Source: Halorussus ruber (lineage in GTDB: Archaea; Halobacteriota; Halobacteria; Halobacteriales; Haladaptataceae). From it: a stretch of DNA of 64,000 bases. Of the stretch, positions 1 through 64,000 are shown piece by piece. Position numbers and translations under genes: made by a program. The first letter of the stretch is position 1; every line of letters begins with the position of its first letter. The notes under the pieces were generated by a model, which was given only the letters and a program-made list of their open reading frames with translations, had not been told where the DNA came from and searched no databases. The stretch is from positions 62,001 through 126,000 of the forward strand of contig NZ_SBIT01000010.1 in the NCBI RefSeq assembly GCF_004765785.1. The letters run 5' to 3'.

Positions 1-142
1 CGTTATTCGGGATCGGTTGCGCAACTGCTCCCCCACCCATCGCGCCAACGCCTGCAAGGGCCATCGCACCGAAGCCGAGGCCTTTCAGCATGTCTCGCCG
101 CTCTATTCTGCTATCGTCGGTATCTGGTGTCTTTTCTCCCAT
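1..142 (-). CDS. Tat-exported protein, N-terminus only (cut by window edge)
   Basis: The ATG at 142 opens a reading frame that runs off the left edge. Its start encodes a short acidic stretch, then the twin-arginine motif RRDMLKG, a glycine/alanine-rich hydrophobic core and an AVAQ site resembling signal peptidase cleavage. This is a classic haloarchaeal Tat signal, so the mature protein is exported folded. About 47 residues are visible and the mature domain is not, so no function can be assigned. A TATA-like box lies 30-40 bp upstream, consistent with a nearly leaderless transcript. Confidence 0.75.
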   Translation of the reverse strand, partial: MGEKTPDTDDSRIERRDMLKGLGFGAMALAGVGAMGGGAVAQPIPNN

Positions 143-172
143 GGCACCATCTGTCTCCGTCGCCGGACTGGA

Positions 173-182
173 TATTATAAAG
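173..182 (-). promoter_or_regulatory. TATA-like box of the Tat protein gene
   Basis: On the minus strand this reads TTTATAATAT. It is spaced about 26-30 bp from a start near position 148, giving a 5' leader of only a few bases before the ATG at 142. The rest of the gap up to 503 shows no convincing gene on either strand. Confidence 0.45.
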
Positions 183-503
183 CCCCAATCGTTCACGGCT
201 AAAATAAACGATTTTCCGGGGGTAAGCCGTCATACTGACGCCGCCGGGAAATCGATACCAACCGTTTCGACGCCTCACACCCTCGTTTTACGTACTTTTG
301 TCGCAGATGGACAGAACTGTCGTCTCATGAAGTAGTTTCTCCGAGACGTATGAATGCAACGGCCAGTTGATAGCGAACTCACAGAATGGCGCGAACCATT
401 TGCATCTGCCTAACGGAAGCAATCGCCTCACTTCGGAGATGAACGAAGCCGGAAGAGGACCGCACTCTCACGTCCGCCGAGCGTCCTCACCCGATTTCCC
501 GGC

Positions 504-980
504 CTACGACCGGGCGAACGTCCCGGTGAACTGGTCGGAATCCCGCGTCTTGGCGTCGAGTTCGTCCTGCACGTCCGGCCGAGGAGCGCCCGCCTCGACG
601 GCTAACTCCTCGTCCAGCACGTAGAGCGTAAATCGGTACTCGTGGGGTGCGTCGCCTTCCGGCGGGCAGGGGCCGCGGTAGCCGACTTCGCCGAAGTCGT
701 TTTCGCCCTGCGACGCGCCGTCGAGTTCCGTGACCTCCTCGAGGCGGTCGATGCCCTCCGGAATCTCGACCGTGTCGGCGGGGACGTTCCAGAGCAACCA
801 GTGGGTGAAGGTGCCAGCGGGCGCGTCGGGGTCGTCCACGACCACCGCCAGCGCCGCCGCGTCGTCGGGCACGTCGGCGATGGTCAACTCGGGCGAGACG
901 TCCTCGCCCTCGCAGGTGTACTTCTCGGGAATCGGTTCGCCGTGGGTGAACGCCGGAGTTCGGATGGTACCGTCTGGCAT
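504..980 (-). CDS. PEBP / YbhB-YbcL family protein
   Basis: A 158-residue soluble protein of the phosphatidylethanolamine-binding (Raf kinase inhibitor-like) family. The ligand-pocket motif DDPDAP followed by HWLLWNVP is at residues ~47-65, and the second family block YRGPCPP.GD.PHEYRF is at ~105-120. Its length matches the prokaryotic YbhB type. I chose the start MPDGTIRTP; an in-frame start four codons upstream is possible. It has no signal peptide. The physiological ligand of prokaryotic PEBPs is unknown, and the gene appears monocistronic. Confidence 0.85.
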   Translation of the reverse strand: MPDGTIRTPAFTHGEPIPEKYTCEGEDVSPELTIADVPDDAAALAVVVDDPDAPAGTFTHWLLWNVPADTVEIPEGIDRLEEVTELDGASQGENDFGEVGYRGPCPPEGDAPHEYRFTLYVLDEELAVEAGAPRPDVQDELDAKTRDSDQFTGTFARS

Positions 981-1067
981 GGCTCTCCCCACAGTTGACT
1001 CGCCGCCCGCGCCAAAAGTTGTGACGGCTACGGTGGCGAACTGCCCTCGCGCTCCTCGGGGTCGAGG

Positions 1068-1178
1068 CTACTGCGATTCGTCGCGCTCTTCGGCCGACAC
1101 GCCGAAGAGTCCGGCACAGACTGTCGCCCACGTCCGCGTTCGCTTAGTGCGCTTGCCGCCGAATCGGTTCAGGTCCAT
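1068..1178 (-). CDS. Small basic protein, leaderless, behind a palindromic operator
   Basis: An ATG at 1178 opens a 36-codon frame ending in TAG. The product is basic at its N-terminus (several Arg/Lys), has a short hydrophobic stretch (WATVCAGLFGV) and an acidic tail. A TATA-like AGTTAAGTT lies about 28 bp upstream, so the transcript would start at the ATG. A perfect 7+7 inverted repeat sits between the TATA box and the start. I do not recognise the family. The promoter geometry is the main support for a real gene. Confidence 0.45.
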   Translation of the reverse strand: MDLNRFGGKRTKRTRTWATVCAGLFGVSAEERDESQ

Positions 1179-1182
1179 ACTA

Positions 1183-1200
1183 GTTTAGGGCGGCCTAAAC
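1183..1200. promoter_or_regulatory. DtxR-like palindromic operator
   Basis: GTTTAGG-GCGG-CCTAAAC is a perfect inverted repeat with a 4-base spacer. It resembles the TTAGG...CCTAA operators of DtxR-family metal regulators (Idr/SirR type in haloarchaea). It overlaps the core promoter of the small minus-strand gene starting at 1178, where a bound repressor would block transcription. It also lies ~100 bp upstream of the divergent lipoate ligase gene. Confidence 0.5.
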
Positions 1201-1298
1201 AACTTAACTGTTCGCCTTTTCTGTCTGTCGCTGGTTCGCCCGTCAGTCGGTCAGTAGCCTTCGCAATCCACTTTGCCTCCACGCCCCAAGCCCCCGAC

Positions 1299-2108
1299 AT
1301 GGCGCTGTCCGACCGCGAGTGGCGGCTGATTCGGGAGGAGTCCCGTCGTGGCCCGCTCAACATGGCTCTGGACGAAATCGCCGCGGAGACGGCCGCCGAG
1401 GGCGGTCCGCGGACGGTTCGAGTGTACCAATGGCGTCCCAGCACCCTCTCGCTGGGTTATCGACAGGCCCCCGAGAGCGTGGCGTGGGACTACTGCGACC
1501 GCGAGGAGATTACGGTCACGCGCCGACCCACGGGCGGCGGTGGCATCTACCACGACCGGTACGGCGACATCTCCTACTCCATCATCGCGCCCGCCGACGA
1601 GCTACCGGGCGACCTGATGGAGACCTACGAACTCCTCTGTGAACCCGTCTTCGACGCCTTGGAGCGACTCGGCATCGACGCCCAGTTCACCGACGAGAAG
1701 ATGCCTGCCATCCACCAACCGGCCTGCTACCTCCGGGAACTCCACCCGGCCCACGACATCGTGGCCGAGGGTCGAAAAATCTCGGGCAACGCCCAGTACC
1801 GCCGGAAGGACGCGGTCATCCAGCACGGCTCGCTCAAGTTCGACCTCGACGCCGAGCGCCACCTCTCGGTGTTCTCGAACCCCGACACCGAGCCAGAGGA
1901 GTTCCGCGAGCGCGTGACGACGATGGCAGAGCAGGCGGGAGCAGACCGGGCAGAAGCAGTCGGCGCAGTCGAGGCGGCCCTCCGCGAGTGGGCCGACGCC
2001 GAGGAGGGCAGTTGGACCGACGACGAACTGGCCCGGGCCGACGAGCGCGCCGAGGCCAAGTTCGAGCGCGAGGCGTGGGTTCGGGACCGCGAGGACCCGA
2101 CGGAGTGA
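1299..2108 (+). CDS. lplA: Lipoate-protein ligase A family protein
   Basis: A 269-residue protein of the biotin/lipoyl ligase fold, which attaches lipoate (or octanoate) to the lysine of lipoyl domains such as 2-oxoacid dehydrogenase E2 or GcvH. Family hallmarks are visible: WRPSTLSLGYRQ at ~47-58, the nucleotide/lipoate loop RRPTGGGGIYHD at ~73-84, and KISGNAQYRRKDAVIQHGS at ~160-178 containing the conserved catalytic lysine. Full length for the archaeal type, with an ATG start. It is divergent from the small gene at 1178. Confidence 0.88.
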   Translation: MALSDREWRLIREESRRGPLNMALDEIAAETAAEGGPRTVRVYQWRPSTLSLGYRQAPESVAWDYCDREEITVTRRPTGGGGIYHDRYGDISYSIIAPADELPGDLMETYELLCEPVFDALERLGIDAQFTDEKMPAIHQPACYLRELHPAHDIVAEGRKISGNAQYRRKDAVIQHGSLKFDLDAERHLSVFSNPDTEPEEFRERVTTMAEQAGADRAEAVGAVEAALREWADAEEGSWTDDELARADERAEAKFEREAWVRDREDPTE

Positions 2109-2146
2109 CGGTCTCGACCCTCTGAGGACCGACCCGCGAAACTGAC

Positions 2147-2458
2147 CTACCCCCGAGCGTGGTAGTAGCTCTGCTCTCCAGACCCCGTGTCCACGATGCG
2201 GCGGTCGAGCGCGCCGTTATCTACGAGACGGTCCAAGATTGCGCTCACGGTCGCCACGTCCAGCACCCACCCGACGTGCTCCTCGTCCTCGAAGGGGTGC
2301 TCGACGTTGGACTCCGACCATCCGGTGTCCATCACGCTCTCGGTTACCTCCCGGACGTTGTAGGCGTGGTCGTCGTTTTCCTGCAGAAAGTCGAGGACGC
2401 GGTCCTCGATGGAGTAGCGTTCACCGCCCCGCTCGAAGGTTTCGAGGGTGATTGGCAC
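2147..2458 (-). CDS. Small winged-helix-like protein
   Basis: A 103-residue acidic protein started at GTG 2458; the longer upstream frame has non-haloarchaeal composition. The sequence alternates predicted helices ([37 protein letters not shown]) and ends in a beta-hairpin-like segment, as in a winged-helix DNA-binding domain. It is divergent from the endonuclease IV gene with a 124-bp shared promoter region. No effector domain is visible. Probably a DNA-binding protein; target unknown. Confidence 0.55.
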
Positions 2459-2582
2459 ACGCCCGGTAGGTTCTGAATGGCAAAAAGCGTGTGGCTCGGT
2501 AGAACTGCACACGCTCTCGGTATTCCGGCACTTCGGTCGGGGTTCCGAAGCGCCTTTCACCCCTGCATCCCTCCCCGAACAC

Positions 2583-3413
2583 ATGAGAGTTGGCGCGCAC
2601 GAATCCATCGCTGGCGGCGTCTACAACGCCGTAGACGACCAAATCGAGGACGGGGGCAACTGCGGACAAATCTTCACCCACTCCCCGCAGGTCTGGCAGG
2701 ACCCGAACATCGACGACGACGAGGCCGAGCAGTTCCGAACTCTCTCGGCCGAGAACGACGTGGGGCCGTGGGTCATCCACTCGTCGTATCTGGTGAACCT
2801 CTGCACGCCGAAAGACGGCCTCCGCGAGAAGTCCATCGACAGCATGCAGAAGGAGGTCGATGCGGCGGACAAACTCGACATCCCCTACGTCAACGTCCAT
2901 CTCGGCGCACACACCGGGGCCGGAGTCGATGGCGGTCTCGACAACGCGGCGAGCGCGCTGGACGAACTCGACATCCCCGAGGGCGTGACGGTCCTCATCG
3001 AGAGCGACGCCGGGTCCGGCACGAAACTCGGCGGCGACTTCGAGCATCTCGCGGAAGTCCTCGACCGCTCCCAGCAGGACTTAGACGTCTGTCTCGACAC
3101 CGCCCACATGTTCGCGGCGGGCTACGACCTCTCGTCCGAGGAGGCGGTCCACGACACCATCTCCGAGTTCGACGACGTGGTCGGGCTGGAGCATCTGGAG
3201 TGCGTCCACCTCAACGACTCGAAGCACGAGTGCGGCACGAACAAGGACGAACACGCCCACATCGGCGAGGGCTTGATCGGCGAGGAGGGGATGCGCTCCT
3301 TTATCAACCACCCCGACCTCGCGGACGTGCCCCTCGTCCTCGAAACGCCTCACGAGGACGGCAAGGGCTTCGCGTGGAACATCCAGCGAGTTCGGGACCT
3401 GCGCGAGGACTGA
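2583..3413 (+). CDS. nfo: Endonuclease IV (AP endonuclease)
   Basis: A 276-residue TIM-barrel AP endonuclease that cuts DNA 5' of abasic sites in base-excision repair. The zinc ligands fall in recognisable motifs: [46 protein letters not shown] and LVLETP. Length is normal. I chose the ATG at 2583 because [12 protein letters not shown] is the canonical N-terminus and the upstream extension lacks similarity. It is an independent transcription unit, convergent with the next gene. Confidence 0.93.
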
Positions 3414-3416
3414 GTC

Positions 3417-3866
3417 TCAGTTTCGAATTTCGAGACCGAACTGTTCTCTCCGCTCCGCGAACGACGCCGGATAGACGAGTCGGTACGACCAGACCAAGGC
3501 GGCCGCGCCCAGAAGCAGTATCGACGCTCCCGCGAGTGGGGAACTGACCGACGACACGAACTCGAAGGCCCCGACAGTTTCGAGAAACAGCACGACGCCG
3601 TAGAACAGCGCCCAGACCGAGACGGCGTAGCCCGCGAGGCGTTTCAGCGAGTACTCCTCGGTCAGGACCCACGCGCCGAGCAGGACCGCCGCGAGGAGAG
3701 CGAACTCGAATATCGGGTCGAGTGGTTGGTCGGGAATCGGGTACTGTCCCGCCGACACCCGAACCGTCAGGTAGAGGACAGACAGCGCGAAACCGACGAC
3801 GAAGTACAGCACGACCACCACGCCGAGGAACCGGAGAATCGTCCGGGGGGCGTTCCGGAGACCCAT
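3417..3866 (-). CDS. Four-helix membrane protein of unknown function
   Basis: A 149-residue protein with four predicted transmembrane segments (about residues 9-33, 50-70, 76-100, 108-130) and a short basic/acidic C-terminal tail. The start MGLRNAPRT gives an arginine-rich cytoplasmic N-terminus. No catalytic motif or recognisable domain is visible. Its stop is only 3 bp from that of nfo on the opposite strand. Confidence 0.65.
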   Translation of the reverse strand: MGLRNAPRTILRFLGVVVVLYFVVGFALSVLYLTVRVSAGQYPIPDQPLDPIFEFALLAAVLLGAWVLTEEYSLKRLAGYAVSVWALFYGVVLFLETVGAFEFVSSVSSPLAGASILLLGAAALVWSYRLVYPASFAERREQFGLEIRN

Positions 3867-3916
3867 ATCAGGCGACCAACGTGTCGGGTATTGAATCCTG
3901 CGGCGAGTAGCCCGTG

Positions 3917-4258
3917 CTACCCGAGGAGAAACGTCAGCACCCACAGTCCCGCCATCCCGGCGACGAGCGTCGCCAGAATGTCCTCGGTTCGCCACGCGAC
4001 CAGCGCCGCGAGCGCGCCAGCCAGCAGTTCCGGGTTCGTCGGCGAGAGCGCGAGCGTGCCGTCCGTGTAGACGAACTGCGGGACGACCAGCGCCGAGAGG
4101 ACCGCCGCCGGGACGAACCGGAGCGCGCGCTCGGCGCTTTCGGGCACGTCGTCGAGTCGGCCGAACAGCGCGACGAACGAGAGTCTGAGCGCGTAGGTGC
4201 CGACGCCGCCAGCGAGGATGATGAGCCAGAGCGTCTCGGACCCGAGCGAGGTCGCCAT
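3917..4258 (-). CDS. azlD: AzlD family branched-chain amino acid exporter subunit
   Basis: A 113-residue membrane protein with four hydrophobic segments. The AzlD pattern is visible: an N-terminal hydrophobic helix followed by GVGTYALRLSF, then ALRFVPAAVLSALVVPQ. AzlD pairs with AzlC to export branched-chain amino acids or analogues. Its ATG lies immediately after the TGA region of azlC, so the two are translationally coupled. Confidence 0.85.
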   Translation of the reverse strand: MATSLGSETLWLIILAGGVGTYALRLSFVALFGRLDDVPESAERALRFVPAAVLSALVVPQFVYTDGTLALSPTNPELLAGALAALVAWRTEDILATLVAGMAGLWVLTFLLG

Positions 4259-5008
4259 TCAGGCCACCTCCTCTCGGTCGCCCATCTCGTCTGCATCATC
4301 GGCATCGTCTGTCTCGTCGGAATCCGCCGAGGCGAGCGACTCGACTACCAGTCCGGCCCCGATACCGACGACCGCGGCGGCGATTAGTCCGAGGTTGTAG
4401 GGAAGTCCGTTCGCCGCGACTGCGGTCGTCCCGCCGACGACTGCGGCCGCCCCGGTCGCTCGGTCGGTGACCGCCGGGACGAGGACCGCGAGGAAGACCA
4501 GCGGGACTGCGAATTCGAGCTGCAATCCCGGCGGGAGGCGCGCGCCCAGCAGGACCCCGGCGATGGTGGACGCCTGCCACGTGACCCAGAGCGGGACCGC
4601 CACGCCGAGGTAGTACCAGCGCCGACTCGTCTCCTCGTCGTTCTCGAACTTCAGCAGCGAGATAGCGTAGGCTTGGTCGGTCAGCAGGTACGACAGCGCC
4701 GCCTTCCACTTGGCCGACTGGCGCTGGAAGTGGGGCGCGATAGACGCGCTGTACATCACGAGGCGGAGGTTCACCACGACGACGGTCAGCACGACGACCG
4801 CCGCGGGTGCGTTCTGCCCGACCAGTTCGATTGCGGCGAGTTGCGAGGCCCCGGCGAAGACGATAATCGACATTGCGACCGCTTGCACCGCGGACATGCC
4901 GACGCCGACCGCCGCGACGCCCGCGACCATGCCGAACGGCGCGACGCCGAGGGTAATCGGCGCGGCGACTCGGACGCCCGAGAGAAAGTCTGCGCGTGGA
5001 GATGACAC
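4259..5008 (-). CDS. azlC: AzlC family branched-chain amino acid permease, large subunit
   Basis: A 249-residue polytopic membrane protein with the AzlC signature FLSGVRVAAPITLGVAPFGMVAG near the N-terminus, FAGASQLAAIEL, and NLRLVMYSASIAPHFQ. Translation begins at GTG 5008. The C-terminal ~25 residues are a very acidic cytoplasmic tail (DSDETDDADDADE). It is the first gene of a two-gene operon with azlD and divergent from the downstream methyltransferase. Confidence 0.88.
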   Translation of the reverse strand: MSSPRADFLSGVRVAAPITLGVAPFGMVAGVAAVGVGMSAVQAVAMSIIVFAGASQLAAIELVGQNAPAAVVVLTVVVVNLRLVMYSASIAPHFQRQSAKWKAALSYLLTDQAYAISLLKFENDEETSRRWYYLGVAVPLWVTWQASTIAGVLLGARLPPGLQLEFAVPLVFLAVLVPAVTDRATGAAAVVGGTTAVAANGLPYNLGLIAAAVVGIGAGLVVESLASADSDETDDADDADEMGDREEVA

Positions 5009-5152
5009 TACCAGTTGGTAGGCGCGGAGGGTGATTTGACCCTTGGTTTTCCGGCGAACGATTCGAGGAGGGTGTCTGGGACTCGCGCCCCCGACCGTCC
5101 CAGACCGCCCCGCTTTTCACCGCGCGCCGCCAACTCCGGGCCAGAATCAGCC

Positions 5153-5953
5153 GTGCGACAGTTCTCCGCCGACTACCTCCGAGACACGCGCCGCGGGATG
5201 TGGGACGACCGGACCGCGCTGGCCGACCTCGAACTCGATTCGCGGGAGCGCGTCCTCGACGTGGGGTGCGGCACGGGCGAACTCTCGAAGGTCCTCGCCG
5301 AGGAGACTCCCGGCGAAGTCGTCGGGTGCGACGCCGACCCCGGCCTCCTCCGAGTCGCCCGCGAACAGGCCGGAATCGAGGTTGCGGCGGGCGACGCGCT
5401 CCGCCTGCCCTTCCCCGAGGACTGCTTCGACCTCGTGGTCTGTCAGGCCCTGCTCATCAACCTCCCCAGTCCCGCCGCCGCGGTGCGGGAGTTCCGGCGG
5501 GTCTCCTCGGACCTCGTGGCCGCGGTCGAACCCGACAACGCCGCGGTGTCGGTCGAGTCCACGGTCGAATCAGAGGGGAAACTCGCAGAGCGCGCCCGCC
5601 GGGCCTACCTCGACGGCGTCGAGACCGACGTGACGCTGGGCGGGGAGGGCACCCGCGAGGCGTTCGCCGAGGCGGGCCTGTCGGGAGTCTCGACCCGGCG
5701 ACACTACCACACTCGGACGGTCGAACCGCCCTACGCCGAGCGCGATTTGCGGGCCGCCCGCCGGAAGGCCAGCGGCGAGGGACTGGCCGACGACCGACCG
5801 ACCCTGCTCTCGGGCGACCTCTCGGTGGGCGAGTACGACGCCCTCCGGACCGACTGGCGCGAGATGGGCCGGAGCGTCATCGAGCAGATGAGCGCGGGGG
5901 AGTACCGCCGCGCCGAAGTCGTGCCCTTCTACGTGACGGTCGGCGAGGCATAG
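5153..5953 (+). CDS. Class I SAM-dependent methyltransferase
   Basis: A 266-residue enzyme with the SAM-binding motif I VLDVGCGTGELSKVLAE at ~30-46, the acidic motif II VVGCDAD at ~52, and a post-motif FDLVVCQALLINLP. This is the Ubie/COQ5-like Methyltransf_11 fold; the acceptor cannot be inferred. I prefer the GTG at 5153 (VRQFSADYL), since upstream sequence overlapping the azlC promoter has low-complexity Pro/Arg composition. Monocistronic. Confidence 0.78.
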   Translation: MRQFSADYLRDTRRGMWDDRTALADLELDSRERVLDVGCGTGELSKVLAEETPGEVVGCDADPGLLRVAREQAGIEVAAGDALRLPFPEDCFDLVVCQALLINLPSPAAAVREFRRVSSDLVAAVEPDNAAVSVESTVESEGKLAERARRAYLDGVETDVTLGGEGTREAFAEAGLSGVSTRRHYHTRTVEPPYAERDLRAARRKASGEGLADDRPTLLSGDLSVGEYDALRTDWREMGRSVIEQMSAGEYRRAEVVPFYVTVGEA

Positions 5954-6013
5954 GGGGCGTCCGAGAGCCAATTCGTCGGTACTCTCTTTGCTCTCGCTTC
6001 CGCACGTTTCACC

Positions 6014-6877
6014 ATGTTCGCCGACATTCTCGTTCCGGTCGACGACAGCGAGCGGGCCGACGACGCGATCGACCACGCCGCGAACCTCGCCGACCACTTC
6101 GACGCCACGGTCCACGTCCTGTTCGTCGCCAGCACGAACCGCGACAGCGTGACCGTCGTGGGGTCAGACGTGGTGGACGCGCTCGAACAGGAGGGAGAGG
6201 ACATCGTCGACCCGGTCGCCGACGACCTCCGAAACCACGGCGTCGAGTGCGAGTCCGAAGTCGTGCAGGGCGACCCGGCGATGACCATCGTCGACTACGC
6301 CGACTCGCGCGGGATGGACCTCGTGGTGATGCCGACCCGCGGCCGGTCGGGCCTCTCGCGGTACCTGCTGGGGAGCGTCACCGAGAAGGTGGTGCGCCAC
6401 TCCGACGTGCCGGTCCTCACGATTCGGACCCACGACGAGGCCCGGACGCCCTTCCCCTACGAGAACGTGCTGATGCCGACCGACGGGAGCAAGGCCGCCA
6501 GCGGCGCTGTAGACCGCGCGGTCGGTCTGGCGGCCGCCTTCGACGCGACGCTCCACGCCGTCTCGGTGGTCGACGACCGGTCGCTCGGCTTCGACGTTCG
6601 GTCGGGGTCGGTCAGCGAGGAGCTACAGGCCGCCGCCGAGGACGCCGTCGCCGACGTGGCCGGGCGAGCCGACGAGGCCGGAGTCGAGCGCGTCGAGGAA
6701 CACGTCCTTCGCGGGCGGCCTTCCAACGAACTCCTCGACTACGTCGCGGACGAGGACATCGACGTGGTGACGATGGGCACGACTGGTCGGGGCGCGACCG
6801 AGCGCGTCCTGCTGGGAAGCGTGACCGAGCGAGTCGTCCGCTCGTCGCCGGTTCCGGTGCTGACCGTGCGCCGGTAA
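6014..6877 (+). CDS. Tandem-domain universal stress protein (UspA family)
   Basis: A 287-residue protein made of two UspA domains (~1-140 and ~148-287). Each begins with a VPVDDSERAD-like or MPTDGSKAA-like strand-loop and ends in the ATP-binding motif G-x2-G-x9-G-S: TRGRSGLSRYLLGS and TTGRGATERVLLGS. Such proteins bind ATP/AMP and respond to stress; their molecular function is usually unknown. Monocistronic with an ATG start. Confidence 0.9.
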   Translation: MFADILVPVDDSERADDAIDHAANLADHFDATVHVLFVASTNRDSVTVVGSDVVDALEQEGEDIVDPVADDLRNHGVECESEVVQGDPAMTIVDYADSRGMDLVVMPTRGRSGLSRYLLGSVTEKVVRHSDVPVLTIRTHDEARTPFPYENVLMPTDGSKAASGAVDRAVGLAAAFDATLHAVSVVDDRSLGFDVRSGSVSEELQAAAEDAVADVAGRADEAGVERVEEHVLRGRPSNELLDYVADEDIDVVTMGTTGRGATERVLLGSVTERVVRSSPVPVLTVRR

Positions 6878-6951
6878 GGTCCGAAATCACCACGCTTATA
6901 CGCTGAGAGGAGTCGAAAAGAACTATCGGACGGGGCCGCTTTCGAACCGAT

Positions 6952-8043
6952 ATGGACCCACGCATCCGCCAGCATGCAGAGATTCTCGTCGACCACTCCA
7001 CCGGCGTCGAACCAGACGACAACGTCCTCGTCAAGGCGAAACCGGCCGCGGAGGACCTCGTGGTCGCGCTCGCCGAGGAGATCGGCGACATCGGTGCGAA
7101 CATCGCGGTCTCGATGGGAAGCCAGCGCGCCACCCGGGCCTACCTTCGGGCGAGCGACCCCGAAGACCTCGATACGCCCGAACACACGCTGGCCGAGATG
7201 GCGGAGACCGACGTGAAAATCGTCATCAAAGGTCTGGAGAACACCCTCGAGATGAGTGACGTGCCCTCCGAGACGATGACCGCCCACCAGGAGGCCAACC
7301 GGCCCATCATGGCCGAGCAGATGGGCAAGCGCTGGGTCGGCACGCAGTTCCCCGCCTCCGGCGAGGCCCAGAAGGCCGAGATGAGTACCGAGGAGTACGA
7401 GGAGTTCGTCTACGACGCCGTCAACAAAGACTGGGACGCCCAGCGCGAGTTTCAGGCCCAGATGGTCGAGATTCTCGACCCCGCCGACGAGGTCCGCATC
7501 GTCTCGGGCGACACGACGGACATCACGATGAGCGTCGAGGGGATGAAGACCATCAACGACTACGGCGAGAAGAACCTCCCCGGCGGCGAAGTGTTCACCG
7601 CGCCGGTCGCCGACTCCGTGGCGGGCGAGGTGCTGTTCGACAAGCCGCTGGTCCGCTACGGTCAGGAAATCGAAGGCGCGTACCTCCGATTCGAGGGCGG
7701 CGAAGTGGTCGAACACAGCGCCGAGAAGAACGAGGAGACGCTGACGGAGATGCTGAACACCGACGAGGGCGCGCGCCGCCTCGGCGAACTCGGCATCGGC
7801 ATGAACCGCGACATCGACCAGTTCACCGACAACATGCTCTTCGACGAGAAGATGGGCGACACGGTCCACCTCGCCATCGGGAAGGCCTACGACGAGTGCC
7901 TGCCCGAGGGCGAATCCGGCAACGAGAGCGCAATCCACACCGACATGATCGTGGACATGGCCGAGGACTCGTTCATCGAAGTGGACGGCGAAGTCGTCCA
8001 GCGCGACGGCACGTTCCGGTTCGAGGACGGATTCGAGGCGTAA
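6952..8043 (+). CDS. M29 family aminopeptidase (AmpS/PepS type)
   Basis: A 363-residue metallo-aminopeptidase of family M29, which removes N-terminal residues from peptides in the cytoplasm. Conserved blocks include GGEVFTAPVAD (metal-binding Glu), GELGIGMN, LFDEKMGDTVHLAIGKAYDE (His ligand) and AIHTDMIVD (His/Asp ligands). Length is slightly shorter than the ~410 of bacterial relatives but usual for archaeal members. It has its own promoter region after the uspA gene. Confidence 0.88.
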   Translation: MDPRIRQHAEILVDHSTGVEPDDNVLVKAKPAAEDLVVALAEEIGDIGANIAVSMGSQRATRAYLRASDPEDLDTPEHTLAEMAETDVKIVIKGLENTLEMSDVPSETMTAHQEANRPIMAEQMGKRWVGTQFPASGEAQKAEMSTEEYEEFVYDAVNKDWDAQREFQAQMVEILDPADEVRIVSGDTTDITMSVEGMKTINDYGEKNLPGGEVFTAPVADSVAGEVLFDKPLVRYGQEIEGAYLRFEGGEVVEHSAEKNEETLTEMLNTDEGARRLGELGIGMNRDIDQFTDNMLFDEKMGDTVHLAIGKAYDECLPEGESGNESAIHTDMIVDMAEDSFIEVDGEVVQRDGTFRFEDGFEA

Positions 8044-8190
8044 GCGCGGTCTTTTTCATCGCCAATTCACGTCAGGCCGCGAACGGCGAGCCGTTCGCGG
8101 CCGAAAGACACAATTTTATTTCTTTAACAATTAGATATATGTCCTAAAACCTGTATGAGTTGCTAGGAGGTTCGGAATCATCCTGCGAGC

Positions 8191-8310
8191 CTTTAAATAC
8201 CAGCACGGAACCAACCCCGTCCGTGACCTGACCACCGCCGCGCGGGGCGTCGAGGAGGGTGCGCCGTGTGCCCCCGCGCGGAGCGAAAACACGGCCTGTT
8301 CGCTATCGCC
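8191..8310 (+). ncRNA. Candidate short RNA in the 8044-8328 intergenic gap
   Basis: The gap after the aminopeptidase holds a TATA-like TTTAAATA (8192-8199). About 40 bp downstream is a perfect 10-bp inverted repeat, CCGCGCGGGG (8238-8247) with CCCCGCGCGG (8272-8281), then a second small stem GCGAA/TTCGC (8283-8302). No convincing reading frame fits. It may be a small RNA, or the hairpin may simply terminate the minus-strand gene ending at 8329. Upstream (8080-8105) is another small hairpin, CGCGAACGG/CCGTTCGCG. Confidence 0.3.
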
Positions 8311-8328
8311 GACTCCGACCAGCTTCGG

Positions 8329-8976
8329 CTACACCACGTCGCCGCGGACCGTCGTCCCCTCTTGGCGCTTGCGGTAGGATTCGACCGCCTCGGCGGCCTC
8401 TTCTGTCTCCTCTTCGTCCATGCCGAGCATCTCCAGCGCCGAGGGGAGCGTCGGGAAGGCGAGTTCGCTCTCGCGGAGCTTGCGGAGGGCTTCGTCGCTT
8501 CGCTGGCCCTCCGCCCAGAGGCAGACGCCGCGAGGGTCGAGAATCTGCTCGTAGGCCTCCCGCTGGATGGCACCCCTGAGCCGCTGGGTCACGTTGTCCT
8601 CGAAACTGGAGTTGCAGACCTCGAGGTGGACCGGTTCGTCCTCGGGCAGGAGGTGGGCGGCCAGACACTTCTCCGGCGCGGCGTGCCCGCTGTCGTTCGC
8701 GCGGATGTACTCGGGGAACTCCTCGGCCCACTCGGCCCGGACGGTCTTGCCCACGCCCTCGACGCCGTGGGACTTGCGGAACTTCTCTGCGGCGTCGCCG
8801 TCGTCGCCGCGCAGGAGGATGTCCTTGGTGACGTACACGTCCAGTCGCTCGATGGGGTCGAGACCGAGCGCCACGTCGCCGTAGACCCACAGCTCGCGGA
8901 CCGGCACGGGCATGGTCTCGTCCTCGACGGTGGCGAGGATCTCCTCGACGCACTCGATGGCCTCGTCTCGGTTCAT
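8329..8976 (-). CDS. Conserved haloarchaeal protein of unknown function
   Basis: A 215-residue soluble, acidic protein beginning MNRDEAIECVEEIL. The central segment VRELWVYGDVALGLDPIERLDVYVTKDILL resembles a family found widely in haloarchaea (I think the one called DUF7095, not verified). No enzymatic motif is obvious. The phrase VYGDVALGLDPIERLDVYV loosely recalls nucleotidyltransferase-fold strands, but the G-S motif is absent. I chose the ATG at 8976; the longer frame adds atypical residues. Confidence 0.7.
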   Translation of the reverse strand: MNRDEAIECVEEILATVEDETMPVPVRELWVYGDVALGLDPIERLDVYVTKDILLRGDDGDAAEKFRKSHGVEGVGKTVRAEWAEEFPEYIRANDSGHAAPEKCLAAHLLPEDEPVHLEVCNSSFEDNVTQRLRGAIQREAYEQILDPRGVCLWAEGQRSDEALRKLRESELAFPTLPSALEMLGMDEEETEEAAEAVESYRKRQEGTTVRGDVV

Positions 8977-9169
8977 CGGTCGCGCCTTAGAGTTCGCGGG
9001 GGATAACGATGGCGCGTCGGTCCTGCGAGGTACGAAGCACGAGGCTCGGAGAAGCAATCAGAATCGAAAATCCGGCACTCGAAACGTAGCCGTCGGCTCT
9101 CGTTAGCACGCGGACGCCCGACAGACAGGCCGTCGGCGCTCGTCTCGGTGTTGTCGCGTGTCGCTCGTC

Positions 9170-9568
9170 TCAGTTCTCGGCCGCGACGGTCTGCTGTTCG
9201 TCGTACTTGTCGCGGAACTCCTGCAACAACTGGCCCATCTTGGCGTACCAGTCGTTGAGCATCCGCTGCATGTCGTCGGCGACCTCGTCGGGGTCGGTCG
9301 GCCGGTAGACGTGGTAGTAGCCGCCCTGTTCGTAGTTGACCTGTTCCTTCTGGACGAACCCGGTCTGGAGGAGTCGCTGGATGGCTCGGTAGGCCGTCGA
9401 GCGTTCGCGGTCCACTCGCTCGGCCACCTCGTCGATGGTCAGCGGCTCCTCGGTCTCGACGAGCGCCTGAAAGCACTCGCGGTCGAGTTCTTTCAGGCCG
9501 TGGATGCACTCGAGCAGTCCCTCACATTCCATGTCCTTCTGCAGGTATTCGGCCATCGAGTCTGTCAT
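9170..9568 (-). CDS. Helix-turn-helix transcriptional regulator of the sulfur island
   Basis: A 132-residue protein with a winged HTH: LTIDEVAERVDRERSTAYRAIQRLLQTGFVQKEQVN at ~43-80, followed by a tyrosine-rich wing (YEQGGYYHVYRP) and a C-terminal helical region. It resembles TrmB/MarR-like HTH proteins that accompany sulfur-transport genes in haloarchaea. It lies next to, and in the same direction as, the TauE exporter gene, with its own promoter (AAAGGGTTTGCAT region at 9601-9613). It may bind the GTATTGC sites found at nearby promoters. Confidence 0.72.
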   Translation of the reverse strand: MTDSMAEYLQKDMECEGLLECIHGLKELDRECFQALVETEEPLTIDEVAERVDRERSTAYRAIQRLLQTGFVQKEQVNYEQGGYYHVYRPTDPDEVADDMQRMLNDWYAKMGQLLQEFRDKYDEQQTVAAEN

Positions 9569-9663
9569 TTTCTTAGTGATTGGTATGAACTACGCCCCTA
9601 AAAGGGTTTGCATGATTCGTACACAACTATGATTCACGATTCGAGATTCGCCGATAGCGGGCG

Positions 9664-10632
9664 TCAGTCGCCCGCCGCGGCGACGGCCTTCTCGTGGCGG
9701 AGTTCCGAAATCGTCGTGTAGATGACGGCTCCGGCCACCAGCAGTGCCGATCCGAAGATGAGTACGATGCTCACCGTACTCAACACCTCGATACCGTAGG
9801 TGGTGCCGATTTCCTTCGCGGCGACGGCGACGCTCCCGCCGATGAGCATCGCGGCGAAGTAGCCCTTGATGTCGCCCTCGTCCACGATGTTGGTCGCGGC
9901 GGACCCGACGCGAGCGCCGAGCGTACTCCCTGCGAGGAGCGAGGCCACGACCGGGAGCGCGACGTTACCGGCTTGGGCGTACCGGAAGGCACCGAACCCG
10001 CCCGAGATGGTGATTTGGAACACGTCGGTTCCGACCGCCACCGCGGCGGGCACGCCGAGGCCGTACATCATCGCGGGCATCAGCAGGAAGCCCCCGCCGA
10101 CCCCGAGGAAGCCCGACAGCACGCCGACGAACAGCGCGATGGCCATCGTCAGCCACAGCGACACTTCGCCGCCGCCCGTCAGCGAGATGTGGGGCGGCAC
10201 GTCGAAGTCCTGAATCATCCGAGCGACCGGGTGGAGTTCGTCGGTGTCCTCGGAGCGCGCGTCCCGGAGGACGAAGATGCCGACCGCGCCGAGCATGAGG
10301 ACGTAGGCGATGCTGACGACCGTGTCGGCGAACCCGAGTTCGCTCAGCGCGTCCACGAAGGTCTTGCCGACCTCGATACCGGCGGTCATCCCCAGTATCA
10401 TGATGCCGCCGAGTTTGTAGTCGACCTGTCCGTGGTCGCGGTGCTTGAGCGCCGCGATGAACGAGGTCCCGAAGACGAACGCGAGGCCGGTACCCACCGC
10501 GGTCTGGGAGCCGTAGCCCATCACCAGCAGCGCGGGCGTCACCAGGAAGGACCCGCCCATCCCGAAGAATCCGAACAGGATTCCGATGAGCAGGCCGAAC
10601 CCGATGAAGATGGTGATTACAGTCGGGTCCAT
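9664..10632 (-). CDS. TauE/SafE family sulfite/organosulfonate exporter
   Basis: A 322-residue membrane protein with two homologous halves. Each half carries the TauE motif: GFFGMGGSFLVTPALLVMGY (~20-40) and GFLGVGGGFLLMPAMMYGLG (~175-195). About eight hydrophobic helices are evident. Members export sulfite, sulfonates or sulfolactate, or take up sulfur compounds. Its ATG follows the stop of the small DUF7512-like gene after two bases, indicating coupling. It belongs to the sulfur island. Confidence 0.88.
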   Translation of the reverse strand: MDPTVITIFIGFGLLIGILFGFFGMGGSFLVTPALLVMGYGSQTAVGTGLAFVFGTSFIAALKHRDHGQVDYKLGGIMILGMTAGIEVGKTFVDALSELGFADTVVSIAYVLMLGAVGIFVLRDARSEDTDELHPVARMIQDFDVPPHISLTGGGEVSLWLTMAIALFVGVLSGFLGVGGGFLLMPAMMYGLGVPAAVAVGTDVFQITISGGFGAFRYAQAGNVALPVVASLLAGSTLGARVGSAATNIVDEGDIKGYFAAMLIGGSVAVAAKEIGTTYGIEVLSTVSIVLIFGSALLVAGAVIYTTISELRHEKAVAAAGD

Positions 10633-10634
10633 GA

Positions 10635-10784
10635 TTAGCTTCCAGTCACTGCCTCGGTCAATGCCGGGCCAGCGACTCGCTCGAGCGCCGTGTACACCAG
10701 GTTCAGCACGAGTGCCTCACCGATGACAGCGGCCACGATGGCCGCCGCCTGTGCGTTTCCGGAGAGGGATTCGATTCCGAACAT
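10635..10784 (-). CDS. Small single-helix membrane protein (DUF7512-like), TauE partner
   Basis: A 49-residue protein, MFGIESLSGNAQ followed by an alanine/valine-rich helix (AAAIVAAVIGEALVLNLVYTAL) and a short tail. Its stop is 2 bp from the tauE-like start. Haloarchaeal genomes frequently place a similarly short protein (DUF7512, from memory) directly ahead of TauE-type exporters, suggesting an accessory subunit. It is readily missed because of its size. Confidence 0.75.
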   Translation of the reverse strand: MFGIESLSGNAQAAAIVAAVIGEALVLNLVYTALERVAGPALTEAVTGS

Positions 10785-10786
10785 GG

Positions 10787-10846
10787 TTACACCGTCTCTC
10801 GTCCGCGAGTTCGTTCAGTTGGTTCAGTCGGCTGTGCGTGTGTCAT
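10787..10846 (-). CDS. Possible 19-residue upstream ORF of the TauE operon
   Basis: An ATG at 10846 opens a 19-codon frame that stops 2 bp before the DUF7512-like start. Product: polar, Thr/Glu/Arg-rich, no hydrophobic stretch. A TATA-like sequence lies at about 10851-10868, so the transcript may be leaderless at this ATG. The reading frame could be a coupling or leader peptide, or simply fortuitous. Evidence is only positional. Confidence 0.3.
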   Translation of the reverse strand: MTHAQPTEPTERTRGRETV

Positions 10847-10873
10847 AGTTGTTATCCTAATTGGGTTTATCAT

Positions 10874-10881
10874 GCAATACC
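10874..10881 (-). promoter_or_regulatory. GTATTGC half-site upstream of the TauE operon
   Basis: Minus strand reads GGTATTGC just upstream of the TATA-like region. The same heptamer occurs at the tusA promoter and inside the palindrome upstream of the rhodanese gene at 13101, suggesting a shared regulator. Confidence 0.4.
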
Positions 10882-10927
10882 GTTTTCGCCTGTTTCGGTT
10901 CGTGACGTGTGGGATACATGGAGGAAA

Positions 10928-11404
10928 TTAGTCGGCGTTTGCCGCCGCCGTGGCGTTGTCTTCGCTTCGGTACGTCCGCCAGAGGCCCTGGGCGTACGCG
11001 CCGAGGAACATCCCTCCGATGGCGAGCAGAATTGGGTAGTTCCCGATTCCGAGGCTGGCGTAGGCCGCGCCCGGGCAGATGCCCGAGACGCCCCAGCCGA
11101 CGCCGAAGATGACCCCGCCCGTCAGGACGTTCCGGTCGAAGGACTTCAGGCGTCGCGCGTAGGGGCGCCCGGTCAGGGGGGCTTTGTCGAGGAAGTTGAC
11201 CCCGATTGCGAACGCGGTGCCCGCGACGACCGAGCCGGTGCCCAGCACGAACAGCAGGCCGAAGTCCTCGAACTGGAGGAAGTTCAGCACGACTTCGGGC
11301 CGGGCCATGTGGCTCAGGCCGAGGCCGAAGCCGAACACCAGCCCGCCTGCCACGACGAGGGGCAGGAACAGGGGATGTCGGTCCTGTCCTTCGGTCCCGC
11401 TCAT
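10928..11404 (-). CDS. YeeE/YedE family transporter, second half-protein
   Basis: A 158-residue membrane protein with four or so hydrophobic helices and the conserved cysteine motif GVSGICPGAAYAS near residue ~108-120, typical of YeeE/YedE (thiosulfate/sulfur) transporters. In this lineage the transporter is split in two; the other half is encoded immediately upstream and overlaps by 4 bp (ATGA). The conserved Cys likely relays sulfur across the membrane, as proposed for TsuA. Confidence 0.85.
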   Translation of the reverse strand: MSGTEGQDRHPLFLPLVVAGGLVFGFGLGLSHMARPEVVLNFLQFEDFGLLFVLGTGSVVAGTAFAIGVNFLDKAPLTGRPYARRLKSFDRNVLTGGVIFGVGWGVSGICPGAAYASLGIGNYPILLAIGGMFLGAYAQGLWRTYRSEDNATAAANAD

Positions 11405-11886
11405 GGCGTCACCCCCAGCGCCTGCATCACTTGAGCGGTCACGATGGCGACGGCCAGGAAGGTGGCCACGTTGACCAGCGAAGTCGGTGCCACCGACCCG
11501 ACGCCGCAGATGCCGTGGCCGGAGGTACAGCCCTTCCCGATTCGGGTGCCGACGCCGACGAGGAGTCCCCCGCCGAGGAGCCGCCACCACGAGACGCTGG
11601 TGGTCCAGCCGAAGTCACCGAACGCCAGCGCGTAGATTGCGGCCCCGGCGACGATGCTCAGCGTGAACGCGACCCGCCAGTCGCGGGACATGACGTACTT
11701 CGCGCGGTTGAACCGCGGCACGTCCGAGACGTACGACAGCGTGGACTCGAAGAACGTGCTCGCCCCTGCGGGAATGGCGGTGCCGAGGTAGATGGCGGCG
11801 GTGCCCAGTCCGATGAGCGCCCCGCCGATGGCGTACCGCCAGATGCCGTGGGGGAACAGTTCCCCGAACGTTACGAGTGGTTCCAT
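11401..11886 (-). CDS. YeeE/YedE family transporter, first half-protein
   Basis: A 161-residue membrane protein carrying the second YeeE signature GKGCTSGHGICGVG at ~122-135 with two cysteines. Several transmembrane helices flank it (AIGGALIGLGTAAIYLGTAIPAG; VAFTLSIVAGAAIYALAF). It is in an operon with the rhodanese/MBL protein upstream (24-bp gap) and overlaps the second half downstream. Together they form a sulfur-compound importer. Confidence 0.86.
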   Translation of the reverse strand: MEPLVTFGELFPHGIWRYAIGGALIGLGTAAIYLGTAIPAGASTFFESTLSYVSDVPRFNRAKYVMSRDWRVAFTLSIVAGAAIYALAFGDFGWTTSVSWWRLLGGGLLVGVGTRIGKGCTSGHGICGVGSVAPTSLVNVATFLAVAIVTAQVMQALGVTP

Positions 11887-11910
11887 GTGGGTATCTTAGA
11901 TTTGGTCACT

Positions 11911-13101
11911 TTAGTCGCTGGTCATCGCGTCCGAACTGGCCGCGCAGTTGTTCGGACCGAGTTCCAGCTCGAATGCTTCTTCGTCGGTCTGTTCTTCCTG
12001 TCCGAGGTTGGTCGCAATGACCTCCTCGTAGTTAGCGGGGCGCGGGGGCATGTCCGAGAGGACGAGTTCGACGAACTCGTCTTCGTCCATCGTCAGCGCG
12101 TCCATCTTCTCGGTGAGGTTGCCGATGGTCTCGGTGTAGGTGCCGTCCTCGCGGGTGTCGGCCGCGTCGCTGAAGTGCGCGCCGCCGACGACCACGTCGT
12201 CGTCGAGCGTGAGGATGCGCTCCTGCAGGGACTCGTAGAGCTGGCGGGCCGCGTCGGGCGCGCCCTCGTCGCCGCCTTCGAGGTCCGGTCGGGCGACGCT
12301 CTCGGCGAACAGGCCGTCTCCGGTCAGGAGGACGGCGTCGTCCACGAGGTAGGAGGTCATGCCCGAGGTGTGACCGGGCGTGAACACCGTCTCGATTTCC
12401 ACGTCGCCGACCGCAAAGGTGTCGCCGTCCTCAGCCGAGGTGACTGCGTCGTCGTAGGTGACGCCGCGGTCGATTGCGGCCGCCGGGAGGACGCCCTCGA
12501 CGCCCTCGTCGGCGAGGGCACGGACGCCGGAAACGTGGTCGGCGTGGACGTGCGTGTCGATTGCGTACTTCAGGTCGGCACCGAGCGCGCGAGCGTCCTG
12601 CTGGTAGGTATCGGTGAACGCTCGCAGGGGGTCGATGACTGCGGCCTCGTCGCCGGAGACGACGAGGTAGCTCATACACCCGCTGGAGGGGCGCTGGTAC
12701 TGCGCGACCGTGGCGTCGGTGTCCGCGTCGATCTCCTTGTACTCGAACACGCGCGCCCAGCCCTGCATCCCGTCTTCGAGGTAGGCGGCGTCGTAGCCGC
12801 GCTCGACGAGTTCGCCAGCGACGTACTCGCTGGACTTGCCCTTCGCGCACAGCGTCACGATTTGCTGGTCGTCGGGCAACTGCTCGAAGACCTCCTCGTC
12901 GGGCTCGCCCGCGAGGAAGTCGAAGTAGGGGACGTTGAGGCTCTCGACGTTCTCGCCGTCGATGGCCCACTCCTCTACGTCTTCCGCGGTGCGGTTGTCG
13001 AGGAGGAAGACCTCTTCGCCCGCGTCGATGTTCTCTTTCAGCGTTTCTGCCGCGATGCCCTCGACCTCCACGTCGGGGGTCGGGAACTCTGAGTCAGTCA
13101 T
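11911..13101 (-). CDS. Rhodanese / metallo-beta-lactamase fusion (persulfide dioxygenase-like)
   Basis: A 396-residue two-domain protein. The N-terminal rhodanese domain (~12-120) has the active-site loop VTLCAKGKSS (Cys ~85). The C-terminal MBL domain (~130-340) has THVHADHVSG (the HxHxDH metal motif), FTPGHTSGM and LLTGDGLF. The tail ends ELGPNNCAAS, a cysteine-containing end shared with the paralogue at 14363. The family oxidises persulfides or handles sulfane sulfur. It is the first gene of the YeeE operon, behind a GTATTGC palindrome. Confidence 0.87.
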   Translation of the reverse strand: MTDSEFPTPDVEVEGIAAETLKENIDAGEEVFLLDNRTAEDVEEWAIDGENVESLNVPYFDFLAGEPDEEVFEQLPDDQQIVTLCAKGKSSEYVAGELVERGYDAAYLEDGMQGWARVFEYKEIDADTDATVAQYQRPSSGCMSYLVVSGDEAAVIDPLRAFTDTYQQDARALGADLKYAIDTHVHADHVSGVRALADEGVEGVLPAAAIDRGVTYDDAVTSAEDGDTFAVGDVEIETVFTPGHTSGMTSYLVDDAVLLTGDGLFAESVARPDLEGGDEGAPDAARQLYESLQERILTLDDDVVVGGAHFSDAADTREDGTYTETIGNLTEKMDALTMDEDEFVELVLSDMPPRPANYEEVIATNLGQEEQTDEEAFELELGPNNCAASSDAMTSD

Positions 13102-13145
13102 TACGAGTTAACCTAATCGGACGCATCCTCATAAGGGTTTGCATA

Positions 13146-13159
13146 GTATTGCGCAATAC
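13146..13159. promoter_or_regulatory. Perfect palindrome GTATTGCGCAATAC upstream of rhodanese/YeeE operon
   Basis: A 14-base perfect palindrome lies just upstream of the TATA-like element (around 13128-13139, minus strand) of the operon starting at 13101. Its half-site GTATTGC recurs at the tusA and TauE promoters. The likely binder is the HTH regulator at 9170-9568 or another sulfur-responsive factor. Confidence 0.55.
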
Positions 13160-13341
13160 GAACAACACCGATTCGTCGGTCGTTCGACGGTTCTCGCGTC
13201 GAAATCGCCCCTCCAAGGCGGTCGAGAACCGGTCTGAAGCGAGAAAATCCGACTTGGAGCGAGTAAGTCTACTTCCACGTGCGCGCCTCGCGCTCGGTAC
13301 TACGCGCCCACCGATTGTTCGATTTGCACAAGAACCAACAA

Positions 13342-13373
13342 CCTTTTATCCCGGCAACCGGTATTGCTCGGTA
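13342..13373 (+). promoter_or_regulatory. tusA: tusA promoter with GTATTGC site
   Basis: A TATA-like CCTTTTATCC (13342-13351) is followed at 13361-13367 by GTATTGC, close to the expected transcription start. Occupancy there would repress. The remaining 13160-13341 gap holds no supported gene. Confidence 0.45.
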
Positions 13374-13405
13374 CACACAAGATAGAACATTGGTGTTCCC
13401 ACAAA

Positions 13406-13651
13406 ATGAGTGAAGCATACGACGTTACCGAGACTCTCGACGTGAAAGGACAGTCCTGCCCAATGCCCGTCGTCAAGTCCAAGCAGGCGGCTGACGACCT
13501 CGCGGAAGGCGAAGTGCTGGAGGTCGTTTCGACCGACTCCGGCAGCATGAGCGACATCAAAGGTTGGGCGAACACGACCGACGGCGTCGAACTCCTCGAC
13601 CAGGAGGAGGGCGACGACATCTACAAACACTACGTTCGCAAGACCGAATAA
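13406..13651 (+). CDS. tusA: Sulfurtransferase TusA family protein
   Basis: An 81-residue protein with the TusA signature LDVKGQSCPMPVVKSKQA, including the CPxP motif (Cys ~16) that carries persulfide sulfur. TusA relays sulfur between rhodaneses, DsrE-type proteins and biosynthetic targets. It starts at ATG 13406, since the upstream in-frame codons overlap the promoter. The DsrE-like gene follows after 1 bp, so the two are co-translated. Confidence 0.92.
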   Translation: MSEAYDVTETLDVKGQSCPMPVVKSKQAADDLAEGEVLEVVSTDSGSMSDIKGWANTTDGVELLDQEEGDDIYKHYVRKTE

Positions 13652-13652
13652 A

Positions 13653-14237
13653 ATGAGTACGGACACTCCACAGAGTCCCGACCCCGCCGCGAACGCGGAG
13701 GACGTTGCGGACCTTCAGGCCCGCATCGACGAGCTAGAGGAAGAGCTGTCGGCCGTAAAGTCCGACTCGGACGACGGCCAGAAGAAGATGACCATCATCG
13801 CCACGAAGGGTACCTTCGACATGGCGTACCCGCCGCTCATCCTCGCCAGCACCGCCGCGGCGTTCGGCTGGGACGTGGTGGTCTTCCACACGTTCTGGGG
13901 ACTCGACATCCTCCACGAGGAGAAGTCGAAGAACCTCAAGATGAGCGCGGTCGGCAACCCGAGCATGCCGATGCCCAACGCCATCGCCTCGCTTCCGTTC
14001 ATGGACTCGATGGCGACCAAGATGATGGAGAAGAAGATCGACGAGCAGGGCACCGCGACCATCGAGGAACTCATCGAGATGTCGCTGGACACGGGCGTGG
14101 ACCTCCAGGCCTGCCAGATGACGATGGAACTGATGGACTACGAAGAAGACGAGATGTACGACGACGTGACGACCGGCGTCGGCGCGGCCACCGCGCTCGA
14201 ACACATGGCCGACGCCGACATCCAGTTGCTGATCTAA
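13653..14237 (+). CDS. DsrE/DsrF/DrsH-like family protein (DsrE2 type)
   Basis: A 194-residue protein with a ~45-residue acidic, coiled-coil-like N-terminal extension (LQARIDELEEELSAV) before the DsrE fold. The fold shows KMTIIATKGTFDMAYPPLILASTAAAFGWDVVVFHTFWG, NPSMPMPN, and LQACQMTMELM with the putative sulfur-accepting cysteine (~149). DsrE2 proteins pair with TusA and rhodanese in sulfur trafficking. It follows tusA directly and is closed by a hairpin terminator. Confidence 0.88.
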   Translation: MSTDTPQSPDPAANAEDVADLQARIDELEEELSAVKSDSDDGQKKMTIIATKGTFDMAYPPLILASTAAAFGWDVVVFHTFWGLDILHEEKSKNLKMSAVGNPSMPMPNAIASLPFMDSMATKMMEKKIDEQGTATIEELIEMSLDTGVDLQACQMTMELMDYEEDEMYDDVTTGVGAATALEHMADADIQLLI

Positions 14238-14282
14238 TTTTCGGCCCCGTTCGCCCACTTCGGGCGCTGGCATTCCTACCCG

Positions 14283-14315
14283 AGACCGCCTCACCGCGGT
14301 CTTGTACCCTTTTTC
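14283..14315 (+). terminator. Hairpin terminator after tusA-dsrE
   Basis: AGACCGC pairs with GCGGTCT around a 6-base loop, followed by TTGTACCCTTTTT. It lies 45 bp beyond the DsrE-like stop. Confidence 0.55.
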
Positions 14316-14362
14316 GCAGTGGCAATTACGGTTAAGGCCGCGCGTGTCGAGAGTCACACGAC

Positions 14363-15508
14363 ATGCCAGCGAAAGTGACTCCTCGGCGATTGGCCGACAT
14401 GCTCGACAGCGGCGAGGACGTCCTCCTGCTCGACACGCGCCCCGACGAGAGCTACGAGGCGTGGCACGTCCGGGGTGCGAAACACTTCCCGTTCAGTAGC
14501 GACGACTCGCTGACCGACGACCAGAAGTCCGAACTCGACTCGCTCGCGGACGGCCACGACCGAATCGTGACCATCTGCGCGAAAGGCATCTCCTCGGACC
14601 ACTTCGCCGAGGAGATGAGCGACGCGGGATTCGAGGACGTGGCGGTCGTCACGGGCGGGATGGAGGCGTGGAGTCAGGTCTACGACACAGTCACCATCGA
14701 CACGCCCGGAAGCGCCGAAATCGTCCAAGTCCAGCGCCGGTCGAAGGGGTGTCTGGGCTACGTCGTCGCCGACCCCGACGCCGGAGAGGCCGCCGTCGTG
14801 GACCCGACTCGCCACACCTCGGAGTTCGACGCCGTCGCCGACGAGCGCGACTGGGAGATTACCCACGTCTTCGACACGCACGTCCACGCCGACCACGTCT
14901 CGGGCGGGCGAGACCTCGCCGAGGAGGTCGGTGCACCCTACCACTTGAGCGAAGCCGCCGAAGACCGAGACGTGAACTACGAGTTCACGCCGCTCGAACG
15001 CAACGCGGTGGTCGAAGTCGGCGACGTGGCCCTCAAGGCGGTGCGCGCGCCCGGCCACACCACCGAGATGGTCAACTACCTCGTCAACGACGAGGCCGTC
15101 CTGACCGCCGACACCCTCCACGTCGGGTCGGTCGGCCGCACGGAACTGGAGTTCGGCGACGAGGAGGCTGGAAAGGGGGCCGAGATGCAGTACGAGTCGC
15201 TCCACCGCACGATTCTGGCCGAACCCGACAGTCTGGTCGTCCTGCCGGGCCACGTCAACGTCACCAGCGAGGGCGAGTTCGAACACGGCGACCCGGGCGA
15301 CCCCATCTGCGCGACCGTCGGCGAGGCCCGGACCGAGTACGACCTCCTCCAACTGAGCGAAGACGAGTTCGTAGAGCGCCTCACCTCCGGCGACCACGAG
15401 AAACCGCCGAACTACGAGCGCGTCATCGCCATCAACCGCGGCGAGGAGTCCGTCGAGACGCAGGAGGCGACCGAACTGGAGATGGGGCCGAACCGCTGTT
15501 CGGCCTGA
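14363..15508 (+). CDS. Second rhodanese / metallo-beta-lactamase fusion
   Basis: A 381-residue paralogue of the protein at 11911. Rhodanese domain ~1-110 with VTICAKGISS (Cys ~75); MBL domain ~120-330 with THVHADHVSGG, APGHTTEM and VLTADTLHVG, then a GHVNVTSEGEFEHGDPGD block. Both paralogues end with a PxNYExVIAxN motif and a short tail with a single Cys (MGPNRCSA here). It has its own promoter (GGTTAAGGC at ~14331). Likely sulfane-sulfur or persulfide processing. Confidence 0.87.
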   Translation: MPAKVTPRRLADMLDSGEDVLLLDTRPDESYEAWHVRGAKHFPFSSDDSLTDDQKSELDSLADGHDRIVTICAKGISSDHFAEEMSDAGFEDVAVVTGGMEAWSQVYDTVTIDTPGSAEIVQVQRRSKGCLGYVVADPDAGEAAVVDPTRHTSEFDAVADERDWEITHVFDTHVHADHVSGGRDLAEEVGAPYHLSEAAEDRDVNYEFTPLERNAVVEVGDVALKAVRAPGHTTEMVNYLVNDEAVLTADTLHVGSVGRTELEFGDEEAGKGAEMQYESLHRTILAEPDSLVVLPGHVNVTSEGEFEHGDPGDPICATVGEARTEYDLLQLSEDEFVERLTSGDHEKPPNYERVIAINRGEESVETQEATELEMGPNRCSA

Positions 15509-15719
15509 GAACCCCGAAAGCCGCAGAAAGCCGCCGAGAGAAGCCCGCCCGCCGTTTTCACTCGACTGACTCGCGGGGCCGGTTTTCGTCCTCTCACCTG
15601 CTTAAACTGGATATCGGTATAGAAAATATTTCTTTCACGCAATCTGCGGACTTTCCAGAAGCCGGAGGAGAGCCGGCGAACCCTCTGTTTTCGGCCCCAT
15701 CCGTCGATTTCACTGCTCC

Positions 15720-16613
15720 TCACCGAACCAGCAAATCCAACTGGTGTGCGCAGTAGACCAGCCTCCCGGCCTCGATTTGGTCGCGCCGCCGGGCGGCCCA
15801 ATCGGCGACGCGGTCGGAATCCAGTCCTTCGTCTTCGACCGCCCCGCGGACCATCTCCACGATGCAGTCGAGGAAGTAGGCCTCGTCGGCTGGGTAGCCA
15901 TCGCCGCGCGGCCGAACCACCCAGTCGGACCCGCCCGCCGCGAGGACCTCGCCCTCCTCTGGCGCGAGCGAGAGGAGGTGGCGGCCCGCCCTGCTGTCGC
16001 CTCCGGCGTCGATGTGGTCGTGGAAGGCGTCGAGGAGACGCTCCTCGAAGTCGGAGTCTGGGTCGGAGTCGGCTCCCGGCTCGAAAATCGTCCCGCCGTC
16101 GAAGGTGATGGGGCAGTAGGCCAGTCCGCCGGGCGCGAGGACGCCGCGAAAAGCCGCGAGCGCGTCGGCCGGGTCCACCAAATCCACGAAGGCGTGGGCG
16201 ACCACGAGGTCGAACTCCCGGTCGGTCGCCGCGAGGAAGTCGAAGGCGTCGGCGGTCCGGAACTCGACTTCGGCGCGGCGTCGCCCGCGTGAGCAGATAA
16301 TGGAGTCCTTCGCGCGCGCCCGCCTGACCGCGAACCCGCGCGGAACTGCCCACGCGGGCAGTCGGGCGCGCGCGGACGCGACGTTATCCTCTCGGAGGTC
16401 GAGCGCGGTGTAGCGCACGCGGTCCGGAAGCCACGATTGGTCGAGGAACCTCGTGAGCGTCGCGCCGATGCCCGCGCCGACTTCGAGGACGCGCAGAGGG
16501 GCGCGGGATTCGTCGCGCTTGCGGAGTTCGTCGGCGAGTCGGGCCTCGACGCGGCGGTTCAGCGCCCGGTCGTCCACGGTCCGCTTGGCCGAGAGGTACC
16601 GCTGGAAGTTCAC
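15720..16613 (-). CDS. SAM-dependent methyltransferase, last gene of the PTPS operon
   Basis: A 297-residue protein with motif I VLEVGAGIGATLTRFLD, motif II YTALDLRED and the later FDLVVAHAFVDLVDP. The GTG start at 16613 overlaps the TGA of the glycosyltransferase (GTGA), so it is translationally coupled. Small-molecule acceptor likely, given partners encoding a glycosyltransferase and a PTPS-like enzyme. The region 15509-15719 beyond it contains AT-rich sequence but no gene. Confidence 0.75.
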   Translation of the reverse strand: MNFQRYLSAKRTVDDRALNRRVEARLADELRKRDESRAPLRVLEVGAGIGATLTRFLDQSWLPDRVRYTALDLREDNVASARARLPAWAVPRGFAVRRARAKDSIICSRGRRRAEVEFRTADAFDFLAATDREFDLVVAHAFVDLVDPADALAAFRGVLAPGGLAYCPITFDGGTIFEPGADSDPDSDFEERLLDAFHDHIDAGGDSRAGRHLLSLAPEEGEVLAAGGSDWVVRPRGDGYPADEAYFLDCIVEMVRGAVEDEGLDSDRVADWAARRRDQIEAGRLVYCAHQLDLLVR

Positions 16614-17752
16614 GCGAGGGCCTCCTCGGGGTCGGGTTCTCGGGCGACCGATTCGAGGAACCGGCGCGCTCGGGCCATCGACTCGTCCCACCCGGGGTGG
16701 CGCTCGAACCGGCGTCTGGCCGCGAGGCTCATCTCGCGGAGTCGGTCGCGGTCCGAGCGGAGTGCTTCGACGGCCTCGGCGACGGAGTGGGGACTCTCGG
16801 GCGGGACCAGAAAGCCGTCCTCGCCGTGGGTGACGATTTCGGAGGCTCCTCCGGCGGTGGTGGCGACGGCGGGCAGGCCGAACCCCATCCCCTCCAGATA
16901 GACGATGCCGTAGCCCTCGTAGGCGGAGGGGACCGCGAGCAGGTGGCTCTCAGCGAGGCGGGCGGCGAGCGCGTCGTCGTCGAGGCGGCCCTCGAACCGG
17001 ACCGAACTCTCGATTCCGAGGTCTCGGGCCTGCTGGCGGGCTTTCTCGGCGTAGTCGGCGTCGGACTCGCTCCCGACGACGGTGAGGGTCCAGTCTGCCC
17101 GAGTGTCCCGGCCGGTGGAGACGCGGGCGAGGCCGTCGAGGAGGACGTGGAAGCCCTTCCGCGGGACGAGCGACCCGACGAAGACGATTCGGAAGGGGGC
17201 GCAGTCGGCGCGCGCGGCGATGTCGTCGCGGGTGAGTTCGGGACTGAACCGGTCGCCAGCGGGCCGGGCGACGACCGAGGGCCGGGGTCCGGCGAGTTCC
17301 TCGGCGTCCCGGCGGGTGGCCTCGCTGGCGTAGACCGCGGCGTCGGTTGTCCGGAGGTAACGGCGCTCTACCGCGCGGTAAACGAGCCGTTGCTGCGCGG
17401 GCCACGGTTCGCTGGCTCGGAGGTGGTGGACGATTGCGACGACCGGCGCGTCTACGGTGCGATTGCGCCCGAGTAACGAGGGATGGCAGAGTTCGTCCTC
17501 GACCAGCAGGTCGAACTGGTCGAGTTTCCGGCGCGTTCGTCGGCGGACTTGCGGGGCGAGCGAGTCGGGGAAGGAATCGGCGAGCGAGTCGGCGAGGCTG
17601 GCGGCGAGCGCGCGGTGGTAGTCCCGCCACGGGAGCGAGACCACGGTGACGCGGTGGCCCGCCTCGCGGAGTTCGGCGGCGAGCTTTCGGTCGTAGAGGA
17701 ACCCGCCGGTCGTGGTCCCGATGTCGCCGTAGACGACCAGTCCGACGTGCAT
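16610..17752 (-). CDS. Family 4 glycosyltransferase (GT-B fold)
   Basis: A 380-residue GT-B enzyme. The N-terminal domain begins MHVGLVVYGDIGTTTGGFLYDRKLA. The C-terminal donor domain contains IVFVGSLVPRKGFHVLLDGLA and the E-x7-E motif PSAYEGYGIVYLEGMGFGLP. It transfers a sugar from a nucleotide donor to an unknown acceptor. Overlaps PTPS by one base at the start (TGATG) and the methyltransferase at its end. The three genes form one operon. Confidence 0.85.
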   Translation of the reverse strand: MHVGLVVYGDIGTTTGGFLYDRKLAAELREAGHRVTVVSLPWRDYHRALAASLADSLADSFPDSLAPQVRRRTRRKLDQFDLLVEDELCHPSLLGRNRTVDAPVVAIVHHLRASEPWPAQQRLVYRAVERRYLRTTDAAVYASEATRRDAEELAGPRPSVVARPAGDRFSPELTRDDIAARADCAPFRIVFVGSLVPRKGFHVLLDGLARVSTGRDTRADWTLTVVGSESDADYAEKARQQARDLGIESSVRFEGRLDDDALAARLAESHLLAVPSAYEGYGIVYLEGMGFGLPAVATTAGGASEIVTHGEDGFLVPPESPHSVAEAVEALRSDRDRLREMSLAARRRFERHPGWDESMARARRFLESVAREPDPEEALA

Positions 17753-18129
17753 CAGTGTTCCTGCCGGTGGGACGCCCACGCTACGTCGTCCTCGCGGAGT
17801 TTGACGGTCACGGACTCGACTTTCGGGGCGTCGAGGCCCTCGCGGAACCGCTGGCCGAAGGCGCGCGCGAAGTGTTCGAGGCTCGGGTTCAGCCCCTCGA
17901 ACTCGGGCAAATCGTTCAGCGTCGAGTCCCGATAGCGGTCCACCGCGGCGTCGATTCGCTCGTTCAAGTCGTCGATGTCGGCGAGATAGCCGTACTCGTT
18001 TAGCTCCTCGCCCGCGAGTTGGACCTTCGCGGTGTAGTGGTGCGAGTGGAGGTCGCCCTCTGGACCGGGGTCGGGGACCGTCAGGAAGTGCTGTGCCACG
18101 AACGCGCGTTCGACCGTGACGGTGTACAT
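17752..18129 (-). CDS. 6-pyruvoyltetrahydropterin synthase / QueD-like protein
   Basis: A 125-residue T-fold protein starting MYTVTVERAFVAQHFL. The zinc-site histidines are visible: Q-H-F (His ~14) and HSHHYTAKVQLAG (His ~31-33), then a LNDLPEF.G.NPSLEHFARAF block with the conserved Glu/His. The family makes carboxytetrahydropterin or pyruvoyl-tetrahydropterin from dihydroneopterin triphosphate. Because it leads an operon with a glycosyltransferase and methyltransferase, it may make a modified pterin rather than archaeosine precursor. A TATA-like TTATTG lies at ~18180-18187. Confidence 0.8.
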   Translation of the reverse strand: MYTVTVERAFVAQHFLTVPDPGPEGDLHSHHYTAKVQLAGEELNEYGYLADIDDLNERIDAAVDRYRDSTLNDLPEFEGLNPSLEHFARAFGQRFREGLDAPKVESVTVKLREDDVAWASHRQEH

Positions 18130-18268
18130 TCCACGAGAGACACGACGGCTACGGACATGAAAGTCGGGGTTGAGAACGAACAATAAGGCCGATTCGGGAA
18201 GTTGAGCCTCCTCGCTACGCAGTCGAAAAGTGTCGAGAGTGACCGGCAAGAAGAACAGAAGGAAGTCC

Positions 18269-18437
18269 TCTGAAGCCCCCGCCCGGTCGCTCTGCGGGAT
18301 ATTTCGCGCCTCTCCGCACAGCCCGGCGCGAAATAGTGGCCCGCAGAGACGACCACGTCCTTCGGACGCGACCGAGCGGCCCCTTCATCCACCCCACGGT
18401 GGACTGGTTGGCGAGCAGTTTCCGATGGATTGGTCGG
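18269..18437 (-). ncRNA. Structured intergenic element, family A, copy 1
   Basis: Sequence similar to 20172-20400 in the same orientation. Nested helices: CGGTCG/CGACCG (18284-18289 with 18369-18374), CTCTGCGGG/CCCGCAGAG (18290-18298 with 18340-18348), ATTTCGCGCC/GGCGCGAAAT (18301-18310 with 18325-18334), and a small GTCC/GGAC hairpin near 18357-18367. The middle helix has different bases in the other copy yet still pairs, which supports a folded RNA. The strand is uncertain; minus is favoured because AT-rich promoter-like sequence lies to its right (18510-18545). Confidence 0.6.
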
Positions 18438-18562
18438 CCTGCCACCGACTGTCCGAACGTCGATTACCGTGGCCGTTGTTCATTGCTCTAAGCCCATTCT
18501 ATATGCTCTTGAACACTCTATGTATATATTTAGAAATTGTTTTTATTTCTCCACATACTATT

Positions 18563-18700
18563 CGGCGCGCGCTGGCGCGGCTTTATGCCGCGCCATCGGC
18601 GTGCGAGGGACGAGGACCGCAGGGTGTGAGCGAAGCGAACCCCGAGGACCGCAGGAGGTTGGGGAGGTGTGAGGCCCGCGGTCGCGGTGCTGTGCGGTGA
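18563..18700 (+). repeat. Structured intergenic element, family B, copy 1
   Basis: Begins GGCGCGCGCTGGCG, forms a hairpin with the GCGCGGC arm pairing GCCGCGC around TTTAT, and continues CATCGGCGTGCGAGG, two GAGGACCGCAG repeats and GGAGGTTGGGGAGG. Related copies are at 39239 (+) and 40232-40445 (-). The 18701-18896 remainder up to the dehydrogenase stop contains short GGTGCGGTCCG repeats and no supported gene. Confidence 0.55.
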
Positions 18701-18896
18701 CGCCGAGGCTTCGGCAATCGTAGCGTTGCTGTCGGCGGTGCGGTCCGTTGCCGTCGGCGGTGCGGTCCGTCGCTGTCGCGGAACGGTGCTGTCGCAGAAC
18801 ATCACCGCCGCAGTACGGTACTCTCGCTATCACGATTCTAACACCGTCGAGTTCAAGCAGTCGTTATCTCGAATCCCACCAAAACATGCCCACGAA

Positions 18897-20021
18897 TCAG
18901 TACTCGAAAATCACGCCCAGCGCCTCGGCGGGATTCTCGTCCAACAACTCGTAGGCCTCACTCGCCTCCGAAATCCCGAACTCGTGGGTGACGAACCGCT
19001 CGGGGTCGATGTCGAGCAGTTTCTCCCACGCCAGCGCGAGCCGCCGGTCCTTCGACCACCGGCCCCGCAGTTCCGGGTCGATGGTGCTGACCTGACTGCT
19101 CTCCAGACTCACGCGACTCCGGTGGAACCGCCCGCCGAGGTCCAACTCGGTCGGTTTGGTGCCGTACCACGACCCGACGACGACCCGGCCGTCGTAGCCC
19201 GTCGCCGAGATGGCCGCGTCCAGCGCGTCGGGACACCCCGAGAGTTCGTAGGTCAGGTCCGCGCCCGCGATTTCGTCGTCGCCGGTCGTCGCGTCCGAAT
19301 CGTCGCCGATTTCGTCGGTATCGCTCCCACCGGTCGCCATACCGTCGCCGCCGCTCACCGACTCCTCGCCCCAGCCCGCGCCGTCGCCGAGCTGCTCGCG
19401 GATTCGCTCGCCCACCGCCTCGCGTTCGGAGTCGAGGACGACGTCCGCGCCCAGTTCCAACGAGCGCTCCCGGCGGGACTCGTAGCGGTCCACCGTGACC
19501 AGTCGCTCGACGGGGGCCTCCGAGAGGAGCGCGGTGGTGAGCAGGCCCACCACGCCCTGTCCGAAGACGGCCACGCGCTCGCCGAGGCGGGGCGCGCCGT
19601 CCTGCAGGAAGTTGACCGCCGTCTCGACGTTCGGCAGGAAAGTCGCGGCCTCCGCCGAACACTCCTCGGGCACGACCAGCAGGTCCGAGACCGGCGCGCA
19701 GAAGTGGCTCTCGTGGGGGTTGAACCCGAACACCTCCCGGCCCTCCCACGACGAATCGACGCCCGGCCCGACCGCCTCGACCCGACCGACCGCTGCGTAG
19801 CCGTACCGGAGCGGAAACTCGAAGGTGCCCGCCAGCGCGTCGATGGTCGCGTCGGCGGCCATCTCGGTCGGGACCTCGCCCCGGTAGACCAGTAGCTCCG
19901 TGCCGGGGCTAATCGCCGACCGCTCGGTCCGAACCCGGACTTCCTCCTCGCCGGGTGTCGGTAGCTCTCGTTCGCGCACTTCGACTGCTCCGTCGCCCGT
20001 GAAGTAGAGTGACCGTGGCAT
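18897..20021 (-). CDS. Zinc-type medium-chain dehydrogenase, BchC-like
   Basis: A 374-residue protein of the medium-chain dehydrogenase family. The catalytic-domain part has SAISPGTELLVYRGEVP and GYAAVGRVEAVGPGVD, close to the BchC-like branch, and the Rossmann part has VAVFGQGVVGLLTTALL and TVDRYESRRERSLELGADVVLD. An acidic Gly/Ser/Asp-rich insertion of ~45 residues (about 225-270) interrupts the cofactor domain. Start MPRSLYFTG. It lies between the two family A elements and near the PTPS operon; substrate unknown. Confidence 0.8.
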   Translation of the reverse strand: MPRSLYFTGDGAVEVRERELPTPGEEEVRVRTERSAISPGTELLVYRGEVPTEMAADATIDALAGTFEFPLRYGYAAVGRVEAVGPGVDSSWEGREVFGFNPHESHFCAPVSDLLVVPEECSAEAATFLPNVETAVNFLQDGAPRLGERVAVFGQGVVGLLTTALLSEAPVERLVTVDRYESRRERSLELGADVVLDSEREAVGERIREQLGDGAGWGEESVSGGDGMATGGSDTDEIGDDSDATTGDDEIAGADLTYELSGCPDALDAAISATGYDGRVVVGSWYGTKPTELDLGGRFHRSRVSLESSQVSTIDPELRGRWSKDRRLALAWEKLLDIDPERFVTHEFGISEASEAYELLDENPAEALGVIFEY

Positions 20022-20171
20022 GCTCCCCATTCCGACGGCGAACCGTCGCAACTCGATACGGTTGGATGACTTATCGTTCTTTGGCCGGATGTAGAATTGA
20101 GAGGTGTCGAGAACGCCCGCGGAGGAGATTGAATTCGGAGAACAACAGCCGAGAAGACGAGAAAGCAGTCT

Positions 20172-20400
20172 TCTGAAGCCCCACCCGGTCGCGGTCGCTG
20201 AGCAGGATATTCGGGGCCTCTCCGCATCGCCCGCCCCCGAATAGTTGCCTGCTCAGACGACCACGGGCCTGTCGGCCCGCCGGGAGACAAACCGCGTCTC
20301 CCGAGGTCACGCTCGGTTCCCTCGCGTGACCGCGACCGGGCGGCCCCTTCATCCACCCCACGGCGGTTGTTTTGCCGAGCGTCTGCCGGTGGCTGGTCGC
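20172..20400 (-). ncRNA. Structured intergenic element, family A, copy 2
   Basis: Helices: CCCGGTCGCGGT/ACCGCGACCGGG (12 bp, 20084-numbered arm at 20184-20195 with 20329-20340), CTGAGCAGG/CCTGCTCAG (20198-20206 with 20248-20256), ATTCGGGG/CCCCGAAT (20209-20216 with 20235-20242), GGGCC/GGCCC (20265-20278), CGGGAGAC/GTCTCCCG (20281-20303). Conserved unpaired stretches shared with copy 1 include TCTGAAGCCCC, GGATATT, GCCTCTCCGCA, GACGACCACG and GGCCCCTTCATCCACCCCACGG split by variable helices. On the minus strand a TATA-like AAATAAGTAT lies at ~20403-20412. Confidence 0.62.
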
Positions 20401-20412
20401 CCCGTGAGATAC

Positions 20413-21012
20413 TTATTTCCGGCCCGGACCCTCCCCGAGGAGACCCCTCACGACTCCACAGACGCGCTCCAGCAGGGGCTCGGCCACCGGGTTCCGGCCG
20501 ATGCCGAGGTACGCCCGCTGTGGGGCGAACTCCCCCGAGCGCATCCGGAGGGCGTGGGCCACCGCGCGGTGGTTGCCGTCGGCGACGAACCGGGGGACAC
20601 ACCCCTCGCGGGTCGAGACGACCAGCGGTCCGTCGGGCATCTCCTCGACGAAATCGAGGACTGTTTGAACGTCCACGTCGGTCTCGGCGGCCAACTCGCC
20701 GGGGTTCCCGCGGGCGATTCGGTCGGCCGCGGCGAGAATCGTCCCGTCGGGAGAGAGCGCGCGCCACCGCAGCCCCGGCGGTCCCTCGACCAGTCTGAGG
20801 TCCGCGAACTCCTCGCGGGTGAGGGTCGTCTCGTACCACTCGACCGGGGCGTCGCGCCAGACGAACGCGGCCGCGCCGGGCTTGCGGTCGAGCAGTTCGT
20901 CCAGCGCCTCTCGCTCGTCCAGCGAGTCGATGGGGAACCAGTCTACCTCCGGGTGGCTTCGCTCGACTCTGAGCCACTCGCGGAGGACTTCGACCTGAGG
21001 CACGCGGCGCAT
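20413..21012 (-). CDS. ParB/Srx-like protein of unknown role
   Basis: A 199-residue soluble protein starting MRRVPQVEVLREWLRVE. A central VSTREGCVPRFVADGNHRAVAHALRMRSG segment resembles the ParB/sulfiredoxin-fold core, with GNHR in the position of the GxxR motif and a following helix. No C-terminal HTH or dimerisation domain is present, so it is not a classic partition protein. Monocistronic; function unassigned. Its stop abuts the promoter of family A copy 2. Confidence 0.6.
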   Translation of the reverse strand: MRRVPQVEVLREWLRVERSHPEVDWFPIDSLDEREALDELLDRKPGAAAFVWRDAPVEWYETTLTREEFADLRLVEGPPGLRWRALSPDGTILAAADRIARGNPGELAAETDVDVQTVLDFVEEMPDGPLVVSTREGCVPRFVADGNHRAVAHALRMRSGEFAPQRAYLGIGRNPVAEPLLERVCGVVRGLLGEGPGRK

Positions 21013-21291
21013 TCGAGGGTTCTACGAGCCGAAGTCACTCAATTCCATCCCCGATTCTCGCGGCCGTTAGATTCAATCTCTGCTTGTCCGTGCCGACCGC
21101 GGTCCGGGTCGGTCCGCCGACCGGCGACCTCCCGATTCGGTGTCGAGGGCGTGAAAGTAACTGGAGATTTACCAGACAACGGCCGACCACCTGCATCGAT
21201 GTAACTGAAGTTTCTGTCCGAAATCACCGGTAGACGGTATTTTTACGGTGTCAGGGTATTAAGTCCGGAAAATCCTAAGCCTCGCTTCGGC

Positions 21292-22044
21292 ATGGTATCA
21301 CCCGACCAATTCGACCCGTTGACGTACTGGACGCTCTGGATAACAGCGGCCGCGATGGGGGTGGGGACGATTATCCTCTACATCAAGGGCCGCGACATGG
21401 ACACCGAGGAGGGCCGCGAACACGCGGTCGTCTCCATCTTCATCCCGGCAATCGCCGCCACGATGTACCTCGCAATGGCGCTCGGGTTCGGCGTCTCCCG
21501 AATCTCGCTCGTCGGCGGCCAAGACCAACTCGTCTTCTGGGGTCGGTACGCCGACTGGGTAATCACGACCCCGCTTCTGTTGCTCGACCTCGCGCTGTTC
21601 GCCGGCGCAGACCGCGAGACCATCGGGACCTTGCTGGGTCTCGACGTGCTGATGATCATGACCGGGTTCTTCGCCGCGAGTTCGGCCCAACCCGTCAATC
21701 GCTACCTCTGGTGGGCCGTGAGTTCGGGCGCGTTCGTGGTCATCCTCTACGCCATCTTCGCCAAGCTCCCGAAGTTCGCCAGCGCCTACGGCGACGAGCG
21801 CGCCAGAAGTTTCGGCAACCTCCGGAACCTGCTGGCGGTGCTGTGGTTCGTCTATCCCCTGCTGTGGTTGGTCGGTACCGAAGGGGCCAGCGTCGTCCCG
21901 CTGGGCGTCGAGACGGTGGGCTACGCGGTGCTGGACGTGACTGCCAAGGTCGTGTTCGGCTACGCCCTGCTGAGTAGCGTCGGCAGTCTCGCACCGCGCC
22001 GCCGGGAGGCCGAGACCGGCGCGGGCGTCACCGCCGACGACTGA
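21292..22044 (+). CDS. bop: Bacteriorhodopsin-type light-driven proton pump
   Basis: A 250-residue seven-helix retinal protein. All proton-pump residues of bacteriorhodopsin are conserved: RYADWVITTPLLLLD supplies Arg82, Asp85, Thr89 and Asp96 equivalents, LGLDVLMIMTG the Asp115 equivalent, VGTEGASVVPL and VETVGYAVLDVTAKVVFG the Glu194, Glu204, Asp212 and retinal lysine (Lys216) equivalents. It should therefore pump protons outward. It has no long N-terminal propeptide. The retinal-synthesis genes follow directly on the same strand. Confidence 0.95.
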   Translation: MVSPDQFDPLTYWTLWITAAAMGVGTIILYIKGRDMDTEEGREHAVVSIFIPAIAATMYLAMALGFGVSRISLVGGQDQLVFWGRYADWVITTPLLLLDLALFAGADRETIGTLLGLDVLMIMTGFFAASSAQPVNRYLWWAVSSGAFVVILYAIFAKLPKFASAYGDERARSFGNLRNLLAVLWFVYPLLWLVGTEGASVVPLGVETVGYAVLDVTAKVVFGYALLSSVGSLAPRRREAETGAGVTADD

Positions 22045-22082
22045 CTCGGCTTTCCGCCGGGGACTGACGCCGTCCTCTCCCG

Positions 22083-22157
22083 CCGACTCGCCGACTCGCT
22101 GACTCGCTGACTCGCTGACTCGCCGACCCGCCGACCCGCCGACCCGCCGACCCGCCG
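22083..22157. repeat. Tandem 8-bp repeat between bop and crtY
   Basis: About nine copies of an octamer alternating between GACTCGCT/GACTCGCC and GACCCGCC fill most of the 189-bp spacer between the rhodopsin stop and the lycopene cyclase start. Likely prone to slippage; no coding role is evident. Confidence 0.8.
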
Positions 22158-22233
22158 GATTCGTCCGACTGCCAGCGACCACCGAACCGGTTTCGACTCC
22201 GGGTTCCGAACGCCGCGAACACGTCAACTCACG

Positions 22234-23169
22234 ATGACGACACCGTTCACCTACGTCGAGTTCCTGTCGGTCTTCCTCGCGGTGCCAGCGGTCGCGCTGG
22301 CCGTCGCGGTCGCCCGGCGGACCGACGACTCCCGCCGCGTTCTCGCGGGAGTGACCGCCCTGGTCTGCATCGCGGTCGGCTACACCGCGCCGTGGGATAG
22401 CTATCTCGTCGGTCGGGGCGTCTGGACCTACGGCGAGGGCGTCGTCGCGGTGCGGTTCGCTCGGGTGCCGCTGGGCGAGTGGCTCTTCTTCGCGCTCCAG
22501 ACGATTGCGACCGGCCTGTGGTATCACCTCCTCGCGCCCCGCGGCGACTCCGGCGTGGACCCCGCGCTTCCCGTCGGGAGCGGTGGCCGATTTTCCATCG
22601 AGGGCAACGCCAGAGGAGTCGGCGCGGGCGCGTGGCTGGCGGTCGGCGCGATTGGGGCCGGACTGGTCGTCGCGTCGCCCCGGACCTACTACCTCGGGAT
22701 GATACTCGCGTGGGCCGCGCCGGTCCTCGCCTTCCTCTGGGCTGTCGGCGGCCCGGTCATCTGGCGGGACCGGCGACGGGTCGGACTCGCGGTCGCGGTC
22801 CCCTCGGCGTATCTCTGGGTCGTCGACTGGTACGCCATCCGGTCGGGCCTCTGGACGATTTCGGCCGACTCCTCGACCGGCGTCCACGTTCTTGGGCTTC
22901 CGGTCGAGGAGGCGGTCTTCTTCGCGCTGACGAACCTGCTGGTCGTGCAGGGCCTCCTGTTGTTCGACTGGGTCACGGCCCGCGCGGCAGAGCGCGGTCC
23001 GGCCGACGCGATTTCGGGGCTGGTTCCCGGTCCCGTGGCGGGACAGGCCGATTCCGTGGCGGAGCGCGTCGGGCCGCTGGCGAGTCGCGTCGGGCCACTT
23101 GCGAGTCGAATCGGTGCCGCCGCGAATCGAGTCCCCGGCGTCGCGGAGGTGCGTCGCCGGTGGCAGTAA
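22234..23169 (+). CDS. crtY: Lycopene beta-cyclase (CrtYcd fused type)
   Basis: A 311-residue membrane protein with two lycopene-cyclase domains in tandem, as in archaeal and fungal-type cyclases that fuse bacterial CrtYc and CrtYd. Motifs: YTAPWDSYLVGRGVWTY and PLGEWLFFALQT in the first half, VDWYAIRSGLWTIS and GLPVEEAVFFALTNLLVVQG in the second. It converts lycopene to beta-carotene, the retinal precursor. The C-terminal ~50 residues are a Ser/Arg/Ala-rich repeat (GPLASRVGPLASRIG) not needed for the fold. The carotene dioxygenase overlaps its 3' end. Confidence 0.92.
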   Translation: MTTPFTYVEFLSVFLAVPAVALAVAVARRTDDSRRVLAGVTALVCIAVGYTAPWDSYLVGRGVWTYGEGVVAVRFARVPLGEWLFFALQTIATGLWYHLLAPRGDSGVDPALPVGSGGRFSIEGNARGVGAGAWLAVGAIGAGLVVASPRTYYLGMILAWAAPVLAFLWAVGGPVIWRDRRRVGLAVAVPSAYLWVVDWYAIRSGLWTISADSSTGVHVLGLPVEEAVFFALTNLLVVQGLLLFDWVTARAAERGPADAISGLVPGPVAGQADSVAERVGPLASRVGPLASRIGAAANRVPGVAEVRRRWQ

Positions 23170-24347
23170 CCCGCGAGCAGGGGCCGGAGGACCGAGAGAG
23201 CGGGGCTGACGAGAGCGAACGCGGCATCTCCGACGAGTTCACTTCGGCACTACTCCGGACCGCGGTCGCTCCGGCGTGGGTCGCGCTCGGGGCGGTCGGG
23301 GTGCTTTCGGCGCTCGGCGGGGCGCTGTCGGCGCTCGGCGTCGGTGCCGACCTGCCAGCGGTCGCGGGCTACCTCCCGTTTCTCGCCAGCCTCGTCGTCT
23401 TCGGGCTTCCCCACGGCGCGACCGACCACCTCGCGGTCGCGCGCCTCGGCGGTTCTCGGTCACGGGACGGGTCCGGGTCGCGGGGCGAGTCCGTGTCGCG
23501 CGGCGAGTTCCGGTCGCAGGTCCTGTCCCGGTTGCGGGTCCCGTCTCACCCGTGGCTCGCGGTCGGCGCGGCGTATCTGGTCGGCGGCGGGGCGTATCTC
23601 GCGGTCTGGCTGGTCTCGCCGGTCCTCGGCTTCGCGTCGTTCATCGCGCTGACGTGGTACCACTGGGGACAGGGCGACCTCTACGTCCTGCTGGCGGTCG
23701 GCGACCACCTCCGGACGCGGGGCCAGCGGGTCGCCGCGCTCGCGGTCCGGGGCGGGATTCCGATGGTGGTCCCGCTGGTCGGGTTTCCGGACGTCTATCG
23801 ATCTGTCGCAGCAGCCACAATCGGGCTGTTCGACCTCGGTTTCGGGCCGGACCTCGGTGTCGTCTTCCGACCGGAAACTCGACTCGCGCTCGGTGGCGGA
23901 CTCGCCGCGCTCTCGCTGGTCGCGCTTGCACTTGGGGCAGTTCGGGCCGGGGTCGGGAGTCGAGGCTGGCGACTCGACGCGCTCGAAACCGCCCTGCTGT
24001 GGGCGTACTTCCTCGTCGTGCCGCCGATACTCGCGGTCGGCCTCTACTTCTGTCTGTGGCACTCGGTCCGCCACGTCGCGCGACTGCTCGTGGTCGAGGA
24101 CCGAGAGTCGCTCGCGCCCGACCGACTCGCCCCGTCGCTCGCCGGATTCGGCCGAGACGCGCTCCCGAACACGGTGGGCGCGCTCGTCGTCCTCGGCGGC
24201 CTCGCGCTGGTCGCGCCGCCGGGCGCGGACTTGCTGTCGCTCCTCGGACTGTATCTGGTGTTACTGGCGGTGCTGACGCTCCCCCACGCCGCCATCGTCA
24301 CGTGGATGGACCTGCGCGAGGAGATTTGGGCGTCTGGCCGGTCGTGA
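23160..24347 (+). CDS. blh: Beta-carotene 15,15'-dioxygenase (Brp/Blh family)
   Basis: A 395-residue membrane enzyme that cleaves beta-carotene to two retinals for the rhodopsin. The iron-ligand histidines lie in the family motifs FGLPHGATDHL, WYHWGQGD, LWHSVRH and LPHAAIVTWMD. The GTG start at 23160 overlaps the last codons of crtY. The first ~40 residues are charged, and a Ser/Arg/Gly-rich loop (~100-125) interrupts the early membrane region. Together with bop and crtY this makes a complete pigment-to-pump cassette. Confidence 0.92.
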   Translation: MAVTREQGPEDRESGADESERGISDEFTSALLRTAVAPAWVALGAVGVLSALGGALSALGVGADLPAVAGYLPFLASLVVFGLPHGATDHLAVARLGGSRSRDGSGSRGESVSRGEFRSQVLSRLRVPSHPWLAVGAAYLVGGGAYLAVWLVSPVLGFASFIALTWYHWGQGDLYVLLAVGDHLRTRGQRVAALAVRGGIPMVVPLVGFPDVYRSVAAATIGLFDLGFGPDLGVVFRPETRLALGGGLAALSLVALALGAVRAGVGSRGWRLDALETALLWAYFLVVPPILAVGLYFCLWHSVRHVARLLVVEDRESLAPDRLAPSLAGFGRDALPNTVGALVVLGGLALVAPPGADLLSLLGLYLVLLAVLTLPHAAIVTWMDLREEIWASGRS

Positions 24348-24362
24348 GAGAACGCGGCGGCG

Positions 24363-24575
24363 CTAACTCGCGGCCTCCTCGTCGGGATGTTCGCCCTCTT
24401 TCCGGAGCAACTCGTGGATGTCCTCCTCGTCCAGCAAGTCCACGAGGCTCTCACCGTCCTCCCACGCGGCGATTTCGTCGTCGGTCAGCCAGTTCGAAGG
24501 ATCGCGTCCCTTCGCTTCCATCAGTTCCGAGAGCGTGTTGTCGAGGTCTTCCGGGTCGTACCCACCCACAGGCAT
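24363..24575 (-). CDS. Small acidic protein of unknown function
   Basis: A 70-residue strongly acidic protein, MPVGGYDPEDLDNTLSELMEAKG then WLTDDEIAAWEDGESLVDLLDEEDIHELLRKEG. It looks like two or three helices and has codon use typical of the neighbours. It is convergent with blh. The following gap (24576-24882) contains AT-rich stretches and no supported gene. Confidence 0.6.
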   Translation of the reverse strand: MPVGGYDPEDLDNTLSELMEAKGRDPSNWLTDDEIAAWEDGESLVDLLDEEDIHELLRKEGEHPDEEAAS

Positions 24576-24882
24576 ACTCTCGCATACGCGCTCGCTCCTC
24601 TTAGCCCTCGGGGGCGATTAGCCGTCGGGAGCGACGGGGCCGTCCGACGGTCGCGTCGTCCGAAGTCGGGAAAGACATAGAATTATTCCTCAAACACAGC
24701 TTCTAAATTTCTAAACAAAGGTTTTGTTGTGTTTCGGCGCGCGGAGTGGAGCAAACCGGCTTTTCCGCGGGCGACGGCTCAGCCTCTCTCGTCCCTGACA
24801 GGTGTCTGATTTGCTATATCGAAATCCAGTTTATCAGTCCGAGGCGAAACCGACAAACGCCCGGAAAAGAGAGTCCCACTCG
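24576..24882. other. Intergenic gap with no recognised feature
   Basis: AT-rich sequence around 24675-24735 (promoter-like for the thiolase gene or the small acidic gene) and GC-rich remainder. I see no tRNA, repeat or reading frame that can be supported. Confidence 0.4.
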
Positions 24883-25875
24883 ATGGACTGCGACAAATGC
24901 GACCGCGAGTCGGTGATGCACGCCGCCTACTCGGGGTTGCACCTCTGCGAGGAGCATTTCGTCGCCTCCGTGGACAAGCGAGTCCGGCGTCGGATTCGGG
25001 AGGACGATTTGGTGCCAAGCGACGCCACGCCCGAGAACCCGCAAACGTGGGTCATCGGCCTGTCGGGGGGCAAAGACAGCGTCGTGCTGACCGACATCCT
25101 CCACCGGACCTTCGAGAAGGACCCGCGCATCGAACTCGTCGCGCTCACGATTCACGAGGGCATCGAGGGCTACCGCGACCAGAGCGTGGACGCCTGCGAG
25201 GAGCTAACCGACGAGTTGGGCATCCCCCACGAACTCGTGACCTACGAGGACGAGTTCGGCGTCCGGATGGACGACGTGGTGGAGAAAGACCCCGAGAACA
25301 TGGCCGCCTGCGCCTACTGCGGGGTGTTCCGCCGGGACCTGCTGTCGCGCTACGCCGAGGAGTTGGGCGCGGACAAACTCCTGACGGGCCACAACCTCGA
25401 CGACGAGGCCGAGACCGCCCTGATGAACTTCTTGGAGGGCGACGTGGCCCAAATCGCCAAGCACTTCGACGCCAGTCTCGGGGGGTTCGAGGAGCGAAGC
25501 GACGGCTCGGGCGCGCGCGAAGAACAAGACGACTTCGTCCCGCGGGCCAAACCCCTCCGCGACGTGCCCGAGAAGGAGGTCGCGCTCTACGCCCACGTCC
25601 AAGACCTGCCCGCCCACATCACCGAGTGCCCCCACGCCGAGGAGGCCTATCGCGGCGAGATTCAGGAACTGCTCTACCAACTCGAAGAGAACCACCCCGG
25701 CACGCGCCACTCCATCATGGCGGGCTACGAGGAACTCGCGGAACTGGCCGCCGAGGAGTTCGGCGCGCGCGAGGAGGGTCGGGCCGAACTCGGCGACTGC
25801 GAACGCTGCGGCGCTTCGACCACGCGGGACCTCTGCCGGAAGTGTTCGCTCCTCGACGCGATTCACGCGGTCTGA
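24883..25875 (+). CDS. ncsA: tRNA 2-thiolation protein NcsA/Ctu1 (TtcA family)
   Basis: A 330-residue PP-loop ATPase that thiolates tRNA uridine 34. An N-terminal zinc finger (MDCDKCDRES...LHLCEEHF), the PP-loop SGGKDSVVL at ~61, the catalytic CAYCGVFRR motif at ~145, TGHNLDDEAET, and a C-terminal zinc finger CERCGASTTRDLCRKC are all present. ATG 24883 was chosen because the zinc finger begins there. In haloarchaea the sulfur is delivered with help of the ubiquitin-like SAMP2; no such gene is in this window. Confidence 0.92.
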   Translation: MDCDKCDRESVMHAAYSGLHLCEEHFVASVDKRVRRRIREDDLVPSDATPENPQTWVIGLSGGKDSVVLTDILHRTFEKDPRIELVALTIHEGIEGYRDQSVDACEELTDELGIPHELVTYEDEFGVRMDDVVEKDPENMAACAYCGVFRRDLLSRYAEELGADKLLTGHNLDDEAETALMNFLEGDVAQIAKHFDASLGGFEERSDGSGAREEQDDFVPRAKPLRDVPEKEVALYAHVQDLPAHITECPHAEEAYRGEIQELLYQLEENHPGTRHSIMAGYEELAELAAEEFGAREEGRAELGDCERCGASTTRDLCRKCSLLDAIHAV

Positions 25876-26145
25876 TCTTCTGGTCGGATTTCGCGGCGGG
25901 CGCTCGGTGGAACAGACCACGAGGATGCGCTCTGTGGAACTTTCCACCGAAATGCGCTCGGCGAATCGAACCACCGGCAGACGACCGATTGACCAACTGC
26001 CGGGCGGGAGCTTTAGAAGACGAAATCGCTGCCGACTCTGCTGTCCGCACTCGCAGTCGGAATACGGCAGTCTCGACAATCCTACCGAACCACGCCGAAA
26101 AAACCCGAAAGTACGGACTGCCCGCAAACGCAAACCGCTGGCCGT

Positions 26146-27399
26146 TCAGCGAATGACGTCGAGACCGTTGTTCTTCTCGACTTCGTTCTGTCCGCCGTCA
26201 CTCTGGGCACCCCACGAGGTGTCCTGCGACCCGGACCCGCCGGTCGCGTCGTGGGTGGTGCCCGCGCTCCCCGAGTCGCCGATGCCGCCGAGGTCTTCGA
26301 CGTTCTGGCTGGCGTCGAACGACTGGGCGTCGACGTCGCGCATCTGCTCGCGGGACTTGTCGGCCTGCTTCTGGGTACTCGGGCCGAGGACCTGCGCGCT
26401 CTGGACGCCGGTCATGATGGCCATGACGCGGACTTTGCCCTTGTAGTTGTCCTGAATGCGCGCGCCCCAGATGACGTTCGCGCTGGCTTCGAGGCGCTCG
26501 GTGATGTTGCTGGCGATGGACTCGGCCTCTTTGAGCGTGAGGTCCGGGCCGCCCGTGATGTGGACCAGTCCGCCCGACGCGCCGCGGTAGTCCACGTCCA
26601 GCAGCGGGTGGTTCATCGCGTCGCGGACGACCTCCTCGGTCTTGTTCTTGTCTTGGGTCTCGCCGACCAGCATCACCGCGACTCCGCCCTGATTCATGAT
26701 AGAGGTCATGTCGGCGTAGTCGAGGTTGATGAGCGAGGGCTGGGTAATCGTCTCCGAGATACCCTTGACGGTCTCGGCGATAATCTGGTCCATCACCGAG
26801 AACGCCTTGCCGATGGGCAGGTTCGGGACGTAGTCGAGCAGTCGGTTGTTGTCCAGCACGATGATGGAGTCGGCCTCGTTGCGGAGCTTTTCGAGTCCCT
26901 CCTCGGCTTTGACAGTCCGCGCGCGCTCGACGTTGAACGGCGTCGAGACCATCCCGACGACGATTGCACCCTGTTCTTTGGCGATTTTAGAGACGACCGG
27001 TGCCGCGCCGGTCCCCGTGCCGCCGCCCATGCCTGCGGTGACGAAGACGAGGTCCGCATCGCCGAGTACCTCCTTGATGGTCCCCTGAGCCATCTCGGTG
27101 GCGCGCTCGCCCATCGACGGGTCGCCGCCAGCGCCGAGACCGTTGGTCAGGCTCTTGCCGACCAGAATCTTGGTGTCGGCCTCGATCATCTTGAGGTGCT
27201 GCTTGTCGGTGTTGATGGCGACGGTGTCCGCCCCTTCGACGCCGATGTTGTAGAGCCGGTTGACGGTGTTGTTACCGGCACCGCCACAGCCGACGATGAC
27301 GATGCGGGGGTCTCCGAACTCGTCTCCGTCGGCCGACGCGTCCATCTCACGGCTCTCCTCTTCGGCGTTCTCCAAGGCGTCCTGAACGATATCCTGCAT
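26146..27399 (-). CDS. ftsZ2: Cell division GTPase FtsZ2
   Basis: A 417-residue tubulin-like GTPase. The GTP-binding site is clear: [11 protein letters not shown], the tubulin signature [13 protein letters not shown], and the T7 synergy loop around [11 protein letters not shown]. The C-terminal linker is Gly/Ser/Thr-rich and ends NNGLDVIR, the tail typical of haloarchaeal FtsZ2, which drives constriction together with FtsZ1. It follows cdrS by two bases, in the conserved cdrS-ftsZ2 operon. The ATG at 27399 is preferred over an upstream GTG overlapping cdrS. Confidence 0.95.
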
Positions 27400-27401
27400 G
27401 T

Positions 27402-27584
27402 TTACACCTTCGCCCACGACCGCTTGCTAGACGTCTGCTCGGTCGTGTCTTCCTCGTGTTCGTTTAACATGTCTCGAACGGCGGCCCGAATCGCTTCGCT
27501 CCGATTCGGGAACTCCCCGGTCTCGACCATCTGTTCGACCTCCTCGATCTGCTGTTTCGGAATGCGGAGTGTCACACGCTCCAT
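27402..27584 (-). CDS. cdrS: CdrS, short ribbon-helix-helix regulator of division
   Basis: A 60-residue ribbon-helix-helix protein: [40 protein letters not shown] gives the beta-strand plus two helices, followed by an acidic/Lys tail. In haloarchaea CdrS is the global division regulator co-transcribed with ftsZ2; the gene order and tail match. ATG start. Upstream operator sites are described separately. Confidence 0.93.
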
Positions 27585-27608
27585 AGTTTGTAATGTTCCC
27601 CTGTTGTA

Positions 27609-27774
27609 GTAAGACGGCACGCGACTTCCCGCGCGTCCTGTCTTACACCGTGTGACCCCGGAACACGGACGTTTCAGCCGTTCGGGGCCAGTCTGTAAGA
27701 CGACCGTCTTACGCGAACGTACCCACAAAGTCAGAACTTAAATAATTAACGGCGGCCGTAAAACGATGTCTTAC
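27609..27774. promoter_or_regulatory. Array of inverted GTAAGAC/GTCTTAC half-sites controlling cdrS-ftsZ2
   Basis: Five copies of the heptamer fall in the 186-bp gap and at the end of cdrL: GTAAGAC 27609-27615, GTCTTAC 27640-27646, GTAAGAC 27695-27701, GTCTTAC 27706-27712 (a 7-4-7 palindrome), and GTCTTAC 27768-27774 overlapping the cdrL stop codon. One overlaps the likely cdrS TATA region. RHH proteins bind such short inverted repeats, so CdrL and/or CdrS are the likely ligands. Confidence 0.7.
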
Positions 27775-28427
27775 GAACGGTCGAGAACGTCCGCCGCGGG
27801 GGTCCGGCGTCCGCAACTCGGGCAGAAACCCCAGTCAGACCGCACTTCGTCGCCGCACTCGCAGAAGACTCGCCGGGCGGCCTTCTCCCCGCAGTTGGGG
27901 CAGTAGACGTGGTCGTCGGACAGCGACTCGCCGCACTGGCCACAGGTTTGGTCCTCGGTGGCTCGCTCGGGTGCGCCAGCCGCCGATTCCCGCGCGTCCG
28001 GTGGCTCGTCGGCTCCGCGGCGAGTCGTCCGCTCGGTGTCGGACGACCGCGAACCCTCGGCTCGTCCCTTGCGCTCGGCTTGTCCCTCCGCGTTCGCCTG
28101 CACGGGGGCGTCGGTTTCGAGGTTGACGTTGACCGTCACGTCCTGCGGGCGCTCGCCGGTCCGCCTTCTGTCGCGTGTCTGGGACTCGCGTTCGGCGAGT
28201 CGCTCGGCCACGAGTTCGTCCACGCGCTCGGCGAGGAGGGCGTCGAGGCTCTCGGAACCCACTTCACCCGCCTCGTCCGCGCTCGGGGCTTCGCCCTCGT
28301 CGGCGGTCGAATCCGCGCGGTCGAGGTACTCCCGAAGCGCCTCGCGCATGACCTCGCTCTTGGAGGCGTCGAGGTCTTCGATCTCCTCGACGAGGTCGTC
28401 GTCCGCGCGGAAGGTGATCTTGCTCAT
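27771..28427 (-). CDS. cdrL: CdrL, long ribbon-helix-helix / zinc-ribbon regulator
   Basis: A 218-residue protein: N-terminal ribbon-helix-helix (MSKITFRADDDLVEEIEDLDASKSEVMREALREYL), a long acidic/charged linker, and a C-terminal double zinc ribbon (CGQCGESL...YCPNCGEKA, CECGDEV...FCPSCGRR). The neighbour upstream of cdrS-ftsZ2 in haloarchaea has this architecture and binds the cdrS promoter. The start at ATG 28427 is chosen because the RHH strand begins there. Confidence 0.9.
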   Translation of the reverse strand: MSKITFRADDDLVEEIEDLDASKSEVMREALREYLDRADSTADEGEAPSADEAGEVGSESLDALLAERVDELVAERLAERESQTRDRRRTGERPQDVTVNVNLETDAPVQANAEGQAERKGRAEGSRSSDTERTTRRGADEPPDARESAAGAPERATEDQTCGQCGESLSDDHVYCPNCGEKAARRVFCECGDEVRSDWGFCPSCGRRTPAADVLDRS

Positions 28428-28499
28428 GGCCCGTTCGTCTCTGACCACGCACCCACACCATTTCAATCTTCCTGACGTGTCTGACGCGCACAAAGCCCG

Positions 28500-28982
28500 C
28501 TACTCGGAGTCCTCTTCCCTGCGCCGGTGTGCTTCGACTTTCTCCATAGTCTCGGGGCCGAGATTGCGCTCGGCGAGCGGAATATCCGCTTCCCAGAGCC
28601 AGAACGTCACCAGCGAGTGGTGAACGCCGAGTTCGACCGCCAGCCACCACAGCGTCTGCTCTTGCTCCCAGAACCGCTCGCGGAGTTCGTCCGCACCGGG
28701 GTGGCGCTTGACGAGTGATCCTTGCCCCAACCCACGGAGGTCGATAATTCTCTCGCGTTCGAGGAGGTACGTAATCACGAACGCCGCGCCTTGGTCGGAC
28801 AGCGTACGGTCGTCCCCGAGGTCGGTCTTCCACTCGTCGTAGACGGCCTTGACGGCCTCGAACGCGGACTCCTCGGTGATTTCGTCGCGGAGGTCTTCTA
28901 TGTACGACTCGACTTCGGTCGCGGTCGGCGGGCCGGTAGCCGCTTCGATCTCCTCCCACGGGACGGGGTCTAGCTCGGACAT
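28500..28982 (-). CDS. Conserved haloarchaeal protein next to cdrL
   Basis: A 160-residue soluble protein rich in acidic residues and Trp. It has an LGVHHSLVTFWLWEADIPLAERN segment that could be an HTH-like helix pair. No catalytic motif is visible. Its order beside cdrL-cdrS-ftsZ2 matches other haloarchaea, as far as I recall, suggesting a link to division control, but this is inference. It may be co-transcribed with cdrL (72-bp gap). Confidence 0.7.
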   Translation of the reverse strand: MSELDPVPWEEIEAATGPPTATEVESYIEDLRDEITEESAFEAVKAVYDEWKTDLGDDRTLSDQGAAFVITYLLERERIIDLRGLGQGSLVKRHPGADELRERFWEQEQTLWWLAVELGVHHSLVTFWLWEADIPLAERNLGPETMEKVEAHRRREEDSE

Positions 28983-29097
28983 GGGTCGGGTGTCGTGCGC
29001 GCGAGTGAAATCACTTAGGAGGGTCAGTCTGGTTCGGAAAGCAATGTATACAAATATTAAGGAAATGAAAATGTATTTTAGAAGCGTGTTTACATAT

Positions 29098-29200
29098 GTG
29101 TGATCGGCTTACCGGAGTGGGTGAAGGCAACTCCGGTGATGCTGTCGGACGCGCTCGGTCGAGGTCCCACGGGTGGGATGTGATTCGCTGGACGGTGGCA
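29098..29200 (+). other. Possible structured RNA upstream of tRNA-Tyr
   Basis: A clean stem CCGGAGT/ACTCCGG (29112-29118 with 29130-29136) and a smaller CCCAC/GTGGG stem near 29170-29184 sit in the gap between the division cluster and tRNA-Tyr. AT-rich, promoter-like sequence precedes it (29040-29098). No family is recognised and no reading frame is supported. Confidence 0.22.
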
Positions 29201-29258
29201 CGCTTCCGCCGAATAATAACCCTTAAGTCCGACAGGGCACCTACGTAAGACTGCGTGC

Positions 29259-29332
29259 CCGCCCTTAGCTCAGACTGGTAGAGCAGTCGACTGTAGATCG
29301 ACTTGTCCCCCGTTCAAATCGGGGAGGGCGGA
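29259..29332 (+). tRNA. tRNA-Tyr (anticodon GTA)
   Basis: A complete cloverleaf: acceptor CCGCCCT/AGGGCGG, D-arm AGCTCAGACTGGTAGAGC, anticodon arm GTCGA-CTGTAGA-TCGAC with anticodon GTA, T-arm CCCCG-TTCAAAT-CGGGG, discriminator A; CCA is not encoded. No intron. A TATA-like CCTTAAGT lies ~30 bp upstream. Its 3' end is an integration target: two extra copies follow. Confidence 0.96.
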
Positions 29333-29602
29333 TTTTCCCCGAAAATTCGACCGAGCCGATTTGAGCTCGGAAGTCACAGCCCGCGAAGCGTAGCGAGCAG
29401 GAATGTCTTCCGGTGTTCAAATCGGGGAGGGCGGACTAATTTTCTCGGGACAACGTGAGCGAGCGACGAGCGTAGCGAGGTGCGAGTGAACCGTCCCGAG
29501 AAATTAGCAATCCCGAGCCGATTTGAGCAGACGAGTCGCATGCCCGCGCAGGCCGCAGGCCGAGCAGGACCGTCTCGGCGAGTTCAAATCGGGAAGGGCG
29601 GA
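29312..29602 (+). repeat. tRNA-Tyr 3'-end direct repeats (att sites) with inverted T-arm copies
   Basis: The last 21 bases of the tRNA gene (29312-29332) recur perfectly at 29415-29435 and with one mismatch at 29582-29602. Between them, inverted pieces CCGATTTGAG (29356-29365, 29518-29527) can pair with the next TTCAAATCGG. A separate inverted repeat, TAATTTTCTCGGGAC with GTCCCGAGAAATTA, spans 29437-29506. Such duplications are left when elements integrate at tRNA 3' ends. Confidence 0.85.
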
Positions 29603-29611
29603 CTTTTCCCG

Positions 29612-30045
29612 GGAATCTACGTTGACAAGCAGAGCAACCATTCTGAATCTGGAGTCACTTCGACGCGCAGGCCTACCGCCACGAAGTTGCGACCCAATGG
29701 ACCCCACTCGCCAAGCGGTTCGCCAAGATCGGCGTGGACGTGTGCGGCCTGATCTGCCACTCCGGGAAGGACCTCCACCCCGAGGCGAAGCGACTCTCGA
29801 CGCTACCGTACTTCAAGCGTGAGAAGAAGGTCGTGGACTTCTTCGAGCGATGGCCTGCCGATGCCGATATGCCTGCTGACCAGTTATTCGGTGGCTCTGT
29901 CGAGAATTTAGAGCCAACCGGTACTGAGTACGACCCCGACGACGCCGCGCCGTGGTCGTGGGATTTGGAGTCTGATTTGTTCTCGATTGATGTTGGTTGG
30001 TCTGAGCTTCTTACCGAACTCCGAGAACGTGGGTCTACCAAATAG
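29612..30045 (+). pseudogene. C-terminal remnant of a haloarchaeal element protein, frameshifted
   Basis: From ~29650 the frame reads FDAQAYRHEVATQW, then KIGVDVCGLICHSGKDLHPE and VVDFFERWPADADMPADQLFGG to a TAG at 30043. There is no plausible start; a TGA lies just upstream, and the preceding bases read IYVDKQSN in another frame, as if an N-terminal part is frameshifted or deleted. The sequence resembles a protein family found on haloarchaeal plasmids (from memory, unnamed). It sits directly after the third tRNA repeat, so it was probably truncated by integration. Confidence 0.6.
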
Positions 30046-30178
30046 CTATGATAATTATAGAGTTTGATGGCCCAAATAATAGTATGTGTTGAAAGTCACG
30101 ATTTAATCTCAGTTCTAATATTCACAGTACCTATTGTAGAGGGAAAGATTTGAATAGGTTTGTTTAGTCGTATACGAT

Positions 30179-30409
30179 ATGGCTCTGGAAGTTAGCAACG
30201 ACACCTTCTATCTTGTCCAGTTACCGCAAGGAAAGACCCTTCATAATAACGAGGACGAGGCAATTGATTACCTGAAAAACAAGGCCAATGATGTAAATCC
30301 TGAATCTGACGACGTTAGCGTTGTTAGAGTGGCTGTCGAGGGTGAAGATTGGACCATTGCCGAGATGTCTTGGCAAAACATCGCTCTTCAATTGATGGGG
30401 GATAGCTAA
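30179..30409 (+). CDS. Small protein of unknown function, first gene of ParB operon
   Basis: A 76-residue protein of mixed composition starting at ATG 30179, preceded closely by a TATA-like region, so probably leaderless. It shows a beta-strand/helix pattern (FYLVQLP, EDEAIDYLKNKAND, VSVVRVAVEG, WTIAEMSWQNIALQLM). Its stop is one base before the ParB-like start. Function unknown; possibly a partition or regulatory accessory. Confidence 0.6.
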   Translation: MALEVSNDTFYLVQLPQGKTLHNNEDEAIDYLKNKANDVNPESDDVSVVRVAVEGEDWTIAEMSWQNIALQLMGDS

Positions 30410-30410
30410 C

Positions 30411-31307
30411 ATGGAAGTTCGACAGATGAACCCGTCGGAACTGGAGATCGACCCTCTCAATGAGCGGAATAGTAATGTCGGCCCTCACAAGGGAAACGAT
30501 TCACTCGAGGAAAGTATCCAAGAACAGGGTATTATTCAGCCACCGGTAGCACGGCCAGATAACGGCTCATATAAAGTGATTGTGGGCCAACGTCGAACAT
30601 TAGCAGCTCAATCTGTCGGGATTGATCAAATACCGGTGATAATTGTAGACTGGGACGATGCAGAGGCATTAGAGGCTACGGTAACTGAAAACGTCGATGC
30701 CTTTAGAAAATCTGTGTCAAAGTCTGACCGAGCAGCAGCGATAAGTCAGTTGATGGAACTCAATGACTGGTCTGTGACAGAAGCTGCTGATGAGTTAGGA
30801 ATCAACAGGGGGACATTCCGTGATTGGTTGGAGCGGACTAATGATGAGTGGGAAGATACAGTAGTGCATGTTGATCCAAACGATAATTCCTCTGAAGAAC
30901 AAAGCACCGGTGTTGAAACCCACTCATCTAACTCAAAACAAGTGAGTAAAGAAGATGTTGAAGAAATCTCTGATACTGACTTAAGACTAATTCGTAACCT
31001 TACAGATTCGCCTGAGGAGCGACAAAAGGCTGTTGAAAAGGTTGTACAGTCGGGAGCTACTCAAAGCGAAATCCGGGAAGCTAAGAAGCGGACAGAACGT
31101 GGAGATGGTTCCTTTGATGAGGCAATTGAAGAAGTAAGTCAAAAATCAGAGGAAAAGAGTGGTCAAATACAAGTTCGGACTGAGGTCACCTTTACCGGAG
31201 ATTACGCTGAAGGACTTCAACGGGCTGCGAGAGATTATGGTACTTCTGAAGAAGAACTAATTCGGCAAGCAATTAGCGATTATCTGTCCGAAGAAGGTTA
31301 CCTCTAA
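30411..31307 (+). CDS. ParB-like protein 1
   Basis: A 298-residue protein with a ParB N-terminal domain: ELEIDPLNERNSNVGPHKG then ESIQEQGIIQPPVARP, the GxRR motif VIVGQRRTLAAQ (~58-69), and TENVDAFRKSVSKSDRA. An HTH follows (WSVTEAADELGINRGTFRDWLE), then a charged linker and a C-terminal segment VTFTGDYAEGLQRAARDYGTSEEELIRQAISDYL like a ribbon-helix-helix. No ParA lies nearby, so partitioning is unproven; it may regulate or load onto element DNA. Confidence 0.82.
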   Translation: MEVRQMNPSELEIDPLNERNSNVGPHKGNDSLEESIQEQGIIQPPVARPDNGSYKVIVGQRRTLAAQSVGIDQIPVIIVDWDDAEALEATVTENVDAFRKSVSKSDRAAAISQLMELNDWSVTEAADELGINRGTFRDWLERTNDEWEDTVVHVDPNDNSSEEQSTGVETHSSNSKQVSKEDVEEISDTDLRLIRNLTDSPEERQKAVEKVVQSGATQSEIREAKKRTERGDGSFDEAIEEVSQKSEEKSGQIQVRTEVTFTGDYAEGLQRAARDYGTSEEELIRQAISDYLSEEGYL

Positions 31308-31373
31308 TCCAAAACATCTCCTAATAACAACTTTTAATTCCTATTGCTCATTACCTTTAACTGAGGGAAAGTA

Positions 31374-32255
31374 ATGAGCTCCGATCTTCCTAAGAAGGCG
31401 TTGAAGAGCATTGTATCCGCGAAATTCTATCAGGAACAAAAAGATGTTGGTACCCGTCGGTACGTCCCTTATAGCTTCACGCAAGGCCTCCGAAAAGCAA
31501 TGGGCCATTTAAACCCTGATAATATACAGGAACTCGAAGCAAGCAGGTCATTTAATACCGGGCGAGATAATCTAACAACCCTGTCCGGATCTAGTGTTTC
31601 GGACATTCTCCAGGGAGAAGAAGTAAAGCGCGAACAGTATGATTTGTCCTTTGACAGGGGTGAATACGGGAATTTCCCATGGTCAGATATACGATCTGTT
31701 CTAGGCCAGTCAACCATTTACGATTTGCCGGTAAGGCGCATAGTGGTTCGTTTTAGCAACGAAGACTTTGAAAGTGAATGGAAAGATACCCTAGAAACAG
31801 CAATTGATATAGATGATTTTCCTACTTCCTGGATAGAATCGCCCTTCTTTGCCGTACTTGAATCGGCGGAACCGGGTGATAGTGATGCTCGAAAGAACGT
31901 AAAGAACCTCCACGAAGAATTCTACTTTAAGCCAAAGTTTAGAACAAATGAAGATTTCGATGGAATGGACTGGTCAATCCAAACACTTGATTTACAAAGC
32001 GTATGGTCTTATCAAGGGTTTGTAAACCGCCCAGATCCGATTCTTACAACTCGAACAGGAGATCGCCAATACGATTGGACACCTAGAAGGATAGAGCGGT
32101 TTTTAATGAACTTCTTCCATCCTGAAGAGGATTACACCGGAGTAATCCGAAATAGCGAATTTGCGGGACTCTGGCGGCGCGTCTATTCAAGAGATATAAC
32201 CTCGACTAAAGAATTCGCGTGGGAAGAAGACGAGGAATGGGTCCAGACTGAATAG
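31374..32255 (+). CDS. Unknown protein between two ParB-like proteins
   Basis: A 293-residue soluble protein with no recognised domain. Features: basic N-terminus (MSSDLPKKALKSIVSAKFYQEQ), a central VRRIVVRFSNEDFESEWKDTLETAIDID segment, and a Trp-rich C-terminal half ending in acidic residues. AT-rich codons like the flanking ParB genes. It is only 7 bp ahead of ParB-like 2, so it is in the same operon and perhaps acts with it. Confidence 0.65.
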   Translation: MSSDLPKKALKSIVSAKFYQEQKDVGTRRYVPYSFTQGLRKAMGHLNPDNIQELEASRSFNTGRDNLTTLSGSSVSDILQGEEVKREQYDLSFDRGEYGNFPWSDIRSVLGQSTIYDLPVRRIVVRFSNEDFESEWKDTLETAIDIDDFPTSWIESPFFAVLESAEPGDSDARKNVKNLHEEFYFKPKFRTNEDFDGMDWSIQTLDLQSVWSYQGFVNRPDPILTTRTGDRQYDWTPRRIERFLMNFFHPEEDYTGVIRNSEFAGLWRRVYSRDITSTKEFAWEEDEEWVQTE

Positions 32256-32262
32256 TTCAACC

Positions 32263-33150
32263 ATGTCACACAAACCAGAATCGAACGCTGATTCCAACTA
32301 CCAACATCATGATTTTGATGTTAAATATATTGACCCAAACGAGTTAGTGATCGATGAAGTGAATGAGAGAACATCTAATACTGGTCCGCGGACAGACCGA
32401 GGAAATTTAGAGACTTCTATTGAGGAAAAAGGCGTGGAAAATCCTCCTCAAGCCCGCCCTCAAGACGATGGCAATGGTTACAAGGTATTCGCTGGTCAGC
32501 GTCGTGTTCTCGCTGCACAAGCTGTTGGTTTACCAGAAATACCTGTCATTGTTAAAGATTTAGACGATATGGAAGCTCTCGCAGCATCAGTAAATGAGAA
32601 TAATGAGCATTTAAAGAAAGATGTTTCTCGAAAAGACCGGGCACAGGCAGTTAAGAAACTCGAAAGAAAGTGGGAACGAGAAAAGGTCGCTGAGCATTTT
32701 GGTGTGCAAGCCCAGACTATTAGAAACTGGTTAGAGCCAACTCGAGAATTTTGGGAAGATACTATTTTTGACCCAAACATTGAAACGGAGTTCGAGACGG
32801 AATATATCGCGGATGACATCCTCTCTGATTTAAGGAGAGTAATGAAGAAAAGCGATCTAGCGGAGAGAGCGGCTAAAATAATAATCAAAAAACAAATACC
32901 GAAAAAAGTCGTTAGAAGTGCAATTAAATCTACTGATGATCCAGCAGACTTCATAAAAGAATTGAAAGAGCAATGGGAAGCCGTCTCATCTGGTAAGGAA
33001 CAAATTCGACCCAGAATCACTTTGACCGGCAACCACGCTGAAAGGCTGAAGGCGTGGGCAAAAGAAAGAGGGATTAGTAAAGAACAAGCAACCAAACAAT
33101 TAGTAAAAGACCGGTTAAAAGAGATTTATGAAGAGACGAAATCAGCGTAG
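32263..33150 (+). CDS. ParB-like protein 2
   Basis: A 295-residue paralogue of the protein at 30411: IDPNELVIDEVNERTSNTGPRTDRG, ETSIEEKGVENPPQARP, the GQRR motif VFAGQRRVLAAQAVGLPEIPV, NENNEHLKKDVSRKDRAQAV, an HTH (VAEHFGVQAQTIRNWLE) and a C-terminal ITLTGNHAERLKAWAKERG segment. The linker is more lysine-rich than in copy 1. Two diverged ParB-like genes flanking an unknown suggest a duplicated module. Confidence 0.82.
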   Translation: MSHKPESNADSNYQHHDFDVKYIDPNELVIDEVNERTSNTGPRTDRGNLETSIEEKGVENPPQARPQDDGNGYKVFAGQRRVLAAQAVGLPEIPVIVKDLDDMEALAASVNENNEHLKKDVSRKDRAQAVKKLERKWEREKVAEHFGVQAQTIRNWLEPTREFWEDTIFDPNIETEFETEYIADDILSDLRRVMKKSDLAERAAKIIIKKQIPKKVVRSAIKSTDDPADFIKELKEQWEAVSSGKEQIRPRITLTGNHAERLKAWAKERGISKEQATKQLVKDRLKEIYEETKSA

Positions 33151-33176
33151 TTTGTGATCTATTTCTCCACCCACCG

Positions 33177-33195
33177 ACCCACCGACCCGGTGGGT
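33177..33195. terminator. Bidirectional hairpin between convergent genes
   Basis: ACCCACCG pairs with CGGTGGGT around a 3-base loop between the ParB-like 2 stop (33150) and the stop of the minus-strand gene at 33195. Confidence 0.5.
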
Positions 33196-33983
33196 TACTC
33201 TACAAACTCCAAATTCGTATGCTTGTACGTGTAGAGCTTGATATCCTGATCGTCACAATACGAGGACCAAAGCGCGGCCTCGATATCACGCCAATCGCCC
33301 GGCCCTTCGTCTAACGCGCTTGGAAAAGCGACCCGAACCGCTTCACCATCCAACTCCTGACCGTACAGCTCAACGTTCGTCTCTGGTGGAAGAACCTCAA
33401 CCACAACCGCGGTCGAATCACTATCGCCGTGAGGTGCGACACGATCTCCCGGTCGGAAGGGATTCTCTGGCTTCTGATTCATGTGCGCCGTGTTCGGCCC
33501 GAGGTCCGCCAGGTCGTTCATCGGTTGCATCGCCAAGTGCTTCAGCTTCTCCGGCTCCTCTCCGGAGAACTGCTCCTGTGATTCGACTTTCGAGATGAGC
33601 GTTTCGACTCGCTCCCAACCGAGCAGGACGAGACTATCTTCGTTGTCTCGATGCCACGCCATGACGACGATATCATTGTCCGAGTCCTTCTCGACCAGCG
33701 TCTCTGGGAGAAATGCAGATACGTCCCGCGAGGTTTTCACGTCGACCTCGTAGCCGAACACCTCGAAGTCGTGGCCGGCGAAACTCTCGGGATTACAGCG
33801 CCGAATCGCCGCTTCGTTCTGCCATTCCCACATCTCGGCAGGTAGGTACTCACGGCAGAACTGCTCGAATGCGAGTTCTCCTAAGTTTCCGATTCGTTTA
33901 CTCTCAATATCGTCGGCGTCCTGCTTGACTGCTTGATGATGCGCTCGCCGTTGGTCGATTTCGTCCGGGGTAAATTGATACAC
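33195..33983 (-). CDS. PD-(D/E)XK nuclease-like protein
   Basis: A 262-residue protein starting at GTG 33983. The first half has the arrangement of a restriction-endonuclease-like core: GNLGELAFEQFC (helix with Glu), HDFEVFGYEVDVKTSRD (Asp and D-V-K, the (D/E)XK strand), then LVEKDSDNDIVVMAWHR. The C-terminal part looks like a separate beta-rich domain (PFRPGDRVAPHGDSD). GC content is higher than the ParB operon, so it may have a separate origin. A defence or maintenance nuclease is plausible but unproven. Confidence 0.6.
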   Translation of the reverse strand: MYQFTPDEIDQRRAHHQAVKQDADDIESKRIGNLGELAFEQFCREYLPAEMWEWQNEAAIRRCNPESFAGHDFEVFGYEVDVKTSRDVSAFLPETLVEKDSDNDIVVMAWHRDNEDSLVLLGWERVETLISKVESQEQFSGEEPEKLKHLAMQPMNDLADLGPNTAHMNQKPENPFRPGDRVAPHGDSDSTAVVVEVLPPETNVELYGQELDGEAVRVAFPSALDEGPGDWRDIEAALWSSYCDDQDIKLYTYKHTNLEFVE

Positions 33984-34164
33984 GATTTCACCAGTTAGCT
34001 GTCTCTAAATTAATCTTTCTGCTAAACGGAGTCGAATATTCTTGACTGAGTGGTCGGATCAAATTTTAGTTAGAATTAGTTAAATCTACCAACCCACCCA
34101 CTCACCCACACAGGGGTGTGGAAAGAAGTTTCTTCGGTGATGATATAAATGCCATATACCGCGC

Positions 34165-34689
34165 ATGACAGGAGAAAAAGAAGGGTCTTTTCGAGAAAGT
34201 CAGTATGAAGAAGAATCGTTAGAACGTGCAAAAAAGCTCGATGAGTGAACACTCGACCATCAAGTAACTACTATACGTGAAAAAGGGAAAATGGCAATTG
34301 AGCTAATTAAGATAAACTTACTAATGGCTAGTGTCATATTTGAGGTAATAAAGCTCAATGGGAGCGTGCCACTTTCTTCAGGCGATATTCAAGGCTTCCT
34401 TGTTGCATATTTTCCACTTCTATTCTCCATCATTATTCTGATTTTTGCAAGAACCATCTCAAATAGCACTCATGGACTGAATAGCGACGGAATAGAAATA
34501 TTCCGAAAATTAGAAGAACAAAAAGGGCTTGAGGGTCTTGTGGAAGCTTATCTCCATTTCATATCGGAAAATGAGACGAAAATAAAGAGACTAAATTATC
34601 TACTTCTGGCTAGCGTGCTACTAAGTATCGCCGTAATAAGCTATCTAGCAATCGGATTCGTGTCAGTTGCAAAATGGATTGTCCGTTAG
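34165..34689 (+). pseudogene. Two-helix membrane protein gene interrupted by in-frame TGA
   Basis: An ATG at 34165 gives 27 codons ending LERAKKLDE, then TGA at 34246-34248. The same frame continues without shift (TLDHQVTTIREKGK) through an ATG at 34291 into a 132-residue protein with three hydrophobic segments, NLLMASVIFEVIKL, GFLVAYFPLLFSIIILIF and LNYLLLASVLLSIAVISYLAIGF. One substitution would restore a 174-codon gene. The downstream piece could still be expressed from 34291. Confidence 0.62.
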
Positions 34690-34946
34690 CCTCGGAGAAC
34701 CCTCTTATTCGGCCTCGGCTGGTGTTGCGCGTCGATCTTCCCCTCCAGAGACCGCATCCCCCACGTTGTGATTTCGTACATCTCCCCATGAACCGGCGCA
34801 ATGAGCCCTGCTGACGCCAGTGCCCTACATCGCTCTCGAATCTGCCGTTTCGACGCGCGCAACCTCGGAAGTGACTCCACCACCTTCGGCGAAGACCACG
34901 ACTCTTCGTCAAGGTGTTCGAGGATTCGATCATCTAGTTGTCACAT
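34686..34946 (-). pseudogene. Winged-helix gene with TGA at codon 2
   Basis: The ATG at 34946 is followed directly by TGA (34943-34941), then an open frame QLDDRILEHLDEESWSSPKVVESL, RQIRERCRALASAGLIAPVHG and MYEITTWGMRSLEGKIDA. This is a small winged-helix DNA-binding domain of the haloarchaeal element type, which often begins M-W/T-x-DDRILE. The second codon is expected to be TGG (Trp) or similar. No alternative start precedes the first helix; a stop lies just upstream. Probably inactivated. Confidence 0.6.
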
Positions 34947-34994
34947 CTATCTTACTGCTTCCGAGACGGCACGATTTATCCCCTCTCGCCCGTC

Positions 34995-36824
34995 TTACAC
35001 GCCCCAAAAGAAGGCGATCCCGAGCGTCGTCACGACCGTCAGGAGCAACTGAAGCGGCGCACCCACTCGCACGAAGTCCGTGAACCGATACCCGCCGGGG
35101 CTGTAGACCATCAGGTTCGTCTGGTAGCCCATCGGGGTCATGAACGCCGTCGAGGCCGCGAAGGTGACTGCGAGGGTGAAGGCGAAGGCGCTCGCGCCGA
35201 CCTCGTTCGCGGTGCCGACCGCGATGGGGAGGACCAGCGCCACGCTGGCGACCGGCGTGATGAGATTCGCCAGCAGGCCCGTCAGCAGGTAGAACAGCGC
35301 CAGCGTGGCGATTGCGGGCAGGGCGGCCGACGCGGCGGTCACGTACGACGCCAGCAGGGCGGCGGCCCCGGTCTGCTCCATGGCCAGTCCGAGCGGGATG
35401 ACCCCCGCCAGCAGGAAGATGACCTCCCAGTTCACCGCGTCGTAGGCGTCTGCGGGCCGGACCACGTTTCCGACGACCATCGCTACCACGCCCCCGAGCG
35501 CCGCGATGGCGATGGGGAGCAAGTCGGCCGCCGCAATCGTGATGACGCCGACGACGATACCGATGGCGAGCGCGGCCTGTCGCACGTCGATGGGTTCGGG
35601 TTCGATGTCGAGGCCCCCGCCGACGCGCTCGGTGACCAGCAGGTCGCCCGACTCCTCGAGGTAGTCGAGACCGTTCTGTGTCGCGTGAACCAGCAGGCCG
35701 TCGCCCTCGCTCAGCACCGCGTCGGACACGTCCTCGACGACCAGCGTCTCGCCGCGCCGGACCGCCAACACGGTCGCGTCGAAGCGCTCACCCATCTTCG
35801 TCTCGCTGACTACCTTCCCGAGGAGACTCGACCTCTCGGGGACGATGACCTCCGCGAGGGTGCCCCGACCCTCGCCGAGCGCGAGTTCCTCCTCGGTGAC
35901 CTCGGCCCGCGGGAGTCGCCGGAGACCGGCCTCGTCCACGAATCCCCGGACGGTCTCGTCGTCGGCCCGGACGGTCAGCACGTCACCGGCCTCGATTTCC
36001 CGGTCGGTGCGGGACGCGACGAGCGTCTGGTCGCCCCGGACGATTTGGAGAATTTTCACGTCGTCGGTCCGGGCCTCGGCGACGGTCTGGTCCACGAGTG
36101 CCGACGACGAGGGGACGTACACTCTGGCCAGTCGCCCCTCCAGTCCGAACTCCTCGGTCAGGTCGTGGGGCGCGATGCGGGCGGGCAGCAGCCATTGGCC
36201 CACCGTCAGCAGGTACGCCGACCCGACCACCAGCACCAGCAGTCCGAGGGGCGTGAACTGGAACATCGAGAAGGGCGTGCCAGCGACCCCGAGGTCGGCC
36301 GCAATCGAACTCGCCACCAGATTCGTCGCGGTCCCGACAAGCGTGAGCGTCCCGCCGAGCATCGCGGCGTACGACAGCGGAATCAACAACTTCGACGGCG
36401 AGGTGTGGGTCTTGTCGGCGAGGTCGGTAATCATCGGGATGAACAGCGCGACGACCGGCGTGTTGTTGACGACCCCGGCCAGCGGCCCCGTGATGCCGAC
36501 TGTCGCGGTCAGGAGTCGGTCCCGGTCGCCGCGAGTCAGGCGAGCGACGAACACCTCCAGTTGCTTGACCGCGCCGGTCTCCTCGACCCCGGCGCTCAGG
36601 ATGTACATCGCCACGATGGTCACGGTCGCCGGACTCGCAAATCCCGAGATGGCCTCGTCGGCAGAGACGTGCGTGAAATCCTGAAAGACGACCAGCGAGA
36701 CGAGGACCGCCAACGCGGTCGTGTCGGTCGGAATCTTCTCGGTGACGAACAGCGCGACCGCACCGGCCACCACCCCGAACACCACGAGCACGTCGGTAGT
36801 CAGCGCTGGCCCTCCCTGTAGCAT
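34995..36824 (-). CDS. SLC13-type permease with two RCK_C domains
   Basis: A 609-residue membrane transporter. Two membrane halves (~1-200 and ~405-609) carry the DASS/SLC13 signatures GPLAGVVNNTPVVALFIPM and TPMGYQTNLMVYSPGGY, plus GGTLTLVGTATNLVASS. Between them are two TrkA-C (RCK_C) domains: LARVYVPSSSALVDQTVAEA and LAEVIVPERSSLLGKVVSET, which usually bind regulatory ligands. Likely an anion/dicarboxylate or sulfate symporter. It marks the return to chromosomal GC content after the island. Confidence 0.9.
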   Translation of the reverse strand: MLQGGPALTTDVLVVFGVVAGAVALFVTEKIPTDTTALAVLVSLVVFQDFTHVSADEAISGFASPATVTIVAMYILSAGVEETGAVKQLEVFVARLTRGDRDRLLTATVGITGPLAGVVNNTPVVALFIPMITDLADKTHTSPSKLLIPLSYAAMLGGTLTLVGTATNLVASSIAADLGVAGTPFSMFQFTPLGLLVLVVGSAYLLTVGQWLLPARIAPHDLTEEFGLEGRLARVYVPSSSALVDQTVAEARTDDVKILQIVRGDQTLVASRTDREIEAGDVLTVRADDETVRGFVDEAGLRRLPRAEVTEEELALGEGRGTLAEVIVPERSSLLGKVVSETKMGERFDATVLAVRRGETLVVEDVSDAVLSEGDGLLVHATQNGLDYLEESGDLLVTERVGGGLDIEPEPIDVRQAALAIGIVVGVITIAAADLLPIAIAALGGVVAMVVGNVVRPADAYDAVNWEVIFLLAGVIPLGLAMEQTGAAALLASYVTAASAALPAIATLALFYLLTGLLANLITPVASVALVLPIAVGTANEVGASAFAFTLAVTFAASTAFMTPMGYQTNLMVYSPGGYRFTDFVRVGAPLQLLLTVVTTLGIAFFWGV

Positions 36825-36893
36825 CGTCCGGAGTATCGGAGAACGGTCACGTTAGCGTTGTGGTGGGCACCCCTGCGATTCTGGCTCCACCTG

Positions 36894-37427
36894 TCACGCG
36901 AATCCGAACGTCTCGGGTTCGGGCTTGCCGAGGACGTCGGTCACGACCTCGTAGAGGTCCCGAATCTGCGGTCGGGCGCGCCCGGTCTCCGTGCGGTCTC
37001 TCACCCACCTGTATCGAACTGTGCCCTCCTCGTCCACGAAGAAGCAGGCGCGGCGCGCTCGCCGGGCCACTCCGAGCGCCCGGTAGGTCACGCCGTAGGA
37101 CTCGGCGATGGAGAGGTCCCGGTCCGAGCAGAAGGGATAGGTCACGTCGAGGTAGTCCGCGAACTCCTGATTCGTCCGAGGCTTGGCGCGATTGACGCCG
37201 ACGACTTCGAGGCGGTCGTCGGTCGTGAACCAGTCGTACTCGCCGAGCGCCACGCGCTCGGCGAACGCCTCCAACTCGAAGTCCGTGGGCTGAAACACCA
37301 GCAGAACCGCGCCGTCGGACAGCAGCGACGAGAGCGTGACCTCCGACACCGACCCGTCGGGCATCGCCAGGGGCGCGGTGAACTCCGGGGCTTGCGAACC
37401 GACGGTCGGACCGCCCGAATCTTCCAT
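36894..37427 (-). CDS. Peroxiredoxin-like thioredoxin-fold protein lacking the peroxidatic Cys
   Basis: A 177-residue AhpC/TSA-like protein: VGSQAPEFTAPLAMPDGSVSEVTLSSLLSDGAVLLVFQPTDFELEAF, EVVGVNRAKPRTNQEFADYLDVTYPFCSDRD and GVARRARRACFFVDEEGTVRYRWV. In active enzymes the loop after F-x-P contains a cysteine; here it reads PTDFELEAF. Two other Cys (~100 and ~128) remain. It may be a non-catalytic or altered relative. Starts at ATG 37427. Confidence 0.78.
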   Translation of the reverse strand: MEDSGGPTVGSQAPEFTAPLAMPDGSVSEVTLSSLLSDGAVLLVFQPTDFELEAFAERVALGEYDWFTTDDRLEVVGVNRAKPRTNQEFADYLDVTYPFCSDRDLSIAESYGVTYRALGVARRARRACFFVDEEGTVRYRWVRDRTETGRARPQIRDLYEVVTDVLGKPEPETFGFA

Positions 37428-37540
37428 TATCGTCTCCTTGCGCGCCGGTTGGTTTAAAATTACCTTCGCGTTTCCGACTCGTTTCTTTGGGCGTTCGGCT
37501 TCCGACCCGTTTATGACGGTCGCTCCGAAACGTCGCGTCC

Positions 37541-37882
37541 ATGGTTTCGCCGCTACTCGCCGACGCGCTGGTCTTGGTGGGGCTGGTCGGCTTCTACGGC
37601 GGTCTGGCGCGGGACCTCGCGCCGACCACGGACCTCCTCGACCGGCGTCTCGGTCTGGGACTCTCGCTCGGGGTGTACGTCGCTGGCGGGGTCGCGGCGC
37701 TGTTGTCGCTGGCGACCGTCGCGGTCGAGATTTCGCGGGGCGACTTCGGCACGCTGGAGGCCTGCACGTCTGCGCTCGGGTTCTGCCTGCTGTTCGCGGT
37801 CGTGTTCGGCCTGTTCTTCCGATTCGGCCTCGCGGTCTACGCGGTCCTCCTCCGGGTGGGACTGAACCTGCCGCGAGGCTGA
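37541..37882 (+). CDS. Small three-helix membrane protein
   Basis: A 113-residue protein with three hydrophobic helices (about 4-20, 43-66, 78-105) and few charged residues. ATG start; divergent from the peroxiredoxin-like gene. No family recognised. Confidence 0.6.
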   Translation: MVSPLLADALVLVGLVGFYGGLARDLAPTTDLLDRRLGLGLSLGVYVAGGVAALLSLATVAVEISRGDFGTLEACTSALGFCLLFAVVFGLFFRFGLAVYAVLLRVGLNLPRG

Positions 37883-37969
37883 GGGCCGTCCCGGCGCACG
37901 ATTTCACCCGTCCTTGCGGGTTGCCCACACGTCAACGTTTATCCGGTCGGATTGCGTGGTTCGGTTTAT

Positions 37970-39172
37970 ATGCCGACACGAGTACCCGATTCCGAGTTCC
38001 GCGACCGACTCGGTGCCGTCCGCGGCCGAATCGACGACGCCGGTGCCGACGCCGGAGTCTGGTTCGGCGCGACGAGCATCGAGTATCTGACCGGCTTCGA
38101 CCACATCCAGACCGAGCGCCCGGTCGTCCTCGCGGTCACGGACGACGAGGTGGCGATTACGGTGCCCCGACTCGAAGTCGAGCGCGTCGAGACGAACCCG
38201 CGCATCGACGCGGTGCATCACTACTTCGACTACCCCGGCGGGAACCCAATCGAGACTGCTGCGGAGATGCTCTCGGAAGTCGGTGCGGAGTCCGTCGCCA
38301 CCGACGCCGACGGCGCGCCGGGCGTGATGGGCTACGAGGGGCCGAAGCTCTCGGAGTTCGTCGATGTCGAGACCCAGAGCTGGGTCGAGAGGATGCGCTG
38401 GGCCAAATCCGACGTGGAGGTCGAACTCGTCCGCGAGTCCGCCCGGTGGGGCAACCTCGCCCACCGCTATCTGGCGGACTTCACCGAGGTCGGCGAGCAT
38501 CCCGCGACCGTGAGCCAGCGCGCCTCGATGGAGGCCTCGCGGGCGATGCTCGACACCTTGGGCGAGGAGTACGTCCCTCGGACCCGAGGAGACGGTCCGG
38601 CGATGGCGGGATTCATCACGGGCGAGCAGACCGCCCTGCCCCACGGCCACACCGCCAACCGGCGCTTGCAGGAGGGCGACGTGCTGGTCACCGGCGCGAG
38701 CGCCAACGTCGATGGCTACCACTCGGAACTGGAGCGCACGATGTTCCTCGGCGAACCCACCGACGAGCAGGCCCACTACTTCGAACTCATGCTGGAGGCC
38801 CAGACCATCGCCATCGACGCGCTCGGGCCGGGCGTCGAGTTGTCCTACGTGGACGAGCAGGTCTGGGACTTCTTCTCTGAACAGGGCGTCGCGGACCTCG
38901 CCCAACACCACGTCGGGCACAACATCGGTCTCGGCGCGCACGAACCGCCGTACATCGACCGCGGGTGGACGACCCACTGCGAGGAGCAGGACGGTCGGGA
39001 GACCGAGGACGCCGAGATGGAACCGGGCCACATCTACACCATCGAACCCGGCATCTACACCGACGAGTACGGCTATCGCCACTCGGACACGATTGCCATC
39101 ACGGAGGACGGCGTGGACTGGCTGACCTACTTCCCGCGGGATTTGGAGTCGAACGTCATCAGCGTCGAGTAG
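37970..39172 (+). CDS. M24 family metallopeptidase (Xaa-Pro dipeptidase-like), altered metal site
   Basis: A 400-residue pita-bread protein with an N-terminal creatinase-like domain (~1-130) and C-terminal M24 domain. The H and E motifs are present (HHVGHNIGLGAHEPPYID and IYTIEPGIYTDEYG), but the two metal Asp positions in the canonical D-x(10)-D stretch are changed: VLVTGASANVDGYHSELERTMF has Thr and Glu where Asp is usual. So activity or metal use may differ from classical prolidases. Start ATG 37970, preceded by a TATA-like GGTTTATA. Confidence 0.8.
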   Translation: MPTRVPDSEFRDRLGAVRGRIDDAGADAGVWFGATSIEYLTGFDHIQTERPVVLAVTDDEVAITVPRLEVERVETNPRIDAVHHYFDYPGGNPIETAAEMLSEVGAESVATDADGAPGVMGYEGPKLSEFVDVETQSWVERMRWAKSDVEVELVRESARWGNLAHRYLADFTEVGEHPATVSQRASMEASRAMLDTLGEEYVPRTRGDGPAMAGFITGEQTALPHGHTANRRLQEGDVLVTGASANVDGYHSELERTMFLGEPTDEQAHYFELMLEAQTIAIDALGPGVELSYVDEQVWDFFSEQGVADLAQHHVGHNIGLGAHEPPYIDRGWTTHCEEQDGRETEDAEMEPGHIYTIEPGIYTDEYGYRHSDTIAITEDGVDWLTYFPRDLESNVISVE

Positions 39173-39238
39173 TCGAGAGGCGATTCTGGGCGGTGGGATT
39201 TTCGGATTCTGCGTGCGCTCTTTCGATTTTGATTCTGG

Positions 39239-39395
39239 GCGCGCGCTGGCGTGACCTCGTGTCACGCCATCGGCGTGCGAGGGCCGAGGACCGCAACGGA
39301 GTGAGGACCGCAGGCGGTTGGGGAGGACGAGGCGCGGTGCGGTCGGCGGTGCGGTTGCGGTGTCTCCTTGGCTTGAGCCTGAAGCTAGCTCTCTC
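39239..39395 (+). repeat. Structured intergenic element, family B, copy 2
   Basis: GGGCGCGCGCTGGCG followed by a GTGAC/GTCAC hairpin arm, then CCATCGGCGTGCGAGGG, GAGGACCGCA and GGCGGTTGGGGAGGACGAGG, ending near TTGAGCCTGAAGCTAGCT (39373-39390). The arm differs from copy 1 (CGCGGC/GCCGCG versus CGTGAC/GTCACG) but still pairs. The rest of the 39173-39616 gap is AT-rich (39470-39530) and holds no other gene. Confidence 0.58.
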
Positions 39396-39616
39396 CGTTC
39401 TCCGTTTCTGTCTTTTCTCCCTATTGCCGTCTTCTCTCTCCGTTCCCATCTTCTCGACTCGTCGTTGTCCGCCAGATAAACAACTCTACAATCATAAAGA
39501 ACACAATTATAATTCTTTAAAAATGGATGGTTGTCTCTAGTTCTTCTCTCATCGACTCTCCAGCCACCCTCTCCCGAACGAAAAGCTACGTAAGAGACCT
39601 CTCCGAACCAACGCCA

Positions 39617-40180
39617 ATGACCGACTCGACGCGCCGACAGTTGCTCCGGAGTGCGACGACCGTCGCCGCGACCACCTCCCTTACCGCCCTGGCCGGTTGC
39701 GCGGGCGTCCTCTCCGAGAACGACCGAACGACCCCCGTCGATTACACGCTTCCCGAAGCGACCGCCAGCGCCGAGGTCGAGATGGGGCCGGACGGCACCA
39801 ACCTGTTCGCGCCCGAAATCGTCCACGTCGAGGTCGGCGGCACCGTCACGTGGACCAACGTCTCGGCCAATCACTCAGCGACCGCCTACGCGCCCGCTCA
39901 CGACTACCCGCGGCGCATCCCCGAGGAGGCCGACCCGTGGGACACCGGCGTCATCGTGGCGAACGGCGAGTCCTCCTCTCACACCTTCGAGACGCCGGGC
40001 GTCTACGACTACTACTGCACGCCTCACGAACCGTTCGGGATGGTCGGTACCGTGGTCGTCGGGAATCCCGACCCAGCGGGACAACCCGGTCTGCAACCGC
40101 CGAGCGACGGCCGCACCGAGAAGGCGGCGTCGAAAATCGAGGCGCTGAACGCGAAGGTTCGGTCCGGGCTTGAGGGGTGA
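39617..40180 (+). CDS. hcy: Halocyanin-type blue copper lipoprotein
   Basis: A 187-residue secreted copper protein. The N-terminus is a Tat signal with RRQLLRSATT and a lipobox LAGC, so the mature protein is a membrane-anchored lipoprotein. The plastocyanin-like domain has the type 1 copper ligands His (SANHSATAYAP), Cys, His and Met (CTPHEPFGM). It likely carries electrons in the respiratory chain at the outer membrane face. ATG 39617 chosen; the upstream extension is AT-rich. It is bracketed by inverted family B elements. Confidence 0.92.
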   Translation: MTDSTRRQLLRSATTVAATTSLTALAGCAGVLSENDRTTPVDYTLPEATASAEVEMGPDGTNLFAPEIVHVEVGGTVTWTNVSANHSATAYAPAHDYPRRIPEEADPWDTGVIVANGESSSHTFETPGVYDYYCTPHEPFGMVGTVVVGNPDPAGQPGLQPPSDGRTEKAASKIEALNAKVRSGLEG

Positions 40181-40231
40181 CGTAAGTGGGTTGGATTGGT
40201 TTCCGGCCGGTGGGTCGTCGTAGAGTGATTA

Positions 40232-40445
40232 CCGCAAGAAGCTAGCTTCAGGCTTGAACACAGGAGTCTACCGCCCCGTCCCGCGACCGCGAGCCTCTCA
40301 CCTCCCCAACCTCCTCGTTCGCTCCTTTCAGTCACTCACTCGTCCCTCGCGCGACGATGGCGGACCACGAGGCACCGCCAGACAAACCGCATCTGCCGAG
40401 CAGTCGTTCACTCCGTTCACGACAATCCCGCCAGCGCGCGCCGAA
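40232..40445 (-). repeat. Structured intergenic element, family B, copy 3 (inverted)
   Basis: On the minus strand from 40445: CGGCGCGCGCTGGCGGGATT, a longer variable hairpin region, then CCGCCATCGTCGCGCGAGGGACGAG, GAACGAGGAGGTTGGGGAGGTGAGAGG, and a tail TTCAAGCCTGAAGCTAGCTTC that contains the 12-bp palindrome GAAGCTAGCTTC. The tail matches that of copy 2. The gene between copies 2 and 3 is halocyanin. Confidence 0.55.
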
Positions 40446-40526
40446 GCAATTGGCTAACTGCAATTTGTCACCCAAAACTCGCCTCGGTCCGACCGATTCA
40501 AGTCCGCTTGCACTAATCCCGAGATA

Positions 40527-41150
40527 GTGGCAGTCTCGTTCGACCTGTTCGGAACCCTCGTGGACGCAGACCGGCCCGAGGACCCCGCCAGCGCGGTCGC
40601 CGCGGAACTCCGAGCGCGCGACGTGGCGGTGCCCGACGACTGGGCCGACGCCTACCGCGAGGTCCACATCGACGCGCCGGAGGGCGCAGAGGTCCCGCTC
40701 ATGGCCCACGTCAGCGCCGCCTTGGCGAGTCGCGGCGTCGAGGCTCCCGGCAACGCCGCCCGGAGAGCAGTCGTCTCGGCGTTCGACCCCGACGTGGAGA
40801 CCCGAGACGGCGCGCTCGAAGCGGTCGAGGCCGCGAGCCAGCGGGGGTCGGTCGCGCTCCTCTCGAACTGCGCGGTGCCCCAACTCGCCCGCAAGGCCCT
40901 GATTCGCTCGGACCTCGACTGCGGGGCCTTCGACGCGGTCGTCACCAGCGTCGCCTCCGGGTGGCGAAAGCCCGACCCGCGGGCGTTCGAGACCTGCGCC
41001 GACCGCCTCGGCGTCCCGGTCGCCGACCTCACGCACGTCGGCGACGACCCCCGGACCGACGCCGGAATCGAGGAGTGCGGCGGCACGGCGGTCCTCCTCG
41101 ACGACGTTTTCCTGACCGAGTTCCCCGACTGGTTGGAGGGTCGGGCGTGA
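40527..41150 (+). CDS. HAD family hydrolase at the head of the cobalamin operon
   Basis: A 207-residue HAD phosphatase-like protein with motif I DLFGTLVD (FDLFGTLVDAD; the catalytic nucleophile Asp), motif II LLSNC, motif III lysine GWRKPDPRAF and motif IV HVGDDPRTDAG. GTG start. It overlaps cbiB (GTGA), so it is part of the cobamide operon and could act as a phosphatase in nucleotide-loop assembly, such as for alpha-ribazole phosphate or cobalamin phosphate; this is inference from position. Confidence 0.82.
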   Translation: MAVSFDLFGTLVDADRPEDPASAVAAELRARDVAVPDDWADAYREVHIDAPEGAEVPLMAHVSAALASRGVEAPGNAARRAVVSAFDPDVETRDGALEAVEAASQRGSVALLSNCAVPQLARKALIRSDLDCGAFDAVVTSVASGWRKPDPRAFETCADRLGVPVADLTHVGDDPRTDAGIEECGGTAVLLDDVFLTEFPDWLEGRA

Positions 41151-42115
41151 ATCCCGCCATCGCCGTCGCACTCGCGCTCGTCCTCGACGCCGCGGTCGCC
41201 GAACTCCCGCGGCGACTCCACCCCGTCGCGTGGTTCGGGTCGGTCGTCGCCCGCGCCGACCGCGAGTGGTCCCGACCGATGCTCGCGGGCGTCGCCGTCG
41301 CTCTCGTCCTCCCCCTTCTCGCGGCCGGAGTCGTCGCGCTCGCGGTCGGACTCGCCGAGAGCTTCCGTCCTCTCGCGGGCCTCCTCGCGGCCGGACTCGT
41401 CCTCTTCGCCACCACCAGCCTCCGGATGCTGGTCGAGAAGGCCGGGGAAGTCGTCGCCGCGACCGAGGCCGACCTCCCGACCGCCCGTAAGCGACTCGAG
41501 TGGCTGGCGGGCCGGGACGCCGACGACCTCGCTCCCGGCCAAATCCGGAGCGCCGCGGTCGAGAGCGCCGCCGAGAACCTCGCGGACGGCGTGGTCGCCG
41601 CGCTTTCGGCGTTCGCCCTCCTCGCGCCCATTTCGCTCCCTCTCGGGGCGGGGGCCGCCGCGTGGGTCAAGGCGGTCAACACCCTCGACTCGATGCTGGG
41701 TTATCCCGACAAATCCCACGGAACCGCGAGCGCCCGTCTCGACGACATAATTATGTGGATTCCTGCGCGCGCGAGCGCCGGACTGGTCGCGCTCGCGGCG
41801 GTCCTCGTCTCGTCTGGGAACTCTCTCTCGGGGCGCTCGCGTTCGGACCACTCTCGGGGGTCACTCTCGGCGGGGCGTCGGTGGGCCGACGCCCCGCCCT
41901 CGCCGAACTCGGGGTGGCCGATGGCGACCCTCGCGGGAGCCATCGACGCCCGCCTCGAAAAGCCGGGCGTCTACGTGCTGAACCCCGACGCGGGGCTTCC
42001 CTCGGTCGAGACTGCTCGCTCCGGGGTTCGGATTGCGGGCCTCGCCGGGGTGCTGGCGTTCCTCTTCGCGGGCCTACTGGTCGCAGCCGTCTCGGGGGTG
42101 GTCGCGTGGTTCTGA
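41147..42115 (+). CDS. cbiB: Adenosylcobinamide-phosphate synthase CbiB
   Basis: A 322-residue membrane enzyme that attaches aminopropanol phosphate to adenosylcobyric acid. It has multiple hydrophobic helices and the family motifs LHPVAWFG, ESAAENLADGVVAAL and VKAVNTLDSMLGYPD. A Ser/Arg/Pro-rich insertion at about 222-258 is unusual. The GTG start overlaps the HAD stop, and the stop overlaps cobS. Confidence 0.92.
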   Translation: MNPAIAVALALVLDAAVAELPRRLHPVAWFGSVVARADREWSRPMLAGVAVALVLPLLAAGVVALAVGLAESFRPLAGLLAAGLVLFATTSLRMLVEKAGEVVAATEADLPTARKRLEWLAGRDADDLAPGQIRSAAVESAAENLADGVVAALSAFALLAPISLPLGAGAAAWVKAVNTLDSMLGYPDKSHGTASARLDDIIMWIPARASAGLVALAAVLVSSGNSLSGRSRSDHSRGSLSAGRRWADAPPSPNSGWPMATLAGAIDARLEKPGVYVLNPDAGLPSVETARSGVRIAGLAGVLAFLFAGLLVAAVSGVVAWF

Positions 42116-42852
42116 CCGCCTTCCGCGGCGCGGTCGGCTTCCTCACGCGCATCCCGACCGGCCGGTCCGAGGAGGCGTGGGCCGCCTTCAGCGAGACCCC
42201 GGCGGCCTTCCCGCTGGCCGGGTGGGTCGTGGGCCTCCTCGTCGCGGTTCCCCTCCTCGGGTCCGCACTTTCCTCGCTTCCGGCCCCGACGATTGCGTTC
42301 GGCTACCTGCTCGCGGTCTACGCCGTCACGGGCGTCAACCACGCCGACGGGGTGGCCGACCTCGGGGACGCCGCGGTGGTCCACGGCAGTCCCGAGGACC
42401 GCCGGGCCGTGCTGAAAGACACTGAGGTCGGCGTCGGCGCGGTGCTGGCGCTCGGGACGGTGCTGGTCGGCCTCGCGCTGGCCGCGCTGGGAGTGGCCGG
42501 ACTGCCACCGATTCGAGCGGTCACGATTGCACTCGCCGCCGAGGTGGGCGCGAAGTTCGGGATGGCCGCGGTGGCCTGCCTCGGGTCGCCCGCCTTCGAG
42601 GGCTTGGGGTCGGCGTTCACCGACAACGACCCGGCCGCGCTGGTCGCTCCGGCGCTGGTCGCGGCCCCGGTCGTCCTCCTCGGCGCGCCAGCGATTGGGG
42701 CGCTCGCCGGGGCGGTCGCCGTCGCGCTCGCACTCCTGCGGTGGTCCCGGGTCAACCTCGGGGGCGTCAACGGCGACGTGTTCGGCGCGACGAACGAACT
42801 GGCCCGGGTCGCGGGCCTCCATCTGGGGGTGGTCGCGTGGACGCTCTCGTGA
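42106..42852 (+). CDS. cobS: Cobalamin synthase CobS (cobalamin-5'-phosphate synthase)
   Basis: A 248-residue membrane enzyme joining adenosylcobinamide-GDP to alpha-ribazole(-phosphate). It opens with AFRGAVGFLTRIPTG, contains the Asp-rich active-site motif NHADGVADLGDA, and ends RVNLGGVNGDVFGATNELARVAGL. The GTG start overlaps the end of cbiB. Confidence 0.93.
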   Translation: MVLTAFRGAVGFLTRIPTGRSEEAWAAFSETPAAFPLAGWVVGLLVAVPLLGSALSSLPAPTIAFGYLLAVYAVTGVNHADGVADLGDAAVVHGSPEDRRAVLKDTEVGVGAVLALGTVLVGLALAALGVAGLPPIRAVTIALAAEVGAKFGMAAVACLGSPAFEGLGSAFTDNDPAALVAPALVAAPVVLLGAPAIGALAGAVAVALALLRWSRVNLGGVNGDVFGATNELARVAGLHLGVVAWTLS

Positions 42853-43436
42853 TGTGCGGCGGCCGGGGGACCCGCCTCGACAGCGAGGCCGAGAAACCGC
42901 TGTTCGAGATTGGCGGGAGGCCGATGGTCGCGCGGGTGGCCGACGCCCTCGAAGCGAGTCGCGTCGAATCGGTCCACGCGGTGGTCTCGCCCAACGCCCC
43001 CGAGACCCGCGAGTTCGCCCAAGCGCGCGACTCGCTCGCCACCATCGAGACGCCCGGCGAGGGCTACGTCGCGGACTTGCAGGTCGCGCTCGACGCGGTC
43101 GAGTCCCCGGTCCTCACGACTGCGGCCGATCTGCCCCTGCTGGAGGCCGACGCCGTGAATCTGCTCCTCGACGCCCACGACGCCGTCAGTGCTGACGCCG
43201 CTGGCGGCGTCGCGCCTTCGACCACGGTCTGCGTTCCCGCCGCGCTCAAGCGGGCGCTCGGCGCGAGCGTGGATACCGCCTTCGAGCGCGAGGAGGACGG
43301 CCGGGAACTCGCGCCGACGGGCGTCAACGTCGTCGCGGAATCAGAGGAAGATACCATGTACGAGACATACGACGCACGCTTGGCTGTCAACGTGAATCGA
43401 CGTTCGGACGCAAAACTAGCGGAGGAGTTGCTGTGA
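42837..43436 (+). CDS. cobY: Adenosylcobinamide-phosphate guanylyltransferase CobY
   Basis: A 199-residue nucleotidyltransferase, the archaeal non-orthologous replacement of CobU. The N-terminal GTP-binding motif [25 protein letters not shown] is intact, followed by [17 protein letters not shown] and [16 protein letters not shown]. It makes adenosylcobinamide-GDP for CobS. It starts at GTG 42837 inside the cobS 3' end. Confidence 0.92.
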
Positions 43437-44455
43437 GGTTCGTCCTATTCGCCGGGACGACCCGGACCGCCGAAATCGAGGGACTGAGCGCCGCGGGGGC
43501 CGACCCCGACGTGATGGTCCACACGCCGAGCGCGGACGCCGAGATTCTGGAGTACGGCGAACTGGTTCGCGCGCCGGTCGTGCCAGTCAGTCCCACGGGT
43601 TGTCCGACCCCGGCGGTCGTGACCCGCGCGGTCCGCGAGCTGGCCGACTTCGAGACGACCGTCGTGGACGCCGGATTGGCCGAACCGACCGCCGCGCCGA
43701 CCGTGACGGTCGGGGCGCGACCCGGCGAGGACATTCGGGAGGACGACCCCGTGGCGACCGCGCCCGGCGCGTTCGCCGCGGCCCGCGAGTTCGGCCGCCG
43801 GGTTCCCGACGACGAGGTCTTCGTCGCCGAGACGATTCCGGGCGGGACCACCACCGCGCTCGGGGTGCTGACCGCGCTCGGCGAGGAGCGCGGGGTCTCG
43901 TCGTCGCTCCCGGACAACCCCCTCGACCAGAAGCGCGAGGTGGTCGCCGAGGCCCTCGACGCCAGCGGACTGGCCCCCGGCGACGCGGCGGGCGACCCCC
44001 GACTCGCGGTCCGGCAGGTCGGCGACCCGGTGCTGGCGAGCGCGGCGGGGTTCGCGGTCGGGGCCGCTCGGTCCGGGACCGCGGTGACGCTGGCCGGAGG
44101 CACCCAGATGACCGCGGTCGCGGCGCTCGCGCGCCACGCCGGACTCGACGCGCCACTCTCGCAGGCGACGACGAAGTTCCTCGCCGACGACGAGAGCGCC
44201 GACCTCCGCGGAGGGATGGCCGACTTCGATTTGGAGTTGACCGTCACCGACCCCGAGTTTGACGGCGAGAGTCATCCGGCGATGGCGCGCTTCGTCGCTG
44301 GCGAGGCCAAGGAGGGCGTCGGGATGGGCGGCGCGCTGGCGCTGGCCGAGCGCGCCGGAATCGAGATGTCGCGGGTCCGCGAGGAGATTCAGGTCGTGTA
44401 CGACGAACTGGTCTCGGAGGGCGGCGATTCGGAAGGTGGCGATGGACCCCGATAG
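43433..44455 (+). CDS. CobT-like nicotinate-nucleotide dimethylbenzimidazole phosphoribosyltransferase
   Basis: A 340-residue protein of the archaeal CobT-like family, which activates the lower-ligand base. Visible blocks: [61 protein letters not shown] and [14 protein letters not shown]. The archaeal branch differs from bacterial CobT, so the exact base is uncertain. GTG start overlapping the cobY stop; overlaps cobD at its end. Confidence 0.85.
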
Positions 44456-45452
44456 CGTCCGCGAGGTCGGTCGAGTCCCCCACGGCGGGAGCGACGACCC
44501 CGACCTGCTGGACTTCAGCGCGAACACCAACCCCCGGACGCCGGAGGGAACCGAGGAGATTTACGCCGCGGCGCTCGACGCGGCGCGGTCGTACCCCGAC
44601 GACGACTACCCCGAGTTCCGGGCCGCGGCGGCGGAGTTCGCCGACTGCGACCCCGAGGCCGTCGTCCCCACGCCGGGCGGTCTGGCCGCGCTCCGTCTCG
44701 CGTTCGCCACCAGCGTCTCGCCGGGCGACTCCGTGCTGGTCCCCTACCCGAGCTTCGGCGAGTACGCCCGCGAGATTCGCTTGCAGGGCGGCGAACCCGA
44801 GTTCGTCCCCTACGACGAGATGCTGGACGCGGACCCGGAGGACCACGCCGCGGCGGTCGTCTGCAACCCCAACAACCCGACCGGCGAGGCCTACGACGAC
44901 GCCGCGCTCCGCGAGTTCGCGGCCGAGTGTCGGGCGAGCGACGCCCTGCTGGTAGTTGACGAGGCGTTTCTGGGGTTCACGAATCGCTCCTCGCTGGCGG
45001 GCACCGAGGGCGTCGCCGTCGCGCGCTCGCTGACCAAACTCTTCGGCCTGCCGGGCCTGCGCGCCGGATTCGCGGTCGGGACTGGAGACATAGGCGACGA
45101 TTTGGCCACCGCCCGGCGGGCGTGGGGCCTCGGCACCCCGGCGGCGAAGGTGGGGGCGTACTGCCTCAGACAAGCCGATTTCGTCGCCGAGACCCGCGAG
45201 CGGGTCCGCCGGGAGCGCGCCCGGATGGCCGACGCGCTCGCCGAGGAGTTCGAGGTATATCCCTCCGACGCGCCCTTCCTCCTGCTCGATACCGGCGAGC
45301 GCGACCCGGCCGAACTCGTCTCCTCGGCCCGCGAGGAGGGCGTCGCAATCCGGGACGCGACCACCTTTCGGGGACTGGACTCGCACGTCCGGGTCGCGGT
45401 CCGGAGTCCCGACGAGAACGACCGCCTGCTGGAGGTGCTGAGGCGTGTCTGA
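44442..45452 (+). CDS. cobD: Threonine-phosphate decarboxylase CobD-like aminotransferase
   Basis: A 336-residue PLP enzyme of the class I/II aminotransferase fold. It shows [15 protein letters not shown] at the start, [33 protein letters not shown] and the PLP lysine [15 protein letters not shown]. In the cobalamin operon it most likely makes (R)-1-amino-2-propanol phosphate for CbiB; histidinol-phosphate aminotransferase is the main alternative family. ATG start overlaps the previous gene by 14 bp. Confidence 0.87.
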
Positions 45453-46218
45453 GGAAGCGAGCGCGTTCGAGACGACCATCCGCGAGGGCGTCCTCCGGGT
45501 CCGCCGGGAGGGCGCGCGCTGGCTCTCCTCGGGGTGGGACGGCGGGGAGTGGCGCGCCGACGCGGCGTACAACGTCTCGGTCCCCGAGGGGTTCGACCGG
45601 ACCGACCTCGAGACCTACCTCGCCGAGCGCCGCGAGCGGGCCGGATTCGGCGACTCCGGCCCGTGCCTGCTGACGGGCGTCGAACTCCAGCACGCCCGGG
45701 GCGCGCGGTGCGGGCCGGTCTCGGCGGTGGCGACGGCGGGCGTCTCGAACCCCGCCGCGCTTCCGGTGGCCCCCGACGCGCCCCCTGCCGAGTCCCCCAC
45801 CGAGTCGGGCGGCGAATCCGCCGACGGGTCGGCGGATTCGCCCGAAATCGGCACCGTCAACGTGCTGGTCGGCACCGAGCGGTCGCTCGCCAGCGGCGCG
45901 CTGGCGAACCTGCTGGCGGTCGCCGTCGAGGCCAAGACCGCGGTCCTGCTTTCCGAGACCGGCTTTCCGGGCACGACCAGCGACGCCGCCGTGGTCGCCT
46001 GCAATCCCGCGGGCGAGGAGGCGACGTTCTCCGGGGCCGCGACCGAGGTCGGAGCCTGCGCCCGGGCCTGCGTCCGCGAGGCGGTGCGGGCGAGTCTCGC
46101 GTCTCGGTACGGTGAGGACACGGACGCGACGGTCCCCGCGTCGGTCGCCGACGCCGACCACGGCGTCGTGACCGACCGGCGCGCCGAGGTGTTCCGTCCG
46201 TCAGAAAGTGGTGTATAG
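45445..46218 (+). CDS. cbiZ: Adenosylcobinamide amidohydrolase CbiZ
   Basis: A 257-residue protein of the archaeal CbiZ family, which removes the aminopropanol side chain from salvaged cobinamide so that it can re-enter synthesis through CbiB. Motifs: WDGGEWRADAAYNVSVPEGF, LTGVELQHARGARCGPVSAVATAGVSNP and TVNVLVGTERSLASGALANLLAVAVEAK. A Pro/Ser/Gly-rich insertion lies at ~110-130. GTG start overlaps cobD. Its presence points to corrinoid salvage. Confidence 0.9.
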   Translation: MSEEASAFETTIREGVLRVRREGARWLSSGWDGGEWRADAAYNVSVPEGFDRTDLETYLAERRERAGFGDSGPCLLTGVELQHARGARCGPVSAVATAGVSNPAALPVAPDAPPAESPTESGGESADGSADSPEIGTVNVLVGTERSLASGALANLLAVAVEAKTAVLLSETGFPGTTSDAAVVACNPAGEEATFSGAATEVGACARACVREAVRASLASRYGEDTDATVPASVADADHGVVTDRRAEVFRPSESGV

Positions 46219-46260
46219 ATTGCTTAAGAAAGCGTATTTCGATATTAAAGAATTGTAAAA

Positions 46261-46617
46261 ATGGCTAACGGCGAACAGACTGCCGACGATGGTACTGAAA
46301 TCGCCGACTCCCACGCCGCCTCGACCGACCCCCATATCGAACCCTCGACCCCCGAGGAGTTCGGCCTCGTGCAGGTCTGGTGGGGCGACGGCAAGGGCAA
46401 GACCACCGCGGCGCTCGGCATGGGGTTCCGGGCCGCGGGCCACGGCTACCGCGTCCACCTCGTCCAGTCCAAGCCGGACGACCTCGAACTCGTGCTGACG
46501 GGCGGCCACCAGCGACCCGAGTACGTCACCGGCCTCGCGGACCTCGTGACCCACGTCGAGAAGGAGGCCCACCCTATCGAGGACGGGCAGGGAGCGCGGA
46601 AGGGAACCGAATACTGA
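46261..46617 (+). CDS. cobA: CobA-type ATP:cob(I)alamin adenosyltransferase with internal deletion
   Basis: A 118-residue product that starts as a normal CobA, with the P-loop VWWGDGKGKTTAALGMGFRAAGHGYRVHLVQ, then jumps directly to the C-terminal family end SKPDDLELVLTGGHQRP...VEKEAHPIEDGQGARKGTEY. In E. coli BtuR about 85 residues lie between these blocks, including the LDE Walker-B segment and substrate loops. The reading frame is preserved. Activity is doubtful unless another adenosyltransferase exists elsewhere. It has its own promoter after cbiZ. Confidence 0.82.
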   Translation: MANGEQTADDGTEIADSHAASTDPHIEPSTPEEFGLVQVWWGDGKGKTTAALGMGFRAAGHGYRVHLVQSKPDDLELVLTGGHQRPEYVTGLADLVTHVEKEAHPIEDGQGARKGTEY

Positions 46618-46677
46618 GCCGACGACGTAATTTTCGGAAACGTAGATTTTTAACGTATCGCGCACAACTCCGTGGCA

Positions 46678-47463
46678 ATGGTCGAGGCGTTCGCGGTGGC
46701 GAGCGGCAAAGGCGGGACTGGCAAGACCACGACGACGGTGGCGCTCGGGATGGCGCTGGCCGAGGAGTACGACGTGACCATCGTGGACGCCGACACGGGG
46801 ATGGCGAACTTGCTGTTTCACACCGGTCTGACCGACGCGGACGTGACGCTCCACGACCTGCTCGTGGCGGACGAGCGCCAGCAGACCGACGTGGCGGTCG
46901 AGGACGCCGTCTACGAGCGATTCGGCATGTCGGTCGTCCCCTGCGGGACCAGCCTCTCCGCGTTCGAGGACGCCGACCCCGAGCGACTCCGCGAGGTGGT
47001 CGCCGAACTCGCGGCTGGCACCGACGTCCTCCTGTTGGACTCGCCCGCCGCGCTCGGCTCGAAGAGCGCGATTTTGCCCATCGTGCTGGCCGACCGCGTG
47101 GTGGTCGTGCTTCAGCCGACGATTCCGGCGCTCAGCGACGGCCTGAAAGTCCAGGAGTACGCCCACTCCTACGGCACCGGGACCGCGGGCGTCGTGTTCA
47201 ACAAGGTCCACGACCCCGAGGAGACCCGCGGCGTCGCCGAGAAGACCGAGCGCTACTTCGACGGGCCGACGCTGGCGACGGTGCCCGACGCCGACGCCGC
47301 CCGGTCGGCCCGCCGGGCGGGCGAACCCTTGCTGGCCCACGCACCGGAGAGCGAGGCGGCCCGCGCCTACCGCGAGGCCGCCGCACTCCTCGACGTGCGG
47401 TCCGGCGAGTCTGGCGAGGTGGCTGACCGCTTCCGGAGCGCAGTCGTCCCCGACTCGCCATGA
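46678..47463 (+). CDS. MinD/ParA-family ATPase
   Basis: A 261-residue deviant Walker ATPase: VASGKGGTGKTTTTVALGMALAE, VDADTGMANLLFHTGL, LLLDSPAALGSKSAILPIVLADRVVVVLQP. This is the MinD-like class; haloarchaea have several. The C-terminus lacks a long tail or obvious amphipathic membrane helix. ATG 46678 is used; a GTG two codons earlier is possible. The next gene overlaps by 4 bp, implying a functional partner. Confidence 0.85.
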   Translation: MVEAFAVASGKGGTGKTTTTVALGMALAEEYDVTIVDADTGMANLLFHTGLTDADVTLHDLLVADERQQTDVAVEDAVYERFGMSVVPCGTSLSAFEDADPERLREVVAELAAGTDVLLLDSPAALGSKSAILPIVLADRVVVVLQPTIPALSDGLKVQEYAHSYGTGTAGVVFNKVHDPEETRGVAEKTERYFDGPTLATVPDADAARSARRAGEPLLAHAPESEAARAYREAAALLDVRSGESGEVADRFRSAVVPDSP

Positions 47464-48113
47464 CGCGCTCGCAGACAGACGGGGCGGTCGGGCGAGATTC
47501 GTCGGACCTCCCCGACCTGCCGGAGGGCACCCTCGTTCGCTCGCGGGTCGAGTCCAATCCCGCCGCGCCGCTTGCGACCGCGCTCGACCGAGAGTTGACG
47601 GGCTACGCCGTCATCGAACCGCAGGACGCGCTCTTGCTGGACGCCGACGGCGCTGGCGTGGTGGCATTCGAGGAGGGCGTCCCGCGCTTGGCGTACCACA
47701 CCGGAACGGGCCGAGTCGGGCCGAGGGCGCTGGCCGACGTGGCCGGGCCGGGACCCTACGACGTGGCGCTCCGCGAACTCCCGGCCGACGCGCTCGCGGC
47801 GTTCGATGAGTGGGAGTCCGACCGGTCGGACCTGCGGGTCCCGCCGGGAATGGCCGCCGAGCGACTGGCTGGCGACCCGGAACTCGCCGAGCGAACCCGA
47901 GAGGCGGCACCGCCGGAGTTCTCCGGCGGTGTCACGGGCGATGGGGGAAGTGGCGCAAGCGGTGGGAGTAGCGCGAGCGACTCCGGCGAGTCGCTCGACG
48001 CGGTCGAGGCCTTTCTGGAGGACGAGGAGAAAATCGAGGCGATTCGGGACCGCGCCCGCGAGGAGGCCCGAGACCGGGCCGAGCGGTTGGGGTTGGACGA
48101 GGAGCTAAAGTAA
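47460..48113 (+). CDS. Conserved haloarchaeal protein coupled to the MinD-like ATPase
   Basis: A 217-residue soluble acidic protein. The N-terminal ~120 residues form a compact pattern (LPEGTLVRSRVESNPAAPLATALDRELTGYAVIEPQDALLLDADG), then a Gly/Ser linker (~150-175) and a charged C-terminal helix (LDAVEAFLEDEEKIEAIRDRAREEARDRAERL), predicted coiled coil. The overlap with the ATPase gene suggests they act together. No enzymatic motif is recognised. Confidence 0.7.
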   Translation: MTRSQTDGAVGRDSSDLPDLPEGTLVRSRVESNPAAPLATALDRELTGYAVIEPQDALLLDADGAGVVAFEEGVPRLAYHTGTGRVGPRALADVAGPGPYDVALRELPADALAAFDEWESDRSDLRVPPGMAAERLAGDPELAERTREAAPPEFSGGVTGDGGSGASGGSSASDSGESLDAVEAFLEDEEKIEAIRDRAREEARDRAERLGLDEELK

Positions 48114-48147
48114 CGCCTTTGCCACTCGGATTCGTACTTCCGATGTC

Positions 48148-48321
48148 ATGACAGACCAAGTCTCGAAGATGGAGGGCATGACTCCGAACAGCCAGATGGG
48201 ACTCTTCGGCTACCTCATCGCGGCGGGCGTGGGGTTCCTCCTGATTCCGATTTCGCCCTTCCTGCTCGCGCTGTGGCTGTTGACAGACCTCGGCGGTAGT
48301 CAGAACGAGTACGCGGCCTGA
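48148..48321 (+). CDS. Small single-helix membrane protein
   Basis: A 57-residue protein: polar N-terminus MTDQVSKMEGMTPNSQM, a hydrophobic helix GLFGYLIAAGVGFLLIPISPFLLALWLLTDL, then a short polar tail. Codon use matches the neighbours. It resembles small haloarchaeal membrane proteins (possibly the family called DUF7535, from memory). Function unknown. Confidence 0.65.
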   Translation: MTDQVSKMEGMTPNSQMGLFGYLIAAGVGFLLIPISPFLLALWLLTDLGGSQNEYAA

Positions 48322-48370
48322 CGCTCCGGAGTCGCAGCGTAACGTTCTCAAAAGGAGTGATTTCCGGCTA

Positions 48371-48826
48371 TCAGTACGACTTCGAGTTGGCGTAGTCGCC
48401 GTGGTCGTCGTACAGGTAGCCGGTGTCGCCGTCGTTGTTCCAGACGGTGTAGTCGGTTCGTCCCCAGTAGAGGTGGCTGGCGGTGTCCGTGCCGGTGTGG
48501 AGCGCGACGACCTCGCCCTCGTAGCCGAGGCAGGTCGAACCCTCCTCGGTGTCCGGCACGCCCTCGAACTCGCTGGGCGTGTTCGAGGTGTGGACCTCGG
48601 GCGTGTCCACGCCGAGGAGTCGGACCTCGTCGGTGCTTTCGTTGTCGTATTCGACGGTAATGGTGTCGCCGTCGGTCACTTCGACGACGGTGGCCTCTTG
48701 GGTGCCGCTGATGGAACTGGTCGAGTAGTCTGTTGGTTGTACGCCCGTCGCGCCCGCCGGGACCGCCACGCTGGCGACCAGCAGAGCGACGACGAGTGCA
48801 GTCAGAGAGTGCGTGTCGAGTTGCAC
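48371..48826 (-). CDS. Secreted SNase-like / lamin-tail remnant protein
   Basis: A 151-residue exported protein (GTG start; hydrophobic signal LTALVVALLVASVAVPAGATG). The N-terminal part is a thermonuclease start: VVEVTDGDTITVEYD and VRLLGVDTPEVH. The C-terminal part, ALHTGTDTASHLYWGRTDYTVWNNDGDTGYLYDDHG, looks like the end of a lamin-tail domain. The catalytic Arg/Glu middle of SNase and the beginning of the lamin-tail are missing, so this appears to be an in-frame internal deletion of a two-domain nuclease. Probably inactive. Confidence 0.65.
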   Translation of the reverse strand: MQLDTHSLTALVVALLVASVAVPAGATGVQPTDYSTSSISGTQEATVVEVTDGDTITVEYDNESTDEVRLLGVDTPEVHTSNTPSEFEGVPDTEEGSTCLGYEGEVVALHTGTDTASHLYWGRTDYTVWNNDGDTGYLYDDHGDYANSKSY

Positions 48827-48983
48827 GTGCTGGAGAAAGAATTTTACTTTCTTATCCTTCCCATGAAATAAATTGTGGGTGTAGATGGCAATAGTGGGCA
48901 ATATATGCTGTCCAAGGCATTAATCACAAATTTTTAAGCAATATTTTTAATTTTTTAGACGGATGTAGAATTGTCTGTCTCCG

Positions 48984-49017
48984 CGGAGTCGCGGCCGCGA
49001 GGACCGCCGCGACTCCG
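48984..49017 (-). terminator. Hairpin terminator after the PKD-protein gene
   Basis: CGGAGTCGCGGC pairs perfectly with GCCGCGACTCCG (12 bp) around an 11-base loop, 5 bp beyond the stop of the minus-strand gene ending at 49023; AT-rich sequence follows on the minus strand. Confidence 0.6.
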
Positions 49018-49022
49018 TGCGA

Positions 49023-51647
49023 CTACGGACGCCACCGGGACGCTATCCAGACGGCGACGACGAGTCCGGCGACGGCGACGCCGGGACCGAATCCGGGCGT
49101 CTCAGTAGTGCTATCGAGGCCGTCGGCTTTGGTCTCCTCGGCGGCCGCCTTCTCCACCGCGGCTTTCGTCCCGACGGTAATCGGGCCGACGTTCTGACTC
49201 CGACGGTCGTCCTGCCCGGCGTAGTAGTAGACCGCCTTCCCGCCGATGTCGTACGCGCCCGGTTCGTTCACCTGCAGTCGGACGCGAAAGCTCTCGTCGG
49301 CACCGGCTTCGACCTCGAAGAAGTCGGTGGACTTTCGACTCACTGGCGACTCGCCCGCGACGCTCTGTATCGAGACGCCCTCGGCGGGGAGGTCGAGTTC
49401 GAGTTTCACCTGCAGCGACTCGTCGTTGACGTGGTTCGACGCGCTGAACATCACGACGGCGGTCCCGCTTTCGGCCTCGACCGTCGCGCGATTCGCGGTC
49501 AACTGGAAGTAGGCGTTCTGCTGGACCGTCACTATCTCGGTCGCGGTGTTGTCCATGCCGCCCTTGCCGACGACGTGGAGTTTCACCGAGTGCTTGCCAG
49601 CCGAGTCGAACTGCTGGGTCACTTTCCGGCCGCTGGCCTCGTACTCGCCGTCGCCGTCGAAGTCCCACTCGTAGCGTTCGATTCGGGAGTCTCGCTCGGC
49701 CTCGAACGAGATACTCTGGCCGGACTGGGGCTGTTTCGGCGAGAAGGAGAACTCGGCGGTCGGCCCCTTCAGGACCGATACCGACTGGGTCGCGGTATCC
49801 GAAGCGCCGTCGCCGTCGGTTACGACGAGTTCGACGTCGTAGTCGCCGGTCTCCTCTATCGTGTGGCGGACCGTCTCACCGTATTTCACGGTGTCCCCGA
49901 TTTGCCACCTGTACTCGGTGATTCGGCCGTCGGGGTCGGTCGATTCGCTCGCGTCGAAGCGAACCGTGTCGCCCCGTTCGAGGTTCGTCGGCGAGTAGGA
50001 TATGTGAGCGTTTGGACCCTCGTTGTCCGTTTCGACCGAGATCGTCACGCTCTCGCTGGCGGTCAGTTCGTCGTCGTCGGTGACTTCCAGTTCGACCGAG
50101 TACGTGCCGGGTTCCTCGAAGGCGTGGGTCACGTCCTCGCCGAAGCCGGTCGCGCCGTCCCCGAAACTCCAGTCGAACTCCTCGATGGTCCCGTCCGAAT
50201 CGGCCGACCCGTCGGCCCAACACTCGACAGGTTCGCCGACGGTGACCTCGGTCGGACTGCACGACAGTTCCACCGCCGGCGGTTTGGTCGTCTCCGCCAC
50301 GTAAACCGTCTCCGAGGCCGTGTCGCTCACCCCCGAGTCGTCGGTAACTTCCAGTTCGACCGAGTACGTGCCGGGTTCCTCGAAGGTGTGGGTCACGTTC
50401 TCGCCGAAGTCGGTCGTGCCGTCGCCGAAACTCCAGTCGAACGCTTCGATAGTTCCGTCCGAATCGGCCGACCCGTCGGCCCAACACTCGACTGTCTCGC
50501 CGACCGTCACGTCGGTCGGACTGCACGAGATGTCGGCCGTCGGCGGTTCGTTTTCCTCTTCGACGCGTATCGTCTCGGTCGTCTCGTCGGTGGCCCCTTC
50601 GTCGTCGGTCACCGTCAACTCGACCGAGTACAGTCCCGACTCGCTGAACGTGTGAACCATGTCGTCGCCGACCAAGTTCGTGCCGTCTTCCAAGTTCCAG
50701 TCGAACTCCCGAATCGTCCCATCGGAGTCGTACGACTCTCCGGCCGAACACTCGACTACTTCGCCGACCGCGACCTCGGTCGGACTGCACGAGATGTCGG
50801 CTACCGGCCGTTCGTTGTCCTCCTCGACATCGATCATCCGTGACGCCGCGCTGGTGGCTCCGTCGTCGTCGGTTACGGTCACCCCGATACCGTAGTCGCC
50901 AGCATGGTCGAAGGTGTACGAGAGGGTTTCCCCGGAGTCGATGTCCCTTCCATCGACGTTCCACTCGTAGGACTCGATAGAGCCGTCCGAGTCGGTCGAA
51001 CGGTCTGCGGTACACGTCACCGTCTCGCCGACCGATACGTCGGTGTCGGTACACTCCATCTCGGCGTCCGGCGGCCGGTTCGTGGCTTCGACGACCTCGA
51101 AGACGTTGCTCTTACTCCTGTCTGCGAGGCGAGTGTGGAGATTGTCGCGGTCACTCTCCTCCCAGACGGACGTTCGAGAACCGTACTCCCCCGGCGGTGC
51201 GTCGCTCTCTACGGTCCAGCGAAGCCGTACCCACTCCGTCTCGTAGGGGTCGAGCGTCACCGTCGTCCCCGTTTGGCCGTCGTTGTTGTACCATTCCCTG
51301 TCGGGTCCCTGCACGCCGTACCCGACGAAGAAGGTGTGTCGAACGTCGCCGGTGTTTTCGACCTCGACCTTTGCGACTACGGTCTCTCCCGGTTCGAAGT
51401 CGCCGATTTCCTGCTTGAAGTCGAGTATGCGCGCATCGACGCCCGCCGTTGCTCGGACCGACGAGGCGTTCATTACGGTGTGCTGGCTGTCGCGTTCCGA
51501 AAGCGACTCGCCCGTCGGCGATACGTTCTCGGGAACTGCCCTATAGCCGACGCCGGTGCCGACCATCCACGGCGAAAGCACGACACTCCCGACCACCAAG
51601 AGAGAAAAAAACGCAGAAAGCGCCCGAGCGCCACGTCCAGATACCAT
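49023..51647 (-). CDS. PKD-repeat cell-surface protein with PGF-CTERM-like anchor
   Basis: An 874-residue secreted protein. After a signal peptide (FFSLLVVGSVVLSPWMVG) comes a CARDB-like domain (~70-180), then six PKD domains of ~83-95 residues (about 190-720), each with a D-G-T/S-I-x-x-F/Y-x-W-x-F-G-D style core and HTF...PGTYSVELEVTDD. Domains 3 and 4 are near identical and end in conserved Cys pairs (CSP...VECW). The C-terminus (TPGFGPGVAVAGLVVAVWIASRWRP) resembles a PGF-CTERM signal cleaved and lipid-linked by archaeosortase A. Likely an adhesion or surface-interaction protein. Confidence 0.85.
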   Translation of the reverse strand: MVSGRGARALSAFFSLLVVGSVVLSPWMVGTGVGYRAVPENVSPTGESLSERDSQHTVMNASSVRATAGVDARILDFKQEIGDFEPGETVVAKVEVENTGDVRHTFFVGYGVQGPDREWYNNDGQTGTTVTLDPYETEWVRLRWTVESDAPPGEYGSRTSVWEESDRDNLHTRLADRSKSNVFEVVEATNRPPDAEMECTDTDVSVGETVTCTADRSTDSDGSIESYEWNVDGRDIDSGETLSYTFDHAGDYGIGVTVTDDDGATSAASRMIDVEEDNERPVADISCSPTEVAVGEVVECSAGESYDSDGTIREFDWNLEDGTNLVGDDMVHTFSESGLYSVELTVTDDEGATDETTETIRVEEENEPPTADISCSPTDVTVGETVECWADGSADSDGTIEAFDWSFGDGTTDFGENVTHTFEEPGTYSVELEVTDDSGVSDTASETVYVAETTKPPAVELSCSPTEVTVGEPVECWADGSADSDGTIEEFDWSFGDGATGFGEDVTHAFEEPGTYSVELEVTDDDELTASESVTISVETDNEGPNAHISYSPTNLERGDTVRFDASESTDPDGRITEYRWQIGDTVKYGETVRHTIEETGDYDVELVVTDGDGASDTATQSVSVLKGPTAEFSFSPKQPQSGQSISFEAERDSRIERYEWDFDGDGEYEASGRKVTQQFDSAGKHSVKLHVVGKGGMDNTATEIVTVQQNAYFQLTANRATVEAESGTAVVMFSASNHVNDESLQVKLELDLPAEGVSIQSVAGESPVSRKSTDFFEVEAGADESFRVRLQVNEPGAYDIGGKAVYYYAGQDDRRSQNVGPITVGTKAAVEKAAAEETKADGLDSTTETPGFGPGVAVAGLVVAVWIASRWRP

Positions 51648-51703
51648 ATTGGATAGGATATATCAGATTAGGATAAAACTGTTGATGGGCGGGTGACGCC
51701 GCG

Positions 51704-52264
51704 CTACTCGGTCAACTCTTCGAGTCCGTCGCGCACCGCGAAGCGGGGCATCTTGGTGTCGGACTCGATGCGACCGACGTGCCGACCAGTCAAATCCGAC
51801 ACGAAGTAGTCGTTCTTGAGCGCCCAGTGACGAATCGCGTCGGCGATTCTCGGCGTGTAGAGGACGGTTCGGCCGTCCCGATACCGGCCGAGTTCCCCGG
51901 CGTCAACCAGCGCGTTCAACTGGTTCGACATCCACGGCCGGTGTTTCGCCGACTGATACTCCTCGAAGAACGACGGGTGGTCCTCGCCGAGCAACTCGAT
52001 AATCTCGTTCGTACTTCGGGGGTTTCCCATCGTCGAGAGCAGTTCTCCGAGGCGCTTCTGGGCGGGCGTGAGTTCGGTCGTTTCTCGGTTCTCGACAGTC
52101 TCGGCCGACTCGGACTCGCCGTCGAGATAACCGAGGTCCGAGAGGGTCTCACGCAACAGCGCCGGGTCGTTCTCCGCGAGCGATTCGAGCGCGGCTCGCG
52201 TCTCGGCGTCGAGCGACCCGAGCGCGGATTCGAGTCGGGCGTCGGTCGCCTCGTCACGACTCAT
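51704..52264 (-). CDS. HTH-type regulator coupled to the JAMM peptidase
   Basis: A 186-residue acidic protein. The N-terminal ~75 residues are helical and Glu-rich (LESALGSLDAETRAALESLAENDPALLRETLSDLGYL). From ~67 a winged-helix-like pattern begins (LTPAQKRLGELLSTMGNPRSTNEIIELLGEDHPSFF, then WMSNQLNALVDAGELGRYRDGRTVLYTP). Its ATG lies 11 bp inside the JAMM gene, indicating coupled translation. Likely a DNA-binding or adaptor protein. Confidence 0.65.
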   Translation of the reverse strand: MSRDEATDARLESALGSLDAETRAALESLAENDPALLRETLSDLGYLDGESESAETVENRETTELTPAQKRLGELLSTMGNPRSTNEIIELLGEDHPSFFEEYQSAKHRPWMSNQLNALVDAGELGRYRDGRTVLYTPRIADAIRHWALKNDYFVSDLTGRHVGRIESDTKMPRFAVRDGLEELTE

Positions 52265-53069
52265 CGGCGATCACCACGTCCCGCCGGTCTCTGAACCGCG
52301 GACCGAACAGCGCGAGTTCGTGGCGGTACTGTTCGCCGCGCCACGAGACGCCGCCGCTGACCGCGCTCGGGTCGTGTCGCTCGTTGACCGACGGGACGCC
52401 CGACTGCTCGACGTAGGCGTGGATACCGTGGAAGAACTCGAAGTCGTCGGTGCCAAATGCCTTCTCGTAGCACTCTTTGACGTTCTCGGCGCTCTTCACG
52501 TCCACGTCGCTCGGCGTCGTCGTCCCGCCCGGATGTGTGTGGAACCGGGCGACGACGTTGGGCGTCCGGCCCTCGGGGTACGACGCCGCGACTCGGCGCG
52601 CGACTTTTCCTTCGAGCGTAGTCACGCTACTGCGGGTCGCCGACTGGTAGAACTCGGGTTCGTCGAGTCCGAACAGTTCGGTCGGCGTGGTTTCGGACTG
52701 CCCCGTCAGGACGTACACCGTCTCGACGCGCTCGTGGGCGCCGTTCTTGCCGCGCGTTTCGAGCGCCTGCATGAACGGCTTCGACGCCGGGAAGGCGAAC
52801 GTGCCGCGAGGGTTCGTGGTCCCGACCGGCGGGCTTCGAGGCGACACGTCCGGTTCGGGGTCGGTCCGAGGCTTGGACTCTGCCGAACGCTCCTCGAAGT
52901 CCACGTCGAACGTGTGGGTCGTGAACCACGAGTCGTCGTCCAGCACGCCAGAGGGGTCGCCGGTCCCGATGTTTACGTTGGTTCCCCACGCGTCGGCGTT
53001 GGTACGCACTTCCACGTCGGGGTCTGTGTCCTCGCTGGAGTCGTCGTCTCCGAAGAAGCGGTCGAACAT
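52254..53069 (-). CDS. JAMM/MPN+ domain metallopeptidase
   Basis: A 271-residue protein with an acidic, disordered N-terminal half (~1-85) and a JAMM domain. The zinc motif is exact: ARFHTHPGGTTTPSDVD gives H-x-H-P-x(6)-S-x2-D, with an upstream Glu in ERVETVYVLTGQ. JAMM peptidases in haloarchaea remove ubiquitin-like SAMP proteins or cut other substrates; this gene lacks the usual small HvJAMM architecture. It is in an operon with the HTH protein and next to secreted and surface proteins. Confidence 0.8.
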   Translation of the reverse strand: MFDRFFGDDDSSEDTDPDVEVRTNADAWGTNVNIGTGDPSGVLDDDSWFTTHTFDVDFEERSAESKPRTDPEPDVSPRSPPVGTTNPRGTFAFPASKPFMQALETRGKNGAHERVETVYVLTGQSETTPTELFGLDEPEFYQSATRSSVTTLEGKVARRVAASYPEGRTPNVVARFHTHPGGTTTPSDVDVKSAENVKECYEKAFGTDDFEFFHGIHAYVEQSGVPSVNERHDPSAVSGGVSWRGEQYRHELALFGPRFRDRRDVVIADES

Positions 53070-53107
53070 TAGTGGTTACCTCGGTCCTGTCTATCCGGAG
53101 AGGACCG

Positions 53108-53875
53108 TCACTTGCCGACTCCGATGTTGATGTCGCGCGGACTCATCTTGGTCATGGCGAGGAAGGCGACGCCGAGCAAGGCCATCAAACCGAGGATGAT
53201 CATCACGTTGGTCGAGACGGGGAGGCCGTTGCCCGACTCGCCGTCGGTGCCGCCGGTGCTGGCGGCCGTCGTCTCGTTGTCCTCGCCGCTACTGGCGTCG
53301 TTCGAGGCCTCGTTGGGTTCCTGCACGTCGAAGTTGAACGTCATGCCGTCGATTTCACGGGACATGTCCTTGTGGCCCTTGGGCCAGTAGGTGATGTCCG
53401 CGGTCACGCTCCGGTCGCCGGCATTAGCGCTGTAGACGTCCGCGCTGATGTCCTTGATACCGCCCGAGGGTCGGACCTCGAAGCTTCCGGACACCATCCC
53501 GGCACCGCCCGAGAAGAGGTCCGAGGAGCCTTCGATGCTCATCCCGCTCGGGACGCTCATCGTGATGTGGACGACGACGGGACAGGTCGCCGTGGGTTCG
53601 ACCTGGAAGCCGCCCGAGATTTTACCGGGCTGGGACGCGTTGATGGTCTTCTGCGGGGCGTAGAGCTTCGCCTGCGACATGCTCGGCGGCGACGAGATGG
53701 AACCGCACTCGTTTTGGGCGGCCGCGGTCGTCTGCGTCGAGTTGGCGGCTGACGCGCTGTTCTGGAGCTGTGCGGCGGCCGGGGCCGCGAACCCCGTCGT
53801 GAGGACGACGAGGGCCACGAAGACCGCGACCGTGCGCTGAGATTTCGTGTCTATCATCTCTCTCGATTCAGACAT
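53108..53875 (-). CDS. Exported, C-terminally anchored protein
   Basis: A 255-residue protein with an N-terminal signal peptide (VAVFVALVVLTTGFAAPAAAQ), an Asn/Ser/Thr-rich extracellular domain (CGSISSPPSMSQAKLYAPQKT...CPVVVHITMSVPSGMS), an acidic Ser/Asp/Glu spacer, and a C-terminal helix (VMIILGLMALLGVAFLAM) with a short cytoplasmic tail. ATG 53875. Two Cys in the ectodomain could form a disulfide. It is downstream of the pilin-like block and upstream of the JAMM operon. Function unknown; probably envelope-associated. Confidence 0.7.
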   Translation of the reverse strand: MSESREMIDTKSQRTVAVFVALVVLTTGFAAPAAAQLQNSASAANSTQTTAAAQNECGSISSPPSMSQAKLYAPQKTINASQPGKISGGFQVEPTATCPVVVHITMSVPSGMSIEGSSDLFSGGAGMVSGSFEVRPSGGIKDISADVYSANAGDRSVTADITYWPKGHKDMSREIDGMTFNFDVQEPNEASNDASSGEDNETTAASTGGTDGESGNGLPVSTNVMIILGLMALLGVAFLAMTKMSPRDINIGVGK

Positions 53876-54075
53876 GAGACTCCACACATATATACTTTTA
53901 CGAGTAACTTTACGAATACAATTTACGAGTAAAACGAGGTTTGAAGGCTTGAAAACCGACAAAATACGGGTTTCAGGACAGATAATAATATTAAATTTTC
54001 CTATATTATTGTCCCAGAAGTAGTTGACAGGATTCGTATAATTCGTGGTCCGGCAACTCGGACGGTCCGGCTCGC

Positions 54076-54618
54076 TTAGTCACCGACGCTTTCGGCGACC
54101 AGCGTCAACTCCATCGACTCGCGTTCGCTCGTCACCCGCACGTCGAACGCCGCCGCCAGCACGTGCGTCTGGCCCGCCCGCTCCTGCACCACTACGCCCT
54201 GCCGGGCCTCACACGCGCCGAACTGCCGGTTCGGTCCGCCGGGACAGTTCCCGTCGCTCCACGCTTCTGCCGCCGACTGGTTGTACCCGACTTGATACAC
54301 CGTGCCGGACTCCACGCGCGAGGAGCGAAGCGCGTCTAACCTCGGGTCGAGCGCCGAGCGAACCCCGGTCACGGCCGCCTCGCGCTCGTCCCACGCGAAG
54401 TTCGCGGGCGCGTCGGTCGAGGCGTCGTGGACCGCCCGCGAGAGGAGTCGCTCGGCGTTCCGGTCGGGCGCGTCGTACTCGGCGCTGGCGGTCACGTCGG
54501 CGTGAAAGCCCAACTGGAGGTAGGCGACGACGACCGGCGCGAGCGCGATGGCGACCAGCGCGGCGGCCGCGAGGACGAGTTGGGCGCGCTCGCCGACCGG
54601 AGACTCGTCTCCCGTCAC
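54076..54618 (-). CDS. Pilin-like protein 5 of the TadC cluster
   Basis: A 180-residue protein beginning VTGDESPVGERAQLVLAAAALVAIALAPVVVAYLQLG. The charged N-terminus followed by a hydrophobic helix is typical of pilin-like subunits in haloarchaeal Tad/type IV systems (I think DUF7261-type, not verified). The globular part has Cys pairs (NCPGG...GACEARQG). Its GTG start overlaps the stop of the previous gene. Last gene of a translationally coupled series. Confidence 0.7.
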   Translation of the reverse strand: MTGDESPVGERAQLVLAAAALVAIALAPVVVAYLQLGFHADVTASAEYDAPDRNAERLLSRAVHDASTDAPANFAWDEREAAVTGVRSALDPRLDALRSSRVESGTVYQVGYNQSAAEAWSDGNCPGGPNRQFGACEARQGVVVQERAGQTHVLAAAFDVRVTSERESMELTLVAESVGD

Positions 54619-55055
54619 GCGTACCACACCCAAATCGTCACGTCGCCGAATCGGGTCGTCACCGTCGCCGACCCGAGTGCCACGCCCGCTGGCTTGCGGA
54701 ACCCGACCGCGCCGCGGGGCGTCCGCACCCGGAACATGAGGTTGTCCGGCAGGATGCGCTCGACGCGCCGCCGGAGGTCCGCCCGCTCGCGGTCGAAGGC
54801 GTCGGGCGAGCGCACGACCTCCGCGAGCCGAGTCGCGCCGCCGTGGCGCGGGGGTTCGCCAGCGAGGACGGTCGCGGCGTCCTCGGCGTAGAGGTCCAGT
54901 TGGGCGGCCCGGCCGTCGGGCGACGGGACGCCGAGCGCGAACCCCATCGCAACCGCCAGAATCAGCACGACGCCGACCCCGGCCTCGACGACCGAGAGGG
55001 AGAGTTGTCCTCGCGGCGTCTGCGAGCAGACGCCGCGAGAGGACTCTTCAGCCAT
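54615..55055 (-). CDS. Pilin-like protein 4
   Basis: A 146-residue protein with a class III-like N-terminal stretch, RGQLSLSVVEAGVGVVLILAVAMGFALGV, then a soluble region with alternating strands and helices. The short positively charged N-terminus suggests membrane insertion as a minor pilin. It overlaps neighbours by 4-8 bp. The family appears haloarchaeal (from memory DUF7262-like). Confidence 0.7.
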   Translation of the reverse strand: MAEESSRGVCSQTPRGQLSLSVVEAGVGVVLILAVAMGFALGVPSPDGRAAQLDLYAEDAATVLAGEPPRHGGATRLAEVVRSPDAFDRERADLRRRVERILPDNLMFRVRTPRGAVGFRKPAGVALGSATVTTRFGDVTIWVWYA

Positions 55056-55725
55056 CGACGGTCACCGCCAGCACGCCCTTTCTGGTCTCGGCGGGGTAGT
55101 TGGTGAGTTCGACGCTCCCGGTCGGGAGCGGGCCGTCGGTCTCGAAGGTCAGCGTCGTGGTCTCGAACCGCGAGAGTCGAATCGTGAACGTCCCGCCCAG
55201 TCCCGAGGAGTTCCGGAGGACCACGCGGTCGTTCGCTCGGACGACCGTCACGTCGGTCCCGCCGGGCGGCGTCAGCCGAATCTCGACCCGAGGGGACCGC
55301 CGGGGGAGCGTCACCGCCGGGTCGGTCGCCGAGAGTTCCGGCGTCGTCGTGACCGCGTCTCGGCGCTCGACCAGCACGACGCGCCGAATCGTCGCGCCGC
55401 CGGTCGGGTCGCCCGCGGACGAAAGCGTCCGGTCGCCGAGTCGGACCCGCACGTCGGCCGCCTCGCTCACGGGGAAAGAGTCGTGCAGTCGGGTGGCGTT
55501 CAGCCCCGAGAGTTCCTCGGCGTCGAGGACGTTCGCGCGGGCCGTCAGCGCGGACTCCGGACCGACGAGTCGCTCCGAGAGCGCGACCGCGACCCGGCGC
55601 TGGTCGGCGTCTCGCTCGGCGCTCAGGTACGCCCGGTCGGCCATCCCGAAACTCACGACCGTCACGCTGGTCACGACCAGCAGGGCGATGGCCAGCGCGG
55701 GCAGGTTCATCTGAGCGCGATTCAT
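55048..55725 (-). CDS. Pilin-like protein 3
   Basis: A 225-residue protein starting MNRAQMNLPALAIALLVVTSVTVVSFGMADRAYLSAERD: a short polar head, then a 25-residue hydrophobic segment, then a large soluble domain rich in beta-strand motifs. Starts inside the stop of the preceding gene (ATGA-type overlap). Probably a pilin-like subunit (DUF7263-like, from memory). Confidence 0.7.
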   Translation of the reverse strand: MNRAQMNLPALAIALLVVTSVTVVSFGMADRAYLSAERDADQRRVAVALSERLVGPESALTARANVLDAEELSGLNATRLHDSFPVSEAADVRVRLGDRTLSSAGDPTGGATIRRVVLVERRDAVTTTPELSATDPAVTLPRRSPRVEIRLTPPGGTDVTVVRANDRVVLRNSSGLGGTFTIRLSRFETTTLTFETDGPLPTGSVELTNYPAETRKGVLAVTVDG

Positions 55726-56213
55726 GGGTCTGTATCCTCCTCGGTGGATTCGAGTCGGACTTCGAGGCCCTCCTCGTCCGCGCTCTTGCCGACTGCCACG
55801 ACCGCGCTGTCCCGGCTAGACCACTCGCCTTCGACCGATTCGACCGTCTCGGGGAGCGCGAGTCGCACCGCCCCGCCGACTCGCTCGTCGGGGTGGTCGA
55901 GGAGCAGTTTCCGGTTCTCGGCCCGAATCGCGTAGGTCTCCCCGCGGATGGTCCGCGGGAGCGTCACTTCCATTTGGACCTCCACGCGCCGGGCCTCGGT
56001 CGGCACGGCCTGCTGGACGCGCTCGGCGGACTGGGCCAGCACGCGCTCGCCGACCTCCGCGCCCGCCGCGGTCCGGTACTCCGGCACGACGCCGCCGTAG
56101 AGGGTCGCGGTCAGCACCCCGACGTAGAGGACGACGATGCTGGCCTCCATCGCCTTGCCGACGACCGGCGAGACCGCGCGGGTGTCGGACCGAAAGCTAA
56201 CCGCGTCAACCAT
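55722..56213 (-). CDS. Pilin-like protein 2 with AVSPVVG prepilin-like motif
   Basis: A 163-residue protein whose N-terminus RAVSPVVGKAMEASIVVLYVGVLTATLYGG matches the haloarchaeal prepilin peptidase region, so it is the best candidate for a processed pilin here. The soluble part is mostly beta. It overlaps both neighbours by a few bases. Confidence 0.72.
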   Translation of the reverse strand: MVDAVSFRSDTRAVSPVVGKAMEASIVVLYVGVLTATLYGGVVPEYRTAAGAEVGERVLAQSAERVQQAVPTEARRVEVQMEVTLPRTIRGETYAIRAENRKLLLDHPDERVGGAVRLALPETVESVEGEWSSRDSAVVAVGKSADEEGLEVRLESTEEDTDP

Positions 56214-56955
56214 GCCGCACCTCCAATCGCATCTCGTGAACCACCAGATACGCCACGCGCTCGCCGGGGTACTCCGCCACCACGCTCGTCACGCCGTCGC
56301 CGTCGAAGTCGCGGGTCGTCACGGTCGCGTTCTGGCGCTCGAAGTGCCGCCGCCACGCGCCGGGGGTCGCGGTCTCGACCGCGACTCGGTAGGTCCCGTC
56401 GCCGAGCGCGGTCCGGTGGTGCGAGACGTTGGTCCGCAGAACGACCGACCCGCCGCCGGTCGCCGAGAACCCGACCGTGCCGTCGAGTCGGGGCGCGCCG
56501 ACGACGAGGACGCCCTTCGAATCGGAGTCGCCGCCTGTATCGCGGGAGGCCGTAATCGGCGGCGGCGTCCGAACCACGGCGTTGCCCGGCGGCCCGCGGA
56601 CGACTCCTCCGGCGAGGAAGGCGACCCGGCGCTGGCCCGCGGTGAACACGAGCGCGTCGGCCTGCACCGTCCGGAGGACCTCCGACTCGTTCAGCACCCG
56701 GACCTCTCGCTCGACTGTCTGCAGCTCGCCGTCGGTGAACGAGACTCGACCGCGGTGGACTCCGGTCGCCGCCACGGGTTCGAGCGCGTCGTCGAGGTCG
56801 GTAGCGACGCGGGACGAATCGGCGGCCGCGGCGTTCTGTTCGACCACCGTGCCGATGCCCGCGGTCAGCGACCCGAGCGCGACCACGACCACCCCGAGCA
56901 GGATGGCGACGCCGACGACGTTCGACTGGGCGCGCGAGGCGGTGTTTCGGGTCAC
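56206..56955 (-). CDS. Pilin-like protein 1
   Basis: A 249-residue protein from GTG 56955: MTRNTASRAQSNVVGVAILLGVVVVALGSLTAGIGTVV is a SxxVVGVAILLG-type pilin signal, followed by a long soluble region ending YLVVHEMRLEVRHG. The start overlaps the TadC-like stop (GTGA). Resembles the haloarchaeal DUF7289 type (memory). Likely the major or capping subunit. Confidence 0.72.
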   Translation of the reverse strand: MTRNTASRAQSNVVGVAILLGVVVVALGSLTAGIGTVVEQNAAAADSSRVATDLDDALEPVAATGVHRGRVSFTDGELQTVEREVRVLNESEVLRTVQADALVFTAGQRRVAFLAGGVVRGPPGNAVVRTPPPITASRDTGGDSDSKGVLVVGAPRLDGTVGFSATGGGSVVLRTNVSHHRTALGDGTYRVAVETATPGAWRRHFERQNATVTTRDFDGDGVTSVVAEYPGERVAYLVVHEMRLEVRHG

Positions 56956-58853
56956 ACCATCCCGACCCCCGCGAACACGAAGTAGGCGACGCCGACCAGC
57001 GCCGCGGAGTGGAGCAGGGACTCGTAGAACCCCCTGCTCGCGTACCCGGCGAACCACCCGCAGGCGAGCATCGTGGCCTGCGTGACGACGTAGAACCGCT
57101 GTCGGTCGCGGGCCGGTTGCACCGCGTCGGCGTCGAGCGCGAGGCCGGAACTCGCGGTCGAGACCGACGATAGCTGGGCGAAGCTGTCGAGGACGTAGGC
57201 GTTGACCGCAATCATGATGCCGACGACCAGCAGGGCCGTGGTCCACCCGACCGCGACGTAGACCAGCATGTTCGAGCGCAGGGCCTTGCGCTCGTGGTAG
57301 AGTCGCCCGATTTCGACCTGTAGCGTCTCGAAGATCGCCTCGGCGTCTCCTCCGGCGTCGAGTGCGCCCGTGACGAGACCGATGGTCTGGTCCGCGAGGG
57401 GTGTGCCGACCTGCCCGACGAACTTCGAGAGCGCGGCGGCCTGCAAGTCGCCGTCTCGGGTGGTCAGGTTCGCGTTGAACGCGAGGTCAGCCACGTCGTC
57501 GTCCAGCGCGCCCAAATCCACGTCGTCCGCGACGCGCTCGACGGCCTCCGAGAAGGGACGCCCGAGGCTGACGTGGCCCGAGACGGTGTGGACGAAGTCC
57601 TTGATTTCCCGGTCCTTCGCGTCGTCCAGGTTCGCCCGCCGGAGCGCGACCAGTCCGACCGGGAGCGCGAACGCGACGTATCCCAGTAGCGCGACGTTGA
57701 CGGGCCGGTAGTCGAGGGTCCAGAGGCCCGCCGCGAAGGCGACCGCGAGGGGTCCGGCCACGACCAGCGCGCTCGCGGGATTCCGGAGTGCGCTGGCGAG
57801 GATTCCGAGCGCGCTCGCCGGACGCTCGTAGCCTCGACCGGACTGGTCGGGCGGTCGGAGGGTGGCGACCACGAGGGCCGCGCCCGCGCCGACCACGAGG
57901 ATGAATCCGGCGCTCCCGTAGACCAGCATCGCCCGGACCGAAATCGGGCCGAGCGGCGTCCCAGTCGTCTGGCTCAGGCCGGGCGCGAGGACGCTCATCA
58001 CGGTCACGACGATGACCAGCAAGGCGGGAAGCACCAGCAGGACGACGAACATCTCCGCGAGGAGTTCGAGGAAGTCTCCGGCCTGCTCCCGGTTTCTGGA
58101 CTGCCGATTGGACAGCATCCGACTCTCCATCTGGAGGTACTGAGCCAGCGCGTCCGGTCCCTGCTGGGTGTGTTCGCGGAACTTCACGAGGAAGGGCGCG
58201 AGTCCGTTCCGCGAGGGGGTGTCGCGGGCCACGATTCGCAGGCCCTCGCCCAGACTGCCGGTCAGGGTCGCCTTGTTGAGCGCCTTCCGGAAGGCGACCG
58301 CGGTCTCGCCGTAGGCCTGCTCGCGGTCGGCGACTTTCCGGAGCATCGCCGCGCCGTCGTCGCTCCCCGACGAGAGGGCGTGGAGGTACCGGACCGCACC
58401 GGGCAGGGTAGACTCGATGTTCGACCGGCGGGCGTCGGCGCTCCACTTGAGGTAGCGCCCGCCGAGCGCGACGATTGCTCGCTTGCCTGCGAATCCGACA
58501 GCGAGGGCTGTTCCGGCGGCCGCGGTCGTTCGGGAGACTCCGGGCACGCCGACTGCTTCGAGACCGGGGACGCCCCTGCGGAGGAAGCCCGCGAGCGCCG
58601 AGAGGGCGGCGTCGGGGAGCGCGACGACCGCGACGAACGTCCACCCGGCGACGAGCGCGAACGCCAGCCACGACAGGCCGTAGGTCCGCGAGAGATACAC
58701 GTCGAAACTCGTCGTCACGCCGGTCGCCCGGTAGTGCTTTCGGTCGCCGTCGTGGCGCGAGGCGTCGGCGTGCCGGGAGAAGAGGGCGTAGAGCGCGCGG
58801 TCGAGGACCGAGAGCGTCGAGGTCGCTCGGTCGGTGTCAGGGGGCGTATCCAC
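56952..58853 (-). CDS. Type II/IV secretion F-domain platform protein (TadC/PilC-like)
   Basis: A 633-residue protein with two T2SSF domains (~145-300 and ~425-580) embedded in a polytopic membrane protein: the first around TLPGAVRYLHALSSGSDDGAAML, the second around DFVHTVSGHVSLGRPFSEAVERV, and hydrophobic helices throughout. It is the inner-membrane platform for pilus assembly. A Shine-Dalgarno GGAGGA precedes the GTG start. The usual partner, an assembly ATPase, is not next to it; the preceding gene is a CPBP protease. Confidence 0.86.
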   Translation of the reverse strand: MDTPPDTDRATSTLSVLDRALYALFSRHADASRHDGDRKHYRATGVTTSFDVYLSRTYGLSWLAFALVAGWTFVAVVALPDAALSALAGFLRRGVPGLEAVGVPGVSRTTAAAGTALAVGFAGKRAIVALGGRYLKWSADARRSNIESTLPGAVRYLHALSSGSDDGAAMLRKVADREQAYGETAVAFRKALNKATLTGSLGEGLRIVARDTPSRNGLAPFLVKFREHTQQGPDALAQYLQMESRMLSNRQSRNREQAGDFLELLAEMFVVLLVLPALLVIVVTVMSVLAPGLSQTTGTPLGPISVRAMLVYGSAGFILVVGAGAALVVATLRPPDQSGRGYERPASALGILASALRNPASALVVAGPLAVAFAAGLWTLDYRPVNVALLGYVAFALPVGLVALRRANLDDAKDREIKDFVHTVSGHVSLGRPFSEAVERVADDVDLGALDDDVADLAFNANLTTRDGDLQAAALSKFVGQVGTPLADQTIGLVTGALDAGGDAEAIFETLQVEIGRLYHERKALRSNMLVYVAVGWTTALLVVGIMIAVNAYVLDSFAQLSSVSTASSGLALDADAVQPARDRQRFYVVTQATMLACGWFAGYASRGFYESLLHSAALVGVAYFVFAGVGMV

Positions 58854-58986
58854 GACGTCGTCCTCCTCGAATCGTGTTCATGCGAGTAACTGGTTTCCTT
58901 CTCGTATTTAATGTCTCGTAATAAGATAGGTTCGCTGTCTGTTCGCTCGTCGCTCCGAAGCGAGGAAGTACGCGACCGACTCGGGG

Positions 58987-59718
58987 CTACGCCACGCGGC
59001 CCGTCACCAGCAGGTACGCCACGGCGAACTGCACCGCGTTGTACGTCCCGTGGATGAAGGCCGGGACGAGCAGGTTGTCGGTGTACTCGTAGATACCGCC
59101 CAGAACGAGCGCGAGGCCGAACACGATGACGACGTAGGTCAACTTCCCGGAACCGGAGAGCGAGAACACGTGGACGACCGCGAAGAGACTGCTCGCAAGC
59201 ACTATCGCCCGGACTTTGCCGAACCTTTCCACGAACATGCCTTGGATGAGACCCCGATAGAGCAACTCCTCGCCGGGACCGATGAGGAGGTACGACAGCG
59301 GGACCAACAGGAGGAACACCTCCGGCGATTGCTTTCCGAACTCCGCTATCTGATTCGTGGCGGTCTGGACGCCCAGTAGCGACGAGACGAACCGCGCCGT
59401 CGCCAAGAGACCGAACAGACTGACGATGCCGCCAACGGTGAGTAGGGCGTCTCGCGCGGTCGGTATTCGGACGCGCAGGAATCCGACGCCGCGGTCGCTC
59501 TGTCGCAGGTACAGGAGCGCGAGACCACCGAAGGTGACGCCTTGCAGGAAGACGACGCCGAGCGCGACTTGAATCGCCACGTTCGACATCACTGCAACTC
59601 CGACCGACTGGAGGCCCAGCGCGGCCAGGAAGACGACGATTTGCCCGACGCCGAAGGTACCGATAGCGAGCGCCGACCCGAGCAGGAAGACCCGGAGTCG
59701 CTGTGAGTGTTCTGTCAT
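58987..59718 (-). CDS. CPBP-family intramembrane protease 1
   Basis: A 243-residue, mostly hydrophobic membrane protein. The Abi/CPBP motif is present: GPGEELLYRGLIQ (E-E-x3-R), then AVVHVF and FIHGTYNAVQF with the His residues of the second and third motifs. The family includes CAAX prenyl proteases and proteins that process or protect against bacteriocin-like peptides. No CAAX substrate is seen in the window. Confidence 0.85.
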   Translation of the reverse strand: MTEHSQRLRVFLLGSALAIGTFGVGQIVVFLAALGLQSVGVAVMSNVAIQVALGVVFLQGVTFGGLALLYLRQSDRGVGFLRVRIPTARDALLTVGGIVSLFGLLATARFVSSLLGVQTATNQIAEFGKQSPEVFLLLVPLSYLLIGPGEELLYRGLIQGMFVERFGKVRAIVLASSLFAVVHVFSLSGSGKLTYVVIVFGLALVLGGIYEYTDNLLVPAFIHGTYNAVQFAVAYLLVTGRVA

Positions 59719-59842
59719 GGTGTGGAATGCATTCTAGAGGTCCGGATTCGCACCGACAGTATCCCCGAGTTATTATCCTAGATATTTAAATACGACGAGG
59801 AGACCCGATTAGCCGGGCGCTCCGACCCGCGTCGGCCCGACT

Positions 59843-59941
59843 CCGGTCCTGTCCGCGACTCCCGGCCTGTCTGCGATTCCCGGCCTGTCTGCGATTCCCA
59901 CCCTGTCTGTAACCCTCCTCCTATCTGCGACTCCCGTCCGG
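59843..59941. repeat. Tandem 18-bp repeat downstream of CPBP protease 2
   Basis: About four to five imperfect copies of CCTGTCTGCGATTCCCGG run from 59843 to the stop of the protease at 59942. It is intergenic and may be recombinogenic; nothing else supported lies in the 59719-59941 gap. Confidence 0.7.
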
Positions 59942-60613
59942 TCAGCGGTTGCGCTTCGCCACGAGTCCAATCGCGTCGAAGAGCGTGTGAACGACGGCGA
60001 CGACGGGGAGCGAGCGCGTCCAGAGGTAGAGTACCGTCAGGACGACAGCGAGTCCGCCGATTTGGGCGGTCGAAATCCAGCGTCCCGAGCGCCGATGGTG
60101 TGCGAGAGTGAACGCGACTGCGGAGAGGAGGCCCGCGAGTGGGAGGTTGTTCGTGAACCGGAGCAACGTCTCGATAGCGTACCCGCGAAACGAGATTTCT
60201 TCGGTCACGCCAGCGGTGACCGCGACGAACAGGATGCCCGTGAGTCCGCCGTCCGACGTGGATTGGCCCGAACTCGACTGTCGTCGTCCGCCGACGGACA
60301 ATCGGCCCGACGCGACGCTGGCGACCACCACTTGCAGGAGGACGTTCACGCAGACGAGCGCCGCCACTCCCGCGACGACGTAGCCGAGGAACTCGACCGG
60401 CGGGTAGAGTCGCCACCCGATGCGTTCGGGCGGCAGGTCCGCGGCGAAGACGACGCCGAGGAGTAGCCCCGTGGGAATCCACTTCCAGACCGCGTTCGTC
60501 TCGCTACCGCGGAGTCCCGTCGCCCGACTGCACAGCGCGACAGACGCGCGGATGCCGACGAGACTGACGACGAGTCCGGCGAGCAAGAGTCCGTCCTGTG
60601 GGTGCAGGTTCAT
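59942..60613 (-). CDS. CPBP-family intramembrane protease 2
   Basis: A 223-residue membrane protein with VTEEISFRGYAIE (E-E-x3-R), FTLAHHRRSG and AVVHTLFDAIG. Distinct from the first copy, so the pair is not a recent duplication. It is divergent from the 38-residue peptide gene and the asparagine-synthase-like gene, with a shared 145-bp AT-rich region. A processing or immunity role for that peptide is conceivable. Confidence 0.84.
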   Translation of the reverse strand: MNLHPQDGLLLAGLVVSLVGIRASVALCSRATGLRGSETNAVWKWIPTGLLLGVVFAADLPPERIGWRLYPPVEFLGYVVAGVAALVCVNVLLQVVVASVASGRLSVGGRRQSSSGQSTSDGGLTGILFVAVTAGVTEEISFRGYAIETLLRFTNNLPLAGLLSAVAFTLAHHRRSGRWISTAQIGGLAVVLTVLYLWTRSLPVVAVVHTLFDAIGLVAKRNR

Positions 60614-60698
60614 CCGTAGCGTGCGTTTCGACCGGGGAGACGGCTAAAGAATTTTCTACTCTCGAACTCTTATAACTAAGGTATAAGTAAATACAAAA

Positions 60699-60706
60699 AT
60701 ATATAA
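60699..60706 (+). promoter_or_regulatory. TATA box of the peptide/asparagine-synthase operon
   Basis: ATATATAA, about 28 bp before the expected transcription start near 60730, in a long AT-rich stretch (60660-60720). A CCCC/GGGG hairpin (60731-60746) lies just before the peptide ATG. Confidence 0.45.
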
Positions 60707-60757
60707 ATATTGAAGAAATATACTGAACTGCCCCGCTCCAACGGGGTAGGTACTACC

Positions 60758-60874
60758 ATGGGACTTTGGCTAACTGGCACCGACCAAGACGGCAGAGTGC
60801 AGGCATTCATCCTCAGCGCAGGCGACGACGAAGACGAGACGGCTCCTGAGGAAGTCAAGCACCAGCTCCGATAG
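60758..60874 (+). CDS. 38-residue peptide gene ahead of the asparagine-synthase-like gene
   Basis: An ATG-TAG frame encoding MGLWLTGTDQDG then a short hydrophobic patch (VQAFILSAG), an acidic run (DDEDE) and a mixed tail (TAPEEVKHQLR). It has no membrane helix. Between its stop and the next gene is a GGAGGAG Shine-Dalgarno. Position and promoter suggest a peptide substrate of the adjacent ligase-like enzyme; I see no exact lasso leader motif. No family is recognised. Confidence 0.5.
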   Translation: MGLWLTGTDQDGRVQAFILSAGDDEDETAPEEVKHQLR

Positions 60875-60903
60875 CGCCTCGGAGGAGACTCCAATATTTG
60901 TCC

Positions 60904-62817
60904 ATGTCTGGGATGGCCGCTGTTTTCAGTGAGACGGGCAGCGTCTCGGCCGAAGAGCTTCGGGCGACGATGGCCCCCATCGAGTACCGCGGGAGGGACG
61001 CCAGCGGCGTCGTCCACACCGACCGGGTCGGTCTCGGTCACCAGACGCTGTACACGACCCCCGAACAGCGAGGCGAGTCCCAGCCGATTTCGATAAGCGA
61101 CGTTTATCTCACGTTCGACGGCAGAGTTGACAATCGTGACCAACTCCTCGCGTCTGACGCCCTCCGGCGACGCCCGGTAGACGAGACGACTTCGGACGCC
61201 CGACTCGTCGCCCACTCGTATCTGGCGTGGGGGGCCGACTTCGTGAAGCGACTCGTCGGTGCGTTCTCGTTCGCTCTCTGGGACGCTTCCGAGATGCGAT
61301 TTCTCTGCGCGCGCGACCCGACCGGCATCCGGAGTCTCTACTACGCCGAGACAGACGACCGACTGGTCGTCGGGTCGGAACTCACGAGCGTCGTCTCACA
61401 TCCGGCGGTCTCCCGGTCGATAAACCGCGGTGCCGTCGCGGAGTTTCTCGTCGACGACATGCGGTCCCGGACCGAGACGTTCTACGAGGAGGTACGCCGA
61501 CTCGAACACGGGTCGCTCTTGCTCGTCGAGGACGGGCAGGTGGACGTCGAGACGTACTGGGAGGTAGACGACACGCCGGACTACCGGGACTGGTCCGACG
61601 AGCGACTCGCCGACGAACTGCGGCGGCGACTCCGGCAGGCGGTCTCGGCCCGACTGCGCTCTCGACACGCCCCGGCGTTCGCCGCGAGCGGTGGCTTGGA
61701 CTCGACCGCGCTCGTCGCCGTCTCCGAGCAGGCGGTCGAGACTTCGTCCGACCAGCAACGGCACCTCTTCTCGCACGTCTTCGACGACCCCGACGAGAGC
61801 GTCTTGCGGGCCGAGCGAGACCGAATCGAGACGATGGCCGACGCGGACGGTCGCCGACTCCACGCCATCGAGTGCGACCGATACTGGCCGCTGAAGGACC
61901 TCGACCCGTATCTGGACGCGCTCGAAGACGGTCCGGTAGTGAACTCGTTGCAGTACGTGAACGAACAACTCTACGAGCGGGCGGCAGACTGCGGATTCGA
62001 CGCCATCTTGCACGGCGGCGGTGGGAACATCTTCGACGGCAACCGGTTCTCCTACGTGGACAACCTGCGGTATCTCGACGTGAGACAGTTTCTACGGGAC
62101 CTGAAAGCCGACCCGATGTCCACCTCGTCGCTGCTCCAGTGGTACGTCGTCCTGCCGTCGATGCCCGAGGTCGCAACGACGCTGCTCCGCCACTACTGGG
62201 GCGAAGACGTCAACGAGGTACCCGACTGGCTGACCGACCGGTTCGCGGCCGAGGTGGGGTTAGACGACCGACTCTCGCAGGACAGGCCCGCGACGGACCT
62301 GACTCGCCAGTCGATGCAGTTGACCCACGACCTGTTCTTCCGCCCGGGAAAGCAGTACCTGCTGGACGTCGAGCGTCGCCTCGCGCTCCGGTCGGGCGTC
62401 GAGGTGCGCTATCCCTACCGCGACGCTCGGGTCGTGGAGTTCGTCTTCTCGCTCCCGCCGGGCTATCGAACCACCGAAGGGCAGGTCAAGTACCTGTTCA
62501 AGGAGGCGATGGACGGCCGACTGCCCGACGCGATTCTCGACCAGTCGGAGTCGGCGAGTTTCGACCCGCTCGTGGCGAAGGGCCTGAAACGCGAGGAGCG
62601 CGAGACGGTGGCGGCGATACTCGACGACTCGGCGCTCGTGGCCCAGGGAATCGTCGACGAAGACGGGTTGGAGGACGTCCGGAACGCGTACGTCTCCGGC
62701 GACGAACCGTATCCGAACCAGTTGTGGCGGGTCCTCAGCGCCGAACTGTGGCTGACAGCGGTCGTCGGCGAGGAGACGGACAGAACCGTCAGTCCGGAGT
62801 CGCCAACAGTCACGTGA
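60904..62817 (+). CDS. Asparagine-synthase-like protein lacking the catalytic N-terminal Cys
   Basis: A 637-residue protein with an Ntn glutamine amidotransferase-like N-terminal domain (~1-210) and a PP-loop synthetase C-terminal domain. The expected MCG start is MSG here, so glutamine hydrolysis is probably lost. The PP-loop FAASGGLDSTALVAV at ~259-273 is intact, as is a GVEVRYPYRDARVVEF block. Such Cys-lacking relatives include lasso-peptide cyclases that make isopeptide bonds, but sugar amidotransferases are an alternative. Start ATG 60904; a TTG two codons earlier is possible. SD GGAGGAG at 60881. Confidence 0.78.
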   Translation: MSGMAAVFSETGSVSAEELRATMAPIEYRGRDASGVVHTDRVGLGHQTLYTTPEQRGESQPISISDVYLTFDGRVDNRDQLLASDALRRRPVDETTSDARLVAHSYLAWGADFVKRLVGAFSFALWDASEMRFLCARDPTGIRSLYYAETDDRLVVGSELTSVVSHPAVSRSINRGAVAEFLVDDMRSRTETFYEEVRRLEHGSLLLVEDGQVDVETYWEVDDTPDYRDWSDERLADELRRRLRQAVSARLRSRHAPAFAASGGLDSTALVAVSEQAVETSSDQQRHLFSHVFDDPDESVLRAERDRIETMADADGRRLHAIECDRYWPLKDLDPYLDALEDGPVVNSLQYVNEQLYERAADCGFDAILHGGGGNIFDGNRFSYVDNLRYLDVRQFLRDLKADPMSTSSLLQWYVVLPSMPEVATTLLRHYWGEDVNEVPDWLTDRFAAEVGLDDRLSQDRPATDLTRQSMQLTHDLFFRPGKQYLLDVERRLALRSGVEVRYPYRDARVVEFVFSLPPGYRTTEGQVKYLFKEAMDGRLPDAILDQSESASFDPLVAKGLKREERETVAAILDDSALVAQGIVDEDGLEDVRNAYVSGDEPYPNQLWRVLSAELWLTAVVGEETDRTVSPESPTVT

Positions 62818-63280
62818 CAGGGCTGTAGACTGAACGACGACGAGACGGGGGACACGCCTGAGTTCGAGACCGAACCGAGATACCCGCCCGACATATTATA
62901 CGACAAGTTAGATATAAAAAATTAATTATGAAGGGAAAATACAATTCACCGGAGGTGAACAAGACGTGATTCTTCCCCCATGTACGCCGTACACGTGGTG
63001 TCCCTTCTAACGGGTGACCCGGCCGCGAGAACGAACTGACAACCAACGCAGCATCTCTTTCTGGACGGCGAGTCGGGTGGCCACTCGCGTCGTTGTTCTG
63101 GACGAGCGTACCGCGCGTCTCGACCGGTTCCGAGGGCGTCGAGACAGTGTCGTCGTCCATAGTGGTCTCTACAGTCTCGGTCGGAGTGGTCGCTTCGATT
63201 TCGTCGGAGGAGGTAGTGCAACCAGCTACGAGGCTACTGGCGAACAGCGCACTCGTCGTGAGGAGCGTTCGGCGGAACAC
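62810..63280 (-). pseudogene. Short lipoprotein, probably truncated or decayed
   Basis: A GTG at 63280 starts MFRRTLLTTSALFASSLVAGCTTSSDEIEATTPTETV: an n-region, hydrophobic helix and lipobox VAGC, then a Thr/Ser/Glu-rich spacer, typical of a haloarchaeal lipoprotein. After ~60 residues the composition becomes basic and atypical (SRPGHPLEGTPRVRR, IINFLYLTCRIICRAG), as if the true C-terminal domain has been lost. It would be 156 residues. Convergent with the asparagine-synthase-like gene. Confidence 0.45.
62912..63010 (+). other. Possible tiny gene with TATA box, Shine-Dalgarno and 14-codon frame
   Basis: TATA-like ATATAAAA (62912-62919), then ~28 bp to an expected start, then GGAGGTG (62951-62957), then a GTG at 62966 with a 14-codon frame MILPPCTPYTWCPF and TAA at 63008. 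Two cysteines and three prolines are striking. The region is antisense to the decayed lipoprotein. A fortuitous match is quite possible. Confidence 0.22.
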
Positions 63281-63453
63281 GGGGCAGACACACGTTTAAA
63301 TTGTAATTTCACGACAGAATGGTTCTGTTGAGCAACCGATGTGACTCTCCGTTCGGACTCGGCCCTCTGGAATCGGTCTGCTGACCCTGACGGCGAGTGT
63401 CCGACGGAACACGCGTCCCCCAAAAGAGACGGACCGTAGCGTTTCGCCTCCGG

Positions 63454-64000
63454 CTACGGCGTATTCGACATCGAACCGGAGGCGTCGATGTTCAACATGT
63501 ACTCCATCGGCAAGATGTCGAGTCTCTCGAACTTTCGAACGAGGACTTTGAGCGACTGCGAGCGTTCGTTTCGCTCCATGCTGGCGTAGGACTCTCGTCC
63601 CTTGACGACCGCCAGCGTCGCTGCGATGAAGAGCTTGAACGCCTCCTCGATGTCGTCGTCGGTGTGCGTGTAGACGCCGAGTCCGTCGCTACAGATATTT
63701 CGGAGTTCCTTCTGGGACGCGTCTCCGATACCGGCGATAGCGAAGTAACACCGGTTTCGCGGCGTAAAACCGGTTTCCCGAATCACTTGCCGGACGTCTT
63801 CGAGGTCGGCTTCGCTCTCGTTCTCCTTCCCGTCGGTGAACGTCAGGAGGAGAGCGGGCATCCTCGACCGGCGGCCCTTTGCCTGCGCGTGTTTGAGGGT
63901 GAGGACCGACTTGATGATGGAGTCGTAGAGCGCGGTTCCGCCGCCGGACGACAGGGATTCGATGTCCGTCGTTACCTCGTTGGCCCGTTTTCGGGGCGTC
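63454..64000 (-). CDS. Von Willebrand factor A domain protein, C-terminal part only
   Basis: The frame enters at the right edge and runs 182 codons. A vWA core is visible: SSGGGTALYDSIIKSVLTLKHAQAKG (MIDAS Thr region) and LLLTFTDGKENESEAD (MIDAS Asp), then a C-terminal helical section. At the extreme C-terminus it has LNIDASGSMSNTP, which looks like the DxSGS motif that normally begins a vWA domain. The first MIDAS motif of the main domain lies outside the window. Confidence 0.75.
   Translation of the reverse strand, partial: TPRKRANEVTTDIESLSSGGGTALYDSIIKSVLTLKHAQAKGRRSRMPALLLTFTDGKENESEADLEDVRQVIRETGFTPRNRCYFAIAGIGDASQKELRNICSDGLGVYTHTDDDIEEAFKLFIAATLAVVKGRESYASMERNERSQSLKVLVRKFERLDILPMEYMLNIDASGSMSNTP

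Follow-up and report, generated by a model that had tools for sequence, protein, structure and literature searches.

Two intergenic segments of the Halorussus ruber genome, both located within the 64,000-nucleotide stretch of DNA analyzed in this study (hereafter the window), share conserved blocks separated by stems of variable sequence. The first-pass annotation interpreted these segments as copies of a folded RNA, and the question raised by the locus is whether the paired changes in their stems reflect an RNA or a repeat of the DNA itself. Both copies were found at the positions given by that annotation, with the stems and blocks it described, in one orientation and with a dehydrogenase gene between them. 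This gene (18897-20030, minus strand) encodes a zinc-type dehydrogenase (Pfam ADH_zinc_N), whose nearest named relative is a Halorussus aquaticus protein (73% identity). The similarity of the two copies is not due to chance; a blastn search of the same genome with copy 1 as the query returned 45 matches, of which the second best had E = 9e-37. The suggestion that the sequence belongs to no known Rfam family was borne out, with zero matches at gathering scores and, up to E = 10, just two matches, both implausible. The shared repeat is named here element A, and the features distinguished at this locus, including an additional module (X) and a member of a second repeat family (B), are as follows.

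18240..18271, plus strand: leader of copy 1, recognized from the conservation of individual positions upstream of some 130 copies; weakly conserved type of about 30-50 bp, with a CTTCTT-like motif last, then the left end
18272..18395, plus strand: core of copy 1 (covariance model score 94 bits), comprising GAAG...CTTC, CCC direct repeats, fused outer and second stems, a third hairpin, a small fourth hairpin and the right end
18276..18278, plus strand: left CCC of the CCC/CCC direct repeat around the inner palindrome of copy 1, by comparison with palindrome-free loci
18279..18290, plus strand: left arm of P1b, the outer palindrome of copy 1 (partner 18368-18379)
18290..18348, plus strand: P2 hairpin of copy 1, arms CTCTGCGGG (18290-18298) and CCCGCAGAG (18340-18348)
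18301..18334, plus strand: P3 hairpin of copy 1, arms ATTTCGCGCC (18301-18310) and GGCGCGAAAT (18325-18334), loop 18311-18324
18355..18368, plus strand: small optional hairpin P4 of copy 1, CGTCCTTCGGACG
18380..18395, plus strand: right end of copy 1, CCCCTTCATCCACCCC
18389..18435, plus strand: tail of copy 1, a CCACC..GGTGG hairpin and a tail unit of the 26-bp type
18523..18549, no strand assigned: AT-rich repeat (TTTAGAAATTGTTTTTATTTC type) between element A and family B
18564..18681, minus strand: member of family B, the second palindromic family, adjoining copy 1 in reverse orientation
20140..20174, plus strand: leader of copy 2, by upstream conservation
20175..20359, plus strand: core of copy 2
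20198..20256, plus strand: P2 hairpin of copy 2, arms CTGAGCAGG (20198-20206) and CCTGCTCAG (20248-20256)
20209..20242, plus strand: P3 hairpin of copy 2, arms ATTCGGGG (20209-20216) and CCCCGAAT (20235-20242)
20263..20279, plus strand: P4 hairpin of copy 2, ACGGGCCTGTCGGCCCG
20280..20331, plus strand: extra 52-bp double-hairpin module X of copy 2 (hairpins 20282-20302 and 20305-20331)
20332..20343, plus strand: right arm of P1b of copy 2
20344..20359, plus strand: right end of copy 2, CCCCTTCATCCACCCC
20372..20399, plus strand: tail unit of copy 2

From the outside in, element A begins with the weakly conserved leader, followed by GAAG or GAAAG, CCC and the 12-bp stem P1b. P1b encloses P2, a second stem of the GGTCGCTCAGCGG type, an internal loop in which ATA is conserved, and the third stem P3, which carries one of several loops. 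Next come the small hairpin P4, which is optional, the P1b right arm, CCC, CTTC or CTTTC, and ATCCACCC, while the tail is composed of short hairpins, sometimes in tandem. The outer and inner stems of copy 1 are fused because 6 bp were lost between its two GGTCGC repeats, and the P1b arm overlaps that of P2 because one of these repeats is deleted. Element A is short and non-coding and carries inverted repeats. Three end types were distinguished (72, 38 and 19 copies), with 19 further copies not placed. Tandem 26-bp tail hairpins (GCCGAGCGTTCGCTGGCGGTTGGTC type) were observed downstream of the core at loci L014, L016 and L028, and at L034 and L029 left units of about 57-75 bp are repeated in tandem upstream of it. 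Short AT-rich repeats of the TTTAGAAATTGTTTTTATTTC type recur next to many copies.

A search with a covariance model built from 25 hand-picked copies revealed a multi-copy family with at least 149 matches in the genome of origin and matches in 25 of the 40 relatives searched. Within Halorussus the number of copies ranges from 0 (genome G009) and 1 (G014) up to at least 87. The right-end 12-mer GCCCCTTCATCC has 106 exact copies in the genome, compared with 2 for its reversed control, and the 13-mer of module X, GACAAACCGCGTC, has 95, compared with 0 in the control. The taxonomic range is layered, the outer parts being widespread and the inner parts narrow: the right end is carried by 44 of the 293 genomes from the order, which belong to 14 of 87 genera, the P2/P3 model finds matches in 6 of 19 genera, and the module X 13-mer is present in 3 of 19, with nearly all of its copies in the genus of the window. 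Literature searches found no account of element A in Halorussus.

With genes called by a simple codon score, neighbours could be assigned for 138 copies; all of these are located between genes, and none lies inside a predicted gene. For 82 of the 138, the gene faced by the left end has the opposite direction (p = 0.03), there is no bias at the right end, and the neighbours occur in both orientations with no fixed gene partner. The spacer that separates the PTPS-like and dehydrogenase genes at the window locus measures only 39-82 bp in congeners G005, G010 and G004; it contains family B alone in G008, a minimal element A with family B in G002, and a full element A with family B in the window. 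The second spacer is likewise short in relatives. From comparison of these spacers we infer that the series reflects insertion, with loss possible at single sites. In another set of orthologous spacers (L264-L286, genus of G217), many species carry element A with family B, and others have overlapping genes and no spacer. An orthologous site in another genus that is empty of the element shows an apparent 4-bp overlap, which was considered as a candidate target duplication and proved to be the stop/start overlap of two genes.

Comparison of loci revealed that element A is a nested insertion, in which the base GAAG-CCC-CTTC contains a CCC-flanked palindrome, and this palindrome contains a second hairpin. 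Intermediate forms are seen at loci that the covariance model does not match. P1b is absent from L132, L135 and L136. The minimal form, P1b alone, is represented by L131, forms in which P1b encloses another hairpin by L126-L129 and L143, and large nested forms by L134 and L139-L142. In distant genera the right end encloses unrelated palindromes, and within one orthologous spacer of another genus the arms are wholly different between species and still complementary. The two CCC that flank P1b may represent a 3-bp duplication.

Module X has the structure ACC-GGNNGAC-AAACCGC-GTCNNCC-GAG-hairpin-GAC. It was found in P3 loops, beside P4, at the right end, between P1b and P2 (reversed), inside other modules and in family B, and no target duplication was detected at the sites compared. 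On contigs C1 and C2, 24 occurrences were listed independently of element A and assigned to hosts by reading their flanks: 18 reside in element A, 5 in family B and 1 elsewhere. Family B (CCTCCCCAACC...CTCATCCCTCGCGCG..CGCGCGCC) is a second dispersed palindromic family that often adjoins element A and is also present in distant genera.

The stems do covary, as had been claimed: 11 of 20 predicted pairs show two-sided changes, and covariation is also seen across about 148 copies. Pairs were counted with a symmetric aligner, in which G·U and A·C are scored alike, over 148 distinct copies and about 4,900 pairs. Half-changed pairs numbered 64 G·U and 14 A·C in P1b, 45 and 20 in P2, and 11 and 18 in P3. 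Nearly all of the G·U excess falls at two positions fixed by subfamily (38 and 33 copies), and without these positions the count is 49 G·U versus 51 A·C. Eleven tRNAs from the same genome, used as a control, gave 16 and 0, respectively; the difference between element A and the tRNAs has a Fisher p of about 5e-5, a guide value only, because related copies are not independent. One type of P3 loop occurs in both orientations (GCAGAACTGC in 11 copies and its inverse, GCAGTTCTGC, in 11), and at L141 (2844-2910) the entire P2/P3 interior is inverted relative to the outer arms. Other apparent inverted interiors were mostly the reverse strand of normal copies, and only that of L141 is real. Two long P3 loop types (48 and 21 copies) are never inverted, so template switching would not be free to act there.

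If element A were a structured non-coding RNA family, its transcript would fold and the stems would be selected as RNA. The strong covariation, the branched structure of most copies and the conservation of the two G·U positions on the same strand within subfamilies are in keeping with such a family. However, G·U does not exceed A·C elsewhere, unlike in the tRNA control, interiors are inverted, missing or replaced, and copies turn over between species, their number among congeners running from zero to at least 87; the mixed orientation of neighbours, the lack of a fixed gene partner and the empty Rfam search also disagree with it. We therefore consider an RNA family very unlikely, although some copies may be transcribed or act as RNA. 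The earlier description of the segments as non-coding, strongly base-paired and multi-copy, with covarying stems, stands, but its use of covariation as an argument for RNA does not, and the folded-RNA reading is left unsupported. Covariation alone cannot separate an RNA from a DNA palindrome, and matched stem changes do not by themselves imply a functional RNA, because the copies look like hairpin-in-hairpin DNA. The absence of G·U bias, the inversions, the replaced inner helices and the turnover fit DNA palindromes matched by a DNA-level process.

Two kinds of transposase-dependent element were also considered. A REPIN/REP-like element would be moved by a Y1 transposase (RAYT or IS200/IS605 TnpA) acting on single-stranded hairpins, as might be expected of a short, non-coding, hairpin-based intergenic repeat with a high copy number in a genome that contains IS605-type elements (23 TnpB-type matches). 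Nevertheless, the Pfam model of the Y1 transposase (PF01797) found no match in six copy-rich congeners (G001, G002, G003, G010, G011 and G016, with 31 to at least 87 copies each), which weakens Y1 as the candidate mover. Descent from IS605 right ends was rejected, since the TnpB-type genes examined (23 loci, about five of them unreadable) share no end motif with element A. A REPIN/REP-like origin is thus improbable. It is also unlikely that element A is an ordinary MITE of a DDE transposon with ends GAAAGCCC... and incidental inner palindromes. The inverted terminal GAAAG/CTTTC and the possible 3-bp CCC direct repeats would suit a MITE, but these repeats are located inside the element instead of marking its outer limits, insertions of module X showed no target duplication at the compared sites, and no autonomous copy with such ends was found among the roughly 150 loci inspected. 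No transposase or autonomous relative was found.

Element A is very probably a non-coding dispersed DNA repeat, built of palindromes inside palindromes, which spreads by movement and whose arms are matched at the level of DNA. In this model the outermost unit consists of the leader, GAAG/GAAAG, CCC ... CCC, CTTC/CTTTC, the right end and the tail hairpins; the P1b palindrome lies between the two CCC, the P2/P3 palindrome inside P1b, and the mobile module X is inserted in loops or junctions of element A or family B. New loci would arise through movement by some enzyme or replication process, with hairpin loops as the presumed preferred insertion target. The arms may stay complementary through DNA template switching between them, or because movement selects for DNA that forms hairpins or cruciforms. 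Polymerase template switching homogenizes the arms of inverted repeats and inverts their spacers (PMC8604942), and it can yield compensatory changes in RNA genes (PMC8794818); we infer that it acts on element A. More tentatively, and with considerable doubt, we suggest that gene-less small palindromes of haloarchaea insert preferentially at the tips and junctions of DNA hairpins already in place, which would create nested hairpins, via an undescribed enzyme or replication route.

Judging by their described features, the closest known counterparts of element A appear to be the small mobile repeats (SMR) and the palindrome-associated transposable elements (PATEs) of Haloquadratum. SMR-A of Haloquadratum walsbyi resembles element A in its length of about 110 bp, prominent inverted repeats, lack of coding capacity and tens of copies (PMC3119063). 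It produces no target duplication, and it inserts within near-terminal palindromes of other elements (PMC3119063); module X lies within the palindromic element A or family B in 23 of 24 cases. Its mobilization was called enigmatic by the authors (PMC3119063). In contrast, the targets of SMR-A are PATEs and IS605 transposons and its copies are nearly identical (PMC3119063), whereas the stems of element A vary widely and stay complementary, the nesting is several levels deep and at least 149 copies are present. Haloarchaeal PATEs are also short and non-coding, with palindromes near their ends that smaller repeats target, but these palindromes resemble IS605-type ends (PMC3119063), and the end motifs of element A are absent at the TnpB-type genes examined. 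The double-hairpin or repetitive hairpin-forming elements of mitochondria similarly consist of two GC-rich hairpins that are linked and scattered through spacers, their stems differ by complementary substitutions, and they lack target duplications in Allomyces (PMC2800124 and Allomyces work cited therein). They are organellar, while element A is archaeal and insertion is focused on other palindromes. REPINs and REP sequences share with element A an intergenic location, hairpin formation, high copy number and non-autonomy (PMC3116915), and differ in that no Y1 transposase was found in several genomes rich in element A.

Element A provides a haloarchaeal case in which strong stem covariation across dispersed copies can arise from DNA palindromes, and a symmetric count of G·U and A·C can separate this reading from an RNA. 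The unexplained small mobile repeats of the Haloquadratum type are extended here to a genome group that holds intermediate forms and at least 149 copies, in which the mover could be sought through a comparison of copy-rich with copy-poor species within one genus. One copy (L042) lies within a few hundred bp of the end of contig C7 of genome G000, and such repeats may therefore break assemblies.
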